A DNA stretch of 64,000 bases from positions 4,327,981 to 4,391,980 of the forward strand of contig NZ_LT629732.1 in assembly GCF_900104745.1 (NCBI RefSeq). The letters are read 5' to 3'. The DNA comes from Actinopolymorpha singaporensis (GTDB lineage Bacteria; Actinomycetota; Actinomycetes; Propionibacteriales; Actinopolymorphaceae). This document shows positions 1-64,000 of the stretch, piece after piece. The stretch's first letter is position 1. Every line of letters starts with the position of its first letter. A model generated the notes under the pieces. That model was not told the DNA's origin. It did no database searches and saw only the letters and a list, made by a program, of their open reading frames with translations. Both the position numbers and the translations under genes were made by a program.

Positions 1-360
1 GACTCCGGCCTGCGCGCCCGGCAGGCCGAGCTGTTGCGGCACGTCCTGCCCCGCGTGCGCGACGTCCGCAGGATCGGGTCGGCGGCGCTGGACCTGTGCT
101 CGGTGGCCTGCGGCCGACTCGACGCCTACTACGAGACCGGATTGCATCCATGGGACTGGTCGGCAGGTCTGCTGGTGGCCCGGGAGGCCGGCGCCCGGGT
201 CGGTGGCCTGCCGGGGGAGGCCGCGAGCCGCCGGCTGGCGATCGCCGCAGCGCCGGGTGTCTTCGACGAGCTGCGGTCGCTGGTGGTGACCCACGGGGCG
301 GACGTCGTGGGGAGCCCGGTGGTGGCCGTCCGCGGCGCGAGCAGTTCGGGCGGCTGCTAG
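1..360 (+). CDS. Inositol monophosphatase family protein, 3' part (5' end outside window)
   Basis: The frame is open from base 1 to a TAG at 358-360, giving the last 119 residues. The stretch around residues 32-56 reads GSAALDLCSVACGRLDAYYE followed by HPWDWSAG. This is the C-terminal metal-binding signature of the inositol monophosphatase / FIG superfamily (the WDxxAG aspartate binds Mg2+) followed by the usual AREAGARV helix. Members hydrolyse inositol phosphates or related sugar/nucleotide phosphates in the cytoplasm. A suhB-like gene occupies the same place next to DUF4193 and dut in mycobacteria, as I recall. The N-terminal half is missing, so substrate cannot be judged. Confidence 0.9.
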   Translation, partial: DSGLRARQAELLRHVLPRVRDVRRIGSAALDLCSVACGRLDAYYETGLHPWDWSAGLLVAREAGARVGGLPGEAASRRLAIAAAPGVFDELRSLVVTHGADVVGSPVVAVRGASSSGGC

Positions 361-928
361 TCGGACGCCCGACGCTTGGTTTCTTCGACCGTTCGGTGTG
401 CGCGGAAGAAACCAATGCGGTAAATCTCACATTGCTCCGCATCAAAGCCGTGCCTTGACTGCACTTGGTAATTGTCCGAACGCTTTCCGGAGTCACCCGG
501 AAACTGGTCCGTGAGCCTTCACCGCAAACGCTGTGACAACGCCACCGGCCCTCCCGCCGATTCGTACACAACCGACGGTGCGCGAACACCGGAGAACCTC
601 CCCGGCGCGTGGTTCCGCCGGTACGACACGGACGCCGCCAAATCGCCACGAAACCAGACATAAGGTGTAGGAGCTTGCGCGAAACGGGATGGACATAGCC
701 AGGACTGTGCAGATTTCCGCAACAAAATCGGGTTACAACTTGCCTGATGTGGTTCCGTTCCGCCCCGGTGAAGGTATACGTTCCGGGTCAGCCGAAGTTC
801 CCGGTGCGAATCCGTACGGGGAGCACTATGTGAAACCACGCATCCCTGTGACGACAGTGTCGGATCGACTGCGCATTGTGCGCGGAAGCCGCCGGTCGTA
901 CCGGTGATGAAGAAGCCGGGAGGTGAAG
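361..928. other. 568-bp non-coding leader upstream of the ABC importer
   Basis: No convincing gene: the short open frames here lack ribosome binding sites and recognisable sequence. The stretch is visibly richer in A/T than its surroundings, as expected for a promoter or leader region. A TTGACT hexamer lies at 455-460 without a well-spaced -10 partner. At 803-813 the sequence GGTGCGAATCC occurs 115 bp before the permease start; similar strings occur in cobalamin riboswitches, but the remaining conserved boxes are not seen. Confidence 0.5.
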
Positions 929-2014
929 GTGGCTGCGACCGAAAGCCTGGAGACGGACGAGCCGGAGAAGGGCTCGAAACCGGCCGGCCGGAGATCGTCC
1001 ACGACGAGGTACATCGTGGGCCGGGTCGTCAAGGCTTTCCTGACGATCTACGTGGTTGCGACCGCCATCTTCTTCCTGGTGCGACTGCTGCCGGGCAACC
1101 CGGTGGACGTCTACATCAACCAGCAGATCGCGCAGTACGGCATGAGCTACCAGGAGGCCGCCAACGCCGCGGCCGGCCTGTTCTCCTTCGACCCGAACGA
1201 GTCGAAGTTCATGCAGTACGTCCACTACCTCAGCGGCCTGGTCCAGGGTGACCTGGGCACCTCGCTGCTCTCGCCGGGCTCCTCGGTGACCTCCCAGATC
1301 GGCGCCTACCTGCCGTGGACGTTGTTCAGCGTGGGCATCGCGCTGATCATCAGCTTCCTGCTCGGCATCGGCATCGGCATGGCGATGGCCTACCGGCGCG
1401 GCGGGATCTTCGACCACGCGATGACCCTGGTCGCCTCGATCACGCACTCCGTCCCGAACTTCCTGCTGGCGATGATGATCATCGTCTTCTTCGGCGTCCA
1501 GCTGGAGTGGCTGCCGATCGCGAACATGCGCGGCGCCTACTCGCCGGGCGTGCACCCGGAGTTCAGCCTGTACTTCCTCTCCGACGCCTTCTACCACGCA
1601 GCCCTGCCGATGTTCGTCTACGTGCTGACGTCGCTCGGTGGCTGGATGCTGGTGATGAAGTCGTCGACGGTGGAGACCCTCGGCGAGGACTACGTGACGG
1701 TCGCCCGGGCGCGGGGGCTCACCGACCGCCGGATCCAGGTGCAGTACGTCGGCCGCAACGCCATGCTGCCGCTGTTCACCAGCTTCATCCTCTCCCTCGG
1801 CTTCGTCGTCGGCGGCTCGATCCTGGTCGAGCAGGTGACGCAGTACCAGGGCATCGGATTCCTGCTCTACGAGGCGGTCCAGCGTCGTGACTACCCCGTC
1901 CTGCAGGGCATCCTGCTGATCGTCACCATCTCCGTGGTGCTGGCAAACCTCGTGGCCGACCTGCTCTACAGCCGGGTCGACCCGCGGATCCGCATCACCA
2001 GCAAGGAGGGCTGA
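929..2014 (+). CDS. ABC transporter permease, OppB/DppB type
   Basis: A 361-residue inner-membrane permease of the peptide/nickel/oligosaccharide importer family, first gene of a six-gene operon. After a polar N-terminus of about 30 residues, the first membrane helix leads into the conserved RLLPGNPVD segment, then further helices and the cytoplasmic EAA loop (GEDYVTVARARGLTDRRI) that docks on the ATPases. Start chosen at GTG 929 because GGGAGGTGA ends 4-5 nt upstream; GTG 923 is in frame but would overlap that site. The next permease begins 2 nt after its stop, so the two are probably translationally coupled. Confidence 0.93.
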   Translation: MAATESLETDEPEKGSKPAGRRSSTTRYIVGRVVKAFLTIYVVATAIFFLVRLLPGNPVDVYINQQIAQYGMSYQEAANAAAGLFSFDPNESKFMQYVHYLSGLVQGDLGTSLLSPGSSVTSQIGAYLPWTLFSVGIALIISFLLGIGIGMAMAYRRGGIFDHAMTLVASITHSVPNFLLAMMIIVFFGVQLEWLPIANMRGAYSPGVHPEFSLYFLSDAFYHAALPMFVYVLTSLGGWMLVMKSSTVETLGEDYVTVARARGLTDRRIQVQYVGRNAMLPLFTSFILSLGFVVGGSILVEQVTQYQGIGFLLYEAVQRRDYPVLQGILLIVTISVVLANLVADLLYSRVDPRIRITSKEG

Positions 2015-2016
2015 CC

Positions 2017-2934
2017 GTGACCCAGATCCTCGACACCGGCACGATGCAGCCGGCCCAGGCCCCGGCGCCGGACGAGCAGGGCACGGGCGCGTTCCGCTCC
2101 TTCGTCCGTGAGCTGATGCGCAGCAAGACCGGCTTCCTCGGCTTCTGCGTCTTCACGCTGATGGTCCTCGTGTGCCTGATCGGCCCGCTGTTCACACCGA
2201 ACGACCTGCCGACCAACACCAACCTCATCTACGGGCCGGCGAGCTGGAGCCACCCGTTCGGCTTCGACTCCGAGGGCCGCGACGTGTTCATCCAGGTCGT
2301 CGACGGCGGCCGGGCGGTCATCCTGGTCGGCTTCCTCGCCGCCCTGATCTCCACCGTGATCGCGGTGGTGTTCGGTGCGCTGGCCGCCTACCTCGGCGGT
2401 CGGGTCGACTCCATCATCGTGACGGCCACCGACATCGTGCTGACGGTGCCGAGCATCATCCTGCTCGCGGTACTGGCGGCGTTCTACCGCGTGGGCGACT
2501 CGATCACGCTGGCCATCATCCTCGGCGTGCTCGGCTGGCCCGGTCTGCTGCGCGCCGTCCGCGCCCAGGTGTTCTCGCTCAAGCAGCGGGAGTACATCGA
2601 GGCGGCCAGGCTGCTCGACCTCGGCACGGGCCGGATCGTGATCCGGGAGATCCTGCCCAACATGGCGAGCTTCATCCTGATGAACTTCGTCATCGGCATG
2701 ACCAACGCCATCTACGCGATGGCCGGTCTGTACCTCCTCGGCCTGGCGCCCATGCAGGGCGACAACTGGGGCATCATGATCAACTTCGCCTGGACCCGCG
2801 GCGCCATCTTCTTCGACGGCAGCCTCGGCTACATCCTCGGTCCGGTCCTGTCGATCTGCATCCTCCAGCTCTCGCTCGTGACGATGGCGAGGTCGTTCGA
2901 GGAAATCCTGAACCCCCGACTGCGGCACAACTAG
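2017..2934 (+). CDS. ABC transporter permease, OppC/DppC type
   Basis: A 305-residue partner permease. It has the OppC-type N-terminal extension, a first helix (LGFCVFTLMVLVCLIGPLF), the periplasmic-side segment HPFGFDSEGRDVF typical of DppC/OppC (usually HxLGTDxxGRDV), and an EAA loop near residue 190 (KQREYIEAARLLDLGTGRI). With the preceding gene it forms the heterodimeric translocation channel. GTG start with AAGGAGGG upstream, overlapping the end of the previous gene. Confidence 0.93.
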   Translation: MTQILDTGTMQPAQAPAPDEQGTGAFRSFVRELMRSKTGFLGFCVFTLMVLVCLIGPLFTPNDLPTNTNLIYGPASWSHPFGFDSEGRDVFIQVVDGGRAVILVGFLAALISTVIAVVFGALAAYLGGRVDSIIVTATDIVLTVPSIILLAVLAAFYRVGDSITLAIILGVLGWPGLLRAVRAQVFSLKQREYIEAARLLDLGTGRIVIREILPNMASFILMNFVIGMTNAIYAMAGLYLLGLAPMQGDNWGIMINFAWTRGAIFFDGSLGYILGPVLSICILQLSLVTMARSFEEILNPRLRHN

Positions 2935-2943
2935 GAGGACGCT

Positions 2944-3831
2944 GTGGGAGAAGGCGTAGTCGAGGGTTCGAACGCGAACCCCACGGGCGAGCCGGTCCTG
3001 TCGGTGCGCGACCTGGTGGTCGAGTACAAGACCGGGCAGGGCGTGAACGACCCGGCCCACCGTGCCGTTGACGGTGTGAGTTTCGACCTCTACCCGGGCG
3101 AGAGCATCGCGCTGATCGGGGAGAGCGGCTGCGGGAAGACCACCCTCGGCCTTGGCCTGCTCCGGCTGCTGCCGAAGCTGGGCTCGATCCCGTCGGGGTC
3201 GGTGACCTACCGGCGCCGGGACGGTTCGACGGTCGACCTGCTCAAGCTCGACAAGCAGCAGCTGCGGAAATTCCGGTGGTCCGAGGCCGCCATGGTGTTC
3301 CAGGGCGCGATGAACTCCTTCAACCCGGTGCTGAAGGTCTGGGACCAGATGTACGACACCGTTCGCGCGCACGACCGCTCGATGTCGAAGCGAACGGCGT
3401 ACGAGCGGGCCACCCAGGTCCTTCGGGACGTCGACCTCGACCCGGACCGGGTGCTGAAGTCCTACCCGCACGAGCTGTCCGGCGGCATGCGCCAGCGCGT
3501 GCTGATCGCGATGGCGATGCTGCTGCGTCCGCAGATGCTCATCCTGGACGAGCCGACCACGGCGCTGGACATCCTCACCCAGCGGGCGATCGTCGACCTG
3601 ATCCACGAGCTGCACGAGCGGCTGGACTTCGCGATGATCTTCGTCTCGCACGACCTCGCGGTGGCCGCCGAGCTGGCCACCCGGGTGGCCACGATGTACG
3701 GCGGCAAGATCGTCGAGATGGGCGACGTACGCGACATCTTCTACCGCCCCCAGCACGACTACACCAAGAGCCTGATCAACGCCGTGCCCACCGTGACCGA
3801 GGAGCGCAAGGAGGTGCCGACCCATGGCTGA
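2944..3831 (+). CDS. ABC transporter ATP-binding protein, OppD/DppD type
   Basis: A 295-residue ATPase that energises the importer. Walker A GESGCGKT at residues 59-66, signature LSGGMRQR from residue 178, Walker B LILDEPTTALD with D202-E203, and an SHD switch histidine further on. The C-terminal stretch containing YRPQHDYTKSLINAVP matches the oligopeptide/dipeptide C-terminal extension of this subfamily. The GTG start is preceded by AGGAGG at 6-nt spacing. Its 3' end overlaps the next ATPase start by 8 nt, indicating coupled translation. Confidence 0.94.
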   Translation: MGEGVVEGSNANPTGEPVLSVRDLVVEYKTGQGVNDPAHRAVDGVSFDLYPGESIALIGESGCGKTTLGLGLLRLLPKLGSIPSGSVTYRRRDGSTVDLLKLDKQQLRKFRWSEAAMVFQGAMNSFNPVLKVWDQMYDTVRAHDRSMSKRTAYERATQVLRDVDLDPDRVLKSYPHELSGGMRQRVLIAMAMLLRPQMLILDEPTTALDILTQRAIVDLIHELHERLDFAMIFVSHDLAVAAELATRVATMYGGKIVEMGDVRDIFYRPQHDYTKSLINAVPTVTEERKEVPTHG

Positions 3832-4723
3832 CGAGGCGACGTCCGGCCCGCTGCTGGAACTCGACCGCATCACGCAGGTGTTCAGCACCCGCCGCGGCGA
3901 GGTGCGGGCCGTCGACGACGTGACCCTGCGGCTCGGGGTGGGCGAGGTGATGTGCCTGGTCGGGCAGAGCGGCTCCGGCAAGAGCACCACGGCGAAGATC
4001 GCCTCCGGGCTGCTGCGTCCCTCCGAGGGCGTGGTGCGGTTCGAGGGTGAGGACATCCTCGGGCAGCGGCGCCCGGACAAGAGCCGGTTCAAGCGGTTCC
4101 GCCGCGCGGTGCAGTACGTCCACCAGGACCCCTACGCCTCGCTGAACCCGATCCAGGACGTCTACTCCACGCTGTCGGCGCCGCTTCGGCGGCACGGCCT
4201 GGTGAAGAACCGCTCCCAGGCGCGTGAGCGCGTGGCCGAACTCCTCGCCCAGGTGGGGCTCACCCCGCCCGAGACGTTCATGCCGAAGTTTCCCCACCAG
4301 ATGTCGGGTGGGCAGCGTCAGCGGGTGGCGGTCGCCCGGGCGCTGACCCTCGAGCCGCGGTTGATTATCGCGGACGAGGCGACCTCGATGCTCGACGTGT
4401 CCATCCGGATCGGGCTGCTCGGCATGCTCACCAAGCTGCGTACCGAGCTCGGCGTCGGCTTCATGTTCATCACCCACGACCTGGCGATGGCGAAGTACTT
4501 CGGCGCCGAAGGCGACATCGCGGTGATGCACGAGGGGAAGATCGTCGAGTACGGTCCGACCCTTCGGGTGATCGGCGACCCACAGGACGCCTACACCCAG
4601 GCGCTGCTGGAGGCCGTGCCCGAAGCCGACCCCGACCTCGCCCGGCGCAAGCGGGCGGCCCGCACCGCGGCCAAGGCGGCGAACGCCGACGGCGCACCGG
4701 CTAGTGGGGCCCCGGCGGCATGA
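3824..4723 (+). CDS. ABC transporter ATP-binding protein, OppF/DppF type
   Basis: The second ATPase, 299 residues. Walker A GQSGSGKST from residue 47, signature MSGGQRQR from 160, Walker B IIADEATSMLD with D184-E185, THD switch near 215. The form DEATSMLDxSIR differs from the common DEPTSALD; similar SM(L/I)D forms occur in Opp-type importers for plant oligosaccharides, so a sugar substrate is as plausible as a peptide (inference from memory). The C-terminus is an Arg/Lys then Ala-rich tail. ATG start lies inside the previous gene, after AAGGAGG. Confidence 0.93.
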   Translation: MADEATSGPLLELDRITQVFSTRRGEVRAVDDVTLRLGVGEVMCLVGQSGSGKSTTAKIASGLLRPSEGVVRFEGEDILGQRRPDKSRFKRFRRAVQYVHQDPYASLNPIQDVYSTLSAPLRRHGLVKNRSQARERVAELLAQVGLTPPETFMPKFPHQMSGGQRQRVAVARALTLEPRLIIADEATSMLDVSIRIGLLGMLTKLRTELGVGFMFITHDLAMAKYFGAEGDIAVMHEGKIVEYGPTLRVIGDPQDAYTQALLEAVPEADPDLARRKRAARTAAKAANADGAPASGAPAA

Positions 4724-4905
4724 TCGGCCCCGGTGCCGGACTCGTGGCGTTCCGGGTGGCGGCGTTCGTCGTCGTCTTCTCCGGGCTGCTGTTGCTGATC
4801 GTCGAGCCCGGCACGGCACAGTTCGTGATCACCTGCTTCATGCTCGTCATGGGGCTGTTGTTCGCGGCGTTGGTCTTCGTTCTCGTACGTCTGAAGAATC
4901 GCTAG
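4720..4905 (+). CDS. Small two-helix membrane protein in the ABC importer operon
   Basis: 61 residues made almost entirely of two hydrophobic helices (about residues 9-28 and 34-56) ending in KNR. The ATG overlaps the preceding ATPase stop in the ATGA arrangement, which supports real, coupled translation. I do not recognise the family. Its place between the second ATPase and the binding protein suggests an accessory membrane subunit of the importer, but nothing in its sequence proves this. Confidence 0.7.
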   Translation: MIGPGAGLVAFRVAAFVVVFSGLLLLIVEPGTAQFVITCFMLVMGLLFAALVFVLVRLKNR

Positions 4906-4953
4906 GCAGAACCCTCCTAGCGCTGCACTGATCCCTTGATGGGGAGGAACCTG

Positions 4954-6819
4954 ATGAACGCAACACCAGGCCCGTTCGGGCCCCAGCTTTCCCGGCGACG
5001 GGTGCTCGAGATCTTCGGCCTCGGTGCCGCGGGCGCCGCGGTGCTGTCCGCGTGTGGCGGCCAGCACAGCGGTAACGGAGGGGGCGGGGCTGGCGGCGGC
5101 GGTGGAGCCGGCGGTGGCGGTGGCAAGGGCGGCGAGTTCCGCGGTGCCTATCCGTACTCCGTGCCGCCCAAGGGCCACTTCAACCTGATGAGCGGCGTGA
5201 CCGACGCGATCCTCGGTGGCACGCCCTACCAGGACCTCATTCTTCTCCCCGGCGGCATGTACCGCTGGGCGGAGAAGAAGTGGGAGCCCATGCTGGCCGA
5301 GAAGTGGGAGTTCGACGGCAAGGCGAAGACCTTCACCTACCACGTCCGCCAGGGCCTTTCGTGGAGTGACGGCAAGCCGATCACCAGCAAGGACGTCGTG
5401 ACGACGTTCTGGTGCCGGCGGATCATGCGCCAGGTCGAGTGGGACCTGATCGACGACGTGAAGGCCACCGACGACCAGACCGTGGTCTTCTCGATGAAGA
5501 AGCCGTCGACGGTGCTGGAGCGGTACGCCATCCGCCAGGCGATCTTCTCCGACGCGACCTACGGCGAGTTCGCCAAGCGCGCGCAGGACCTGTTCAACGG
5601 CGGCAAGGACCTCGACAGCCCCGAGGGCAAGAAGCTGAACGAGGACCTGCAGGGCTACCGCCCGAAGAACCCCGCAAAGGAGTTCATCACCAGCGGCCCC
5701 TTCACGTTCGACTTCAACAGCATCACCAACGCCCAGCTGACCCTGCTCAAGAAGGACAAGGGTTACGCCACGGACAAGGTGCTGTTCGACCGGGTTGTCC
5801 TCTACAACGGCGAGGTGCCCACCATCACCCCGCTGGTGGTCGGCAAGCAGGTCGACTACGCCACCCACGGATTCCCGGTGGCCACCGAGAAGCAGATGAT
5901 CAAGAAGGGCCTGCGGATCATCCGTCCGCCGGTCTACTCCGGCCCGGCGATCTTCTTCAACATGGCCAAGCTTCCGGAGTTCAAGGACGCGCGGGTCCGC
6001 CAGGCCATCGCGCACGCGATCAACCGCAACGACAACGGCACGTTCGCCCTCGGTGACTCCGGCAAGGGCGTGAAGTTCATGACCGGCTTCTCCGACAACC
6101 AGGTGCCGGACTGGCTGAGCGACGCCGAGCAGGCCAAGCTCGACAAGTACGACCTGGACCCGAAGAAGGCGGCGGACCTGCTCACCCAGGCCGGTTGGAA
6201 GAAGCAGGGCAACTCCTGGATGAAGCCGGACGGCAAGCCGGCGGCCTACGAGATCACGTTCCCGGCGGAGTTCGCCGACTGGTCGGCGGCCGGTGAGAAC
6301 GCCGCCAAGCAGTTGTCGGCGTTCGGGATCAAGGTCACCGGCCGCGGGGTCACCTTCACCCAGCAGCCGATCGACGTGGACAAGGGCAACTTCGAGCTGG
6401 CGATCCAGGGCTGGGGTACGTCCTCCCAGCCGCACCCGCACTTCGCCTTCGTCGCCGACCTGTTCACGCACAACATCCCGATCGCCGCCAACCAGGGTGG
6501 CAAGGGCATGGACTTCGAGCTGAAGCAGAACACCAAGGCGTTCGGCCAGGTCGACCTCCAGGAGGTCGTGCTCTCCGCCGCGCAGGGCCTGGACGAGGCC
6601 GAGCAGAAGCGCAACGTCGCCAAGGCGGCGGTGGTGTTCAACGAGTTGCTGCCGATCGTGCCGCTGTTCGAGCGGTACGGCAACAACCCGTGCCTGGAGG
6701 GTGTCCGGGTCGACAAGTGGCCGGCCGACAGCGACCCGCTGCTGCAGAACTCCCCGTACGCCGACAACTTCACCATCATGTTGATGTTGTCCGGCGACCT
6801 GAAGCCGGCCGGCAAGTAG
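4954..6819 (+). CDS. ABC transporter substrate-binding lipoprotein (SBP_bac_5 family)
   Basis: 621-residue extracytoplasmic binding protein, last gene of the importer operon. The N-terminus has a twin-arginine-like SRRRVLEIFG, a hydrophobic core and the lipobox LSAC, so it is probably Tat-exported and lipid-anchored. A 20-residue Gly-rich linker follows, then the SBP_bac_5 fold; segments such as KTFTYHVRQGLSWSDGKPIT and ARVRQAIAHAINR are typical of family 5 peptide/oligosaccharide binders. Start taken at ATG 4954, which has GGGGAGG at 6-nt spacing, rather than an in-frame TTG 18 nt upstream that precedes that site. Substrate is not determinable here: peptide or oligosaccharide. Confidence 0.93.
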   Translation: MNATPGPFGPQLSRRRVLEIFGLGAAGAAVLSACGGQHSGNGGGGAGGGGGAGGGGGKGGEFRGAYPYSVPPKGHFNLMSGVTDAILGGTPYQDLILLPGGMYRWAEKKWEPMLAEKWEFDGKAKTFTYHVRQGLSWSDGKPITSKDVVTTFWCRRIMRQVEWDLIDDVKATDDQTVVFSMKKPSTVLERYAIRQAIFSDATYGEFAKRAQDLFNGGKDLDSPEGKKLNEDLQGYRPKNPAKEFITSGPFTFDFNSITNAQLTLLKKDKGYATDKVLFDRVVLYNGEVPTITPLVVGKQVDYATHGFPVATEKQMIKKGLRIIRPPVYSGPAIFFNMAKLPEFKDARVRQAIAHAINRNDNGTFALGDSGKGVKFMTGFSDNQVPDWLSDAEQAKLDKYDLDPKKAADLLTQAGWKKQGNSWMKPDGKPAAYEITFPAEFADWSAAGENAAKQLSAFGIKVTGRGVTFTQQPIDVDKGNFELAIQGWGTSSQPHPHFAFVADLFTHNIPIAANQGGKGMDFELKQNTKAFGQVDLQEVVLSAAQGLDEAEQKRNVAKAAVVFNELLPIVPLFERYGNNPCLEGVRVDKWPADSDPLLQNSPYADNFTIMLMLSGDLKPAGK

Positions 6820-6864
6820 GCCCGCCCAGGTAGTCGCGGAGCAGTCGCGCAGTAGCCGCGTACG

Positions 6865-6904
6865 CGAAACGGCCCCCGCACGATCTCGTGCGGGGGCCGT
6901 TTCG
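6865..6904. terminator. Strong hairpin between convergent operons
   Basis: Perfect 19-bp inverted repeat (6865-6883 and 6886-6904) with a 2-nt centre and a GC-rich core GGCCCCCGCACG, 45 bp after the binding-protein stop. Both arms end in A/T-rich AAA/TTT segments, so it could work for the plus-strand importer and the minus-strand exporter. No long U tract, as is common in actinobacteria. Confidence 0.85.
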
Positions 6905-6925
6905 TCTGTGCGTCCCGGCTCTGCC

Positions 6926-6983
6926 GGCAGGCTCCCGGTCGGCAGGCTCCGGTCGGAAGGCTCCCGGTCAGTAGGCTCCGGTC
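6926..6983. repeat. Four degenerate 14-15 bp tandem repeats (GGCAGGCTCCCGGTC)
   Basis: Units at 6926-6940, 6941-6954, 6955-6969 and 6970-6983 alternate 15 and 14 bp with few changes (GGCAGG, GGAAGG, AGTAGG starts). The last unit runs into the stop codon of the minus-strand permease. Looks like slippage-type expansion at a gene end. Confidence 0.75.
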
Positions 6984-8199
6984 AGCTGGTCGCCTCGACA
7001 GCCGAGGTGGAGCGTGTCCGCGCGCCGCGCCACGCGTCCAGCAGGGAGATCTTGGCGCCCATCCGCAGGATCGCGCCCTCGTAGATCCGCGCACCGGTCA
7101 CGACCAGGGCGGCGATCGCGGCCAGCATCAGGACCAGGGCCAGCCCGATCTCCCACAGCGGTGCGTCACCCCGCGCCATCCGGACCGGAGCGCACAGCGC
7201 CGAGAACGGCGGCAGGATCGCGAGCACCCGCGAGACCAGGGCGTCGGGATGGGCGTTCACGTAGAACGTCGCGAAGAACGACACCATGATCAGCATGTTG
7301 GCCGGCCCGATGACGTTCTGCAGCTCCTCCTGGCGCGACACCCTGGCCGCGCTGGCAGCGAACACCGAGCTGTAGAAGGCATAGCCGAGGACGAACCACA
7401 ACAGCACGAACCCGACCGGGATCAGCAGGTCGGTGGTGACGTTCAGCATGCCGGTTGCGTTGCCCAGGCTCAGCCCGAACGCGGCGATCACGGCCAGTTG
7501 GGCGAACCCGAGGAGCCCGATGCCGAGGATCTTGCCGGCCAGCAGCGCCCTGGTGGAGATCGCGGAGAGGATGAGCTCGACCACCCGGCTCGCCTTCTCC
7601 TCGACGATGCCGAACGCCACCCACATGCAGTAGCCGATCAGCTGGCCGTAGAGCACGATGCTGCCGATGAACGCGATCTGGCCGCGCATCTCGGCCTTGG
7701 GGTCGGTCGGGTCGAGGGCGTCGACCGCGAGCGGCGCGACCTGCTGGGCCGCCCGAACCGCCGCGGGGTCCATGCCACCCTGACGAAGCCGCTCTGCGGC
7801 GACGACGTCGCGGTGGGCGGTCTGGATCGCCGCGGCGATCTGCGGGTCCAGCTTGTCCTTGACGACCACCTTCCCGGCGGCGACGTACGCGTCGAGCTTG
7901 CCGTCGGTGATCGCCGCCCGCGCCGCCGCCTCGTCGGCGTAGCGGGCGCGTTCGACCGTGAGGTCGAGTGCCGTGGCCTGGGTCTTCACCGAGGCGGCGA
8001 GCTGGTCGGCGGCGGGTCCGGCGTAGGCCAGTCGATAGGTGTCGTCGCCGCCCAGCAGCTTGGGCAGGAAGAGCACCACGCCCAGGATGACCAGCGTGAG
8101 GACGGTGGAGAACCAGAACGACTTGTCCCGCAGTCGCTCGGTCAGCTCGCGACGGGCCACCGTGCGGGTGGCCTCGGACATGGACAGCGGGGCGCTCAT
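6982..8199 (-). CDS. ABC-2 type transporter permease (NatB-like)
   Basis: 405 residues. One N-terminal membrane helix (SFWFSTVLTLVILGVVLFL) is followed by a roughly 150-residue extracytoplasmic domain and then a cluster of five or so helices from about residue 185, the layout of ABC-2 family exporters of the NatB/YhaP type. The loop around EEKASRVVELILSAISTRALLAGKI is the conserved cytoplasmic coupling segment. Its ATG overlaps the stop of the upstream ATPase gene by 4 nt (ATGA). The exported substrate is unknown; Na+ is the namesake but not demonstrated. Confidence 0.9.
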   Translation of the reverse strand: MSAPLSMSEATRTVARRELTERLRDKSFWFSTVLTLVILGVVLFLPKLLGGDDTYRLAYAGPAADQLAASVKTQATALDLTVERARYADEAAARAAITDGKLDAYVAAGKVVVKDKLDPQIAAAIQTAHRDVVAAERLRQGGMDPAAVRAAQQVAPLAVDALDPTDPKAEMRGQIAFIGSIVLYGQLIGYCMWVAFGIVEEKASRVVELILSAISTRALLAGKILGIGLLGFAQLAVIAAFGLSLGNATGMLNVTTDLLIPVGFVLLWFVLGYAFYSSVFAASAARVSRQEELQNVIGPANMLIMVSFFATFYVNAHPDALVSRVLAILPPFSALCAPVRMARGDAPLWEIGLALVLMLAAIAALVVTGARIYEGAILRMGAKISLLDAWRGARTRSTSAVEATS

Positions 8200-9155
8200 G
8201 CCGGGATCTCCTGGGTGGCCGGGCTCGGGGCGGTGTGGGACGAGGACTCCGTGAGGTCCTCGGAGACGACCTCACGGAAGAGGTCGACCAGGCTCGGGGT
8301 GAGCGGCCGGAACTCGTGCACCGGGCCGGCCGCGCGGGCGGCGTCGAGCAGCTGCTGCGGGTCGACCGTGGCGGCGAGCTCGACCGTGGTGGCCAGGCTG
8401 TCGTCACGCCGGTCCTCGGCGACCACCTCGACTCCTGGAACGGCGGCTGTCCAGCCCGCGCCCGCACCGACCGCCACGAGGTAGCGGCGCGGGCGGTTCT
8501 GCTTCCGGAGCTCCTCGACCGTCCCGGTGGCGACGATCCGGCCGGCCCGGATGATGCCGACCGCGTGGCAGAGGCGTTCGACCAGATCGAGCTGGTGGCT
8601 GGAGAACAGCACGCCCACGCCGCGGCGTACCCGCTGGGCGAGGATCTCGGCCAGCGCGTCCACACCCACCGGGTCCAGGCCGGAGAACGGCTCGTCCAGC
8701 ACCAGGAACGCCGGGTCGTGCACGAGTGCCGCGGCCAGCTGCACCCGCTGCTGGTTACCGAGGGAGAGTGCCTCCACCCGGTCACCGCCTCGGTCGGCCA
8801 GACCGAACTCCGCCAGCAGCTCCTCGACAGCGTTGGCCGCCACGTCGCGTGCGGTGCCGCGCAGCCGGGCGAGATAGACAAGTTGTTCGCGGATGCGCAT
8901 CTTCGGGTAGAGGCCGCGCTCTTCGGGCATATACCCGAAGCTTCGCCGGGCGTCGGCGTCGGCGGGACGGCCGTTCCAGCGGACCTGTCCGGCGTCCTGT
9001 TCCAGGACGCCCATGAGGATGCGCATCGTCGTGGTCTTGCCCGCGCCGTTGGTTCCGACGAAGCCGAACATCTGCCCAGGCCCGACCGACAAGGAGAGAT
9101 CATCGACGGCGACGCGGTCGCCGTACCGCTTGGTGACACCTACGAGTTCCAGCAC
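8196..9155 (-). CDS. ABC transporter ATP-binding protein (NatA-like)
   Basis: 319-residue ATPase partner of the following permease. Walker A GTNGAGKTT at residues 34-42, a Q-loop region (GYMPEERGLYPKM), an atypical signature LSLGNQQRVQLA in place of LSGGQ, Walker B FLVLDEPFSGLDP and an SSHQ switch. The LSxGNxQR signature and the PEERGLYPKM segment are characteristic of the NatA/YhaQ exporter group. The C-terminal 100 residues form a non-conserved accessory domain. GTG start. Confidence 0.92.
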   Translation of the reverse strand: MLELVGVTKRYGDRVAVDDLSLSVGPGQMFGFVGTNGAGKTTTMRILMGVLEQDAGQVRWNGRPADADARRSFGYMPEERGLYPKMRIREQLVYLARLRGTARDVAANAVEELLAEFGLADRGGDRVEALSLGNQQRVQLAAALVHDPAFLVLDEPFSGLDPVGVDALAEILAQRVRRGVGVLFSSHQLDLVERLCHAVGIIRAGRIVATGTVEELRKQNRPRRYLVAVGAGAGWTAAVPGVEVVAEDRRDDSLATTVELAATVDPQQLLDAARAAGPVHEFRPLTPSLVDLFREVVSEDLTESSSHTAPSPATQEIPA

Positions 9156-9493
9156 AACGCAAGACTTTCAGGCGTTCGTGGTAAACCAGGTCATCCTCGG
9201 GGACGGTTTGTCATCGACCCGGGGTAGGATCCGGGCGCCGCGCATGTCGAACGGCGCGGGAGACCGCTCATTCGACGACCAGATCGACGACACCTATCCA
9301 GGTGCGTCCGGCCCGGAGCGGGGTAAGGCAGAATCTGCGCCCCGGATCGGGCACAAGTTCGGCCCGCCGTGCGTTAGGTGCTCGACAAGCAGTCCGGACC
9401 CGCTGCCCGAGCGCCGCAGACCGAGGGTCCCGTTACACACCGCACAACGACGTGCACACCGCAAGACCCGCTGAGCCAGGGGGAAGAGGGACG
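9156..9493. other. Divergent intergenic region between the NatAB exporter and DUF4193
   Basis: About 340 bp with no credible gene on either strand. It must hold promoters for both flanking genes. TAGGAT at 9225-9230 resembles an actinobacterial -10, but the nearest -35-like hexamer (TTGTCA, 9208-9213) is too close, so I do not call it. Mycobacteria carry a secreted-protein gene near here (cei, as I recall) that is absent. Confidence 0.5.
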
Positions 9494-9793
9494 ATGGCCA
9501 CCGATTACGACGCGCCACGCAAGACGGACGAGGAGCTTTCCGAGGACAGCATCGAGGAGCTCAAGGCGCGGCGCATGGACAAGAACTCCGGGAAGGTCGA
9601 CGTCGACGAGGCCGAGGTGGCCGAGACGTTCGAGCTCCCGGGCGCCGACCTTTCCAACGAGGAACTCTCCGTGCGGGTGCTGCCCCGCCAGGCGGACGAG
9701 TTCACCTGTTCGAGCTGCTTCCTGGTGCACCACCGCAGTCAGCTCGCGTTCGAGAAGAACGGCGGGCCGATCTGCCGGGACTGCGCCGCCTAG
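9494..9793 (+). CDS. DUF4193 family zinc-ribbon-like protein
   Basis: 99-residue acidic protein. The first 65 residues are highly charged (EELSEDSIEELKARRMDKN), and the C-terminal third carries two CxxC pairs, CSSC and CRDC, about 23 residues apart, likely one zinc site. This is the actinobacterial DUF4193 family (mycobacterial Rv2699c type), whose function is unknown. Start at ATG 9494 behind GGGGGAAGAGGG; an upstream in-frame extension to 9302 lacks support. It opens the conserved block leading to dut. Confidence 0.9.
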   Translation: MATDYDAPRKTDEELSEDSIEELKARRMDKNSGKVDVDEAEVAETFELPGADLSNEELSVRVLPRQADEFTCSSCFLVHHRSQLAFEKNGGPICRDCAA

Positions 9794-9892
9794 GTCCGCA
9801 GGACGGATCCACGCAGCACAGTCACACAGCAACGGCCGAGCGGAACAGCCAGGCAGCACAGCCGGACAGGCTGGACGGGGAACAAGAGACCT

Positions 9893-9945
9893 ACGCGTCC
9901 GGGGGTGAGTGACCGCCACGTGCGGCGGCTCACCACCGGACGCGT
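9893..9945. terminator. Imperfect hairpin between convergent DUF4193 and DUF4235 genes
   Basis: ACGCGTCCGG on the left pairs with CCGGACGCGT on the right, and the inner GGTGAG and CCGCC segments also pair with one mismatch and a 2-nt bulge, around a short loop at 9918-9923. It lies 100 bp after the DUF4193 stop and 34 bp beyond the end of the minus-strand DUF4235 gene, fitting a bidirectional terminator. Confidence 0.7.
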
Positions 9946-9978
9946 CGTCATGTCCGGGCGGCCTCGCCTGGTCCGGTG

Positions 9979-10251
9979 CTACTTCGACGGCGGCAGCTCA
10001 CCGGTCCAGCGCTGCCACAGCTTGGCGGCCTGCCGGGTCGCCAGCAGCCGGGCGATGGCGATGCCCATCCCGCTGGCCAGCGCCCAGGTGACCGCTTCCT
10101 TCCAGGTCAGGTCGGGATCCTCCGGGTCCGAGGGCGGCTCGTTGCCGGTGACGTAGCGCCAGCTGGTGTCGACCGCCTTCCGGGTCAACGCCACCGCGGC
10201 CAGCGTGCTGACACTCCGCACGAGGGTCCATCCGAGTTTCGACCTTTGCAC
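9979..10251 (-). CDS. DUF4235 domain protein
   Basis: 90-residue predicted membrane-associated protein beginning QRSKLGWTLVRSVSTLAAVALTRKA, a DUF4235 hallmark (small actinobacterial proteins with one N-terminal and one C-terminal hydrophobic helix). A second hydrophobic stretch is WALASGMGIAIARLLATR. Function unknown. I place the start at GTG 10251, which has AGGGAGG at 6-nt spacing; an ATG at 10284 is also in frame, but its first 11 codons would cover that binding site. Confidence 0.8.
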   Translation of the reverse strand: MQRSKLGWTLVRSVSTLAAVALTRKAVDTSWRYVTGNEPPSDPEDPDLTWKEAVTWALASGMGIAIARLLATRQAAKLWQRWTGELPPSK

Positions 10252-10380
10252 GTGGAACCTCCCTGTTTTGGTCGAGTCTGGCATGTCGTGACCGTGCTCG
10301 CGCGAGATCCGGGCGGGGCCGGCCCGGAGTGTTGGGTGACCGCCGGCGGCCCGGTCTCGGGCGAACCGGCCCCCCGCGGC

Positions 10381-10983
10381 TCAGTCCGTGAGGGACCGGG
10401 AGCCCCGAGCCCGCTCCATGGCGGCTGCCAGCTGCTCGGGATGACGGCTCGCGACGTACCAGTACGGCGTGGGGTCGGTCGGGTCGGTGATCTCCACCCG
10501 GACCCCCCGGGAAATGTAGGGACGCAGGAACATCCGGGCGGTCGCGTCGGCCGCCGGGCCCCGCAGCGCCCGGGCCTGCCCGGTCGTCAGGGCCAGCACC
10601 GAGCCGATCGTCTGCTGCGGTGCCCTGGCCTTGCCGACCGAGAGCCCGGCGCCGTCCACCAGGACCCGCGTACTGCCGAGGTAGCCCAGGCCCGCACCAC
10701 ACAGTGCCGCCGCCAGGGCGCCGATCACGTGGCCGGGGCCGCCCATGGCGTGCTCCGCGGCGAACCACAACGACGCGACCATCACCGCCGCGAACGCCCA
10801 CCAGGACACCGGCACCCACCAGCGTTCGGCGTAGAGCGTCCCCGACTCGTGCCCGGAGTTGGGGCCGGACCGGGGCTCGGAGTGGTGCTCGGAGTGTTCG
10901 AACTCGGGTCCCGGCGAGCCGGTCGGCGCGGCGTCCGCGGGCTCCGCGCGGCGATCAGGGGTGTGATCCGATGGCGCGTTCAC
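10381..10983 (-). CDS. DUF3093 domain membrane protein
   Basis: 200 residues. A polar N-terminal 47 residues precedes the DUF3093 core: [12 protein letters not shown] opening, two membrane helices (about 55-73 and 80-100), then a soluble beta-rich domain containing [12 protein letters not shown] and [14 protein letters not shown]-like elements. Function unknown; the family sits next to dut throughout actinobacteria. GTG start. It is divergent from dut with only 53 bp between the two starts, so their promoters must overlap. Confidence 0.9.
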
Positions 10984-11022
10984 GTCGGCAAGCCTCCCAC
11001 CGCGAGCACCCGGGATTGCGAG

Positions 11023-11028
11023 TAGGGT
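11023..11028 (+). promoter_or_regulatory. -10 element of a leaderless dut promoter
   Basis: TAGGGT lies 8 nt before the dut GTG, so transcription would start at or next to the start codon. No ribosome binding site precedes dut. Confidence 0.6.
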
Positions 11029-11036
11029 CGGGCACC

Positions 11037-11522
11037 GTGACCAGCGCGGACGACGTACCGGTGTTGATCCGGCGTCTCGACCAGGACGTGACGATTCCGG
11101 CGTACGCCCACCCCGGCGACGCCGGTGCCGACCTCGTGACCACGGTCGACGTCACTCTTGCGCCGGGGGAGCGCGCGGTGGTTCCCACCGGCGTGGCGAT
11201 CGCGCTGCCTGCCGGGTACGCCGCCTTCGTGCACCCCCGTTCCGGCCTCGCTGCCCGCCTCGGCGTATCGATCGTCAACGCCCCGGGCACCGTCGACGCC
11301 GGCTACCGCGGCGAGATCCAGGTCGTCCTGGTCAACCTCGACCCGCACACCACGGTCGAGTTCCGGCGCGGTGACCGAATCGCGCAGCTGGTGATCCAGA
11401 AAGTCGAACGTGCCCGGTTCGTCGAGGTCGACTCCCTGCCGGGGTCGCTGCGCGGCGCCGACGGCCACGGCTCGACCGGGGGCTTTACCGACGCGGGCCA
11501 ACCCCGCGGTGGAGGGATCTGA
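11037..11522 (+). CDS. dut: Deoxyuridine 5'-triphosphate nucleotidohydrolase (dUTPase)
   Basis: 161-residue trimeric dUTPase, which hydrolyses dUTP to dUMP and pyrophosphate, keeping uracil out of DNA and feeding dTMP synthesis. All five motifs are present: HPGDAGADL (25-33), PRSGLA (67-72), [11 protein letters not shown] (84-94), [11 protein letters not shown] (110-120) and [11 protein letters not shown] (139-149). The histidine in motif 5 replaces the more usual phenylalanine that stacks on uracil, as in mycobacterial Dut. GTG 11037 is used because the protein starts the family fold within a few residues and a -10 hexamer sits just upstream. The DUF3710 gene follows after 1 nt. Confidence 0.97.
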
Positions 11523-11523
11523 C

Positions 11524-12291
11524 GTGATTTTCCGAAGGGCCAACTCCTCACCCGCCGACCTCGACGCGCGCGACCGTCGCCGCCGGGGCCGCCGTCCGGC
11601 CGACGACGACGTGCCCACGTACGCCGTCGACGAGCAGTCCGGCACCGAGGCCGCCGACACCGGCGCGGGAACGCGGGCCGCCACGGGCGCCACGCCGCGT
11701 GCCCAGGGGCCCTACGACGCCAGCGAGGTGGAGTCGCTCCACGAGCCGCTGGAGGTGGGCCGGATCGACCTCGGCGGGCTGCAGGTGCACCCGGTCGAGG
11801 GGATGGAGCTGCGGCTGCAGGTGGACGAGGAGTCCCAATCCGTGGTCGCCGCGCTGTTCGTCCAGGAGGACTCCGCGCTGGAGCTGCGGCCGTTCGCGGC
11901 ACCGCGCACCGAGGGCCTGTGGGACGAGATCCGCCGCGAGATCGCCGCCGAGACCACCCGGCGCGGAGGCATGGTGACCGAGGGCACCGGGCCGTTCGGG
12001 CCGGAGGTGAAGGTTGTCGTCCCGGCCATGATGCCCGACGGCCAGCAGGCCACCCAGGCGTCCCGCATCGTCGGTGTGGACGGCCCTCGGTGGTTCCTGC
12101 GCGGCACGCTGATCGGCCGCGCGGCGGTCGAACCCGACGCCGCCGAACCCCTGCTCGCGGCGATGGCGCAGGTGGTCGTGGTCCGCGGCAAGGGACCGAT
12201 GGCGCCGCGCGACATGATCCCGCTGCGCCTGCCCGACGAGGCCCAGCGGGTCGGCCCGGAGGACGCCGATGACGTCGACGGCCTCGGCTGA
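11524..12291 (+). CDS. DUF3710 domain protein
   Basis: 255-residue soluble protein, begins VIFRRANSS with an Arg-rich and Ala/Thr-rich first 70 residues, then the DUF3710 core starting GPYDASEVE and including RIDLGGLQVHPVEGMELRLQ-like sequence and DGPRWFLRGTLIGRAA. The family is restricted to actinobacteria and has no assigned function; it follows dut in many genomes. GTG start with GGAGGG about 8 nt upstream, 1 nt after the dut stop, so the two are probably one transcript. Confidence 0.9.
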   Translation: MIFRRANSSPADLDARDRRRRGRRPADDDVPTYAVDEQSGTEAADTGAGTRAATGATPRAQGPYDASEVESLHEPLEVGRIDLGGLQVHPVEGMELRLQVDEESQSVVAALFVQEDSALELRPFAAPRTEGLWDEIRREIAAETTRRGGMVTEGTGPFGPEVKVVVPAMMPDGQQATQASRIVGVDGPRWFLRGTLIGRAAVEPDAAEPLLAAMAQVVVVRGKGPMAPRDMIPLRLPDEAQRVGPEDADDVDGLG

Positions 12292-12342
12292 CCGGCACCG
12301 CCCGCGCCGTGCGGCGGTCTCGTCGTGTCCTGAGCCCCCGAG

Positions 12343-12348
12343 TACGCT
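12343..12348 (+). promoter_or_regulatory. -10 element of a leaderless promoter for the OB-fold gene
   Basis: TACGCT lies 7 nt before the ATG of the OB-fold protein, which has no ribosome binding site. Confidence 0.55.
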
Positions 12349-12355
12349 GCGTCGC

Positions 12356-12751
12356 ATGAGCGGCGACACAACCAGGTCGACACGCACCGGTATGTGGCGT
12401 CGTGCCCTTTCCAGACTGACCAGCAGCCAGGACGACCTCGAGGCGGCCGAGCTGCAGGACGACGTGCTGGAGGCGGGCTACGACCCGATCCACGGCTGCG
12501 CAGACCGTGAGCAGGTCAAGCTGCGCGGCACCATCAAGACGGTGACGTTGCGCCCCCGGGCGGGCACGCCCGCACTGGAGGCGGAGCTGTACGACGGGTC
12601 CGGAAAGGTGGCCCTGGTGTGGCTCGGCCGGCGGCGGATCGCCGGGATCGAACCCGGCCGGAACATCATCGTCCGGGGCCGGATCGCGGTCCACGACGAC
12701 CGAAGGATCATGTACAACCCCCGCTACGAACTCAGGCCACTGGGAGAGTGA
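12356..12751 (+). CDS. OB-fold nucleic-acid-binding domain protein
   Basis: 131 residues. After a basic 25-residue N-terminus, residues about 45-131 form an OB-fold of the tRNA_anti type: VKLRGTIKTVTLRPR, ELYDGSGKVALVWLGRRRIAGI, and the closing GRNIIVRGRIAVHDDRRIMYNPRYEL. The nearest family is the C-terminal-RecG/OB group found beside DUF3159 in actinobacteria (Rv2694c type). Nucleic-acid binding is inferred from the fold; partner unknown. Its TGA overlaps or abuts the DUF3159 start. Confidence 0.88.
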   Translation: MSGDTTRSTRTGMWRRALSRLTSSQDDLEAAELQDDVLEAGYDPIHGCADREQVKLRGTIKTVTLRPRAGTPALEAELYDGSGKVALVWLGRRRIAGIEPGRNIIVRGRIAVHDDRRIMYNPRYELRPLGE

Positions 12752-12753
12752 AC

Positions 12754-13635
12754 GTGACCGACGGACCGTCGCCCCGCCCAGACGACGACTCGCCCGGTTG
12801 GGTGCCGGGCCGGCCCGCCGACCACATCGAGGCTCCCGAGCGCACCGAGGCTCCCGCCCGGCAGGACGCCGCGGCCGAACCGTCCCCGGCGCGTGCCGGC
12901 ACGCCGGCGGCGGATGAGTCCGAGGAGTCAGAGGGGTCCGAGGAGTCAGAGGGGTCCGAGGAGGCAGAGGGGTCCGAGGAAGAGGACGCCTTCTCCCTCC
13001 TGCGCGTCTTCGGCGGTTGGAGTGGGCTCCTGGACGCAGGACTTCCCGGTCTGGCGTTCGTCGCCGCCTTCACTCTGTCCGGCCAGCAGTTGCGGCCGGC
13101 GCTCATGGTGGCGATCGGGGTGGGCGTGGTGTTCGCCGCGATCCGGCTGGTACGCCGCGACCCGCTGCAGAACGTCGTCGGCGGCTTCTTCGGCGTCGCC
13201 ATCGCCGCGCTGATCGCCAACGCCACCGGCAAGGCCGCCGACTTCTACCTGCCCGGCCTGTTCATCAACGCCGCCTACGCGATCGGCTACCTCGTCGCCA
13301 ACCTCGCCCGTTGGCCGCTGATCGGTGTCGTGGTGGGGCTGGCCGCGGGTTGGGGCACGGCGTGGCGGGACGACCCGGTGCTGCTGCGGGCGTTCACCCG
13401 GGCGGGCTGGCTGTGGGCGGGGTTCTTCCTGCTCAAGCTCGCCGTCCAGCTGCCGTTGTACCTCGCCGACCAGGTGGTCGCGCTCGGCGTGGCCCGGGTC
13501 GTGATGGGCTGGCCGCTGTGGCTGGTCCTGCTCTGGCTGACGTACGTCGTGGTGAAAGGCTCGGTGCCGCAGGAACACTTCCGTGCGGTCAGGCAGGCCG
13601 CCGAGCGGATCGCCGCCCGGCAGCACCCCAAGTGA
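12754..13635 (+). CDS. DUF3159 domain integral membrane protein
   Basis: 293 residues. The first 85 residues are polar and contain an acidic Ser/Glu repeat (SEESEGSEESEGSEEAEGSE) encoded by short DNA repeats at 12917-12980. About six membrane helices follow, with the conserved GGWSGLLDAGLPGLAFVAAF opening of DUF3159 and LPGLFINAAYAIGYL. Function unknown. GTG 12754 is chosen because GGGAG ends 7 nt upstream; GTG 12748 is an alternative with poor spacing. It converges on the trkA-like gene with 12 bp between stops. Confidence 0.88.
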   Translation: MTDGPSPRPDDDSPGWVPGRPADHIEAPERTEAPARQDAAAEPSPARAGTPAADESEESEGSEESEGSEEAEGSEEEDAFSLLRVFGGWSGLLDAGLPGLAFVAAFTLSGQQLRPALMVAIGVGVVFAAIRLVRRDPLQNVVGGFFGVAIAALIANATGKAADFYLPGLFINAAYAIGYLVANLARWPLIGVVVGLAAGWGTAWRDDPVLLRAFTRAGWLWAGFFLLKLAVQLPLYLADQVVALGVARVVMGWPLWLVLLWLTYVVVKGSVPQEHFRAVRQAAERIAARQHPK

Positions 13636-13647
13636 TCCCTGGCCCCG

Positions 13648-14331
13648 TCAGCTCTGGCGGGCCTTCTTCGCCTGGTGCGGGCACAACAGCTCCTGGAGCT
13701 CCTTCTCCCGCTCGGTGACGGCGACGAACAGGAGTTCGTCGTGCGCCTCCAGCGGAGTGTCGCCGGTGGGCACCAGCACCCGGCCCTCCCGCACGATCGC
13801 CACCAGCACTGTGTCGGGCGGCCAGGAGACGTCCTGGACGCGGTTTCCGATGCAGGTGGAGTCGGACGGCAGGGTGAGCTCGACCAGGTTGGCCTCGCCC
13901 TGGCGGAAGGTGAACAGCCGTACCAGGTCGCCGACGGAGACGGCCTCCTCGACCAGCGCGGCCATGATCCGGGGAGTGGAGACCGCCACGTCGACACCCC
14001 AGGACTCGTTGAACATCCACTCGTTCTTGGGGTGGTTGACCCGGGCGACCACCCGCGGGACGCCGAACTCGGTCTTGGCCAGCAGCGACACGACGAGGTT
14101 GGCCTTGTCGTCGCCGGTGGCGGCGATGGCCACCTGACAGCGGTGCAGCGCGGCCTCGTCGAGGGTGGACAGCTCGCAGGCGTCGGCCAGCAGCCACTCC
14201 GCGTTGGGCACCGCCTCGGCCTTGGTGGCCCGCGGGTCCCGGTCGATCAGCAGGACCTCGTGGTTGTTCTCCAGGAGCTCGGCGGCGATGGAGCGGCCGA
14301 CGTTGCCGGCCCCGGCGATCACGACACGCAT
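13648..14331 (-). CDS. TrkA family potassium uptake regulatory protein (CeoC-like)
   Basis: 227-residue cytoplasmic regulator of K+ transport. N-terminal RCK/TrkA-N Rossmann domain with GAGNVGRS at residues 7-14 and acidic ID at the end of strand 2 (LLIDRD) for NAD(H) binding. The C-terminal TrkA-C domain spans about residues 140-220. It starts 1 nt inside the stop of the second trkA-like gene (TGATG). The two single-copy proteins probably act together with a TrkH-type pore, which is not in the window. Confidence 0.92.
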   Translation of the reverse strand: MRVVIAGAGNVGRSIAAELLENNHEVLLIDRDPRATKAEAVPNAEWLLADACELSTLDEAALHRCQVAIAATGDDKANLVVSLLAKTEFGVPRVVARVNHPKNEWMFNESWGVDVAVSTPRIMAALVEEAVSVGDLVRLFTFRQGEANLVELTLPSDSTCIGNRVQDVSWPPDTVLVAIVREGRVLVPTGDTPLEAHDELLFVAVTEREKELQELLCPHQAKKARQS

Positions 14332-14993
14332 CAGACGTCCTCCGGTCCGGTGGCGAACGCGGCCTCGACCTTCTCGATGCCGTCCTCCCGCATGATGACG
14401 TGCACGAGGTCACCGTCCTGGATGACCGTGTCCCGGTGGGGGAGGATCCCTTCGCCGAGGCGGGTCAGGAACGCCACCCGGGCGCCGGACGCCTGCTCCA
14501 GGTCGGTCACCCGGTGGCCCACCCAGGCGGGCCCGATGTGCACCTCGGCCAGCCGGACCGTGCCGGTCGGGTCGCGCCACTCCGGCTCCGAGCCCTCCGG
14601 CAGCAGCCGTCGGATGATCTGGTGCGTCGTCCAGGGGATCGTGGCCACGGTGGGGATGCCGAGCCGCTGGTAGACCTCGGCCCGGCCGGGGTCGTAGATG
14701 CGGGCCACCACGTTGTCGACGCGGAAGATCTCCCGTGCGATCCGCGCGGCGAGGACGTTGGAGTTGTCACCGCTGGAAACCGCCGCGAACGCACCGGCCT
14801 GCTCGATTCCGGCCTCGATCAGGATGTCCCGGTCGAAGCCGATGCCGGTGACGGTGCGCCCGGCGAAGTGCGGGCCCAGCCGACGGAAGGCCTCGGCCGC
14901 CCGGTCCACGATCGCGACGCTGTGGCCGCGGTCCTCCAGGCTGTGCGCGAGTGTGGAACCGACCCGGCCGCAGCCCATGATCACGATGTGCAC
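14331..14993 (-). CDS. TrkA family potassium uptake regulatory protein (CeoB-like)
   Basis: 220 residues, paralogue of the neighbouring gene. The Rossmann motif GCGRVGSTLA lies at residues 7-16, with VAIVD at the nucleotide-ribose binding end, then a TrkA-C domain (about 140-215) ending in GDLVHVIMRED. The tandem arrangement of two TrkA proteins matches the mycobacterial ceoBC pair. GTG start; divergent from the APC permease with 131 bp between starts. Confidence 0.92.
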   Translation of the reverse strand: MHIVIMGCGRVGSTLAHSLEDRGHSVAIVDRAAEAFRRLGPHFAGRTVTGIGFDRDILIEAGIEQAGAFAAVSSGDNSNVLAARIAREIFRVDNVVARIYDPGRAEVYQRLGIPTVATIPWTTHQIIRRLLPEGSEPEWRDPTGTVRLAEVHIGPAWVGHRVTDLEQASGARVAFLTRLGEGILPHRDTVIQDGDLVHVIMREDGIEKVEAAFATGPEDV

Positions 14994-15111
14994 AGTGTCC
15001 TTCTTCGCACGATCTCTCGTCAGGGCAAAACCGAACGCTACACCGGGGCGAGCGTGCCCGCCCGACCGGCGGGTGATCCAGGCGCAACGCGACCGGATCA
15101 GCCCGTACCTC

Positions 15112-15117
15112 TAGCAT
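15112..15117 (+). promoter_or_regulatory. -10 element of a leaderless APC permease promoter
   Basis: TAGCAT ends 7 nt before the GTG of the APC permease, which lacks a ribosome binding site. Confidence 0.55.
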
Positions 15118-15124
15118 CCCTCCC

Positions 15125-17170
15125 GTGGGATTAGGTGATCTGGGCAAACGTCTGCTCGTCGGCCGGAAGCTCCGCAGCACCCAGCTGGGCGAGACACTGC
15201 TGCCGAAGCGGGTGGCCCTTCCGGTCTTCGCCAGTGACGCGTTGTCGTCCGTGGGCTACGCACCGGACGAGATCTTCATCACCCTCTCCGCGGCCGGCCT
15301 GGCCGCGTACGCCTTCTCGTGGAAGATCGGGATCGCGGTCGCCCTGGTCATGCTCGTGGTGGTGGCCTCCTATCGCCAGACGGTGCAGGCCTACCAGTCC
15401 GGCGGCGGCGACTACGAGGTCGCGAGCGTCAACCTCGGCCAGTCGGCCGGGCTCACCGTGGCAAGCGCGCTGCTGGTCGACTACGTGCTCACCGTGGCCG
15501 TGTCGATTTCCTCGGCCGCGCAGTACGCCGCGACCGCGATCGGGTCGCTGCAGGGCCACCAGACCATCGTGGCGGTGATCGCCACGTTGTTCCTGATGAC
15601 GATGAACCTGCGCGGCATCCGCGAGTCCGGCACGGCCTTCGCCATCCCGACATACCTCTTCATGTTCGCCATCCTCGGGATGGCGGCCTGGGGCTTCGTC
15701 CGGCTGGCACTCGGCAATCTGCCGGAGGCGGAGAGTGCCAGTCTGCACGTCGCACCCGAACCCGGGTATGCCCATGGGCTGATGGGGCTCGCCGGGGTGT
15801 TCCTGATCCTGCGGGCGTTCGCCTCCGGAAGCGCGGCGCTCACCGGCGTGGAGGCGATCAGCAACGGCGTACCCGCGTTCCGCAAGCCGAAGGGCCGCAA
15901 CGCCGCCACCACGTTGCTGATGCTGGCCGTGGTCGCGATCACGATGGGTGTCGGCGTCAACGTGCTGGCCAACCTCATGCACGTGCGGATGGCCGAGCGG
16001 CCTGCCACGCAACTGCTGCACGCGGACGGCACGCCGGTGGGGCCGCACTACCACCAGCCGCCGGTGATCAGTCAGCTGGCCGCCGGGATCTTCGACCACT
16101 TTCCGATCGGCTTCTACGTGGTCGCCGCAGTCACCGGCGTGATTCTGGTGCTGGCCGCCAACACCGCGTTCAACGGCTTTCCGGTTCTCGGCTCGATCCT
16201 CGGGCGGGACGGCTTCCTGCCCCGGCAGCTGCACACCCGCGGTGACCGGCTGGCGTACTCCAACGGCATCATCCTGCTGGCCGGCTTCGCGATCGTGCTG
16301 ATCCTCGCGTTCCGTGCGGACGTCACCCGGCTGATCCAGCTCTACATCGTCGGCGTGTTCGTGTCGTTCACGGTCAGCCAGACCGGCATGCTGCGGCACT
16401 GGGGCAGGCTGCTGCGCACAGAACAGGACCCCACCGCCCGCGCCCGGATGCAACGCAGCCGGATGGTCAACGCGGTCGGCCTGGTGACCACCGGCCTGGT
16501 GCTGATCATCGTGCTGATCACGAAGTTCAGCCACGGGGCGTGGATCGCGCTGGCGGCGATGGCCGTGCTGTTCATGCTGATGAAGGGCATCCGCAAGCAC
16601 TACGACCGGGTGGCCGCCGAGATCGCGATCGACACCGACGAGGATATGACGCTGCCGTCGAAGGTGCACGCGGTCGTGCTGGTGTCCAAGTTGCACCGGC
16701 CCAGCCTGCGGGCGATCGCGTTCGCCCGCGCGTCGCGCCCGGACGTACTGGAGGCGGTGACCGTCGACGTCGACCCGGAGGAGACCGCCCGGCTGGTGGA
16801 CGAGTGGGACCACCGCGGGATCCCGGTGCCGCTGAAGGTGCTGGCCTCGCCGTACCGCGAGATCACCCGGCCGATCGTGGAGTACGCCCGAAGCATCCGC
16901 CGGGCCAGCCCGCGCGACATCGTGATGGTCTACATCCCGGAGTACGTCGTGGGCCGCTGGTGGGAGCAGTTGCTGCACAACCAGAGCGCCCTGCGGCTCA
17001 AGGGCCGGCTGCTGTTCACCCCGGGGGTGCTGGTGACCAGCGTGCCGTACCAGCTGCGGTCGTCGCGGATCGCCGCCCGGCGCGAGGACAGCCCGTGGCG
17101 GGCGCCGGGGCAGGTACGCCGGGGCGGGCCGGGACGCGCGGCGCGCGAGCGGACCGGCATCCGCCGCTGA
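15125..17170 (+). CDS. APC superfamily amino-acid/polyamine-type permease with cytoplasmic C-terminal domain
   Basis: 681 residues. Residues about 30-490 hold some 12 membrane helices with APC features: FASDALSSVGYAPDEIF near the N-terminus and SGSAALTGVEAISNGVPAF in the middle. The last 190 residues are soluble, start with LPSKVHAVVLVSKLHRPSL and resemble a small alpha/beta stress-protein-like domain, as in the Rv2690c family. The substrate is unknown; placement beside two TrkA proteins raises K+ or cation-linked transport (KUP-like) as an inference. GTG start. Confidence 0.9.
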   Translation: MGLGDLGKRLLVGRKLRSTQLGETLLPKRVALPVFASDALSSVGYAPDEIFITLSAAGLAAYAFSWKIGIAVALVMLVVVASYRQTVQAYQSGGGDYEVASVNLGQSAGLTVASALLVDYVLTVAVSISSAAQYAATAIGSLQGHQTIVAVIATLFLMTMNLRGIRESGTAFAIPTYLFMFAILGMAAWGFVRLALGNLPEAESASLHVAPEPGYAHGLMGLAGVFLILRAFASGSAALTGVEAISNGVPAFRKPKGRNAATTLLMLAVVAITMGVGVNVLANLMHVRMAERPATQLLHADGTPVGPHYHQPPVISQLAAGIFDHFPIGFYVVAAVTGVILVLAANTAFNGFPVLGSILGRDGFLPRQLHTRGDRLAYSNGIILLAGFAIVLILAFRADVTRLIQLYIVGVFVSFTVSQTGMLRHWGRLLRTEQDPTARARMQRSRMVNAVGLVTTGLVLIIVLITKFSHGAWIALAAMAVLFMLMKGIRKHYDRVAAEIAIDTDEDMTLPSKVHAVVLVSKLHRPSLRAIAFARASRPDVLEAVTVDVDPEETARLVDEWDHRGIPVPLKVLASPYREITRPIVEYARSIRRASPRDIVMVYIPEYVVGRWWEQLLHNQSALRLKGRLLFTPGVLVTSVPYQLRSSRIAARREDSPWRAPGQVRRGGPGRAARERTGIRR

Positions 17171-17254
17171 CGGCACCGACTGCACTGACAAGCGGCGACG
17201 GGCGCTGACCGCGCCGACCGGGTGGGGAGCCGGCGCGTCGGGAAGGATGCCGGC

Positions 17255-18196
17255 ATGGACCTGCGCATCTTCACCGAACCCCAGCAGGGCGCGACGTACG
17301 ACGACCAGCTCCGCCTCGCCCGTGCGGCGGAGGACTGCGGCTACGACGCGTTCTTCCGTTCCGACCACCTGCTCGCCATCGACGGCATGCCGACCGCCGG
17401 ACCGGACGGACTGCCCGGTCCCACCGATGCGTGGACGACGCTGGCCGGCCTGGCCCGCGACACCACCCGGATCCGGCTGGGCACCCTGGTCTCGCCGGTG
17501 ACCTTCCGGCCGCCGGGGTTGCTCGCCGTGCAGGTGGCGCAGGTGGACCAGATGTCCGGAGGCCGGGTCGAACTCGGGCTCGGCGCCGGTTGGTACGAGC
17601 GGGAGCACCGGGCGCTCGGACTGCCGTTCCCCTCCCGGCGGTTCGAGCTGTTCGCCGAGCAGCTCGCGATCCTCACCGGGCTGTGGTCGACGCCGGTGGG
17701 CGAGCGGTTCGGCTTCGAGGGCGAGCACTACCAGCTCACCGACGCGACCGGGCTGCCCAAGCCGGTCCAGTCGCCACACCCGCCGATCATCGTGGGCGGT
17801 GCCGGGCGCCGCCGTACGCCCGCACTGGCGGCGAAGTACGCCGCGGAGTTCAACCTCGGCTTCGCTCCTCCGGAGGAGATGGCGCCGGCGTATGAACGGG
17901 TCCGGTCGGTGTGCGCCGAACAGGGCCGCGACCCCGGCACGCTCCGGCTGTCGGCCGCGCTGACCGTGAGCTGCGGCCGCGACGACGCCGAGGTGGCCCG
18001 GCGGGCCGCGGCCGTCGGCCAGGACCCGGCGGCGCTGCGGGAACGCGGCCTGGCCGGTACGCCGGCGGAGCTGGTCGACCGGATCGGCACGTACGCCGAG
18101 CTCGGCGTGTCGAGGTTCTACCTCCAGCTGCTCGACCTCACCGACCTGGACCAGGTGGAGCTGATCGCGGAGCAGGTTGCCCCGCAGCTGCGCTGA
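17255..18196 (+). CDS. LLM class F420-dependent oxidoreductase
   Basis: 313-residue TIM-barrel enzyme of the luciferase-like monooxygenase family. It opens MDLRIFTEPQQG, then FFRSDHLLAIDGM (active-site histidine region), RIRLGTLVSPVTFRPPGLLA, and GGRVELGLGAGWYEREH, all typical of actinobacterial members predicted to use coenzyme F420 rather than FMN. Substrate unknown. ATG with GGAAGG about 8 nt upstream. 84 bp after the APC permease and convergent with the CGNR gene. Confidence 0.92.
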   Translation: MDLRIFTEPQQGATYDDQLRLARAAEDCGYDAFFRSDHLLAIDGMPTAGPDGLPGPTDAWTTLAGLARDTTRIRLGTLVSPVTFRPPGLLAVQVAQVDQMSGGRVELGLGAGWYEREHRALGLPFPSRRFELFAEQLAILTGLWSTPVGERFGFEGEHYQLTDATGLPKPVQSPHPPIIVGGAGRRRTPALAAKYAAEFNLGFAPPEEMAPAYERVRSVCAEQGRDPGTLRLSAALTVSCGRDDAEVARRAAAVGQDPAALRERGLAGTPAELVDRIGTYAELGVSRFYLQLLDLTDLDQVELIAEQVAPQLR

Positions 18197-18202
18197 CCCG
18201 GG

Positions 18203-18238
18203 GCTCAGCGCACCGACCGGGCTCAGCGCACCGACCGG
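18203..18238. repeat. Exact 18-bp tandem duplication at the CGNR gene end
   Basis: GCTCAGCGCACCGACCGG occurs twice head to tail (18203-18220 and 18221-18238). The unit carries the last codons and stop of the minus-strand CGNR gene, so a second copy of its 3' end lies directly downstream. Confidence 0.85.
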
Positions 18239-18756
18239 GCGCGGTGGTCTGCGACGCGCACCCGGTTGGCACACCGCAGCGAACAGAACCGCCGCCGGCC
18301 GTTGCGGGAGGTGTCCAGGAACACCGCACCGCACCCGTCCCGGTCGCAGCGCCCGAGCCGTTGCCCGGCGGCGTCGCAGACCACGTGCGCGAGGCCGGCG
18401 GCGGTCTGGGCGCGGACGCGGGTCACCACGTCCGGGTCCTCGGGGAAGTAGTGCAGGTGCGGTGGCCGGCCGCCGTGCCGGCTGACGAAAGGGCGGCTCG
18501 CGCCGAGGTCGAGCAGTTCGTTGACCAGGGCGACCTGGCGGTCCAGGTCGGGCTCGCCGTACGCCTGGTCCAGGTGGGCGGCCCAGGCGGCCAGGTCGCC
18601 GGCTTCGCGCCGGGTCAGCCGTCCGGGCTCGAGCTGGTGCGCGGCCAGGATCCGGGCCAGCGCTTCCGGGTCGGGCGGGCCGGCGGCCTCCCGGCACTGG
18701 TTGACCAGAGCGGTCGCCAGCCGGGCCGCCGATCCTCCGTAATGGTTGAAGTGCAC
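18223..18756 (-). CDS. CGNR zinc finger / ABATE domain protein
   Basis: 177 residues, probable DNA-binding regulator. It starts VHFNHYGGSAARLATALVNQC, the usual opening of the ABATE (DUF1470) stress-response domain, and ends with the CGNR-type zinc finger: RCDRDGCGAVFLDTSRNGRR then FCSLRCANRVRVADHRAR. The eponymous CGNR motif reads CANR here. GTG 18756 fits the family start. Divergent from the zinc-ribbon gene with only 25 bp between starts, so the two promoters must overlap or lie within the genes. Confidence 0.88.
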   Translation of the reverse strand: MHFNHYGGSAARLATALVNQCREAAGPPDPEALARILAAHQLEPGRLTRREAGDLAAWAAHLDQAYGEPDLDRQVALVNELLDLGASRPFVSRHGGRPPHLHYFPEDPDVVTRVRAQTAAGLAHVVCDAAGQRLGRCDRDGCGAVFLDTSRNGRRRFCSLRCANRVRVADHRARSVR

Positions 18757-18781
18757 AAGACCATGACAGCACGCTGGGGAG

Positions 18782-19069
18782 GTGCACGACCACGAGGGCT
18801 GTCCGACCTGCGGCTGGCCGGTAGCCGACCTGGGCGAACCGGGCGGAGCGGGCGAGTTGTTGTCCCGGCACGGCACGTCCGCGGGCACGGTGACGTACGT
18901 ACGGTGCGTCTGCGGCGGCTTCCTCGTCCTGGTGACGGGAGCCGTCGCGGGCGGCGCCGGCTCCTGGCAGCCGGGCGAACAGGGCACTGGCCACCGGGGG
19001 GCCGCCACGCCGCTGGACGCACCTAGACTCTGGACCGACGTACTTCCGAGCGAACGGGACCGGTCGTGA
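18782..19069 (+). CDS. Small zinc-ribbon-like protein, first gene of the copper block
   Basis: 95 residues. CPTCGWPVADLG near the N-terminus and VRCVCGGFLVLV about 30 residues later give two CxC/CxxC pairs consistent with a zinc or copper site; the last 30 residues are non-conserved-looking. The 3' end overlaps the next start in a GTGA arrangement, supporting expression. I do not recognise a named family. The context (YcnI, CopC, CopD downstream) suggests a metal-related role, by inference only. Confidence 0.65.
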   Translation: MHDHEGCPTCGWPVADLGEPGGAGELLSRHGTSAGTVTYVRCVCGGFLVLVTGAVAGGAGSWQPGEQGTGHRGAATPLDAPRLWTDVLPSERDRS

Positions 19070-19659
19070 GCCACCCCGGCAGTGGGCCGCCGCGGATCAT
19101 CCGCGGCGCGTTGCTCGCGGGCTGTTGCACCGCCCTGGCGGTGCTGGGTCACGCCGGCGCGAGCGGCGATCCGCCGCCGGTGGCGGCGCTGGTGGCCGGC
19201 ACGGTCGTCGTCGGCGCGGCGTTCGCGGTGCTCGCCGACCGGCGGCGAGCGTTCGGCCGGATCCTCGCGGCCGCCCTGGTGGCGCAGGCGGTCTTCCACG
19301 TCCTGTTCTCTCTCGCCTGTTCCCACGGGTACGAACTCACGACCGGAACCACTCTCACGTCCGGCTCGGTCGCCGGCGCGTTGGCGGAGGTGTCCCCAGG
19401 CCCGGTGATGGCCCTCGCCCACCTCGGCGCCGCCGTGGTGCTCGCGGCCCTGGCCACGGCCGGCGAGACGCTCGTGTGGGCGGCGTTCCACCTGTTCGGG
19501 CTGGTGCGCCTGCCCACCCTGACCCTGCCGGCCCCGGCAGGGGTGAACGTCACCCCCGCGCGCAACCACGACGACGATCTCCCGGGGGCCCGTGAGCTCC
19601 GGATCCGCCGAGCCCACCGGCGGCGAGGACCACCGGCCCCCATGCCGGCGCCGGCCTGA
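19066..19659 (+). CDS. Four-helix integral membrane protein of the copper block
   Basis: 197 residues with four predicted membrane helices (about residues 12-28, 36-55, 64-84, 108-130) and a basic, Pro/Arg-rich C-terminal tail. Histidines sit in or near the membrane: GHAGASG, FHVLFSLACSHGYE and ALAHLGAAVV, plus a cysteine pair early on. Unnamed actinobacterial family in my reading; His placement and neighbours hint at copper handling. GTG start overlapping the previous stop by 4 nt. Confidence 0.75.
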   Translation: MSHPGSGPPRIIRGALLAGCCTALAVLGHAGASGDPPPVAALVAGTVVVGAAFAVLADRRRAFGRILAAALVAQAVFHVLFSLACSHGYELTTGTTLTSGSVAGALAEVSPGPVMALAHLGAAVVLAALATAGETLVWAAFHLFGLVRLPTLTLPAPAGVNVTPARNHDDDLPGARELRIRRAHRRRGPPAPMPAPA

Positions 19660-19833
19660 GCCACCGCCACATCCACCGCCATCCCCTTCAGCCTGCTCAG
19701 CACCGGCGGACGGGACGACGAGAGTGCGGACGGGCCGGGAGCCGACCGAGCCGCCGTCCTGTCGCCCATGTCGCCGCGCCGGGTACCCGACCGCTGGTAC
19801 CGCATCCTGGCGCGGGTTTGCCGAAGGGTTCTC

Positions 19834-20613
19834 ATGCACGCCAGACCGCTTCACCCCGTCCGTACCTCACGGTCGGTCCGCACGTCGCTGCGGCGCGCGG
19901 CCGTGGTCACCGGCACCGCCGCCGCTGCCCTGCTGCTGTCCGCCGGGATCGCCTCCGCTCACGTGACCGTCGATCCCGGCGAGGCCGGCCGGGGCGAGTA
20001 CGCCAAGCTCACCTTCCGGGTGCCCAACGAGTCCGGCACCGCCTCGACCGTCCGGGTCCGGGTGAACTTCCCGGCGGCGACGCCGCTCCCGTCGGTCCGG
20101 GTGAAGCCGCACCCAGGCTGGACGGTGAAGGTGACCGAGTCCGAGCTTCCGCGGCCGGTCGACGTCGGTGACGTACGACTGGACCGCGCCGTCACCGCGG
20201 TCACCTGGACCGCCGCCGAGGGCTCCGCGATCGGGCCGGGGGAGTTCGACGAGTTCGACGTGTCGGTCGGCCCGCTGCCGGAGAAGACGTCCACGTCGTC
20301 GATGTCGTTCCCCACCGTCCAGACGTACGACGACAGGAAGGTCGTGCGCTGGGACCAGCCCCAGGCGCCGGGGGCCGCCGAGCCGGAGCATCCCGCTCCG
20401 ACGCTCACGCTGGTCGCCGGCTCAGGCGGTCACCACGGCGTTGAGCCCGCAGCCGACTCCACCGCCGCATCGGCGGACCCCAGCGCCGCGTCGGCGGACT
20501 CCACCGCCCGCACGCTGGGGACGGCCGGACTGGCGGTCGGGATCCTCGGCCTGGCCGCCGCCGGGTACGCCGTGCTGGCCGTCCGCCGGCTCGGCCGGGG
20601 CGGGGCACGATGA
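19834..20613 (+). CDS. YcnI family copper-binding membrane protein (DUF1775)
   Basis: 259 residues. A signal peptide runs to about residue 45 (TGTAAAALLLSAGIASA) and the mature protein starts HVTVDPGEA, leaving an N-terminal histidine like the copper ligand of Bacillus YcnI. The DUF1775 domain covers about 46-190 (PHPGWTVKVT, EFDEFDVSVGPLP). A disordered Ala/Ser linker and one C-terminal membrane helix (GLAVGILGLAAAGYAVLAV) follow. Outer face of the membrane; probable copper chaperone. ATG 19834; the upstream in-frame codon at 19768 lacks a binding site. Its stop overlaps copC by 4 nt. Confidence 0.92.
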   Translation: MHARPLHPVRTSRSVRTSLRRAAVVTGTAAAALLLSAGIASAHVTVDPGEAGRGEYAKLTFRVPNESGTASTVRVRVNFPAATPLPSVRVKPHPGWTVKVTESELPRPVDVGDVRLDRAVTAVTWTAAEGSAIGPGEFDEFDVSVGPLPEKTSTSSMSFPTVQTYDDRKVVRWDQPQAPGAAEPEHPAPTLTLVAGSGGHHGVEPAADSTAASADPSAASADSTARTLGTAGLAVGILGLAAAGYAVLAVRRLGRGGAR

Positions 20614-21263
20614 CCGGCGGGCCGGGGACGCTCGGCCGAACCAGCCCGGCCGGAGCGCCCGGAAGAGCGCGGGGTGCGAGAGCGCGGGGTGCCGGAGCGA
20701 GGGTGCTCGCCACCGCGCTGGTGCTCGCCGGGTGCCTGGGCCTGCAGGCCTGGTCGTCGGTTCCGGCGTTCGCCCACGCGGCGCTGGTCTCCAGCGACCC
20801 GAAGGACGGCGCGGTGCTCGACCGGCCACCGCGGCGGATCACGCTGGAGTTCGACGAGGCGATCTCCCGGAAGTTCGACTTCGTCGCGGTCAGCGGGCCC
20901 GGCGGCGCCACCTACCAGTCCGGCGGCGCGCGGGTGCTGGGTACCAAGGTGACCCAGCGGCTGGCCGACCTGGGCCCGGCCGGTACCTACCAGGTCGCCT
21001 GGCGGGTGGTGTCCGCCGACGGGCACCCGGTGTCGGGGACGCTGAGGTTCACCACCCGCACCGCCGGAGGAGGACACGCTATGCCGGCCACCACGAAGCC
21101 GGCGAAACCCGGCACGCGGTCCGCGGCGGGCAAGAAGAACTCCTCCGGTACGCCGTGGTGGCCGATCGGAGTGGCGGCGCTCGTGGTGGTCGCCGCCGGC
21201 AGCGGGCTGATCGCCGCCCGGCGGCGGCGCGACGGCGACCCGCCGTCACCGGGCGAGAGTTAG
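20610..21263 (+). CDS. CopC domain copper resistance protein
   Basis: 217 residues. Signal peptide to about residue 54 ending VPAFA, mature start HAALVSSDPKDGAVL. The CopC beta-sandwich has the N-terminal His ligand and a second His in VVSADGHPVSGTLRFTTRT. A Lys/Gly-rich linker and one C-terminal helix (PIGVAALVVVAAGSGLIAA) anchor it, then RRRR inside. Binds Cu(II) outside the membrane and, by family knowledge, passes it to CopD, encoded next. ATG overlaps the YcnI stop (ATGA). Confidence 0.93.
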   Translation: MTGGPGTLGRTSPAGAPGRARGARARGAGARVLATALVLAGCLGLQAWSSVPAFAHAALVSSDPKDGAVLDRPPRRITLEFDEAISRKFDFVAVSGPGGATYQSGGARVLGTKVTQRLADLGPAGTYQVAWRVVSADGHPVSGTLRFTTRTAGGGHAMPATTKPAKPGTRSAAGKKNSSGTPWWPIGVAALVVVAAGSGLIAARRRRDGDPPSPGES

Positions 21264-21274
21264 GTGGGGATGCT

Positions 21275-23326
21275 GTGAGCGTGACCGAACGTCGAGACGC
21301 CGGCAGCCGGCCGGTCCGGGGCGACAGCCGCCCGGGTCCGGCCGGCCACGTCCCCTGGGTCGCGGCCGCCTGGCTGCTGGCCGGGGTGGGCGTGCTCGTG
21401 ATCGCCCTGGTGGTGGGCGGGGGACGGCCGAAGCCTGCCGCCCCGGGGCTGCCCGACCCGGGGATGCTGACCGGCTGGGGCCTGCCGATCGCCAAGCTGG
21501 CCATGGATCTCGCCGCGGTCGGCGCGGTGGGGTCGTTGTTGTTCGGGGTGCTGGCGCCCACGCGGGCCGGGGCGCTCGAACCCGCCGCCACCCGGGCGCT
21601 GCGCGGAGCGGCGACCTGTGCGTGGGCGTGGGCGGCAGCCGCCGCGCTGACCCTGATGTTCACCCTCTCGGACTTCCTCGGCATCCCGGTCACCCGCCTG
21701 GACTACCGGGACAACCTGGCCGGTTTCGTCGCCGAGGTGACCCAGGGCCGGTCGCTGGCGGTCGTCTTCCTGCTCGCGGTCATCCTGGCCGCCACCGCAC
21801 GCGGCGTGCGTACGCTCAACGGCGTCGCCCTGCTGCTCGTGCTGGCGGTCACCGCCACGCTGCCGCCGGCACTGACCGGTCACTCCGCCTCCGCCGCCGA
21901 CCACGACATCGCCACCTCCAGCCTGCTGGTGCACATCGTCGCGGTGACGCTGTGGGTCGGCGGCCTGGCCGGCCTGGCGGTGTACGGCCGGCGGGCGACC
22001 ACACCCGCGCTGGGCAGTGCCGCCGGCCGGTACAGCGCGCTGGCCCTGTGGTGCTTCGCCGCCGCGGGCTTCTCCGGGCTGGTCAACGCGTGGGTACGCC
22101 TCGGCGGGATCGCTCCGCTGTTCACCTCGTCGTACGGCTGGCTGGTCCTCGGCAAGCTCGCCGCACTGGTCGCCCTCGGCTGGTTCGGCTGGTGGCACCG
22201 CCGCCGGACCCTGCCTGCCCTGGGACGGAAGACGCCTGGCGGTTTCCGCCGCTTCGCCGCAGTGGAGGCGACGGTGATGGCCGCCACGATCGGGCTGGCC
22301 GTCGCGCTGTCGCGCACCCCCACGCCGGTGCCGGAGGAGGCGGAGCGCCAGTCGACCGCGCAGGCCCTGATCGGCTGGGCCGTTCCGCCGTTCTCCTGGT
22401 CGCACGTGCTCACACTGTGGCGGCCGGACACGCTGGTGCTGGTCGCCGCGGCCACGGGCGTCGTCCTCTACCTGCGCGGGGTGTGGCGGCTGCGGACCCG
22501 GGACCTGCGCTGGCCGGTCGGGCGTACGGTCAGCTGGTTGTTCGGGGTGGCCGTCACCGTCTTCGTGTTGTGCTCGGGTGTGGCGACGTACGCACCGGCG
22601 ATGTTCAGCGTGCACATGGCCCAGCACATGACGCTCACCATGCTCTCGCCGATCCTCCTGGCCATGGGCGCTCCGGTGACGCTGGCGCTGCGCGCCCTGC
22701 CGGCCGGCCGCCGCGGAGGCCGGGAGCAGAACCAGGGTCGGGGCATGCGCGAGTGGATCCTCACCGTGCTGCACAGCCGGGTGGCCCGGGTGATCACCCA
22801 TCCTCTGGTGGCGCTGGCGTTGTACGTCCTGAGCCTGTACGCGTTCTACTTCACCGGGCTGTTCGCCGCGGCGATGAGCAACCACACCGGCCACCTGCTG
22901 ATGACGTTCCACTTCCTGGCGGTCGGGTCGCTGTACTTCTGGCCGATCATCGGGCTGGACCCGATGCCACGCCGGCTGCCGCCGTTCGGCCGAATGCTGC
23001 TGTTGTTCGCGTCCATGCCGTTCCACGCGTTCTTCGGCGTGATCGTGATGACCACCACGACGGTGCTCGGCGCGGAGTGGTTCGCCGGCCTGCGGCTGCC
23101 GTGGCTGGACCCGCTGGCCGACCAGAACGTCGGCGGGGGGATCGCGTGGGCCGCGGCGGAGCTCCCGGTCCTCATCGTCCTCGGTGTGGTGTTCGCGCAG
23201 TGGGTGCGAGCCGACGCCCGGGAGGCGAAGCGGCTGGACCGGCGCGCCGACGCCGGTGACGACCGGCTTTCGGACTACAACGCGATGCTGGCCCGGCTGG
23301 CCGCCCGGGACGATTCCGGTCGCTGA
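21275..23326 (+). CDS. CopD - CtaG fusion: copper transport / cytochrome c oxidase assembly protein
   Basis: 683 residues in two membrane domains. Residues about 20-330 are the CopD part (four to nine helices, [26 protein letters not shown], then [13 protein letters not shown]). Residues about 360-650 are a Caa3/CtaG assembly domain: [46 protein letters not shown] and a long [14 protein letters not shown] tail. The same fusion is known from actinobacteria (Rv0102 type). It probably imports copper from CopC for cytochrome oxidase maturation. GTG 21275 and GTG 21281 are both possible; GTGGGGA lies just upstream. Confidence 0.92.
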
Positions 23327-23394
23327 CCGAGGCTGCTGCCGCCGGTAGTCCGGCAGCTCGAGGGGACGGGTGGCGCCGGCTCGCCCGATCCGTG

Positions 23395-23412
23395 TATCTT
23401 GACGTCGAGATA
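23395..23412. promoter_or_regulatory. Near-perfect 18-bp palindrome upstream of aconitase, candidate operator
   Basis: TATCTTGACGTCGAGATA reads the same on both strands except for one base pair (8 of 9 positions match). It lies 156 bp before the aconitase ATG, in otherwise non-coding DNA after the CopD-CtaG gene. GATAAT at 23409-23414 overlaps its right half and resembles a -10 element, so a bound regulator could block transcription. The regulator is not identified. Confidence 0.6.
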
Positions 23413-23568
23413 ATTACGATGGGGCCGGACCGCATCCGGACCCCGGCCGGTGCACCCGGAGCATCGGTGGGCAGGATGGCCGACGGGCCGACAACGCAGG
23501 ATCGACCGGGACCTACCGGGACTCGGCCGGACTCTGCGGACAGATCCAACGGACAAGGGGAGAGGGCC

Positions 23569-26376
<2,808 letters not shown>

Positions 26377-26398
26377 GGCAGACGCCCGGGTGGTGCCC

Positions 26399-26439
26399 CG
26401 TCGCCCCCGTCCCACGTTGTCGTGGGCACGGGGGCGACG
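26399..26439. terminator. Hairpin terminator downstream of aconitase
   Basis: CGTCGCCCCCGTCCCAC (26399-26415) pairs with GTGGG and ACGGGGGCGACG (to 26439) with a single 1-nt bulge and a 6-7 nt loop. It begins 23 bp after the aconitase stop and faces the minus-strand gene ending at 26494, so it may serve both. Confidence 0.8.
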
Positions 26440-26493
26440 TCGCGTTCGGGTGCCGGTTGCGAGCCGGTAGCTGCGCGCCGGCAGTGGTACGCG

Positions 26494-26970
26494 TCAGGCG
26501 GCCTCGTAGGCCTGGGTGGGATAGTCACCGGCCTCCTCGTCGGTGGCGGCCCGCCGGCGCAGGGCCGAGGCGCCGATCAGCACCAGGACCAGCCCGCCGA
26601 GCGCGATCCACGCGCCGGGCTGCGCGTCGGCCACCCGGAACTGTGCCGCCCCGTCGGCGAAGGCGACCCTGCCCACCCACAGCCCCACGGTGGCGAGGCC
26701 GAGCAGGAACGACAACCACAACAGCACCCGCACCAGCAGCAGGGCGCCCAGGACGCCGATCGCTCCGGCGACCGCCAGCGGAGCGGCCATCGACGTCCAG
26801 TAGTTCAGGGTCTGGCCGGCCAGGTCGTTGACCGCTGGCCGGGTGAGGAGTTCCTGCAGGCGCACCTGCTGCGGCGAGCGATTTCCGATCCAGTCGAAAT
26901 AGGCGCCGCTCGCGATCGCGATGGCTCCGATGGTGGCGAGTACCGCCGCCCGAGGACGAACGATTGTCAT
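26494..26970 (-). CDS. Four-helix membrane protein of unknown function
   Basis: 158 residues. Helices at about 7-24, 60-82, 84-104 and 120-138, with an extracytoplasmic loop containing FDWIGNRSPQQVRLQELL between the first two and an acidic C-terminal tail (TDEEAGDYPTQAYEAA). I do not recognise the family. ATG with GGAGG at 7-nt spacing makes the start firm. It lies between the aconitase terminator and lysX, on the lysX strand, 114 bp after the lysX end. Confidence 0.75.
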   Translation of the reverse strand: MTIVRPRAAVLATIGAIAIASGAYFDWIGNRSPQQVRLQELLTRPAVNDLAGQTLNYWTSMAAPLAVAGAIGVLGALLLVRVLLWLSFLLGLATVGLWVGRVAFADGAAQFRVADAQPGAWIALGGLVLVLIGASALRRRAATDEEAGDYPTQAYEAA

Positions 26971-27084
26971 GGCCGGACCTCCAGCGTCGTACCGATCCCC
27001 GTGTGGCTGCCCCCCGCGACTTTCGACTGAGCAACCTACCCCAAACTGGGCCGCCGGTGGGGAACGAAAGCTGCCAGGAACGGC

Positions 27085-30000
27085 TCAGGTGCGGTGGTCG
27101 CCGCGCGGACGCACCAACGGGAACAGCAGCGTCTCCCGGATCGACCGGCCGGTCAACGTCATCACCAACCGGTCGATGCCGAGACCGAGTCCGCCGGCCG
27201 GCGGCATGCCGTACTCCAGCGTGCGCAGGAAGTCCTCGTCGAGCTGCATCGCCTCCGGGTCGCCGCCTGCGGCCAGCAGCGACTGGGCGGTGAGCCGCCG
27301 GCGTTGCTCCACGGGGTCGGCGAGTTCGGAGTACGCCGTCCCGAGCTCGACGCCGAACACCACGAGGTCCCAGCGTTCGGCCAGCCGCGGGTCGTCGCGA
27401 TGCGGCCGGGTGAGGGGCGAGACCTCGGTGGGGAAGTCGGTGTAGAACGTCGGGCCGACGGTGTTCGGCTCCACCAGCGCTTCGTACACCGCGAGGACCG
27501 CCGCACCGGCACCGGCCGCCGCGTCGACGTGCACGTCGGCGCGTGCGGCGTACCTGCGCAGCGTCTCGGCATCGGTGCCGGGACCCACCTCCTCACCGAG
27601 CGCGGCACTCACCGCCGCGTGCACGCTCACCACCGGCCACTCCCGCGCGAGGTCGACCTCGATGGTGGCGCCGTCGGTTCTGTGAGGGTCGGTACGAGTC
27701 AGCACGGTGCCGCCATGCACCGCACGGCAGGCGGAACGGACGAGATCGCAGGCCAGCACCCGCATGGAGTGGTAGTCGCCGTACGCCTGGTAGGCCTCCA
27801 GCATCGTGAACTCGGGGTTGTGCGTCGCGTCGGCGCCCTCGTTGCGGAAGTTGCGGTTCAGCTCGAAGATCTGCTCCAGCCCGCCGACGAGCAGCCGCTT
27901 GAGGTACAGCTCGGGCGCGATCCGCAGGTAGAGCGGCAGGTCGTAGGCGTTGATGTGGGTGCTGAACGGCCGGGCGTTCGCGCCGCCGTGCACCGGCTGC
28001 AGCATGGGCGTCTCCACCTCCTCGTACCCGCCGGTCCGAAGGGTGTCGCGGACCGCCGCGACCACGGCCCGCCGGTGCGCGAAGAGGACCCGGCTGCCGG
28101 GCCGGGTGGCCAGGTCGACGGCGCGCTCGCGCACCCGCGCCTCCGGGTCGGTGCGGCCGTGCCACTTGTCCGGCAGGGGGCGCAGGCACTTCGCGGTCAG
28201 CGCCCAGCCGATCGCGCGGACGGTGAGCTCACCGGACCGGGTCGTACCGACGTGGCCGGTGACGCCCACGTGGTCGCCGAGATCGACGTCGTGCTTCCAC
28301 CGGGCGAGTGCCGCCGGGTCGGTCAGGTGGTGCTGGTCGAGCATCACCTGCAGGTCGCCGGTGCCGTCACGGACGGTGGCGAAGCCCAGCCCGCCGAACG
28401 TCCGCAGGCCGACGACCCGACCGGCGACGCCCACCTGCCGGCTCGTCCAGGTGTCGGGCCCGAGGCAGGCGAACTCTGCGGCGACCTCGGCGGCGGAGGC
28501 CGTGCGGGGATAGCCGACGGGGTAGGGATCGACGCCCTCCGCGCGCAGCCGGCGCAGTTTGTCCCGGCGGACGCGTTCCTGTTCGGGCAGGGCGCGTTCG
28601 CGGTGGGCCTCGAGCTGGTCGAGGTCGGCGGCCGGTTCCTCGCCGGGGCGGACGCCTCCGCCGGCGGGTCCCTCGGCTGCCGTCTGGACGGCACCGGCAC
28701 CACCGACGGCACCGGGTGCAGCGGGCAGCCCGGCGGCACCGGCCGTCTCGGTGCCGGCCCGCTGCGGCACCTTCGTGGCCAGCCCGCGCGCACCGCCCCG
28801 GCGCAGCCGGCGTCCCGGCCAGACGGGGACGGGCACCAGGCCCTCCGCGATCCCGGACGCCACCGCGATCCTGGGCAGGTCCCGCGACCTCGGGTAGCAC
28901 AGGAACCTCGTCACCCACTCGGGCTCGAACTTGGCGTTCGCGCGGTACAGCGCCTCGATCTGCCACCAGCGCGAGGCGAGGAGCAGCGTCCGCCGCCACA
29001 TCCGGGCCACCGGGCCCGCGCCGATCTCGGCGCCCTCCACCAGGCCGGACCGGAAGATCGCGAAGTTGAGGGAGATCCGGTCCACGCCGAGTGCACGCGC
29101 CGCCTCCACCAGGCGGGAGACCATCAGCTCGACCACGCCGTTGGGCGCGGCGGGCGAGCGGCGCATCAGGTCCAGGGATAGGCCCCGGCGGCCCCACGGC
29201 GCGAACGACAACAGGGCGCGCCGGTAGCCGTGGCGGTCCAGGCACTCGACCAGGACGCACCGGCCGTCGCGCGGGTCGCCGAGCCGGCCGAGCGCCATCG
29301 AGAAGCCCCGCTCGCCCTGCGTACCCCGCCACCGGTCCGCGTCGGAGCCGATCTCGGCGAACTCCTCTGCGGGGATGTCGGCGTGCCGCCGGATCCGGCA
29401 GGTGTAACCCAGCCGCTCCAGCCGTTGCACCGCCTGGCGTACGCCACGCATCCGCCGCCCGGCCAGGTCGAAGTCGGCCACCCGCAGCACCGCCTCGTCG
29501 CCGAACTCGAGGACGTGCAGGCCCGCGTCGGCGTAGGCGTGAGCTCCCGCCGCGGTCGTCCCCATCACGGCCGGCGCCCAGGCGTAGCGGCGGGCCTCGG
29601 CCAGCCAGGCACGGATCGCCGCCGGCCACTGCCGCGGGTCGCCCACCGGGTCGCCGGAGGCCAGGCTGACCCCGGCCACCACGCGGTAGGTGACCGCCGC
29701 CGCGCCCGAAGGGGCGAAGATCGCCGACTTGTCCTGGCGGGTCGCGAAGTAGCCCAGGGAGTCCTCGGCGTACGTCGTCAGCAGCGCACGGAGCTGCCGG
29801 TCATCGTCCGGCGTCTGGTACAGCGTCTTGCGGCGCGGGCGGAACAGCACCCAGGCGCCGGCGAGCTGCACCGCCGCGCCGAGCAGGCCGAGGAAGACCG
29901 TCACCGGGTGCGGGGGCGGGGGAGAGGCAAGCTCGCGGAACACGTCGAACCGGTTGGTCGTGGCGTTGGTGCCACCGGTGAGGAACACCAGCGCGGTCGC

Positions 30001-30510
30001 CGCCCGGTCGCCGACGGACGCGATCTGCCCGGGGAAGAGCGTCAGCGCCGCCATCCCGAGCACGAACCCCACCACGACGGCGACCGCCACCGTGGCCAGC
30101 GCCCGCCAGCCGGCCCGCGGCGCGACCTCGGCGTCGAACGCGGGCCGGGCGAGGACAAGGATCACCAGCACCGCCGTCAGCACGGCGAGGCTGAGCAGGC
30201 CGTGGTGCACGATCACGACCTCGGCGACGTCGTACACCATGTTCGGCACGATGAGCAGCAGGACGAGGAACCACCAGGCGATGCGCTTGCGGCGCCGGAC
30301 CGCGGCGGCGAGGATCCCGAGGTAGGCGGCGTAGGCGAGGTTCGGCTGAGCGCCGATGGTGGTCAGCTCGATGAGGTCGCGTACGGGTTCCAGCACGCTC
30401 CGCAACCCCGGGAACAGCGCGGTGACCACACAGAAGATCGCCACGGCGGTCAGGAAGCGCGCGATCCAGGTCGCCAGGACCGCTGCCCTGGCGTCCTTGC
30501 GAGGAGCCAT
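27085..30510 (-). CDS. lysX: Bifunctional lysylphosphatidylglycerol synthetase / lysyl-tRNA synthetase
   Basis: 1141 residues, three parts. Residues about 10-230 hold six or more membrane helices. About 232-560 is the DUF2156/MprF-type transferase domain (KSAIFAPSGAAAVTYR, SFAPWGRRGLSLDLMRRSP). After a Gly/Ala/Pro-rich linker (about 575-645) comes a class II lysyl-tRNA synthetase: OB-fold from about 670, motif 2 RNFRNEGADATHNPEFTMLE and motif 3 GLGLGIDRLVMTLTG. By knowledge of mycobacterial LysX, the enzyme charges tRNA with lysine and transfers it to phosphatidylglycerol, lowering membrane negative charge and protecting against cationic peptides. A separate housekeeping LysRS is expected elsewhere. 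Confidence 0.95.
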   Translation of the reverse strand: MAPRKDARAAVLATWIARFLTAVAIFCVVTALFPGLRSVLEPVRDLIELTTIGAQPNLAYAAYLGILAAAVRRRKRIAWWFLVLLLIVPNMVYDVAEVVIVHHGLLSLAVLTAVLVILVLARPAFDAEVAPRAGWRALATVAVAVVVGFVLGMAALTLFPGQIASVGDRAATALVFLTGGTNATTNRFDVFRELASPPPPHPVTVFLGLLGAAVQLAGAWVLFRPRRKTLYQTPDDDRQLRALLTTYAEDSLGYFATRQDKSAIFAPSGAAAVTYRVVAGVSLASGDPVGDPRQWPAAIRAWLAEARRYAWAPAVMGTTAAGAHAYADAGLHVLEFGDEAVLRVADFDLAGRRMRGVRQAVQRLERLGYTCRIRRHADIPAEEFAEIGSDADRWRGTQGERGFSMALGRLGDPRDGRCVLVECLDRHGYRRALLSFAPWGRRGLSLDLMRRSPAAPNGVVELMVSRLVEAARALGVDRISLNFAIFRSGLVEGAEIGAGPVARMWRRTLLLASRWWQIEALYRANAKFEPEWVTRFLCYPRSRDLPRIAVASGIAEGLVPVPVWPGRRLRRGGARGLATKVPQRAGTETAGAAGLPAAPGAVGGAGAVQTAAEGPAGGGVRPGEEPAADLDQLEAHRERALPEQERVRRDKLRRLRAEGVDPYPVGYPRTASAAEVAAEFACLGPDTWTSRQVGVAGRVVGLRTFGGLGFATVRDGTGDLQVMLDQHHLTDPAALARWKHDVDLGDHVGVTGHVGTTRSGELTVRAIGWALTAKCLRPLPDKWHGRTDPEARVRERAVDLATRPGSRVLFAHRRAVVAAVRDTLRTGGYEEVETPMLQPVHGGANARPFSTHINAYDLPLYLRIAPELYLKRLLVGGLEQIFELNRNFRNEGADATHNPEFTMLEAYQAYGDYHSMRVLACDLVRSACRAVHGGTVLTRTDPHRTDGATIEVDLAREWPVVSVHAAVSAALGEEVGPGTDAETLRRYAARADVHVDAAAGAGAAVLAVYEALVEPNTVGPTFYTDFPTEVSPLTRPHRDDPRLAERWDLVVFGVELGTAYSELADPVEQRRRLTAQSLLAAGGDPEAMQLDEDFLRTLEYGMPPAGGLGLGIDRLVMTLTGRSIRETLLFPLVRPRGDHRT

Positions 30511-30623
30511 CCGCGGCTACCTCACTGGTCCCGCGCCGGCGGCCGGGCACTCGGCGGGGCACTCGGCGGGTCCGTACGCACGCACGCTCGGCAGGATACG
30601 GGGCAGAGCTGAAGGTCCATCGC

Positions 30624-31082
30624 TCAGAGGGCCGCGCGTACCTTCGCGGCGTACTCCCTGGCCTCGTCCTCGTCGGCGTACTTGTGCCGCGGCCAGAAGA
30701 AGCCCCGCAGGCCGTCTCCCTTGGTGCGCGGCACCACGTGGGTGTGCAGGTGCGGGACGCTCTGGCTGACCCGGTTGTTGACCGCGACGAAGGACCCCTT
30801 CGCGCCGAGGCCGGTCTCCATCGCCCGGGCCACCCTCTGGATCGCCGCGAGATAGGGGTCACGCAGGTCCCCGGGCAGGTCGAGCAGGGTGTCCACGTGC
30901 GCACGGGGGACCACCAGCGTGTGCCCCTTGAACACCGGGCGTACGTCGAGGAACGCCACCACGTCCTCCTCGTCCAGCACCAGGTCGGCCGACCGGTCGG
31001 CAAGGATGCCGCAGAACACGCAGCTGCCGGTGGCGGACGTGGAGCCGCCCGACGTGGGGGAGCCCGACGTGGAGGTAGGCAT
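30624..31082 (-). CDS. HIT family hydrolase
   Basis: 152 residues. N-terminal CVFCGILADR with a CxxC that together with later histidines usually binds zinc, the GHTLVVPRAHVDTLLDLP strand-helix, and the histidine triad HLHTHVVPR. Members cleave nucleotide phosphoramidates or Ap4A-type dinucleotides in the cytoplasm. I start at ATG 31082, preceded by a leaderless-type -10; an upstream GTG at 31145 would only add a non-conserved tail. Confidence 0.92.
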   Translation of the reverse strand: MPTSTSGSPTSGGSTSATGSCVFCGILADRSADLVLDEEDVVAFLDVRPVFKGHTLVVPRAHVDTLLDLPGDLRDPYLAAIQRVARAMETGLGAKGSFVAVNNRVSQSVPHLHTHVVPRTKGDGLRGFFWPRHKYADEDEAREYAAKVRAAL

Positions 31083-31089
31083 GGTGGAC

Positions 31090-31095
31090 AGATTA
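31090..31095 (-). promoter_or_regulatory. -10 element of a leaderless HIT-gene promoter
   Basis: On the minus strand TAATCT precedes the HIT ATG by 7 nt; no ribosome binding site is present. Confidence 0.6.
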
Positions 31096-31221
31096 CGGCC
31101 TGTCCACCTCCGGACCGCAGAACCGCCGCGCACACAGGGCGACATGACGTGCCGATTACGGCAACGTGCTCCGGCTGGTAAACCCTTGACGATCAGATGA
31201 CGGAATAGTTGTCTGTGGCGC

Positions 31222-32640
31222 GTGACGCACCGGCCTGGTTCGCAGGCGTCGCTTCGGGCGGCAAACGTACGTCGGGTGCTGGCAGCGGTCCGGGCACACG
31301 GCGTACTCAGTCAGGCCGAGATCGCGCGGATCACCGGTCTCTCGCCGGCCTCGGTCTCCAACATCGTGCACCAGTTGGCCGACGCGGACGCGGTCGAACT
31401 CTCCCCGGGGATCCGGGGTGGCCGGCGGGCGCAGGAGGTGCGCGTCCGGTCCGACGGCGGCCTGGTCGTCGGGCTGGACTTCGGCCACCGGCACATCCGG
31501 GTGGCGGTGTCCGACCTGCGCTTCGTCGTACGCGCCGAACGCCGGGTGGAGTGCGACGTCGGCGCGTCGGCGTTGTCGGCGCTCGCGGTCGCGGAGAAGC
31601 TCGTCGGCGAGTTGCTGGACGAGATCGGCACCACCCGGTGCGGCGTCCGGGCGGTCGGCCTCGGCCTGCCGGCACCTATGGGTCCCGACGGCGGCACCCT
31701 TGCGGCGTGGCCGATCCTGCCGAGCTGGTCCACGATCGACCCCGCCCGGCACCTCGCCGAGCGGCTGGAAGCGCCGGTCTACGCCGACAACGACGCCAAC
31801 CTGGGCGCTCGGGGCGAGCTGTACTTCGGCGCCGGGCGTGGCGTTTCGGACCTGGCCTACATCAAGGCGGCCACCGGCCTGGGCGCGGGACTGGTGGTGG
31901 CCGGGAACGTCTACCGCGGGTACGCCGGCTCCGCGGGGGAGATCGGCCACCTCACCATCGACGAGATGGGCCCGGTGTGTTCCTGCGGCAACCGCGGCTG
32001 CCTGGAGACGATGGTGGGCGCGCCGTACCTCCTGGAACTCATCCGGCACAGCCACCCCGAGGTGCGGACGGTGGAGCAGTTGGTCACCTGTGCGCTCGCC
32101 GGCGACGGCGGCTGTCAGCGGGTGGTCGCCGACGCGGGCCGGCACATCGGCTTCGTGGCCGCGAACCTGTGCAACGTCGTCAACCCCGAACGCGTGGTGG
32201 TGGGCGGCGACCTCGCGGCGGCCGGTGACCTGCTGCTGGAGCCCCTGCGGTCCGCGATGCCCCGGTATGCCGTGGTCACGGTGGCCTCGACTCCCGTGGT
32301 GGCCGCGCTGACGGGGGAACGGGCGGAGGTCCTCGGCGCCCTGGTCCTCGCGGTCGAGCAGTTCCAGCGCCGGCACGACCAGGGCGACGGTGCGGAGCCC
32401 GGCCGGCATCCGGCCAGGAACGACCCGGGCAGGAACGACCCGGCCAGGAACGACCCGGCCAGGAACGACCCGGCCAGGAACGCGGGCGGGGGCACCCCGA
32501 GCATGGATTCCCCGGACGGCACCGGCGGCCCCGGAGCCCGTGCGGAGGCCGGCCTGGGCAACGGGCTCCACCGCCCGGTGGGTGACCCCGCGGCGGACCT
32601 CGGCGCCGCGGCCCGCAGCCCGGTGGCCGGTCCGGCGTAG
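31222..32640 (+). CDS. ROK family transcriptional regulator (Rok7B7-like position)
   Basis: 472 residues. Winged helix at about 10-70 ([19 protein letters not shown]), then a ROK sugar-kinase-like fold: [27 protein letters not shown] and the zinc motif [10 protein letters not shown] with cysteines at 253, 255 and 260. The last 80 residues are an atypical low-complexity tail including an RNDPA repeat. In Streptomyces a ROK regulator (rok7B7) lies between aconitase and dxs and controls xylose uptake and carbon-source responses, as I recall; the position here is the same but no xylose ABC genes are next to it. GTG start, no clear binding site. Confidence 0.92.
32416..32482 (+). repeat. 15-bp in-frame tandem repeat (4.5 copies) in the ROK gene
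   Basis: AGGAACGACCCGGCC is repeated at 32416, 32431, 32446 and 32461 with a partial copy at 32476; the first copy has one change. It encodes RNDP(A/G) units in the C-terminal tail and keeps frame, so copy number can vary without breaking the gene. Confidence 0.9.
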
Positions 32641-32834
32641 CCCGATCGGGACACTTTCGGAGAAGTCGTCCCGCGGGCATTCCGGAGTGTCCCACCGTGT
32701 CACCTCCGTCACCCGGGGTGCCGAACGGGGCGTGGCGTACGTTACTCACCAGTCCAGGTCCCACCCGACGGCCGCGCGGCACTCTAGACTCGACCCCAGC
32801 CAGACGGTGGACCAAAGGCGTGGGAGGGAGCGGC

Positions 32835-34754
32835 ATGGGTGTGCTCGAGAAGGTACGGGAACCAGCCGACCTCAACGCTCTGTCCGACGAGCAGCTCACC
32901 ACCCTCGCCCGCGAGATCCGCGACTTCCTGGTGGCCAAGGTCTCCCGCACCGGCGGCCACCTGGGCCCCAACCTCGGCATCGTCGAGCTGACCCTCGCCC
33001 TGCACCGCGTCTTCGAGTCCCCCAGGGACCGGATCATCTTCGACGTCGGCCACCAGGCCTACGTGCACAAGATGCTCACCGGCCGCCAGGACGGATTCGA
33101 CCTGCTCCGGCAGAAGGGCGGCCTGTCGGGCTACCCCAGCCGGGCGGAGTCCGAGCACGACCTGGTGGAAAACTCCCACGCCTCGACGTCGCTGTCGTAC
33201 GCCGACGGGCTGGCGAAGGCCTACCAGCTGCGCGGTGAGGACCGGCACGTCGTCGCGGTGATCGGCGACGGCGCGCTGACCGGCGGCATGGCCTGGGAGG
33301 CGCTGAACAACATCGCCGGCGCCAAGGACCGGCCGCTGGTCATCGTGGTCAACGACAACGGCCGCTCCTACACCCCGACCGTCGGCGGCATCGCCGACCA
33401 CCTCACCGCCCTGCGCACCGACCCCCGCTACGAACGCGTGCTGGACCTCGTCAAGCGGTCACTGAGCCGGACCCCGCTGGTCGGGCCGCCGCTGTACGAC
33501 GTTCTGCACGGCATCAAGCGCGGGCTCAAGGACGTGATGGCGCCGCAGGGCCTGTTCGAGGACCTCGGGATGAAGTACGTCGGGCCCATCGACGGGCACG
33601 ACCGCGAGCTGGTCGAGCACGCTCTGGAACAGGCGAAGAACTTCGGCGGCCCGGTCATCGTGCACTGCGTGACCCGCAAGGGCTACGGGTACGACATCGC
33701 CGAGCAGGACGAGGCCGACTGCTTCCACAGCCCCTCCGGCGCCTTCGACCCGCTGACCGGCACCCCGGTCGCCGCGCCCGGTGCGAAATGGACCAACGTG
33801 TTCCGCGACGAGCTGGTCGAGCTCGGCCGGGAACGTCCCGACATCGTGGCGATCACCGCCGCCATGCGGCACCCGACCGGGCTGGACGCGTTCGCCCGCG
33901 AGTTCCCCGAGCGGTCCTTCGACGTGGGTATCGCCGAGCAGCACGCCGTGACGTCGGCGGCCGGTCTCGCGATGGGTGGAATGCACCCCGTGGTGGCGAT
34001 CTACTCCACTTTCCTCAACCGCGCGTTCGACCAGATGCTGATGGACGTCGCCCTGCACGGGTGCGGTGCGACCTTCGTGCTCGACCGGGCCGGGGTGACC
34101 GGCGAGGACGGCCCGAGCCACAACGGCATGTGGGACATGTCGATCCTGCAGGTGGTGCCAGGTCTGCGGCTGTCCGCTCCGCGCGACGGCGCCCGGCTGC
34201 GCGAGCTGCTCCGCGAGGCGGTCGCGGTCGACGACGCTCCGACGGTGCTGCGGTTCCCCAAGGGCGCGCTGGTTGACGACGTGCCCGCCATCGAACGCCG
34301 GGACGGGGTCGACGTCCTGGTCCGCGAGGGTGACACCGACGTCCTGCTCGTCTGCGTCGGCTCGATGGCCGCCACCGGAGTCGAGGTGGCCGCCCGGCTC
34401 ACTGGCCAGGGCATCGGCGTCACCGTCGTCGATCCCCGCTGGGTGAAGCCGGTCAACCCCGTCCTGGTGGACCTGGCCCGCACCCACCGGCTGGTGGTGT
34501 CGCTGGAGGACAGCGGCCGGGTCGGCGGATGCGGTGCCGCCCTCGGGCTCGCCCTGTCCGACGCCCGGGTGGGCACGCCGCTGCACGTCGCGGGCATCGC
34601 CCAGCGGTTCCTCGAGCACGACAAGCGGCCTCAGCTGCTGGCCGAGATGGGGCTCGGCGCCCAGGACCTCGCCCGCGACATCGTGGAGCGGATGGCCCAG
34701 GCAGACGACGCCGCTCTGGTGACGGACGATCACGGAGCGGTGTCACGCGGTTGA
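32835..34754 (+). CDS. dxs: 1-deoxy-D-xylulose-5-phosphate synthase
   Basis: 639 residues. First enzyme of the methylerythritol phosphate isoprenoid pathway: condenses pyruvate and glyceraldehyde 3-phosphate using thiamine diphosphate. N-terminal [20 protein letters not shown], the ThDP/Mg2+ motif [19 protein letters not shown] at about 143-161, the transketolase pyrimidine domain with [19 protein letters not shown], and [24 protein letters not shown] with GGGAGGGA 5 nt upstream. TAGACT at 32785-32790 is a possible -10 for a 45-nt leader. Confidence 0.97.
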
Positions 34755-34826
34755 TCAGTCGTTCGGCTCGCTGACCTGCGACGAAGCCGGCCGCCGACCC
34801 CGCTGGCCGACCGGGGTCCGGTCCTC

Positions 34827-34832
34827 TACGTT
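34827..34832 (+). promoter_or_regulatory. -10 element of a leaderless amino-acid permease promoter
   Basis: TACGTT ends 6 nt before the permease ATG, which lacks a ribosome binding site. Confidence 0.55.
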
Positions 34833-34838
34833 GGTCCG

Positions 34839-36374
34839 ATGAATTCTCAGGACCCGCGCGGATCGACGTCGGTCATGCGCACCAAGCCGGTCGAAAAGGC
34901 CATCTCCGACACCGAGGCGCCGGAGCATCGGCTGAGGAAGAACCTCGGTGCGCTCGACCTCACCGTGTTCGGTGTCGGTGTCACGATCGGTGGCGGTTTG
35001 TTCGTGCTCACCGGCACGGCCGCGGCGACGTACGCCGGTCCGGCGGTGGCGCTGTCGTTCGTGATCGCGGCGGTTGCCTGTGGGCTCGCCGCCCTGTGTT
35101 ACGCGGAGTTTGCCTCGACCGTGCCGGTGGCCGGTTCGGCGTACACCTTCTCCTACGCCACGCTCGGCGAGCTGATCGCGTGGATCATCGGCTGGGACCT
35201 CATCCTGGAGTTCTTCGTCGGCGCCGCGGCGGTGTCCAGTGGTTGGTCGGGCTACCTCGCCAGCGCGTTGCAGGGCACGCCGCTGCAGATACCCGCGTCG
35301 GTGGCCAACACCAAGGAGGGGTTCATGAACCTCCCGGCGGGGCTGCTCGTCCTGGCCCTGACCGCGGTGCTCGTCCTCGGCATCAAGCTGTCCAGCCGGA
35401 TCAACCAGGTCGCCGTCGCGATCAAGGTCGGCGTTGCCCTTCTGTTCGTGCTGGCCGGGATCTTCTTCGTCAAGACCGCCAACCTCACCCCGTTCGTTCC
35501 GCCCAGCCAGCCCACCAAGGGCGGCGGCGGCAGCCTCACCGAACCGCTGGTGCAGGTGTTGTTCGGCATGCAGCCGGCAGCGTTCGGCTGGGCCGGGGTG
35601 ATGAGCGGTGCCGCGGTCGTGTTCTTCGCGTTCATCGGCTTCGACGTGGTGGCCACCACCGCGGAGGAGACCCGCAAGCCGCAGCGCAACCTCCCGATCG
35701 GGATCATCTCGTCGCTGGCGATCTGCACCGTCCTCTACGTCACCGTCAGCCTGGTGGTGACCGGCATCCAGAGCTACAAGAAGATCGACCCCGCCGACGC
35801 GGCGCCACTGGCCACCGCGATGACCCACGCCGGGCACCCCGCACTGGCCAGGATCATCTCCGTCGGTGCCGCCGTCGGCATCATCGTCGTGGTGATGATC
35901 CTGCTGCTCGGGCAGAGCCGGGTCGCGTTCGCGATGGCTCGCGACGGCCTGTTGCCGCCGGTGTTCGCCAAGGTCCACCCGAGGTTCCGTACGCCCTACG
36001 TCGTCACCGTCGTGGTCGGCGTCGCGGCGGCACTGCTCGCGGCGTTCACCTCGATCGACGTCCTGGCCGAGCTCGTCAACGTCGGGACGCTGGCGGCGTT
36101 CATCCTGGTCAGCATCGGTGTGCTCGTCCTGCGCAAGTCCCGGCCCGACCTCCAGCGCGGCTTCCGCACGCCGCTGGTGCCGGCGCTGCCGATCGTCTCC
36201 GCGCTGGTCTGCTTCTACCTCATGCTCAACCTCGCGGTGGAGACCTGGCTGCGGTTCCTGGTGTGGATGCTGATCGGACTGGTCATCTACTTCGCGTACG
36301 GCCGCCGTCGGTCCCGGTTGGTGACCGGCAACGTCGGGACGGGCGACCAGCAGGGCCGCGCCGGCCGGGGCTAG
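34839..36374 (+). CDS. APC family amino acid permease (CAT/YfnA type)
   Basis: 511 residues, about 12 helices. Typical opening HRLRKNLGALDLTVFGVGVTIGGGLFVLTG, with helix 1 unwound region GVTIGGGLF, then YAEFASTVPVAGSAYTFSYAT and FIGFDVVATTAEETRKPQRN. This is the cationic/neutral amino acid transporter branch; substrate not predictable. It follows dxs as in Streptomyces (from memory). A stack of inverted repeats lies just after the stop. Confidence 0.93.
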   Translation: MNSQDPRGSTSVMRTKPVEKAISDTEAPEHRLRKNLGALDLTVFGVGVTIGGGLFVLTGTAAATYAGPAVALSFVIAAVACGLAALCYAEFASTVPVAGSAYTFSYATLGELIAWIIGWDLILEFFVGAAAVSSGWSGYLASALQGTPLQIPASVANTKEGFMNLPAGLLVLALTAVLVLGIKLSSRINQVAVAIKVGVALLFVLAGIFFVKTANLTPFVPPSQPTKGGGGSLTEPLVQVLFGMQPAAFGWAGVMSGAAVVFFAFIGFDVVATTAEETRKPQRNLPIGIISSLAICTVLYVTVSLVVTGIQSYKKIDPADAAPLATAMTHAGHPALARIISVGAAVGIIVVVMILLLGQSRVAFAMARDGLLPPVFAKVHPRFRTPYVVTVVVGVAAALLAAFTSIDVLAELVNVGTLAAFILVSIGVLVLRKSRPDLQRGFRTPLVPALPIVSALVCFYLMLNLAVETWLRFLVWMLIGLVIYFAYGRRRSRLVTGNVGTGDQQGRAGRG

Positions 36375-36395
36375 CAGGCTCGAGCAGAGCTGCGC

Positions 36396-36480
36396 CGTCG
36401 GCACGGCTTCCGGTGAAGCGCGGAAGCCGTGCCGACGGGCCGACGGGCCGCCCGGCCCGTCGATTCTTCCGCGGAAGAAT
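36396..36480. terminator. Three consecutive inverted repeats between convergent genes
   Basis: First, a perfect 17-bp stem (36396-36412 with 36421-36437, 8-nt loop), the most likely terminator for the permease. Second, a perfect 10-bp stem with a 2-nt loop (36441-36450 with 36453-36462). Third, an 18-bp perfect palindrome ATTCTTCCGCGGAAGAAT at 36463-36480, 4 bp before the minus-strand gene end. Probably bidirectional termination. Confidence 0.8.
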
Positions 36481-36484
36481 GCGC

Positions 36485-36871
36485 TCAGAGGTGCTGGACC
36501 ACCTGGATCGGGTTGCCGTCGGGGTCGGCGGTCCACGCGATCAGCAGTCGGCCGAGCCATTCGTGTGGCTGGGCGAGGATCGGAGCTCCTGTCGCGGCGA
36601 TCCGCGCGAGAGCGGCAGGTGTGTCGTCGGTCCACAGGACGACGGCCGCCCGCTGGCCGGTGGGAACGGGATCGAGGCCGTGGTCGTCGCGTACCGACGA
36701 GACCGCGGCGATTCCGAGCCGGTAACCGTCGAGAACCAGGTCGACGTGGATGGGAGCCCCCTCGGTGGGGACCCGGAACACCTCACGGAATCCCAGGCCG
36801 GCGTAGAAGGCCGCGGCCCGGGAAACGTCCTCGCTGAACAGGGTGACCTGCGGGGTTCGAAAAGCAGCCAC
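36485..36871 (-). CDS. VOC (glyoxalase/bleomycin resistance) superfamily protein
   Basis: 128 residues, one betaalphabetabetabeta pair. Opens TPQVTLFSEDVSRAAAFYAGLGF, then HVDLVLDGYRLGIAA, VVLWTDDTPAALARI and TADPDGNPIQVVQHL, the closing metal/substrate edge of VOC folds. Catalytic role and substrate unknown. GTG start with a leaderless-type -10 immediately upstream. Confidence 0.88.
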   Translation of the reverse strand: MAAFRTPQVTLFSEDVSRAAAFYAGLGFREVFRVPTEGAPIHVDLVLDGYRLGIAAVSSVRDDHGLDPVPTGQRAAVVLWTDDTPAALARIAATGAPILAQPHEWLGRLLIAWTADPDGNPIQVVQHL

Positions 36872-36877
36872 GCCCGG

Positions 36878-36883
36878 ACCGTA
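36878..36883 (-). promoter_or_regulatory. -10 element of a leaderless VOC-gene promoter
   Basis: Minus-strand TACGGT lies 6 nt before the GTG start. Confidence 0.5.
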
Positions 36884-36957
36884 GCGGACCGGCGTACGGG
36901 CTCCTGCGAGAGACCACCGGGTCGACCGGCCGGGTCGTACGGCCGGGTGTACGGCGT

Positions 36958-39078
36958 TCAGGCCGGCAGACTGGCGACTCCGACCGGGAGGAACCGCCGC
37001 CCGGTAACCCGCTCGGCGATACCGCTGCGGTCGAGGTAGGGCGTGATGCCGCCCAGGTGGAACGGCCAGCCCGCGCCGAGGATCATCGCCAGGTCGACGT
37101 CGGGTGCGTCGGCGACCACGCCGTCGTCCAGCAGCCGGCGTACCTCGTCGGCGACCGCCGCCATCGCGCGCTCGCGCACCTGCTCGGCGGTGGAGGGCCG
37201 GTCACCCTGCTCCAGCAGGGCACGGGTGTCGTCGTCGAGGAACGGCTTTCCCTGGGCGTCCCACGACCACAGGCCAGGCTTGTTCGCCGCGACCAGCCGC
37301 TGGAGGTTGGGGGAGACGTAGAACCGGTCGGGGAACGCCTCGTGCAGCGTCTCGGCCACGTGCAGGCCGACGGCCGGCCCGACGAGTTGCAGGAGCACGA
37401 ACGGCGTCATCGGCAGGCCGAGCGGGAGCACCGCCTGGTCGGCGACCTCCACCGGCGTCCCCTCGTCGACGCAGCGGGTGACCTCGCCCATGAACCTCGT
37501 CAGGATGCGGTTGACGACGAACGCCGGCGCGTCCTTGACGAGGATCGCGTTCTTCTTGAGGCCCTTGGCGGTGGCGAACGCCGTCGCCAGGCTGGCATCG
37601 TCGGTGCGCTGCCCGCGGACGACCTCCAGCAGCGGCAGGATCGCCACCGGGTTGAAGAAGTGGAATCCAACCACGCGTTCGGGATGGGCCAGCTTGCTCG
37701 CCATCGTGGTGACCGACAACGACGAGGTGTTGGTGGCGAGGACGCACTCGGGGGAGACGATCCCCTCGAGTTCGGCGAAGACCTGCTGCTTGACCTTCAT
37801 CTCCTCGAAGACGGCCTCGAGCACGAAGTCGCAGTCGGCGTAGACGTGCTTGTCGGTGGACCCGGTGACCAGTGCCTTCATCCGGTTGGCCTGGTCACCA
37901 CTCACCCGGCCCTTCGCGGCCAGCTTGTCCACCTCGCCGCGGACGTACGACAGGCCCTTCTCGACCCGCTCGTCGTCGATGTCGGTGAGCACCACGGGGA
38001 CCAGCAGCCGGCGGGCGAACAGCAACGCCAACTGGCTGGCCATCAGGCCCGCGCCGACGATGCCCACCTTCGTCACCGGCCTGGCCAGCGACTTGTCCGG
38101 GACGCCGACGGGCTTCTTCGCCCGCCGCTGCACCAGGTCGAACGCGTACAGCCCCGACCGGAGCTCCTCGCTCATCAGCAGGTCGGCCAGCGCGTCGTCC
38201 TCCAGCGCGAAACCCTCTTCCTTGGAACAGGTCTTCGCCGCCGCGATGATGTCGAGTGCGCGGATCGCCGCCGGCGCGGCGCCGTGCAGCTTGGCGTCGA
38301 CGAACGCGCGGCCACGGGCGACGGCCGCGTCCCACGCCTCGCCCCGGTCGACCGGCGCCCGCTCCACCCTGGCCCGTCCGGTGAGCACCTGCCCGGCCCA
38401 GTCGAGGGAGCGTTCCAGGAAGTCGGCGCCCTCGAACGTCGCGTCGGCGATGCCGAGCGGCTGGACCTGCGGCCCGCGCAGCATGCGGTTGTTGTTCAGG
38501 GCGTTCTCGATGATCACCTTCACCGCCCGCTCGGCTCCGACGAGGTTGGGCAGCAGCCAGGTGCCGCCCCAGCCGGGCAGGATGCCGAGGAAGCATTCGC
38601 TGAACGCCACTGCCGGCGCGGTGGCGATGACCGTTCGGTAGGTGCAGTTGAGCGCGACTTCCAGCCCGCCGCCGATCGCCAGGCCGTTGATGAACCCGAA
38701 CGACGGCTTGCGACCGTCGTCGAGCTTGCCGAACACCTCGTGGCCGTACCGCGCGATCTCCTTGGCCTGCTCGCGCCGGGTGATCCGGGGCATGCCGCTG
38801 ATGTCGGCGCCGGCAGCCAGGATGAACGGCTTGCCGGTGATGCCGATCGCCGCGACGTCCTCGCGGGCGAGGGCGGACTCGATGGCCGCGTCCAGCTCGG
38901 CCAGCCCCTTCGGGCCGAACGAGTTGGGCCGGGTGTGGTCGAGGCCGTTGTCGAGGGTGATCAACGCCATCGTTCCGGCGCCGTAGGGAAGGTCGACGTC
39001 ACGGACGTGTGCGTGCGTCACCACCTCGTCGGGGAAGACGGCGGCGAAGTCCCGGGTGAGGGTGGTCGGGCTGGTCAC
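36958..39078 (-). CDS. fadB: 3-hydroxyacyl-CoA dehydrogenase / enoyl-CoA hydratase, fatty acid oxidation alpha subunit
   Basis: 706 residues. About 1-300 is a crotonase-fold enoyl-CoA hydratase (GKPFILAAGADISGMPR, FINGLAIGGGLEVALNC oxyanion-hole strands, LGILPGWGGTWLLP). The NAD-binding domain begins near 333 with VGIVGAGLMASQLALLF, followed by the dehydrogenase catalytic region RVVGFHFFNPVAILPLLEVV. It catalyses hydration and oxidation steps of beta-oxidation, with the thiolase encoded 35 bp upstream as partner. GTG start with AGGAGGCACC directly before it; longer upstream reading is not used. Confidence 0.93.
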   Translation of the reverse strand: MTSPTTLTRDFAAVFPDEVVTHAHVRDVDLPYGAGTMALITLDNGLDHTRPNSFGPKGLAELDAAIESALAREDVAAIGITGKPFILAAGADISGMPRITRREQAKEIARYGHEVFGKLDDGRKPSFGFINGLAIGGGLEVALNCTYRTVIATAPAVAFSECFLGILPGWGGTWLLPNLVGAERAVKVIIENALNNNRMLRGPQVQPLGIADATFEGADFLERSLDWAGQVLTGRARVERAPVDRGEAWDAAVARGRAFVDAKLHGAAPAAIRALDIIAAAKTCSKEEGFALEDDALADLLMSEELRSGLYAFDLVQRRAKKPVGVPDKSLARPVTKVGIVGAGLMASQLALLFARRLLVPVVLTDIDDERVEKGLSYVRGEVDKLAAKGRVSGDQANRMKALVTGSTDKHVYADCDFVLEAVFEEMKVKQQVFAELEGIVSPECVLATNTSSLSVTTMASKLAHPERVVGFHFFNPVAILPLLEVVRGQRTDDASLATAFATAKGLKKNAILVKDAPAFVVNRILTRFMGEVTRCVDEGTPVEVADQAVLPLGLPMTPFVLLQLVGPAVGLHVAETLHEAFPDRFYVSPNLQRLVAANKPGLWSWDAQGKPFLDDDTRALLEQGDRPSTAEQVRERAMAAVADEVRRLLDDGVVADAPDVDLAMILGAGWPFHLGGITPYLDRSGIAERVTGRRFLPVGVASLPA

Positions 39079-39113
39079 GGTGCCTCCTGATGCGCTTCGG
39101 TCGTGGTGCCCGC

Positions 39114-40310
39114 TCACGCGGCGCCCTGCCAGTGGGGGTTCTCCCAGACGACGCTGCCGCCCATGCCGATGCCGACGCACAGCGTGGTGAGGCCGTAGCG
39201 TACGTCCGGGCGGTCCTCGAACTCCCTGGCCAGCTGCAGCATCAGCCGCACCCCGCTGGACGCCAGCGGGTGCCCGACGGCGATCGCCCCGCCGTAGGGG
39301 TTGAGCCGCGGGTCGTCCTCACGCAGGCCGAAGTGGTCACAGAACGCCAGCACCTGAACGGCGAACGCCTCGTTGATCTCGATCAGCCCGATGTCGTCCA
39401 TCGTCAGCCCCGCCTGGGCGAGGACCTTCTCGGTGGCGGGGATGGGGCCCTCGCCCATCACCTCCGGCTCGACCCCGACGAAGGAGTAGGCGACCAGCCG
39501 CATCTTCGGCGTCAGGCCCAGCTCCTTCGCCACCTCCTCCGAGGACAGCAGGCAGGCGGTCGCGCCGTCGTTGAGGCCGGCGGAGTTGCCCGCCGTCACC
39601 CGGCCGTGCGGCCGGAACGGCGTACGCAGCTGGGCGAGTGCCTCGACGGTGGTGTCCGGGCGCGGAGGCTCGTCGACCGTGGCGAGCCCCCAGCCCTCCT
39701 CGGTGCTGCGGGTCGCGATCGGCACGAGGTCGGGCTGGATGGCGTTGTCGGCGTAGGCCTTGGCCAGCTTGCGCTGGCTGGCCGCGGCGTAGGCGTCGGC
39801 GCGTTCCTTGGTGATGCCGGGGAAGCGGTCGTGGAGATTTTCCGCTGTCTGGCCCATCACCAGGGCGGACGGGTCGACCAGCTTCTCGGAGATGATCCGC
39901 GGGTTGGGGTCGACTCCCTCGCCCATCGGGTGGTGGCCCATGTGCTCGACCCCGCCGGCGATCACGACGTCGTAGGCGCCGAAGGCGATGCCGGACGCGG
40001 TGGTCGTCACCGCGGTCATCGCACCCGCGCACATCCGGTCGACCGCGAAGCCGGGAACGGTCTTCGGCAGCCCGGCCAGCAGGGCGGCGGTGCGCCCGAT
40101 GGTCAGGCCCTGGTCGCCGGTCTGGGTGGTGGCGGCGATGGCGACGTCGTCGATCCGCTCGGCCGGCAGGCTCGCGTTGCGGCGGAGCAGCTCGCGGATG
40201 CACTTGATCACCAGGTCGTCGGCGCGGGTCTCGGCGTACATGCCGCCTGCCTTGCCGAACGGCGTACGGACGCCGTCCACGAAGACCACGTCACGGAGCT
40301 CACGGGGCAC
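39114..40310 (-). CDS. fadA: Acetyl-CoA C-acyltransferase (thiolase), fatty acid oxidation beta subunit
   Basis: 398 residues. Nucleophile C94 in DRMCAGAMTA, the GGVEHMGHHPMG covering loop, GNSAGLNDGA, NEAFAVQVLAF, the catalytic GGAIAVGHPLASSG histidine and the second cysteine in LCVGIGMGG. Cleaves 3-ketoacyl-CoA with CoA to acetyl-CoA and a shortened acyl-CoA. The start at GTG 40310 follows GAGGAG with 6-nt spacing and matches the family N-terminus (RELRDVVFVDGVRTPFGKAGG region). First gene of the fadAB pair. Confidence 0.95.
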   Translation of the reverse strand: MPRELRDVVFVDGVRTPFGKAGGMYAETRADDLVIKCIRELLRRNASLPAERIDDVAIAATTQTGDQGLTIGRTAALLAGLPKTVPGFAVDRMCAGAMTAVTTTASGIAFGAYDVVIAGGVEHMGHHPMGEGVDPNPRIISEKLVDPSALVMGQTAENLHDRFPGITKERADAYAAASQRKLAKAYADNAIQPDLVPIATRSTEEGWGLATVDEPPRPDTTVEALAQLRTPFRPHGRVTAGNSAGLNDGATACLLSSEEVAKELGLTPKMRLVAYSFVGVEPEVMGEGPIPATEKVLAQAGLTMDDIGLIEINEAFAVQVLAFCDHFGLREDDPRLNPYGGAIAVGHPLASSGVRLMLQLAREFEDRPDVRYGLTTLCVGIGMGGSVVWENPHWQGAA

Positions 40311-40406
40311 GTCGCTCTCCTCGTCGTCGGACCGTCGGGCTTGCCTGACTGGTTGCCTGACACCCCTGATGCTACTCACTGGTAACAAGAACGCGCGGCA
40401 TCCGGG

Positions 40407-41201
40407 TCAACTCGTTCGTCCCGGGCCGTCGCCCGGGTCGTCCGCGTCCGCGGGCGGAAGGTGCTTCAGCGCCTCCCGGCGGGAAAGCGGGGCGAGCCGG
40501 TCCTTCTGCTCGGCGACGTAGGCAAGCACCCAGGTGGGGTCGGTCCCGGCATACTCCCGCAGCGCCCACCCGATCGCCTTGCGCAGGAAGAACTCCGACC
40601 GGCCCAGGCTCGGCTCCAGACACGCGCGCAGCAGGGCCGTGTCGGCGGCGCCCTTCGCCTTCAGCTGCGCCAGGATGGCGACCCGGCGCAGCCAGATGTC
40701 CTCCCCCGCCGCCCATTCGAGCAGGACCGGAGCGACGGCCGCGGGATCCCCGGCCAGGATGGGGCCGACACGGTTGGCGGCGATCTCGTCGACGTAGTCC
40801 CACCAGGCGCCGGTCACCGCGAGGTGTTCGTAGAGGTCCAGCGTGCCGGGGTCCTGCCAGTGGCGGTAGGCGCGGTGCCCGGTGAGGGCCAGCGCGGCGT
40901 AGCGCTCCTCGCGGAACGCCGCGTCGTCCCACAGGGCGCGGACGGTGGCCGCCCAGGAGGCCCGGTCACCGAGGGGATGTGCGGCCAGCACCTGCCGGCA
41001 CAGCTTGCTCACGACCGGTGCCGGCACGCCCCGGAACGGCATCTCCGACTTCATGTACGCCCGCATCCGCTCCGCCCGCTCTGGGTCGGCGGCCGCGGCC
41101 AGACCTGCACGCACGGCCTCGACCAGCCGATGGGCCGGCTCGGCCCGACCGGGCGTCGGCGCCAGGATTTCCGAGGGTGGTCGCTTCACGCCGCGGAGCA
41201 T
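40407..41201 (-). CDS. DNA alkylation repair protein, AlkD-like HEAT-repeat glycosylase family
   Basis: About 264 residues of helical repeats. RMRAYMKSEMPFRGVPAPVVSK near the N-terminus, then ALALTGHRAYRHW, TGAWWDYVDEIAANRVGPIL and LWLRRVAILAQLKAK-type segments, and a C-terminal EFFLRKAIGWALREYAGTDP, all characteristic of AlkD-like proteins (COG4912). By family knowledge they remove alkylated bases; activity of this member is unproven. Start uncertain between ATG 41201, GTG 41213 and GTG 41189; none has a strong binding site. Confidence 0.88.
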   Translation of the reverse strand: MLRGVKRPPSEILAPTPGRAEPAHRLVEAVRAGLAAAADPERAERMRAYMKSEMPFRGVPAPVVSKLCRQVLAAHPLGDRASWAATVRALWDDAAFREERYAALALTGHRAYRHWQDPGTLDLYEHLAVTGAWWDYVDEIAANRVGPILAGDPAAVAPVLLEWAAGEDIWLRRVAILAQLKAKGAADTALLRACLEPSLGRSEFFLRKAIGWALREYAGTDPTWVLAYVAEQKDRLAPLSRREALKHLPPADADDPGDGPGRTS

Positions 41202-41242
41202 AGAAGCCGGCACCGACAGACCGCGGATGCCGCGTCGGTGCA

Positions 41243-41333
41243 GGCGGCGAAGTCAGGGAAGGCGGCGAAGTCAGGGAAGGCGGCGAAGTCAGGGAAGGCA
41301 GCGAAGCCGGGGGAGGGCGGCGAAGTCCGGGGA
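41243..41333. repeat. 18-bp tandem repeat, three exact and two degenerate copies
   Basis: GGCGGCGAAGTCAGGGAA at 41243-41260, 41261-41278 and 41279-41296 exactly; 41297-41314 and about 41316-41333 degenerate. It fills the gap between the AlkD-like start and the RNase D stop, so it lies in the AlkD 5' region on the minus strand. Confidence 0.9.
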
Positions 41334-41339
41334 AAAAGG

Positions 41340-42587
41340 TCAGGCCGGGTCGGGCAGGTGCGCGGCGAGTGCCTCCGCCAGCGCCGCCGCGGTGAGCTCG
41401 ACCTGCCAGTCGCGCGCACCCCGCTCGCGCAACGCCTTGGCCACCGCCTCCGGCGTGGGATCGGCGGGCGGATCCCACGCCAGCCGGCGTACGGAGTCAG
41501 GGGTGAGGAGGTTCTCCACCGGCAGCAAGAACCGGTCGGCGATCGCGTGCAGGCTGGTCCGGCAGGCGGCCAGCCGCGCGGCCGCGGACGGGTCCCGGTC
41601 GGCCCAGGCGCGGGCCGGCGGCGGTCCGTCGTAGGGCATGGTGTGCTCGGGCAGTTCCTCGTCGGCAAGCTCGCGGGCGCGCCGCACCGCCGCCCACCAC
41701 AGGTCGAGGTCGCGGCGGGCGGCGCGGTTCTCGAACGGGCCGAGTGCCGCCAGCTGTGCCCTGCTGGTCGGTTTGGTGCTCGCCGCCGTGATGATGGCGA
41801 GGTCGCTCAGCACCCGGCCGGGGGAGATGTCGCGCCGGCGGGCGACTTCGTCGCGCGCGGTCCACAACGAGCGGACGTAGGCGAGTTCGCGGCGGTTGCG
41901 GATCCTGTGGAGGCCGGAGGTGCGCCGCCACGGTTCTCGCCGGGTCTCTCGCGGCTCGTGCCCGACGAGTGCGGCGAACTCCTGCGCGGCCCACTTGCGC
42001 TTGCCGGCTGCGTCCAGCGCGTCGGCGAGTACGTCACGCAGCTCCACCAGGAGCTCGACGTCCAGCGCTGCATAGACCAGCCAGGGTTCGGGCAGTGGCC
42101 GGGTCGACCAGTCGACCGCGGAGTGGCCCTTCTCCAGCGTGAAGCCGAGCAACTCCTCGACCAGCGCGCCCAGGCCGACCTTGGGGTACGAAAGCAGCCG
42201 GCCCGCGAGTTCGGTGTCGAACAGGGCGCGGGGACGGAATCCCAGCTCGGCCAGGCAGGGCAGGTCCTGGTTGGCCGCGTGCAGCACCCACTCGGTGTCG
42301 GCGAGTGCCGCGTCGAGCTCGCGCAGGTCCGGGCAGCGAACCGGGTCGATCAGCGCGGTGCCCGAGCCCGCGCGGCGGAGCTGGACCAGATAGGCCCGGT
42401 GGGAGTAGCGGTAGCCGGAGGCCCGCTCGGCGTCCACGGCGACCGGTCCGTGCCCGGCGGCGAACGCCTCGACCGTGGCGGCGAGCGACTCCGGACTGTC
42501 GATGACCGGTGGCAGGCCGTCATGGGGCTTCAGCAGCAGAACAGGTGCACCCTTCGCGGGTCCGAACGAGGGGGCCTGGTCTGTCAC
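41340..42587 (-). CDS. rnd: Ribonuclease D family 3'-5' exonuclease with HRDC domain
   Basis: 415 residues. DEDD exonuclease: Exo I VAVDAERASGYRYS (Asp-x-Glu), Exo II WVLHAANQDLPCL, Exo III VYAALDVELLVELR (Tyr-x3-Asp). The helical HRDC-like part covers about 215-300 (ELAYVRSLWTARDEVARRRD) with a C-terminal extension. Acts on structured RNA 3' ends such as tRNA precursors. GTG 42587 overlaps the DUF3000 stop (GTGA) and has GAGGAGCCG before it; the same DUF3000-RNase D pair exists in mycobacteria and Streptomyces. Confidence 0.93.
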   Translation of the reverse strand: MTDQAPSFGPAKGAPVLLLKPHDGLPPVIDSPESLAATVEAFAAGHGPVAVDAERASGYRYSHRAYLVQLRRAGSGTALIDPVRCPDLRELDAALADTEWVLHAANQDLPCLAELGFRPRALFDTELAGRLLSYPKVGLGALVEELLGFTLEKGHSAVDWSTRPLPEPWLVYAALDVELLVELRDVLADALDAAGKRKWAAQEFAALVGHEPRETRREPWRRTSGLHRIRNRRELAYVRSLWTARDEVARRRDISPGRVLSDLAIITAASTKPTSRAQLAALGPFENRAARRDLDLWWAAVRRARELADEELPEHTMPYDGPPPARAWADRDPSAAARLAACRTSLHAIADRFLLPVENLLTPDSVRRLAWDPPADPTPEAVAKALRERGARDWQVELTAAALAEALAAHLPDPA

Positions 42588-43168
42588 CGGCTCCTCACCC
42601 GCCGGCCGGGGATGGGGACGACGCCGGCCGGGACGGTCGGCAGGCCGGCCGAGGTGCACAGCAGCCGGCCCCAGGCAAGAGCGTGCCGGCCGAGGGCGTC
42701 GTCCACGGGTGTCCAGGAGGCACGGATCTCCAGCTCGGCACGCGCCGGCTCGTCGGCCATTCCGCCGAAGCTCTCCGAGGCGACCCGGGTCACGGTGCCG
42801 CTGGGCGCGGTGTAGTCGGCGTCCTCGGCGTCGAGTGCCTCCACCAGCCAGGACCACCCGACCCCGCCGAGGAGTGGGTCGGTGACCATCTCGGCCTCGA
42901 CCTCCGCTCGGACGTACGCCACACACCGGAAGGTACCGTTCCAGGCCTCGTGGCCCTCGGGGTGGTGGAGCAGGACGAGCCGGCCGCTGGCCAGATCCAG
43001 GTCGTCGACGACGACGTCGGCGCTGATGGCGGCCGCGAAGGGCGCGACTCGCTGAGGTGCCGGCACCTCCTCGGCGATGATCTCGGGCCGGAAGGGTGCG
43101 GCACGTATCTCGCTCAGCGCCCGTTGGAAAATCTCGGGCGGGGCGTTCGAATCCGTACGCGCAGCCAC
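42584..43168 (-). CDS. DUF3000 domain protein
   Basis: 194 residues, the actinobacterial DUF3000 family: [57 protein letters not shown] and [10 protein letters not shown], without membrane helices or known catalytic motifs. Function unknown; it is always near hemE and RNase D. GTG start with a leaderless-type -10 and no binding site. Divergent from hemE with 166 bp between starts. Confidence 0.92.
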
Positions 43169-43175
43169 GCGGGAG

Positions 43176-43181
43176 AGCCTA
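43176..43181 (-). promoter_or_regulatory. -10 element of a leaderless DUF3000 promoter
   Basis: Minus-strand TAGGCT lies 7 nt before the GTG start. Confidence 0.55.
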
Positions 43182-43265
43182 CGTCGGCCCACCCCCGCCC
43201 GCCGGGGACCGACGCGCCGAGAATCCCGGCGATACCCGGACAAGTACGGAAACAAACCTGCGAAC

Positions 43266-43285
43266 CGTGTCCGTTGGCGGACACG
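43266..43285. promoter_or_regulatory. Inverted repeat in the DUF3000-hemE promoter region
   Basis: CGTGTCCG and CGGACACG (8 bp, perfect) flank TTGG, about 50 bp before hemE. It may be an operator or a chance hairpin. Confidence 0.35.
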
Positions 43286-43320
43286 CTGGCGGTGCCGTCG
43301 GAGCTGTCGGACCGACCGCC

Positions 43321-43326
43321 TACGCT
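43321..43326 (+). promoter_or_regulatory. -10 element of a leaderless hemE promoter
   Basis: TACGCT precedes the hemE GTG by 8 nt; no ribosome binding site is visible. Confidence 0.6.
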
Positions 43327-43334
43327 TCGAAACT

Positions 43335-44408
43335 GTGAACACCAGCGCCGCACAGACCCGCCCGACCCATACCGGCACCGACCTCGCCGACTCGGCGTTC
43401 CTGCGCGCCTGCCGCGGCGAGCCCGTGCCGCACACCCCGGTGTGGTTCATGCGCCAGGCCGGCCGTTCGCTGCCGGAGTACCGCGCGCTGCGCGAGGGCG
43501 TTCCGATGCTCGAGTCGTGCACCCGGCCCGAGCAGGTGGTGGAGATCACCATGCAGCCGGTTCGCCGTTACGGAGTGGACGCGGCGATCTTCTACTCCGA
43601 CATCATGGTGCCGCTGAAGGCCATCGGCGTGGACCTCGACATCGTGCCCGGAGTCGGGCCGGTGGTAGCCGAACCCATGCGCTCGCTCGACGACCTGGCG
43701 CCGCTGCGGCCGATCGAGCCCGGCGACGTCCCGTACGTCATCGAGTCGATCCGCGGGCTCACCGCCGAGCTGGGCGGCACGCCGCTGATCGGGTTCGCCG
43801 GCGCGCCGTTCACACTGGCGTCCTACCTCGTGGAGGGCGGCCCCAGCAAGGACCACGCCGCGACGAAGGCACTGATGTACGGCCGGCCCGACGTCTGGCA
43901 CGAGCTGCTCGGACGGCTGGCGACAATCGCCGCGGGCTTCCTGCGCATCCAGGTGGAGGCAGGTGCGTCCGCGGTGCAGTTGTTCGACTCCTGGGCGGGC
44001 AGCCTGGCTCCCGACGACTACGACCGGTACGTCCGGCCGCACTCCGAGGCGGTCCTGGCGGAGGTGGGCACGCTCGGCGTCCCCCGCATCCACTTCGGCG
44101 TGGGCACCGGTGAGCTGCTGGGCTCCATGGCGGCGGCCGGCGCGGACGTCGTGGGAGTGGACTGGAGGGTGCCGCTGGCAGCCGGCATCGACCGTGTCGA
44201 CGGCCGGCCGGTGCAGGGCAACCTCGACCCGTCGCTGGTGTTCGCGCCGTGGGAGATCGTGGCGGAGAAGGCGGCCGGCATCCTGACCGCCGGGCAGAAG
44301 GCACCCGGGCACATCTTCAACCTCGGGCACGGCGTCCTGCCCAGGACCGACCCGGACGTGCTGGCACGGCTGGTCGACTTCGTGCACACCGAGTCCGCCC
44401 GGGGCTGA
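43335..44408 (+). CDS. hemE: Uroporphyrinogen decarboxylase
   Basis: 357 residues. Decarboxylates uroporphyrinogen III to coproporphyrinogen III in cytoplasmic haem synthesis. Signature [20 protein letters not shown] near the N-terminus (substrate Arg/Asp region), [33 protein letters not shown], and [12 protein letters not shown]. Start GTG 43335 puts the signature 40 residues in, as usual. The downstream haem genes are separated from it only by a minus-strand DUF4349 gene. Confidence 0.96.
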
Positions 44409-44526
44409 TCCCTGACCCCGCCTCGACGGCGCGAACTGGCGGGTGCCGAGTGCGGCGGAGAAGGTTCCCGACGTGCGTGGCGCCGGGCCCGCCCGCAGCC
44501 GGTGGTCGCAGGGCCGGTGGCGCCGC

Positions 44527-45621
44527 TCAGGAGCCGGCCGGCGGAGGTGTCGGCTCCACCGGCGCGGGCGGGCGGGCGGACCTTGCCCGCAGCCGGCGCC
44601 GCAGCGGTACGCCGACCAGGGCGCACAGACCGACGAAGACGAGGAACGGCATCGCCGCGCCGAGCGCGGTCAGCACCGCCTGCCCAGTCGCGGCGAACGC
44701 GGACCAGCCCGAGCGCAGTCCCGCAAGGAACCCGGTCCCCGCGTGGTCGGAGTCGTCGGTGCCCGGCGCCGGCGGGGTCTCGAAGTCGACCCGGATCGTG
44801 GCCAGGGTCGCCTGACCGTCGAGGGCGGCGGCCCGGGCCTGCAGCGACTCCAGTTCGGCCTCGCGGGAGGCGAGTTCGGTCTCGACCTGCATCACCTCAC
44901 CGACGGTCTTCGCCTGGCCGAGCAGCGTGCGCAGCCGGTCGATGCTGCGCTGCTGGCTCTTCACCCGGCTGGCCACGTCGACCACCTGGTCGGTGACGTC
45001 GGTGGCCTGTTGGGAGTCGGTGCGTACGGTGCCCAGTTCGCGGAGCGCGCCCACCACCTGGTCGAAGTCCGCGACAGGCACCCGCAGCACCAGGCTCACC
45101 CCGGTGGCCGAGGTCCTCGTCGTGCCGCGGCTGCCCGGGGTGCCCGGGTTTTCGGACCCGGGCACGACCTCGTCGGAACTGCTCTCCTGGCTGGCGACGT
45201 ACCCACCTGCGCCTTCGGCGAGGGAAGCGGCGCGGCGGGCCGCTGCCCGAGCGTCCTTGGTACGGATAGCCAGGGTGGCGGTCCGGACGATGGACCGGCG
45301 GAGCTCGCTCAGCTCGACACCGGCTGGCTGGGCCTTCGCCCCGCCGGCCTTCACCCCGGTGTCCGTGCCGGATTTGGCAGCGGATCTCTCGTCGGGCTGC
45401 CCGGCCGACTCCGGTGCGACGGCAGGGTGGGCCTTGCTCGCCGACCCCCCGCCCGCCGAACCGCCCGCGCGCTCGGCGCTCTGACCGGCACACCCGGCCA
45501 GTGCCAGGGCGACGACGGCCGCCAGCAGCAGGAGTCCACGCGTACGGGCGAACCACGAGGAGCGGGCCGGCTGGGCCGGCTGGATCAGCTGGGTCGGACG
45601 GCGGGTTTCTGGGCCGGTCAT
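44527..45621 (-). CDS. DUF4349 domain lipoprotein
   Basis: 364 residues. Signal peptide with lipobox LALAGC near residue 43, a Ser/Gly/Ala linker, then DUF4349 from about 105: RSIVRTATLAIRTKDARAAAR, SLVLRVPVADFDQVVGALRELG, and a coiled-coil segment (SRVKSQQRSIDRLRTLLGQ and on to ELASREAELESLQARAAAL). One C-terminal membrane helix (PFLVFVGLCALVGVPL) then a basic Pro-rich tail. Function unknown; envelope-located. ATG with GCGGAGGTCC upstream. It is embedded between hemE and hemY. Confidence 0.9.
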   Translation of the reverse strand: MTGPETRRPTQLIQPAQPARSSWFARTRGLLLLAAVVALALAGCAGQSAERAGGSAGGGSASKAHPAVAPESAGQPDERSAAKSGTDTGVKAGGAKAQPAGVELSELRRSIVRTATLAIRTKDARAAARRAASLAEGAGGYVASQESSSDEVVPGSENPGTPGSRGTTRTSATGVSLVLRVPVADFDQVVGALRELGTVRTDSQQATDVTDQVVDVASRVKSQQRSIDRLRTLLGQAKTVGEVMQVETELASREAELESLQARAAALDGQATLATIRVDFETPPAPGTDDSDHAGTGFLAGLRSGWSAFAATGQAVLTALGAAMPFLVFVGLCALVGVPLRRRLRARSARPPAPVEPTPPPAGS

Positions 45622-45763
45622 GGTGGACCTCCGCGAGGAACGAGCCGGGATGATCGTGGTTCCTGACGTAGGGCGGGCGTACGGCATGATCACCCGGTTG
45701 GTGCTGTCCCGACGCGCACGGGCCGGGCAAGGTTGCCCGCCCCAGGTCTGGGAAGGTGGGCGT

Positions 45764-47173
45764 ATGCGGGAGATCGTGATCGTCGGCGGCGGCATCGCGG
45801 GTGCGGCTACGGCGTGGTTCCTCCATCAGGCCGGCCGCACCGACCTCAGGGTGACGATTCTGGAAGGGTCACCCCGGGTCGGCGGCAAGCTGGCCACTGC
45901 CGAGCTCGCCGGGATCCCCGTCGACACCGGGGCCGAGGCGATGCTCAGCCGGCGCCCGGAAGCGGTCGAACTCGCCCGCGCCGTGGGACTCGGCGACGCC
46001 CTCCGCCATCCCGCCACCACCTCCGCCTCGGTGTGGACCCGCGGCGGCCTGCGTCCGCTTCCGGCGGGCACCGTGATGGGCATTCCCGCCGACCAGGCGG
46101 CGGTAGCCGGCGGCGGCATCCTGGGGCCGGACTCGATCGCCCGGATCGGCGCCGAACCCCACGAACCCGGGCCGCCGCTGACCGGTGACGTGTCGATCGG
46201 GAAGTACGTCGAACGCCGGCTGGGCAGGGAGATCGTCGACCTGCTCCTCGAGCCCCTTCTCGGCGGGGTGTACGCGGGCCACGCGGACGAGCTGTCCCTG
46301 GAGGCGACCGTCCCGCAGCTCCTGGCCCAGCTGCGCACCGATCCCTCGCTGGTGCGCGCCGCCGCCCGCGCCAAGGCGGCCGCGCCCACCTCCGACGCGC
46401 CGGTGTTCGCCGGGCTGGACGGCGGCGTCGGCCGGCTTGTCCCCGCGGTGGTCCGGGCCTCCGAAGCGGACGTACGTACGGACACGACGGTCCGCGCGCT
46501 CACCCGCACCGCCACCGGCTGGGAGCTCCTCACCGGCCCCACCCGGGAACCGGTGACCGTCCGCGCCGACGCGGTGGTGCTGGCCTGCCCGGCCCGCCCG
46601 GCGAGCCGGCTGCTGGAAAGCGTCGCGCCCGGAGCGGCCAGCGAGCTCGCCGGGATCGAGCACGCCAGCATGGCGACGATCGCGCTGGCCTACCCCGCGT
46701 CCGCCGTACCCGCCGACCTGCCCGGCTCGGGCTTCCTGGTGCCACCGGTGGAGCACCGGGCGATCAAGGCGGTGACGTACTCCTCCCGCAAGTGGGGCTG
46801 GCTGGCTGAGCGGGCACCCGAGCTGGTGATCGTGCGCGCCTCGATCGGCCGGCACCGCGAGGAGGCCGACCTGCAGCGGTCCGACGAGGAACTGGTCGCC
46901 GCCGCGCGTGCCGACCTGGCCGCCGCCACCGGGATCGCGGGCGAACCGGTCGACACCCACGTCCGGCGCTGGGGAGGCGCGCTGCCGCAGTACGCCGTCG
47001 GTCACCGGGCGCGAGTCGAGCGGATCCGCGCCGGCGTCGCCGCTCACCCCGGCCTTGCCGTGGCCGGCGCCGCCTACGACGGGCTCGGCATCCCCGCCTG
47101 CGTGGCGAGTGCCCGGTCGGCCGCCACCCAGGTGCTGGCCGCTCTGCCTGCCGCGGGGACAATGACCACATGA
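45764..47173 (+). CDS. hemY: Protoporphyrinogen/coproporphyrinogen III oxidase
   Basis: 469-residue FAD enzyme. N-terminal dinucleotide motif [36 protein letters not shown], the C-terminal [16 protein letters not shown] and [20 protein letters not shown] closing FAD motif. In Gram-positive actinobacteria this enzyme oxidises coproporphyrinogen III to coproporphyrin III (CgoX activity), consistent with hemQ overlapping its 3' end by 4 nt (ATGA). Start ATG 45764 behind GGAAGGTGGG. Confidence 0.93.
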
Positions 47174-47886
47174 GCGCACCACGACAAGAGACCGGCAGCG
47201 CGCGCCCCAAGGCACGTGACCTGAACCAGACGATTCGGTACACGATGTGGTCGGTGTTCCGGCTGCGCGAGCCGCTGGGAGCCGACGGCCGGGCGCTGGC
47301 CGCGGAGGTCGAGGACCTGTTCGGGCAGCTGGCCGGCAAGGACGTGGTGGTCCGCGGCACCTACGACGTCTCCGGGTTGCGCGCCGACGCCGACCTGCTG
47401 ATCTGGTGGCACGCCGCCGACGCCGAAGACCTGCAGGAGGCGTACAACCGGTTCCGGCGTACCGCCCTGGGCCGGCACTTCGACCCCGTGTGGTCCCAGC
47501 TCGCCCTGCACCGCCCGGCGGAGTTCAACAAGAGCCACATCCCGGCCTTCCTCGCGGAGGAGGAGCCGAGGAGCTACGTGAGCGTCTACCCGTTCGTCCG
47601 GTCCTACGAGTGGTACCTCCTGCCCGACGAGGAGCGCCGCGCGATGCTGGCCGAGCACGGGATGATGGCCCGCGACTACCCCGACGTACGCGCCAACACG
47701 GTGTCGTCGTTCGCGCTCGGCGACTACGAGTGGATCCTCGCCTTCGAGGCCGACGAGCTGCACCGGATCACCGACCTGATGCGGCATCTGCGGGGCGCGA
47801 AGGCCCGGTTGCACACCCGCGCGGAGGTGCCGTTCTTCGCGGGGCGGCGCAAGCCGATCGCGGACATCGTCGACCAGTTGCCCTGA
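47170..47886 (+). CDS. hemQ: Coproheme decarboxylase (chlorite dismutase-like HemQ/ChdC)
   Basis: 238 residues. Decarboxylates coproheme III to haem b with H2O2. Two ferredoxin-like halves; the C-terminal half has [19 protein letters not shown], the proximal-histidine segment [20 protein letters not shown] and [13 protein letters not shown]. The family usually has about 230-240 residues, so it is full length. Coupled to hemY by a 4-nt overlap. The ferrochelatase that should supply coproheme is not in this window. Confidence 0.94.
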
Positions 47887-48026
47887 CCACCGACGCGGCC
47901 CGGCCCGCATCGGACCGCCCATGTGTGAAGGTTGGGGCGGGGGACGGGCCGTGGATTGCGCGTGAGCTCGCGCGGATGCCGGGACGGTGCCGTGGATGCT
48001 CAGGTGAGCAGGGGAGAGGAGCGGGC

Positions 48027-48419
48027 GTGAGCTGGCTGCGGAAGGTGTTCGGCGGCAGGGACGACCTGTCGGCGGCGCCGGTGACCATGGACGTCGAGCG
48101 CCGCAAGGCGCAGTTGATCCGGCTGGAGAACGCACTCGACCGGCTGGTCGAGGTGATGAAGGCCAACGAGGAGCGAATGGCCAACCCCGCCTGGAAGGAA
48201 CGCATGGCGGAGTACCGCCGGATCTCCGGTGAGTGCTACAAGCTGCGGTCCGGCGGGTTCACCCGCGAGCAGATCCTGGACGTGGCGTTCGAGGTGCGCC
48301 CGGTGTTCGGCGGCGAGCTTCCGCCCGACGTACGTGCCGTCGAGCCGCCACAGGAGGAGGCGCTCGCCGCCGCTGCGGAGATCCAGGCCGTGCTTCCCGG
48401 CGAACGCCCCACGAACTGA
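48027..48419 (+). CDS. Conserved-looking small protein of unknown function
   Basis: 130 residues, soluble and highly charged. It starts VSWLRKVFGGRDD, has a helical middle (RKAQLIRLENALDRLVEVMK then KERMAEYRRISGECYKLR) and an acidic/Ala-rich end. No family recognised. GTG start with GGGGAGAGGAG upstream, and codon position GC is like its neighbours, so I consider it real. 140 bp after hemQ on the same strand. Confidence 0.7.
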   Translation: MSWLRKVFGGRDDLSAAPVTMDVERRKAQLIRLENALDRLVEVMKANEERMANPAWKERMAEYRRISGECYKLRSGGFTREQILDVAFEVRPVFGGELPPDVRAVEPPQEEALAAAAEIQAVLPGERPTN

Positions 48420-48493
48420 GGTACCCCCGGTCCGCCCGGGTTCTGCCGCGGGTCTGCTCGGGGGGTGCGCGTTGGCTCAGCGCCTGCCGAGGC

Positions 48494-48952
48494 TCACGAC
48501 GTCCCGGCCCCCTCGTCGGGTTCGAGCGTCAGGGACACGGAGTTGATGCAGTAGCGCTGGTCGGTGGGCGTGCCGTAGCCCTCGCCCTCGAAGACGTGCC
48601 CGAGGTGGGAGTCGCATCGCGCACAGCGCACCTCGGTGCGGACCGTACCGAACGACCGGTCCTCCAGCAGGCGCACCCTCTCCCCGGCCATCGGCGACCA
48701 GAACGACGGCCACCCGCAGTGGCTGTCGAACTTCGTGTCGCTGCGGAACAGTTCGGCCCCGCAGGCGCGGCAGCGGTAGACGCCGGTGGTCTTGGTGTCG
48801 ACGTACTCGCCGGTCCAGGGGCGCTCGGTGCCGGCCTGGCGGAGAACTGCGTACTCCTCCGGCGACAGCTGGGCGCGCCACTCCTCGTCGGTCCTGCGGA
48901 TCTGGTCGCTGTGCGCGGTCTGGGCGGTCTGTGCATTCTGGTTCTCCGGCAT
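48494..48952 (-). CDS. msrB: Peptide-methionine (R)-S-oxide reductase
   Basis: 152 residues. Repairs methionine-R-sulfoxide. Zinc site from YRCRACGAELF and VRCARCDSHLGHVF, substrate loop SHCGWPSFW, and catalytic cysteine in RYCINSVSL. The first 20 residues are a polar Gln/Thr-rich extension. ATG with a leaderless-type -10 seven nt upstream. Confidence 0.95.
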   Translation of the reverse strand: MPENQNAQTAQTAHSDQIRRTDEEWRAQLSPEEYAVLRQAGTERPWTGEYVDTKTTGVYRCRACGAELFRSDTKFDSHCGWPSFWSPMAGERVRLLEDRSFGTVRTEVRCARCDSHLGHVFEGEGYGTPTDQRYCINSVSLTLEPDEGAGTS

Positions 48953-48959
48953 GGTTTCG

Positions 48960-48965
48960 ACCCTA
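48960..48965 (-). promoter_or_regulatory. -10 element of a leaderless msrB promoter
   Basis: Minus-strand TAGGGT lies 7 nt before the msrB ATG. Confidence 0.6.
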
Positions 48966-49045
48966 CGCCGCCACGCCCAGCGCCCACGGTGGAGCCGCGT
49001 CCTCAGCGGACACGAACTGACCGCAATGTCGGGCATGCTGTGCGC

Positions 49046-50083
49046 ATGGCGAACACCAGCTCCCGGACCTTGCGGCTGCTCTCCCTGCTCCAGACCCACA
49101 GGTACTGGCCCGGCCGGGAGCTCGCCGACCGGCTCGGAGTGTCCGTACGCACCCTGCGCCGCGACGTCGACCGGCTGCGCGAGCTGGGATACCCGGTGGA
49201 CGCCAACCGCGGCGTCGACGGCGGCTACCAGCTCGCCGCCGGCGCGGCCCTCCCGCCGCTGGTGATCGACGACGAGGAGGCGGTGGCCGTCGCGATCGGC
49301 CTGCGGGTCGCCACCCAGGCTGCGATCGCCGGCATCGAGGAATCCTCGGTCCGGGCACTCACCAAGATCATCCAGGTGATGCCGCCGCGGCTGCGCCGGC
49401 GGGTGGACACCCTGCGCACCGTGACCGTGCCCGCGGCGTGGACCGGCGGGCCCACGGTGGACGCGGAGATCCTCACCACGCTCGCCCAGGCCTGCCGCGA
49501 CGAGGAGCAGCTCAGGTTCTCCTACACCGCGCACGGCGGCGTACGCAGCGAACGCCAGGTGGAGCCGCACCGCCTGGTGTCGCTGGGCCGCCGGTGGTAC
49601 CTCGTGGCCTACGACCTCACCCGGCACGACTGGCGCAGCTTCCGGCTGGACCGGGTGGCCGAACCCCGCAGCACCGCCACCCGCTTCCGCCCCCGTGAAC
49701 TCCCCGCGGAGGACGCGGCGGCGTTCGTCCGGGCCGGGATCGACAACCGCTCGGTCACGACCACCGTGGAGGTGCTCGTCCACGCGGCCGCCGAGGAAGT
49801 TCGCGCCAAGGTCGGGCAGTGGGCGACCGTCGAGGACGCCGGCAAAGTGAACAGCGCGGAGGCCGGCAAGGAGAACAGCGAGGACCGGTGCCGGCTGCTC
49901 ATGACGGTCGACTCCCTGGACTGGGTGCTGATGACGGTCGGCGTGGTGGGTGCGGAGTTCGAGGTCGTCAACCCGCCCGAACTCGCCGAACGCGTACGCG
50001 AGTGGTCGGCGAGGTTCGGCCGGGCCGTGGCCGCCAGGGACGGTGCGAGGACCGCACCGGCGGCTGCTGAGGTCACGGGCTGA
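49046..50083 (+). CDS. WYL domain transcriptional regulator (YafY type)
   Basis: 345 residues. HTH_11 winged helix at 1-60 (RTLRLLSLLQTHRYWPGREL, VSVRTLRRDVDRLRELGY), then the WYL domain at about 140-230 (LRFSYTAHGGVRSERQVEPHRLVSLGRRWYLVAYDL, containing the ligand-binding residues) and a C-terminal WCX-like part. Likely DNA-binding repressor or activator responding to a nucleic acid or small ligand. Divergent from msrB. Its stop overlaps the end of the minus-strand nuclease gene by 11 bp. Confidence 0.93.
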   Translation: MANTSSRTLRLLSLLQTHRYWPGRELADRLGVSVRTLRRDVDRLRELGYPVDANRGVDGGYQLAAGAALPPLVIDDEEAVAVAIGLRVATQAAIAGIEESSVRALTKIIQVMPPRLRRRVDTLRTVTVPAAWTGGPTVDAEILTTLAQACRDEEQLRFSYTAHGGVRSERQVEPHRLVSLGRRWYLVAYDLTRHDWRSFRLDRVAEPRSTATRFRPRELPAEDAAAFVRAGIDNRSVTTTVEVLVHAAAEEVRAKVGQWATVEDAGKVNSAEAGKENSEDRCRLLMTVDSLDWVLMTVGVVGAEFEVVNPPELAERVREWSARFGRAVAARDGARTAPAAAEVTG

Positions 50084-51458
50084 TCCGCACCACCTGGGGG
50101 TCGTGGTCGCTCACCTGGTCGGCGAACTCCGCGTTGACGTGCACCACGTCGTACCCACGCACCCGACCGGAGAAGCCGGCCGACCGGTTGCCGATCAGCG
50201 CCGGGCTCACCAGGATCTGGTCGAGCACCTGGGAGTTGCCGTCGAAGACGTAGGAGTAGCGCTCGGCCGGCGCCAGCAGGGAGGGCAGGCTCACCAGCGT
50301 CCGGCCATCCTGCAGGATCTGGCTCGTACGCGAGAACTCGAAGTCGTTCAGGTCACCGACGACGACCACCTCCGCGTCCGGCTGGACCGCCTGGATCCGT
50401 GCCACGAAGTCGTGCACGAGGCCGGCCTGAGCGTGCCGCTGCGTCTCCGACGAACGCACCGGAGGCTGCCAGCGGCCGAGCAGGGGCTCGTCACCGCCCT
50501 TGGAGTTGAAGTGGTTGGCGATCACGAAGAAGGTCCGGCCGTGGTAAGTGAACTCACCGGCGAGCGGCTTGCGCGAGTCCTGCCACGCCTCGTCGCCGGG
50601 AGCGATCCGGCCGGGGGACAGTGTGAGCGCCGCCTGTCCGTCGGCCCGCCGGACCACGTCCGTGGCGGTCGTCGCGTCACCGCCTGCCCGGTCGACGAAG
50701 GACACCCCGCGGTCGGTGCGGAACAGGAACGCCACCCGGATGTTGCCGGTGGGCTGACCCCCGTCTGCCAAATTGACCGGGGAGATCTGCCGCCACTGGT
50801 ACGCCGGGCCGCCGGCCGCGGCGATCGTGTCGGTCAGCATCCGCAGGGTCCGGTCCGCCGACACCACGCCGTCCGACGTGCAGGTGGACGAAGGACCGTT
50901 GGGGCACTCCGGCCCGGTGTCGTCCTGGACCTCCTCCAGCGCCAGGACGTCGGGTGCGGCGAGGTTGTGCACGATCGTCTCGGCCAGCCGGTCGAACTTC
51001 TCCTGCCGGTCGGTCGGGTCGAGGTTCTCCACGTTGAAGGTCGCGATCGCCACCTCGTTGCGCGCCGGAGCCTGGGTGACCTCCTTGGTCAGCCCACCTG
51101 AACGGACCGTCGGCACAGAGGTGGGATAGACGCGGAAAGTGCCGTAGTCGTAGGAGAGCGGGCCACTCACCGCGCCGGTCAACGTGTCACCGACGTTCGC
51201 GGCCGGCATCTGCTGGTAGACGATCTCGTCGTCGACGGTGAGCCGCGCGGTGTTGGGCGTTTCGTAGGACGCGTAGCGAACGCCGCCGGAACGCGTGCGG
51301 GGTGCACCGGTGGTGCCGGAGGGTACGACGGTCAGCTCGCCGTAGCTGTTGGTCGGCCCGACCACCTGCGCGTCGCGTACCTCCACCAGCATGCTTTCCA
51401 ACGTCTCGTAGAAGTCGATCGCGTCCCGGTCGGGCCGGAAGTCGCCGGTAGTCTCCAC
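50073..51458 (-). CDS. Endonuclease/exonuclease/phosphatase domain, 3' part of a frameshifted secreted nuclease
   Basis: 461 residues from the first in-frame GTG, but the frame is open upstream to about 51500 and continues the preceding fragment. Metal-dependent nuclease/phosphatase motifs: NVENLDPTDR, ALEEVQDDTG, IANHFNSKGGD, VVVGDLNDFEF and the final SDHDPQVVRISP (Asp-His). This matches ExeM/NucH-type extracellular DNases. By itself this piece has no signal peptide, so it would stay inside the cell; the intact gene needs a frame change at about 51501-51511. Confidence 0.85.
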   Translation of the reverse strand: METTGDFRPDRDAIDFYETLESMLVEVRDAQVVGPTNSYGELTVVPSGTTGAPRTRSGGVRYASYETPNTARLTVDDEIVYQQMPAANVGDTLTGAVSGPLSYDYGTFRVYPTSVPTVRSGGLTKEVTQAPARNEVAIATFNVENLDPTDRQEKFDRLAETIVHNLAAPDVLALEEVQDDTGPECPNGPSSTCTSDGVVSADRTLRMLTDTIAAAGGPAYQWRQISPVNLADGGQPTGNIRVAFLFRTDRGVSFVDRAGGDATTATDVVRRADGQAALTLSPGRIAPGDEAWQDSRKPLAGEFTYHGRTFFVIANHFNSKGGDEPLLGRWQPPVRSSETQRHAQAGLVHDFVARIQAVQPDAEVVVVGDLNDFEFSRTSQILQDGRTLVSLPSLLAPAERYSYVFDGNSQVLDQILVSPALIGNRSAGFSGRVRGYDVVHVNAEFADQVSDHDPQVVRISP

Positions 51459-51468
51459 GTCGACCCGG

Positions 51469-52575
51469 TTACCCGAGCCGTCGCCGCTGTCGGCGTTCCA
51501 CCCGGCCGCCCGGCCCGATCAGGACCGGCGCCGGCATCTTCTCCTGTTGCGCGGCCCCGGTGAAGGTCGCGTCGGTGAGTTCGGTGAGGGCGAGGTTGGG
51601 ACCGGTGCGCGAGGACGGACGGAACTCGCTCACCGTCGCGGTGACGGTGACCGTCGTGCCGACCTCGGGCTTCGCGCCGGAGGCGCCGGCGTAGACGTAG
51701 ACGCCGTCGGAGGTCGTGTCGTCGCCGTCGCCCGTCGCGTCCTGCAGCCAGTAGCCGTCGAACTTCTTCGCCGTCACGACGCCGGTGGTGACGACCCGCT
51801 TGCCGTCGAAGGGCGAGCGGTGCCCGGGGCCCTGGACGGCGGGGATGCTTGCCTGCTCGGGCTCGGGACCGGGGCCGGTGCCTCCGCCGGTCTCCCCGGC
51901 GGCGTTGACCGGAGTCGGTGTGCCGGTGGTGAAGTCGGCCGCGTTGTCGTCGGTGTCGCGGGCGTCCGCCGCTCCGCTGCGGGCCGAGGAGGTGGCGTTG
52001 GTGGTGGCCGCCGCGGGGTGTCCCTCGAAGTCGTTGGCGCCGCCGTAGCCGAGGAAGTCCACCACGGCCGGGTCGGTGGCGCAGGCGGCGCCGCAGGAGA
52101 GCACGGTCGTTCCGCGCACCAAGGCGACCTTGCCGGCGGTGCCGGACAGGTTGATCGCGGTGCTGGACTGGTCGGGCCGGGGCAGATCCTGCCCCGTGCC
52201 GGAGCCGGGCGCGAGCCGGACGAGGAATGTGTGTCCGGGCGCCACGCTGCCCTGCAGGTCGACCTTCAGCGATCCGGACCCAGGCGCGGAACCACCGCCG
52301 AGGTTGCCCGACGCAGAGCCGTACTGCAGCGACAACCCGTCCAGCGACGCCGGGGCGCTGCCGTGGTTGGCGAGTTCGACGAAGTCGTTCGTGTACGCCG
52401 CACCGGCGTTGCCACCGCCGCCGTACACCTCGTTCAGCACCAGGTCGGTGGAAGCGGCCGAGGCGGACGTGGTGGTGGCGGCGAGACCGGCGAGGGCGAG
52501 CGCGAGGGTCGATCCCGCGGCCAGCGCCGTTCGAGTTCTGTGTGGAGAGGGGACACGGATGCGCCGACGCGTCAT
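51469..52575 (-). CDS. Lamin-tail (LTD) and OB-fold domains, 5' part of the frameshifted secreted nuclease
   Basis: 368 residues. Signal peptide to about residue 40 (LALALAGLAATTTSASA), LTD domain about 42-170 (LVLNEVYGGGGNAGAAYTND), a low-complexity stretch, then an OB-fold YhcR-type domain at about 250-345 (DGKRVVTTGVVTAKKFDGYW). It ends in an aberrant VERRQRRRLG tail and stop at 51469, just where the endonuclease frame takes over. Probably one secreted nuclease gene, 50073-52575, broken by a frameshift or sequencing error. ATG preceded by GGAG. Confidence 0.85.
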   Translation of the reverse strand: MTRRRIRVPSPHRTRTALAAGSTLALALAGLAATTTSASAASTDLVLNEVYGGGGNAGAAYTNDFVELANHGSAPASLDGLSLQYGSASGNLGGGSAPGSGSLKVDLQGSVAPGHTFLVRLAPGSGTGQDLPRPDQSSTAINLSGTAGKVALVRGTTVLSCGAACATDPAVVDFLGYGGANDFEGHPAAATTNATSSARSGAADARDTDDNAADFTTGTPTPVNAAGETGGGTGPGPEPEQASIPAVQGPGHRSPFDGKRVVTTGVVTAKKFDGYWLQDATGDGDDTTSDGVYVYAGASGAKPEVGTTVTVTATVSEFRPSSRTGPNLALTELTDATFTGAAQQEKMPAPVLIGPGGRVERRQRRRLG

Positions 52576-52836
52576 CGGAAGGCTCCAGGGGGTGGTCGAA
52601 ACCTGCTCGAGTGTTCATATCACCACCGGCGGACAGGTGCGCGGCATCGCGGTGAACACGCGGTTATCCACAAGGCCCGCTTCGCCGGCTGCGCCGAGGT
52701 GATCGGGTCGCGTACCGTCGTTCCCGGACGCCACCCGCCGGCGTTCGCACACGTTCGACGATCCGCCGTCGCCGGCACCTCCCGGCCGGCCGGCGAGGTT
52801 CGTACGCCAGCTTTCACACGAGGACGGTGGCCGTAG

Positions 52837-53235
52837 ATGGGGACAAAGGTCGAGCCGGGTGCGCTTGACTCCTTCGCGAAGTACGTCGACGAGCTCGCCG
52901 ACGGATGGAACGACAAGTCGACCTCGGCCGCGGTGCACATGGCCGAGTCGCAGGAGGGCGACTACAACTATCCCCGGCTCGGTGACTTCGGTGGCGCCAA
53001 GACCTTGACGTCCACCTACGAGCAGAAGCGTGCCGACACGGCCAAGTCCTGCGGTGAGCTCTATTCCGCACTGCGCGGCCTGGCCAAGGCCACCCGGAAG
53101 ATCGCCGACCAGTACCGCTCCGCCGAGGCGCTGAACCACGCCAACGTCGGCCAGATCGACAAGATCCTCGGCGAGAACATCAAACCCCCGACCACGGATC
53201 CGAAGAACCCGGACGCCGACCCGCCCAAGGCGTAG
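52837..53235 (+). CDS. WXG100-like helical protein, putative type VII secretion partner
   Basis: 132 residues, predicted mostly helical with two long helices (about 8-35 and 55-100) around ELADGWNDKS, and an ESX-type size. The C-terminus is a short Pro/Asp-rich tail (PPTTDPKNPDADPPKA). There is no signal peptide or membrane helix. A strict W-x-G turn is not visible, so family membership rests on size, helix pattern and the WXG protein directly downstream. ATG 52837 has GAGGACGGTGG upstream. Confidence 0.7.
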   Translation: MGTKVEPGALDSFAKYVDELADGWNDKSTSAAVHMAESQEGDYNYPRLGDFGGAKTLTSTYEQKRADTAKSCGELYSALRGLAKATRKIADQYRSAEALNHANVGQIDKILGENIKPPTTDPKNPDADPPKA

Positions 53236-53283
53236 TGCCACCGACGCGACCGCGCTCCGGATCCACCGACGAGGGAGAGTGTG

Positions 53284-55068
53284 ATGGGGGATTTCCCGAC
53301 CGACGAGTTCGACAAGACCGAACACGCCAAGGTGATCGGCAAGCTGTGGGGTGCCTGGTCCCACATGCCGGAGACCGACACCGACACCGACACCGTTCCG
53401 TCGGCCAGTACGACGTACAACACCAAGACGTTGTGGCAGAACGTCGGTGCGCAGGCCGACACCCTGGCCGACGACCTCGACAAGGCGCTGAAGACGCTTC
53501 TCGACGGTGGCCACGGCAGCTGGGAAGGCGACGCGGCCGAGGAGTTCCGCAAGACGGTCAACCAGATCGTGCGGTTCACCCGCGAGATCGCGCACACCGC
53601 CGACAGCACGTACCCCAAGCCCGGCGGCGAGGGCGAGAAGAGCGACAGCAACTTCGAGACCGCCCACGCGGCCAAGAGTTTCGCCCAGATCTTCACCGAC
53701 GTCGACTCCCAGCTCACGGCCACGCAGAAGGACGAGGCCCTTCCCGCGCCGCCCTACTGGACCACTCCCTACTGGGTGAAGTGGTGGGCCGACTTCGGGT
53801 GGGACTGGACCATCAAGTACGAGATCCGCAAGGGAACCGGGGACGGGAGCATCATCACCCCTCCGGGCGGAAAGGCGTGCTACGACTCCGACGAGATGTC
53901 CGGCGGCGACGACGGTGGAGGCGGCATTTACGCCACCGCACAGGTGAAGGTCGAGCGCAGCACCGACGGTATGTGCCACGGCTTCCTGCCGACGACCGAC
54001 ACCGAGAACAACAAGCTGATGACCTACTTCAAGTTCAACGAGAACGAGGAGAAGACCTGTCGGTCGTCAGCCAAAGCGCTGCTGGAGAAGTACGGCGACG
54101 CCAACAAGGCCATGCCGACCCCGCCGTCGGGCCTGAAGCTGACCTTCAAGTCCGATGACCCCGGCAGGTTCGGCGGTGGCGCCCCCAAGATTCCCGGTGG
54201 CGGCGGTGGCGCCCCCAAGATTCCCGGTGGCGGCGGTGGCGCCCCCAAGATTCCGGGCGGCGGAGGACATCCCCGGATTCCCGATGGCGGCGACCCTCCG
54301 AAGATTCCCGGCGACCGCGACGGCGACGGGATCCCCGACAACAAGGACAGGTACCCCGACGACCCGACCCGTGGCGGTGGCGACCCTCCGAAGATTCCCG
54401 GCGACCGCGACGGCGACGGGATCCCCGACAACAAGGACAGGTACCCCGACGACCCGACCCGTGGCGGAGGTGGCGGGTTCGACCCGAACAGGGACCGCGA
54501 CGGCGACGGGATCCCCGACTACAAGGACAGGTACCCCGACGACCCGACCCGGGGTGGGGGTGGTCGCTTCGACCCGACCAACCTGCCCGACCGCGACGGT
54601 GACGGGATCCCCGACTACAAGGACAGGTACCCCGACGACCCCACCCGCGGTGGCGGCCCGGGTGGAGGGGCGGGCAACGTCGACACCGGTACGAGTACCG
54701 CCCGCGCCGGCGGATTCGGCGGTGGAGGCGGCGGATTCCCCAGCGGCGGGATCCCCGGAGGTGGCGGAGTCCCTGGCAGCGGTGGGATTCCCGGCGGCGG
54801 TGGACTTGCCGGCGGCGGTGTTCCGGCCGGCGCGCCGGCGGGATCACTCAACGTCGGCGGCACCGGAGCCGGCGCGAACGGCTCGGGAGGCCCTGGCGCG
54901 GCAGCCCGTTCCGGCATGGGCGGCATGATGCCGATGATGGGTGGCGGCATGGCCGGCGACGACGGCGGCCAGGAACAGCAGCGCACCACCTGGCTCGACG
55001 AGGACGAGGACGTCTGGGGCGGTAACGACGACGACGCTCCGCCTCCCGTGCTCGGCGGCGGCTTCTAG
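53284..55068 (+). CDS. WXG100-type protein with four calcium-binding TSP3-like repeats and Gly-rich tail
   Basis: 594 residues. About 1-160 is helical with a WEG turn at W80-G82 (GSWEGDAAEEFRKTVNQI), as in type VII secreted WXG100/PPE-like proteins. About 160-290 is a cysteine-containing domain. Three GGGAPKIPG units follow, then four repeats of DRDGDGIPD(N/Y)KDRYPDDPT at 344, 374, 404 and 436; DxDxDGxxD is a calcium-binding loop. A Gly-rich region leads to the end TTWLDEDEDVWGG...PPPVLGG, resembling tails of other actinobacterial ESX-associated proteins. No signal peptide. ATG 53284 preferred (GAGGGAGAG upstream). Confidence 0.8.
   Translation: MGDFPTDEFDKTEHAKVIGKLWGAWSHMPETDTDTDTVPSASTTYNTKTLWQNVGAQADTLADDLDKALKTLLDGGHGSWEGDAAEEFRKTVNQIVRFTREIAHTADSTYPKPGGEGEKSDSNFETAHAAKSFAQIFTDVDSQLTATQKDEALPAPPYWTTPYWVKWWADFGWDWTIKYEIRKGTGDGSIITPPGGKACYDSDEMSGGDDGGGGIYATAQVKVERSTDGMCHGFLPTTDTENNKLMTYFKFNENEEKTCRSSAKALLEKYGDANKAMPTPPSGLKLTFKSDDPGRFGGGAPKIPGGGGGAPKIPGGGGGAPKIPGGGGHPRIPDGGDPPKIPGDRDGDGIPDNKDRYPDDPTRGGGDPPKIPGDRDGDGIPDNKDRYPDDPTRGGGGGFDPNRDRDGDGIPDYKDRYPDDPTRGGGGRFDPTNLPDRDGDGIPDYKDRYPDDPTRGGGPGGGAGNVDTGTSTARAGGFGGGGGGFPSGGIPGGGGVPGSGGIPGGGGLAGGGVPAGAPAGSLNVGGTGAGANGSGGPGAAARSGMGGMMPMMGGGMAGDDGGQEQQRTTWLDEDEDVWGGNDDDAPPPVLGGGF
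54171..54260 (+). repeat. 30-bp tandem repeat, three copies, in the WXG/TSP3 gene
   Basis: Units at 54171-54200, 54201-54230 and 54231-54260 encode GGGAPKIPGG; the first two are identical and the third has a few changes at its end. Confidence 0.92.
54291..54470 (+). repeat. 90-bp direct repeat (two copies, one difference) encoding calcium-binding units
   Basis: 54291-54380 and 54381-54470 differ at one base near their ends. Two further, more diverged copies of the D-rich 57-bp core begin at 54493 and 54589. The near-identity points to recent duplication. Confidence 0.92.
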
Positions 55069-55126
55069 CAGAGGCGACGCGACCCCGACGGGCCGAGACG
55101 GTCCCGTTCGCGCGGGGCCGACCGGG

Positions 55127-55160
55127 CGGCGGGCCGAGCCATCGATGGTTCGGCCCGCCG
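55127..55160. terminator. Hairpin terminator between convergent surface-protein genes
   Basis: CGGCGGGCCGAGCCAT (55127-55142) pairs with ATGGTTCGGCCCGCCG (55145-55160) over 16 bp, one being a G-U pair in RNA, with a 2-nt centre. It lies 59 bp after the WXG gene stop and 55 bp beyond the minus-strand gene end. Confidence 0.8.
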
Positions 55161-55214
55161 CTGACGCCATGTCGAACCTACCCAGTGGCAACCGACGTCC
55201 GGCATGTTCGGGGA

Positions 55215-56588
55215 TCACCGGCTCCCGGTGAGCACCGGAGTGACCGTGAGCTGTCCGTCCCCTTCGCCGGTGCGGACGACGGCCAGGTGCAGTCCGTCGA
55301 CGTCGCCTTCCACGAAACCGTGCTCGGGTGTCAGGTGGCCGTCGATCCACCGCCGCGCCGCGGTGTACCCCTGCCCGTCAGCGACCTGGCGCAGCACGTC
55401 GCCGTACCGCTGCCTGAGTTCTGCGTCCGTGACCTTCGCCTTGCCGTCGTAGCGGAGCGCGCTCACCGCCACCTCCGTGGCGGAGAACCTCGCCCGGACG
55501 TCGTACGCCGACGACCTGCCGGTGCAACTGCCGGCGTCGCACTCGTAGCCGGCCTTGCCCAGCGAAGCCGCCATGGCGGCCGGGTCCTTCCGGAAGTCGG
55601 CGCCGCGCGGCATTGTCGGCGCGCCCGAACCCGCGAACGACGCGGTGGCCGCCTCCGGATGGGCGCTGAAGGTGACCACACCCCAGCTCAGGCGCGTGGC
55701 CTGATCGACGCCGTTGCCGAACGTGGGCAGTCCGGCGTACTCCTGCCCTAGCAGTGGCCTGCCGACCACCTCGACGACCTCCCGCACCGGGCTGACCGCG
55801 TCACCGGGCGGCCGGAGCTGACCGCGGATGCCGGCAGGCGGCGCGGCGTCGACCTCGACCAGCGCGGCATCGCCGTCGCTTCCGGTCGCGATCCGGACCG
55901 TCAGCCGGGTGCCGTCCGACTCGGTGCGGTAGCACGACCTCACCGTCGTCGGCGAGGACTGCGTGGCGTAACAGGCGAACCCCTTGCCTTCGAGCGGCCG
56001 GGTGAGTTCGGTGGCTGGTACGGGGGCGGCAGCGGGACTGGTCTTCTCCTCGTGCGGAGCGGATCCGCCGAGGCCGCCGCCCAGCACTCCGGCGCCGAAG
56101 AGGTAGCCGCCGACGATCACGGCGGCGAGGAGGACCACGACCAGGCCGCCGCCGAGTAGCCGGCGGCGCTTCGGAGCCGGCTTGGACGGTGCCTGCGGCG
56201 CCTCGGCAGCTTCGTCGGGCCGTGCCGGCCAGCCCGGCGGCGTCCGCGGTGGTCGCTGGTGTCCGGGTGGCGGTCCCTGGGGACCCGGCTGCGGTCCGCC
56301 GAACGGCGCGGCGCCCCGAGGACGAGGTGGGTCCTGCCCGAGTGCCGGCTGGTGGTGCTCCGGACGCCCAGCCTGCCCAGGGGGTGCGGTCCGCCAAGGG
56401 GGTGCGCCCTGCCCGGGGAATCGGCTTTCCCCGCGCTGCTGACCCTGCCCCGGAGGCGGATCCCCCAGGGGCGGTCCGGGCCGGGCGGACGGAGGAGGAC
56501 CGGACCGTCGGGGCGGGCGCTGCGGCCCGGGTGGACCGCCGGCTCGCCGATGGGGACCGGCCGGACGTCCCGGTGGCGGTTGGCTCAT
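55215..56588 (-). CDS. Membrane-anchored protein with Pro-rich cytoplasmic tail and duplicated two-Cys domain
   Basis: 457 residues. Residues 1-150 are Pro/Gly/Arg-rich and disordered. A single helix (LLGGGLVVVLLAAVIVGGYLFGAG) at about 160 puts the remainder outside. The outer part has two similar halves, each starting with a Gly-aromatic-x-Cys element and a second Cys 12-15 residues on (GKGFACYATQ...RSCYR and GKAGYECDAGSCTG). No family recognised. ATG start; a minus-strand CATACT lies 7 nt upstream. Divergent from a paralogue. Confidence 0.82.
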   Translation of the reverse strand: MSQPPPGRPAGPHRRAGGPPGPQRPPRRSGPPPSARPGPPLGDPPPGQGQQRGESRFPGQGAPPWRTAPPGQAGRPEHHQPALGQDPPRPRGAAPFGGPQPGPQGPPPGHQRPPRTPPGWPARPDEAAEAPQAPSKPAPKRRRLLGGGLVVVLLAAVIVGGYLFGAGVLGGGLGGSAPHEEKTSPAAAPVPATELTRPLEGKGFACYATQSSPTTVRSCYRTESDGTRLTVRIATGSDGDAALVEVDAAPPAGIRGQLRPPGDAVSPVREVVEVVGRPLLGQEYAGLPTFGNGVDQATRLSWGVVTFSAHPEAATASFAGSGAPTMPRGADFRKDPAAMAASLGKAGYECDAGSCTGRSSAYDVRARFSATEVAVSALRYDGKAKVTDAELRQRYGDVLRQVADGQGYTAARRWIDGHLTPEHGFVEGDVDGLHLAVVRTGEGDGQLTVTPVLTGSR

Positions 56589-56835
56589 GGGCGCCCAGTA
56601 TGCCGTCCGGCCGTGGTCCGGTTGCGCACCTTCTGCCCGACTTTGACAACGCGCGAACGGCCGGTAAAGGTACCCACAGGTCGGTTCTCGTGCTGCTGGT
56701 GGCACTCCGGGTAACGACGAGGGTCCGGGCGACCTGCTGGTCGATCAACCGTCTGGCTCGACATCGCGGTACGTCCGATCGACCGACATGACGTCCGGTA
56801 CGCCCGACCGACGTGACGAGGGGAGAAGCTGGCCA

Positions 56836-58152
56836 GTGCAACCTCCAGCAGGCCGTCGGCCGGGACCACCAGCACACGGACCGCAGCAGCGACCACCGCA
56901 AGGACCTCGGCAGGGACCGCCGCAGGGACAGCCGTACGGGCAGGACCCAGGACAGCGACAGGGGACACAGGCCGGCCGTCAGGCACCCGGAGGCCCGCCG
57001 CCGGCGAGGCCCGGCGGTCGTACGCACCTGCCGGGCCGGCGCACTCCGCCTCCGACGCCGCGCGGCGGGCGGCGCGCCGGCCGCGTGCTGGGACTGCTCG
57101 GCCTGGTGGTGCTCCTCGTCGCCGTCGCCGGGGGAGCGGTGTGGTTCGGCAAGAACTGGAACCACAGCTCGGCCGAGGACTCTGGTGACTACTACGGCAA
57201 GCAGGCGGACACCCCGCGCGAGGCCCCCACCTACGCCCAACCTGGTGGCACCGGTGGCGCGATGGGACGCGCCCTGCGTGCCAGCCTCACCTCCGCCGGC
57301 TTCTCCTGTACCCGTACCCCCGGAAACCGTTCGGCGCTGCTGACGTGCGTCCTGACCGGGAAGGACCCCGCACCTTTCGTGGCGAAGGTGACCGTGCTGA
57401 CCGGCCGCGAGCAGGTCGTCCGGGTCGACGCCGACGTACGCCCCGACCCGGCCTGGTCGGAGCTGGACTCCGGCGGCGACAGCTTCGAAGGCGGGCCGGA
57501 CGTGTCGGCCGTGGCGTACCGAACGTTCACCGTGCTGGGCCTGGCCGCGATCCCCGACGGTGAGCGCCCCGAGTTCGACAAGGCGATGCGGACGTCACTG
57601 TCGGAGAGGAGCCGGGAGACCGCGAAGACGTCGGTCGCCGACGTCGCCGTGATGGTGCGGACGTCCGGTCCGTCCACCTTCGAACTCAGGCGGGACCAAG
57701 CGAGTGGCCAGCTCGACTACACGCCGGGCCTCAGCCTGGTCACCCCGAAGGAGGTGTCGGCCGCGCTCGGCAAGCAGGGGCTGAGCTGCCGGCGGGCGGA
57801 GGAGTCGATGACCTGTACCCGTGGCGACGTCAAGGTCCACCTGACATTTCCCCGGCCGCGGACCAGGGGCCCCGACCAGAACATCACCGAGCTGACGGCC
57901 ACCGCGCCGGCCGTCGGCGGCGCCGTCAACCCGGAGTTGCGGACCACCGCGCGAACCCTCACCGGGCTGGTGGTCGGGAAGTTCGGCGGTGCCGGGCCGG
58001 CGCAGTCCTGGGCCGGCGGTTGCTTCGGCGACCGGACCGCGGTGACGGTGGCGGGTGCCAGCACGCTGGTCTGCTCACCGCGCCTCACGGGGACGACCGG
58101 CTCCCCTCGGGTCGTGAGCCAGGAGTTTGCCGTCCGCCCGGTGCAGGACTGA
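56836..58152 (+). CDS. Membrane-anchored protein with Pro-rich cytoplasmic tail and duplicated two-Cys domain (paralogue)
   Basis: 438 residues from GTG 56836. Same plan as the divergent gene: Pro/Gln/Gly-rich 80 residues, one helix (VLGLLGLVVLLVAVAGGAVWF), outer part with two Gly-aromatic/hydrophobic-x-Cys...Cys units (SAGFSCTRTP...LLTCVL and KQGLSCRRAEESMTCTRG), plus a C-terminal Cys pair. Function unknown. Start uncertain: GAGGGGAG ends 10 nt before GTG 56836, while ATG 56788 is also in frame. Confidence 0.8.
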   Translation: MQPPAGRRPGPPAHGPQQRPPQGPRQGPPQGQPYGQDPGQRQGTQAGRQAPGGPPPARPGGRTHLPGRRTPPPTPRGGRRAGRVLGLLGLVVLLVAVAGGAVWFGKNWNHSSAEDSGDYYGKQADTPREAPTYAQPGGTGGAMGRALRASLTSAGFSCTRTPGNRSALLTCVLTGKDPAPFVAKVTVLTGREQVVRVDADVRPDPAWSELDSGGDSFEGGPDVSAVAYRTFTVLGLAAIPDGERPEFDKAMRTSLSERSRETAKTSVADVAVMVRTSGPSTFELRRDQASGQLDYTPGLSLVTPKEVSAALGKQGLSCRRAEESMTCTRGDVKVHLTFPRPRTRGPDQNITELTATAPAVGGAVNPELRTTARTLTGLVVGKFGGAGPAQSWAGGCFGDRTAVTVAGASTLVCSPRLTGTTGSPRVVSQEFAVRPVQD

Positions 58153-58193
58153 CGCTCCGGCCGCTCCCGGTCCGTCCTGGGGGTGGTGCGCGC

Positions 58194-58199
58194 TAGCGT
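58194..58199 (+). promoter_or_regulatory. -10 element of a leaderless LigD-polymerase promoter
   Basis: TAGCGT lies 6 nt before the ATG. Confidence 0.5.
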
Positions 58200-58205
58200 T
58201 CCACC

Positions 58206-59252
58206 ATGGCGACGCCGTACGAAGAGATCGAGGTCGGTGACCGCACCGTCCGCCTCACCAACCCCGACAAGATCTACTTTCCTGAGCGGGGCTTCACCAA
58301 GCGCGACGTGGTGCACTACTTCCTGTCCGTGGGCGAGGGCATCCTCGGCGCGCTGCGCGAGCGGCCGACGACCCTGGAGCGCTGGCCCGGCGGCGTATTC
58401 GAGGGCGCGAAGCTGTCCACCCGGGCCGACAACCGCGGCGACGCGTTCTACCAGAAGCGGATCCCGAAGGGTGCGCCCGAGTGGGTGGAGACCGCCCGCA
58501 TCGCGTTCCCGAGCGGGCGGTTCGCCGACGAGGTCTGCCCGACAGAGCTCGCGGTGGTGGCCTGGGCGGCCAACCTCGGCACGCTGACGTTCCACCCCTG
58601 GCCGGTCCGGCGCGCCGACGTCGACAATCCCGACCAGATCCGGATCGATCTCGACCCCCAGCCCGGCACCGACTTCACCCACGCGGCCGCGGTGGCGCCG
58701 CGGTTGCGGGAGCTGCTGCACGAGCTGGGCATGGAGGGGTGGCCGAAGACCTCCGGTGGCCGTGGCCTGCACGTCTACGTCCCGATCCAGCCGCGCTGGC
58801 CGTTCACCGAGGTACGCCGTGCCGTGATCGCCCTGGGCCGGGAGCTGGAACGCCGGATGCCCGACCACGTGACGATCTCGTGGTGGAAGGAGGAACGCGG
58901 CGAGAAGGTGTTCATCGACTACAACCAGATGGCCCGCGACCGCACGATCGCCTCGGCCTACTCCCTGCGGCCCAATCCGCGGGCGACCGTGTCGGCTCCG
59001 CTGCGCTGGGACGAGCTGACCGAGGTCCGCCCCGACGACTTCGACCTGGAGACCATGCCCAAGCGGTTCGCCGAAGTGGGCGACCTGCACGCGCCCGTCA
59101 ACGACGAGGCGTACGACCTCACGCCCCTGCTGGAGTGGGCCGACCGGGACGCCCGCGACCACGACCTGGGCGACCTGCCCTACCCGCCGGACTACCCGAA
59201 GATGCCGGGAGAGCCGATGCGGGTACAGCCCAGCCGGGCGAAGAAGGCCTGA
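58206..59252 (+). CDS. Stand-alone LigD-type polymerase/primase domain protein
   Basis: 348 residues, archaeo-eukaryotic primase fold of the LigD polymerase family. VRLTNPDKIYFPERGFTKRD start, metal-binding RIDLDPQPGTDF (Asp-x-Asp), KTSGGRGLHVYVPI and FIDYNQMARDRTIASAYSLRP nucleotide-binding segments, closing AYDLTPLLEWAD. It fills short gaps with nucleotides at DNA ends during non-homologous end joining. No nuclease or ligase domain is fused; an ATP ligase gene lies 2 kb downstream. No Ku gene in the window. Confidence 0.93.
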   Translation: MATPYEEIEVGDRTVRLTNPDKIYFPERGFTKRDVVHYFLSVGEGILGALRERPTTLERWPGGVFEGAKLSTRADNRGDAFYQKRIPKGAPEWVETARIAFPSGRFADEVCPTELAVVAWAANLGTLTFHPWPVRRADVDNPDQIRIDLDPQPGTDFTHAAAVAPRLRELLHELGMEGWPKTSGGRGLHVYVPIQPRWPFTEVRRAVIALGRELERRMPDHVTISWWKEERGEKVFIDYNQMARDRTIASAYSLRPNPRATVSAPLRWDELTEVRPDDFDLETMPKRFAEVGDLHAPVNDEAYDLTPLLEWADRDARDHDLGDLPYPPDYPKMPGEPMRVQPSRAKKA

Positions 59253-59296
59253 CCGCAAGGCGGGGTTGACGCTCGGGAGAGGTACACGGCACGGCG

Positions 59297-60598
59297 ATGA
59301 CGGACGAACGGGCCGCGAGCGCGGCGGTGGAGCAGGCGTTCACCGACCACTGGGGCCGGCTGCTCGCCCTGCTCACCGGACAGCTGCGCAGTATGGAGAT
59401 CGCGGAGGAGTCGCTGGCCGACGCCTTCGAGCGCGCGGTCCGGCACTGGGCCGCGGACGGCGTACCCGACCGGCCGGAGGCCTGGCTGCTCACCACCGCC
59501 CGCCGCCGCGGCGTCGACCAGCTGCGCCGGGAGAAGACCCTGGCCCGCAAGCTTCCCCTGCTCGTCGTCGACGCCGAGCCGGCCGGGGCCACCGGCACCG
59601 CGGACGCCGCGGACCTCGCCGACCTCGGCGCCGGCACGGGGGAGGAGATACCGGACGAGCGCCTGCGCCTGTTGTTCACCTGCTGCCACCCGGCGCTGGC
59701 GATGCCGGCCAGGGTGGCCCTCACGCTTCGCATGGTCGGCGGCCTGACCACGGCCGAGATCGCCCGGGCGTTCCTGGTGTCCGAGCCCACCATGGCGGCC
59801 CGGATCACCCGGGCGAAGAAGAAGATCGCCGCGGCCGGCATCCCCTACCGCGTGCCGCGCGGTGCGGACCTGCCCGAGCGGCTCGACGGCGTCCTCGCCG
59901 TCCTGTACCTCGTCTTCACCGAGGGCCATGCGGCGTCGTCGGGGGAGACCCTCATCCGCCGGGGACTGTGCGCGGAGGCGATCCGGCTGACCCGGGTGGT
60001 GTCCGCGCTGCTGCCCGCGGAGCCGGATCCGGTGGCGCTGCTCGCGCTGATGATCCTCCAGCACTCCCGGCGCGACGCGCGCACCGACGAAAAGGGCCGG
60101 CTGGTCGTCCTGCCGGACCAGGACCGATCCCGCTGGCACCGGGCCGAGATCGAGGAGGGTGTCGCGCTGGTGGAGCGGGCTGCGTCGTTCGGGCGGGTGT
60201 CGGGCTACCTCGTGCAGGCGGCGATCGCCGCCGAACACGCCAGCGCGACCGAGGCGGACGGCACCGACTGGGCGGCCATCGCGCAGCTGTACGAACGTCT
60301 GGAACGCCTCACCGGCGGCTCACCCGTCGTCCGGCTCAACCGCGCGGTCGCCGTCGCCGAGACCGCCGGAGCCGACGCCGGGCTGGCCCTGCTGGACGGG
60401 CTGGACGACCGGCTCGGCGACTACCAACCGCTGCTGGTCACCCGGGCCGAGTTCCTCCGCAGGACCGGAGAACACGACGCCGCGCGGCGCGCCTACGCCA
60501 GGGCCCGGGAGCTGGCCGGGAACGACGCCGAGCGGGAGTTCCTCGGCCGGAAGCTGGCCGACCTCGACGGCAGGTCCGCCGAGGCGCCGCCGAACTAG
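59297..60598 (+). CDS. ECF RNA polymerase sigma factor with C-terminal DUF6596/TPR-like extension (ECF42 type)
   Basis: 433 residues. Sigma region 2 at about 10-80 (EQAFTDHWGRLLALLTGQLR, then ADAFERAVRHWAADG), region 4 at about 115-180 (GLTTAEIARAFLVSEPTMAARITRAKKKI), then a long helical extension beginning PYRVPRGADLPERLDGVLAVLYLVF and continuing to the end, as in the ECF42 group. Those factors usually have a YCII/DGPF-domain gene next to them; none is present here. Target promoters unknown. ATG with GGGAGAGG about 12 nt upstream. Confidence 0.93.
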   Translation: MTDERAASAAVEQAFTDHWGRLLALLTGQLRSMEIAEESLADAFERAVRHWAADGVPDRPEAWLLTTARRRGVDQLRREKTLARKLPLLVVDAEPAGATGTADAADLADLGAGTGEEIPDERLRLLFTCCHPALAMPARVALTLRMVGGLTTAEIARAFLVSEPTMAARITRAKKKIAAAGIPYRVPRGADLPERLDGVLAVLYLVFTEGHAASSGETLIRRGLCAEAIRLTRVVSALLPAEPDPVALLALMILQHSRRDARTDEKGRLVVLPDQDRSRWHRAEIEEGVALVERAASFGRVSGYLVQAAIAAEHASATEADGTDWAAIAQLYERLERLTGGSPVVRLNRAVAVAETAGADAGLALLDGLDDRLGDYQPLLVTRAEFLRRTGEHDAARRAYARARELAGNDAEREFLGRKLADLDGRSAEAPPN

Positions 60599-60626
60599 GG
60601 GGCGCGGCGCCGCCGGGGAACGCCCA

Positions 60627-61166
60627 TCAGACCGACCGCTCGTCGCGTACCGACGGACCGGCGGGCTTGTCGGGATCCCGGTGCTCGATGAGGTGCAGGC
60701 AGGGTACGCCGAGGCGGCGGCGTGCCTTGGACGTCCAGTCGACGTGGAAGAACTCCGCCACCACGTGCGGACGGGTGAGGATGACCACCTCGGAGGCCTG
60801 CCGCTCCCGGACCGCGTTCGACAGCGCCTCCACCGGCTCGGCCGAGGTGACCTCACCGTCGACGGCGCAGCCGCGTTCGGAGAGTGCGGCCAGGCTCTCG
60901 TCGAGCGCGGCCTGGCTGCGTTCGACGATCTCGGCCTGGATCTTGGCCAGGTCGACGTCGGGGAAGTTGAGCGCCGAGGTGGCGAGGACCTCGCTGGCGG
61001 CGATGGATCCGAGCGCGGACTCCACCCGGGCGGAGGCGTCCTCCACCGGGAGCAGCACGTGCACATGGGTGCGGCCGGGGTGGGTGCCGGCTCCGTAGAG
61101 TCCGGCGATCTGACCCGCGTCCACCCGCGACAGCGGCTTCTCGATCAGGAGCACGACCTCATACAT
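60627..61166 (-). CDS. UspA-like universal stress family protein
   Basis: 179 residues. Opens MYEVVLLIEKPLSRVDAGQI, a beta-alpha pattern with a long central helix and a late SEVVILTRPHVVAEFF strand, compatible with a UspA-type alpha/beta fold; the ATP motif GxxGxxx is not clear, so it may be an indirect or non-ATP-binding member. C-terminal tail is charged. ATG with GAGGAGGAAG upstream. It precedes the ligase gene on the minus strand by 60 bp. Confidence 0.7.
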   Translation of the reverse strand: MYEVVLLIEKPLSRVDAGQIAGLYGAGTHPGRTHVHVLLPVEDASARVESALGSIAASEVLATSALNFPDVDLAKIQAEIVERSQAALDESLAALSERGCAVDGEVTSAEPVEALSNAVRERQASEVVILTRPHVVAEFFHVDWTSKARRRLGVPCLHLIEHRDPDKPAGPSVRDERSV

Positions 61167-61226
61167 CGCGTACTTCCTCCTCGCTCAGGTTCATCGTCCC
61201 GCGCCGGCTTCGAGGTGCAAAGGATG

Positions 61227-62297
61227 TCACTCCAGCCCCAGAATCTCCGCGAGGTCGAAGCGGACCGGCTCCTCGAGTTGGTCGTAACGGCACGACTCCG
61301 GCTGCCGGTCCGGGCGCCAGCGGACGAACTGCGCGGTGTGCCGGAAGCGCACACCCTCCATGTGGTCGTAGCGGACCTCGACGACGCGTTCGGGCCGCAG
61401 CGGCACGAACGACAGGTCCTTGCCCGCGCTCCACCGGCTCTGCTCGGCGTTGCGCGGCGTCCGGCTGCCGGCCTCCTGCTTCGCCCACGCCCACGGATGG
61501 TCGTCGAACGTGGTGACCAGCGGCTGGAGTTCGGTCAACAGCTCCCGCCGCCGGGCCAGCGGGAACGCACCGATCACGCCCACGCTGGCCAGGTCGCCGG
61601 CGTCGTTGTAGAGGCCGAGGAGGAGCGAGCCGATCGCGTCGGGTCCGCTCTTGTGCACGCGGTAGCCCGCGACCACGCAGTCGGCGGTGCGCTCGTGCTT
61701 GACCTTGAACATGACCCGTTTGTCCGGCTCGTACGGACCGTCCAGCGGCTTGGCGATCACCCCGTCCAGCCCGGCGCCCTCGAACTGGTGGAACCAGCGT
61801 TCGGCCAGGCTCCGGTCGGTGCTCGCGGGCGTCAGATGGATCGGCGAGGTGACCCCGGCCAGCGCCTCCTCCAGGGCATGCCGGCGCACCGAGAACGGCT
61901 CGCCGGTGAGGTCGCGGTCGTCGATGGCGAGCAGGTCGAACGCCACGAAGTGGGCCGGCGTCTGCTCCGAGAGCAGCCGCACCCGGCTGGCGGCAGGATG
62001 GATCCGCTGCTGCAGGGTGTCGAAGTCGAGGCGGCCGCGCGCGCGGTCGGGCACCACCAGCTCACCGTCGATCACGCACCGGTCGGGCAGCTTGGCCAGC
62101 ACCGCCGCCACCACCTCGGGGAAGTAGCGCGTCATCGGCCGCTCGTTGCGGCTGCCGATCTCCACCTCGTCGCCGTCACGGAAGATGATCGACCGGAAGC
62201 CGTCCCACTTGGGCTCGTAGCTGTGGTCGCCGTGGGGAATGTGCTTGACCGGCTTGGCGAGCATCGGTGCGACCGGTGGCATCACGGGGAGCTGCAT
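61227..62297 (-). CDS. ATP-dependent DNA ligase (LigC / LigD-ligase type)
   Basis: 356 residues. Nucleotidyl lysine K30 in EPKWDGFR (motif I), motif III AFDLLAID, motif IV GLDGVIAK, motif V MFKVKHERTADCVVAGYR and an OB-fold C-terminal domain (RWSAGKDLSFVPLRPERVVEVRYD). Seals nicks with ATP; by context probably works in end joining with the polymerase-domain protein at 58206. Lacks nuclease and polymerase domains. ATG start. Minus-strand CAGACT lies 6 nt upstream, a weak leaderless-type -10. Confidence 0.94.
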   Translation of the reverse strand: MQLPVMPPVAPMLAKPVKHIPHGDHSYEPKWDGFRSIIFRDGDEVEIGSRNERPMTRYFPEVVAAVLAKLPDRCVIDGELVVPDRARGRLDFDTLQQRIHPAASRVRLLSEQTPAHFVAFDLLAIDDRDLTGEPFSVRRHALEEALAGVTSPIHLTPASTDRSLAERWFHQFEGAGLDGVIAKPLDGPYEPDKRVMFKVKHERTADCVVAGYRVHKSGPDAIGSLLLGLYNDAGDLASVGVIGAFPLARRRELLTELQPLVTTFDDHPWAWAKQEAGSRTPRNAEQSRWSAGKDLSFVPLRPERVVEVRYDHMEGVRFRHTAQFVRWRPDRQPESCRYDQLEEPVRFDLAEILGLE

Positions 62298-62334
62298 TCG
62301 CCCAGTCTGGCCGAACGCCGTACCGCCGCCCAGG

Positions 62335-63099
62335 TCACCCTGCCGTTTCGTGGTGCGAGCCGGTGAGCCACCGCTGGAACAGGAAGCCGTCCTCCTCCAG
62401 CAGGGAGGCCAGGGTGAGCCGGGTGGGTTCGGCCAGCAGCGGCCCGTGCGTGATCCGCATGGCCGGCCCGGCCAGCAGCTCCGGCGACTGGGTGAGGCAC
62501 ACCTCGTCGACCAGCGACCGGGCGAGCAGCTCCGCGAACAGGCTCGGGCCGCCCTCGGAAAGGATCCGCCGGTGTCCCCGGTCGGTGAGCGCGGCGACAG
62601 CCGCGGTCACGTCCACCTCGGACTCGCCGGCGATCGCGACGTCGACCCGCCGCTCGAGCGCGGCCCGGCGCTCGGGGGAGCAGTTCCGGGAGGTGATCAC
62701 GACGGTGCGCGGGTCTGCCAGCAGCTTGTCCGGCAGGTCGAGGGTATGGCTCACCACGGCGATCGGCGGGGTGGGCGCGAGGCCGAGCTTCTCCCGCAGC
62801 GCGGTGAACGCGGGCCGGATGGTCGCCGGTCCGTAGCGTTCGGCGCGGGCGGTGCCGGCACCGACCAGGATCACGTCGCACAGCGCCCGCAGCAGGGCGA
62901 GTACGTGCCGGTCGGGCCGTCCAGAGATCGTCCCCGACCGCCCATCGGGTCCCTGCGCGGCACCGTCCACCGAGGAGACGAAGTTGACCCGCAGCCAGGG
63001 CTGATCGGCGGGGTAGCGGTAGATCTCGGCAAGTTCGTCGTCGGTCAGGTCCGCGGACTCCCGCGCGGGCTCGGCCGGACCGGTGGTGAGGATGCGCAC
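62335..63099 (-). CDS. RibD C-terminal-type reductase (pyrimidine/dihydrofolate reductase family)
   Basis: 254 residues, NADPH-dependent RibD_C/DHFR-like fold. YRYPADQPWLRVNFVSSVDG, ISGRPDRHVLALLRALCDVILVGAGTARAERYG, RRILSEGGPSLFAELL and DEVCLTQSPELLAG are hallmark segments. In mycobacteria the Rv2671-type homologue near msrB is a reductase able to act on dihydrofolate/pyrimidine substrates, as I recall; true substrate here unknown. I take GTG 63099; GTG 63165 is also in frame but adds a non-conserved leader. Confidence 0.9.
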   Translation of the reverse strand: MRILTTGPAEPARESADLTDDELAEIYRYPADQPWLRVNFVSSVDGAAQGPDGRSGTISGRPDRHVLALLRALCDVILVGAGTARAERYGPATIRPAFTALREKLGLAPTPPIAVVSHTLDLPDKLLADPRTVVITSRNCSPERRAALERRVDVAIAGESEVDVTAAVAALTDRGHRRILSEGGPSLFAELLARSLVDEVCLTQSPELLAGPAMRITHGPLLAEPTRLTLASLLEEDGFLFQRWLTGSHHETAG

Positions 63100-63212
63100 C
63101 CGGCCGATCCCACCAGACGCGCATGCCGCCGCCGACGCCAGGTCCTGGTCCAGGCGCCCTCGCACTCGCGCGTGGATGCGGGCAGACTGGCCCGGGCAGA
63201 CGTTGGCCGCCC

Positions 63213-63278
63213 GAACGTCAGGACGTCAGGGGGTCAGGACGTCAGGGGGTCAGGACGTCAGAAGGTCAGAACGTCAGA
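63213..63278. repeat. 16-bp tandem repeat upstream of PPK2
   Basis: GGACGTCAGGGGGTCA at 63221-63236 and 63237-63252 exact; 63253-63268 has two changes; partial units flank them on both sides. Located between the divergent RibD-like and PPK2 genes. Confidence 0.85.
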
Positions 63279-63304
63279 CGGCGGACGGACGGAACAGAGC
63301 GCGG

Positions 63305-64000
63305 ATGAGCAGGCACGACGTGGCGGAACGGCTGACTGAGGTACTCGCCTTGCCGCCGGGACCGGTGAATCTGGCGAAGCTGCCCACTGACGCCACCCCC
63401 GGGTTCGCGGGCGGCAAGCGCGCCGGCAAGCGGGCGCTCGCCGAACTGGCACCGACGGTCTCCGACCTGCAGGAGCGGCTGTTCGCCGAAGGCCATACCG
63501 GCGGCACTCGCAGCCTGCTGCTCGTCCTGCAGGGGATGGACACCTCCGGCAAGGGCGGGACGCTGCGCCACTCGGTCGGCCTGGTGGACCCGCAGGGCGT
63601 GCGCATCACGTCGTTCAAGGCACCCACCCGGGAGGAGCTTCGGCACGACTTCCTGTGGCGGATCCGCCGGGCGCTGCCCGAGCCCGGCTACCTCGGGATC
63701 TTCGACCGCTCCCACTACGAGGACGTGCTGGTCGCCCGGGTGCACGAGCTGGTTCCGCCGGAAACCTGGATGGTTCGCTACGACGTCATCAACGAGTTCG
63801 AGCGCGAGCTCACCGGCAACGGCGTGACCGTTGTCAAGTGCTTCCTGCACCTGTCGAAGAAGGAGCAGAAGAAGCGGCTGACCGCGCGGTTGGAGGACCC
63901 GACGAAGTACTGGAAGTACAACCCGGGCGACGTGGACGAGCGCGCCCGGTGGGAGGACTACCAGGCCGCCTACGCCGCGGCGCTGGAGCGCACGAACACC
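63305..64000 (+). CDS. ppk2: Polyphosphate kinase 2 family protein, 5' part (3' end outside window)
   Basis: The frame is open from ATG 63305 to the window end, giving 232 residues. Walker A GMDTSGKGG at 77-85, the lid region VRITSFKAPTREELRHDFLW, Walker B IFDRSHYEDVLV at 132-143, and EFERELTGNGVTVVKCFLHLSK. PPK2 enzymes transfer phosphate between polyphosphate and nucleoside mono- or diphosphates. The single-domain class I/III start is visible, but the class cannot be fixed without the C-terminus. Start lies 27 bp after the tandem repeats; no strong binding site. Confidence 0.93.
   Translation, partial: MSRHDVAERLTEVLALPPGPVNLAKLPTDATPGFAGGKRAGKRALAELAPTVSDLQERLFAEGHTGGTRSLLLVLQGMDTSGKGGTLRHSVGLVDPQGVRITSFKAPTREELRHDFLWRIRRALPEPGYLGIFDRSHYEDVLVARVHELVPPETWMVRYDVINEFERELTGNGVTVVKCFLHLSKKEQKKRLTARLEDPTKYWKYNPGDVDERARWEDYQAAYAAALERTNT

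Follow-up and report, generated by a model that had tools for sequence, protein, structure and literature searches.

A candidate orphan ESX substrate pair in Actinopolymorpha singaporensis whose larger member carries TSP3-type calcium loops

Two adjacent forward-strand genes at positions 52837–55068 of the window, which is the whole 64,000-nucleotide stretch of Actinopolymorpha singaporensis DNA analysed here, probably encode an orphan substrate pair of an ESX (T7SSa) secretion system, in which the larger member would gain Ca2+-stiffened linkers outside the cell. From the sequences and structural models, we assign this reading a probability of roughly 70%. The first gene (52837–53235) specifies a 132-residue helical partner, and the second (53284–55068) a 594-residue protein made up of a WxG head, TSP3-type loops, Gly-rich stretches and an acidic, Trp-containing tail. 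The pair is judged to be a variant of ESX substrate pairs and not a new kind of system. The partner gene with its YxxxE motif and a tail motif found across ESX-linked proteins appear to be the strongest evidence for the ESX reading, as explained below.

To our knowledge, little is known about actinobacterial ESX exports outside the mycobacteria. The pair, together with the tail motif that occurs beside ESX loci across the Actinomycetes, offers a straightforward way of recognising candidate ESX substrates by sequence. In addition, calcium is a natural difference between the inside and the outside of a cell, and the loops may provide a directly testable, biophysical switch between the two.

Gene organization and the partner protein

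The larger open reading frame begins with an ATG and is preceded by a Shine–Dalgarno-like stretch (GAGGGAGAG, 53271–53279); the partner gene ends 48 nt upstream of the start. A sigma-70 promoter scan gave no match. The partner gene lies directly upstream of the larger gene in all eight Actinopolymorphaceae genomes, and the two form one unit. The head family and the pair are present in each of these genomes, and the named relatives of the larger protein are from A. rutila, A. pittospori and A. alba. Among the other 290 Propionibacteriales genomes sampled, the head family produced just two short, weak matches.

The partner is predicted to be an EsxB/PE-like helical hairpin. Its AlphaFold2 model is moderately confident (mean pLDDT 74.5) and places helices at residues 7–24 and 54–92. 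Across 10 homologues just five columns are invariant: M1, L20, L75, Y93 and E97. The last two belong to a YxxxE sequence (Y93-R-S-A-E97; 53113–53127, forward strand), the presumed export motif, and the long second helix of the model stops at residue 92, one residue ahead of it. YxxxD/E is the general motif for type VII export and, in the pairs described so far, directly follows the second helix (PMC5311947). When the model was compared with the PDB using Foldseek, the matches were mostly T7SS proteins, with EsxB and PE25 (from PE25–PPE41) at the top and EspB and PE5–PPE4 among the others; probabilities reached 0.98, yet E-values were about 0.5–1. The match to PE25 has a TM score of 0.80 when normalised to PE25. 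Alignment to Esx proteins using hhalign gave a score of 36.4 (P=2e-5), compared with a maximum of 17.0 in 100 column shuffles.

The head of the larger protein

The first-pass annotation had proposed a WXG100-type head around W80-E-G82, and this proposal is supported. The putative helical hairpin (53404–53601, forward strand) comprises helices at residues 41–74 and 83–106 in the AlphaFold2 model (pLDDT about 54–71), and the W80-E-G82 turn (53521–53529) falls between them, with low confidence. Both W80 and G82 are invariant across eight homologues. When residues 1–291 were searched against Pfam, WXG100 (PF06013) was the top match, with an E-value of 6e-4 and 20.6 bits, which is below the curated cut-off of 27.3. 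Proteins of that family are approximately 100 residues in length, whereas here the WXG part forms the head alone of a 594-residue chain. The match to PPE (PF00823) was also below its cut-off of 26 (E=7e-3, 16.8 bits), and the PPE N-terminal motif was not found in the sequence.

Profile–profile alignment of the head family to real Esx proteins, in which the WxG turns align, gave a score of 36.0, whereas 100 column-shuffled controls reached at most 20.6. The Foldseek list for the larger protein is likewise headed by WXG100 structures, with E-values above 0.1; as the full-length, 594-residue model is poor (mean pLDDT 41, pTM 0.26), these matches are a weak indication on their own. By profile, profile–profile and fold comparison, the head is a weak but consistent match to WXG100. 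The middle of the head (residues ~130–287; 53671–54144, forward strand) is modelled, with low confidence, as a helix, a small beta-rich stretch and a second helix, and matches no known family in Pfam. This is followed by a glycine/proline linker of GGGGGAPKIP repeats (54194–54271, forward strand), which was identified in the DNA repeat analysis as family D2.

The ESX machinery of the genome

The genome is a single contig of 6.4 Mb with one ESX locus, at about 1.327–1.340 Mb. This locus encodes EccB, EccE, EccD, EccC (a single protein of 1364 residues), MycP and two WXG100 proteins. Both things on which the ESX reading of the first-pass annotation had been made to depend, a WXG100 or hairpin match in the head and ESX core genes in the genome, were found. 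EccB is present in all eight Actinopolymorphaceae genomes; in one relative (G002:C1:5908441-5909988) the match is in two pieces, possibly as the result of an insertion or a frame break. Local tblastn searches with ESX components found none in the window and none in the loci of the named relatives, and the pair is therefore an orphan. It does not adjoin the ESX locus within the Actinopolymorphaceae and, in the present genome, is about 3 Mb away from it.

This distance, together with a head that does not reach the curated WXG100 thresholds, would fit a surface or cell-wall protein that is not an ESX substrate and is exported by another route. We consider this very improbable, as sequence inspection of the N-terminus revealed no signal-peptide-like hydrophobic stretch, and the YxxxE partner, the WxG head and an ESX-linked tail coincide in the one gene pair.

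The C-terminal tail is linked to ESX loci

The tail surrounds TTWLDEDEDVWGGNDDDAPPPVLGGGF (54979–55065, forward strand) and its TTWLDEDEDVWG end, noted in the first-pass annotation, is kept in all eight family homologues. Of 395 Actinomycetes genomes sampled, 35 contained a match to a degenerate DNA pattern encoding WLxEDExVW; the reversed pattern, which served as a control, matched in none. At each of the 30 loci inspected, the protein is Gly-rich and carries the motif close to its C-terminus. Fourteen loci, picked for the length of available sequence and not for context, were read with 20 kb around each; every one of them has EccB, EccC, EccD, Esx or MycP genes no more than 10 kb away, and, being mutually related, they do not amount to 14 independent events. 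ESX neighbourhoods are estimated to occupy much less than 1% of a genome of this kind. By its tail, and without recourse to the head, the window pair belongs with the ESX-linked proteins.

One of the 14 loci, L090, encodes a tail protein whose WXG100 head scores above the cut-off, together with an upstream partner bearing YRTAE. At some further ESX loci, the last position of the partner motif is not acidic (YENAN, YENAH). A distant pair from Streptomyces, with the tail DYLVEDEETW, is found inside an ESX cluster with the order eccB-esx-esx-mycP-partner-WXG/tail protein-mycP. The linkers of ESX-linked tail proteins can be repetitive: those of L053 and L092 contain long DPDTGQPFPVDPDTGLPYNPDTGLP repeats, and that of L034 contains Asn/Leu/Gly/Asp repeats of the LNDLNNGLND type.

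Alternatively, the larger protein could be ESX-associated without being exported, as a cytosolic chaperone or adaptor similar to EspK. In EspK, too, a WxG head is joined to a long linker of low complexity, and it is described as having an N-terminal WxG region followed by an unstructured linker (PMC9811218). The head's similarity to known substrates, which is only weak, would allow this. However, the larger protein comes with a dedicated YxxxE partner, in the manner of substrates, and the near-invariant calcium ligands described below would be difficult to account for at the sub-micromolar Ca2+ of the cytosol. Furthermore, no C-terminal globular chaperone domain is seen, only Gly-rich sequence and the tail. 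A non-exported role is accordingly rather unlikely, and export as an ESX substrate is preferred.

Other functions were also considered. A C-terminal toxin was rejected, as the last 134 residues are Gly-rich sequence plus tail, with no Pfam match at E<=5. A role in anti-phage defence was rejected when PADLOC gave no match.

The calcium-type loops

The larger protein carries four DRDGDGIPDxKDRYPDDPT units spaced 30, 30 and 32 residues apart. These units, like the Gly-rich stretches, had been listed in the first-pass annotation and are confirmed in the sequence. Loops 1 and 2 (both DRDGDGIPDNKDRYPDDPT) are encoded at 54313–54369 and 54403–54459 and start at residues 344 and 374; loops 3 and 4 (both DRDGDGIPDYKDRYPDDPT) are encoded at 54493–54549 and 54589–54645 and start at residues 404 and 436, all on the forward strand. 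The protein has four matches to an EF-hand/TSP3-type pattern, D-x-[DN]-x-[DN]-G-x-x-D-x-x-[DE]. As 5000 shuffles that preserved composition gave 0.005 matches on average, the pattern is not due to chance. A degenerate DNA version of the pattern has seven matches in the whole 6.4 Mb genome, four of which are within this gene.

The first-pass annotation had described the loops as TSP3/dockerin-like, and only the first half of that description stands. No dockerin match was obtained from Pfam at E<=5. By sequence, the loops appear closest to TSP3: all four have the DxDxDGxxDxxD ligand pattern, with ligand positions kept in relatives, and the best solved relative of the repeat block is an OmpA family protein (PDB 5wtl, E=1e-8). 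Of the two Pfam families for TSP3 repeats (PF02412/PF18884), TSP3_bac was matched by the repeat block at E=9e-5 (22.7 bits) and TSP_3 at E=2e-3 (18.2 bits), both of which are under the curated cut-off of 25.

Conservation was scored on 25 loop copies from eight genomes. Positions 1, 5 and 9 are D in every copy, position 3 is D or N in every copy, and position 12 is D in 23; G6 and P8 are fixed, and positions 2, 10 and 11 vary. Fixed ligand positions with variation elsewhere are the pattern expected under selection on calcium ligands. The number of loops (2–4) and the linkers between them differ among relatives. Flexible Gly linkers separate the loops; in only one relative (L014) do they follow one another directly, every 13 residues, as in a TSP3 array.

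At the DNA level the block is built from a 90-nt unit that is present four times, at intervals of 90, 90 and 96 nt. Units 1 and 2 share 99% identity and, therefore, the tandem duplication is recent. It follows that duplication contributed to the block, and this, with the varying number of loops, would fit a protein that is exported by ESX but has D-rich units that are independent of calcium, forming an acidic, repetitive, low-complexity spacer. Such a spacer is unlikely, in view of the ligand, Gly and Pro positions that are fixed or nearly so while others vary, the contiguous array of L014 and the occurrence of such loops in an unrelated protein from an ESX locus.

That unrelated protein (L092:6794-10117) is a 1107-residue tail protein from the ESX locus of another family. 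It has two TSP3-type loops (DADNDGVPDWLE and DSDGDGTPDWME) straight behind its N-terminal part, compared with 0.0075 expected. Behind the loops are long PDTGLP-type repeats, and these are followed by a WLSEDERVWG tail. Because of this protein, the combination of loops and ESX-linked tail probably arose more than once. Separately, a tail protein from another family (L049:715-1569, reverse strand; family f22, genus g55) has one TSP3-like loop, DSDLDGEYDDYD. Overall, the calcium-loop pattern is present in only 2 of the 26 tail ORFs examined outside the Actinopolymorphaceae. Conversely, among TSP3 proteins of other Actinomycetes, found using PF18884, no inspected ORF resembled a WXG head with a tail like TTWLDEDEDVWG.

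A model for export and calcium-dependent stiffening

In the proposed mechanism, the partner and the large protein would form a heterodimer: the hairpin of the former would pack onto the WxG hairpin of the latter, giving a four-helix bundle that resembles those of PE/PPE or Esx pairs. The YxxxE of the partner and the WxG of the large protein would then constitute a bipartite export signal, to be read by EccC of the single, distant ESX locus. At cytosolic calcium levels the four-loop linker would be disordered and may cross the membrane in this export-competent state. Once in millimolar extracellular Ca2+, each loop would bind one ion and become a short, rigid, TSP3-like segment, with Gly-rich sequences acting as hinges between the rigid segments. 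The loops would probably stay unfolded until they have left the cell, and the Gly-rich stretches and acidic Trp tail would be held outside on a calcium-stiffened spacer. A role for the protein as a surface spacer is a guess.

A folding ratchet that depends on outside Ca2+ has been proposed for the RTX proteins of type I systems. By extension, extracellular Ca2+ could drive or lock export of the large protein, with loop folding outside acting as the ratchet, and the WLxEDExVWG tail could be a class-wide, ESX-specific element that is recognised by the machinery or by surface partners. We regard this extension as speculative and doubtful.

Relation to known systems

The closest counterparts are the Gly-rich, WXG/PPE-like proteins encoded in ESX loci of other Actinomycetes, which end in the same kind of tail (WLxEDExVWG, or DYLVEDEETW in Streptomyces). 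They share a helical head where one is recognisable, an upstream helical partner where examined, and a Gly-rich body. Unlike the window protein, they are encoded inside ESX loci, and 24 of the 26 tail ORFs are without the calcium-loop pattern. The mycobacterial PE/PPE pairs, such as PE25–PPE41, and EspB are also similar, in that the small protein bears YxxxD/E and its large partner WxG; in EspB both signals are carried in one chain (PMC9811218). The window pair differs from PE/PPE pairs in having neither a PE nor a PPE N-terminal motif, and its Pfam PPE match is under the cut-off.

TelC and PE_PGRS proteins are precedents for calcium-using, T7SS-related proteins. The mycobacterial PE_PGRS proteins are PE-type, with calcium-binding, Gly-rich repeats (PMC8430768). 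These are RTX-like GGXGXD/NXUX repeats joined to a PE head, unlike the TSP3-type DxDxDGxxDxxD loops of the window protein. TelC is an LXG toxin of Streptococcus intermedius that is exported by a T7SS and binds Ca2+ using an Asp-rich motif (PMC5555719); there, the ion is in an enzyme active site, in contrast to the window protein with its lack of a recognised catalytic domain. The OmpA family protein 5wtl shares DTDGDGIPDxxD loops, which in that case are part of an outer-membrane protein, whereas the window loops follow a WXG head and are separated by Gly linkers. The first-pass annotation knew of no described ESX substrate with this build, and open-access literature on TSP3 with type VII secretion, or on Actinopolymorpha with type VII secretion, likewise yielded no description, which, for open-access sources only, is weak evidence.

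Neighbouring genes

Two divergent, Pro-rich proteins adjoin the pair (55215–56705, reverse strand, and 56788–58152, forward strand). Each has an apparent single membrane segment and is without a Pfam match, and the former adjoins the pair in several relatives as well. On the other side, a reverse-strand gene for a protein with lamin-tail and endonuclease/exonuclease/phosphatase domains (50073–52575) is in two frames, of 368 and 461 residues. Its A. rutila homologue (L028) is one intact frame, and the split is an apparent frameshift, due either to a pseudogene or to a sequencing error.
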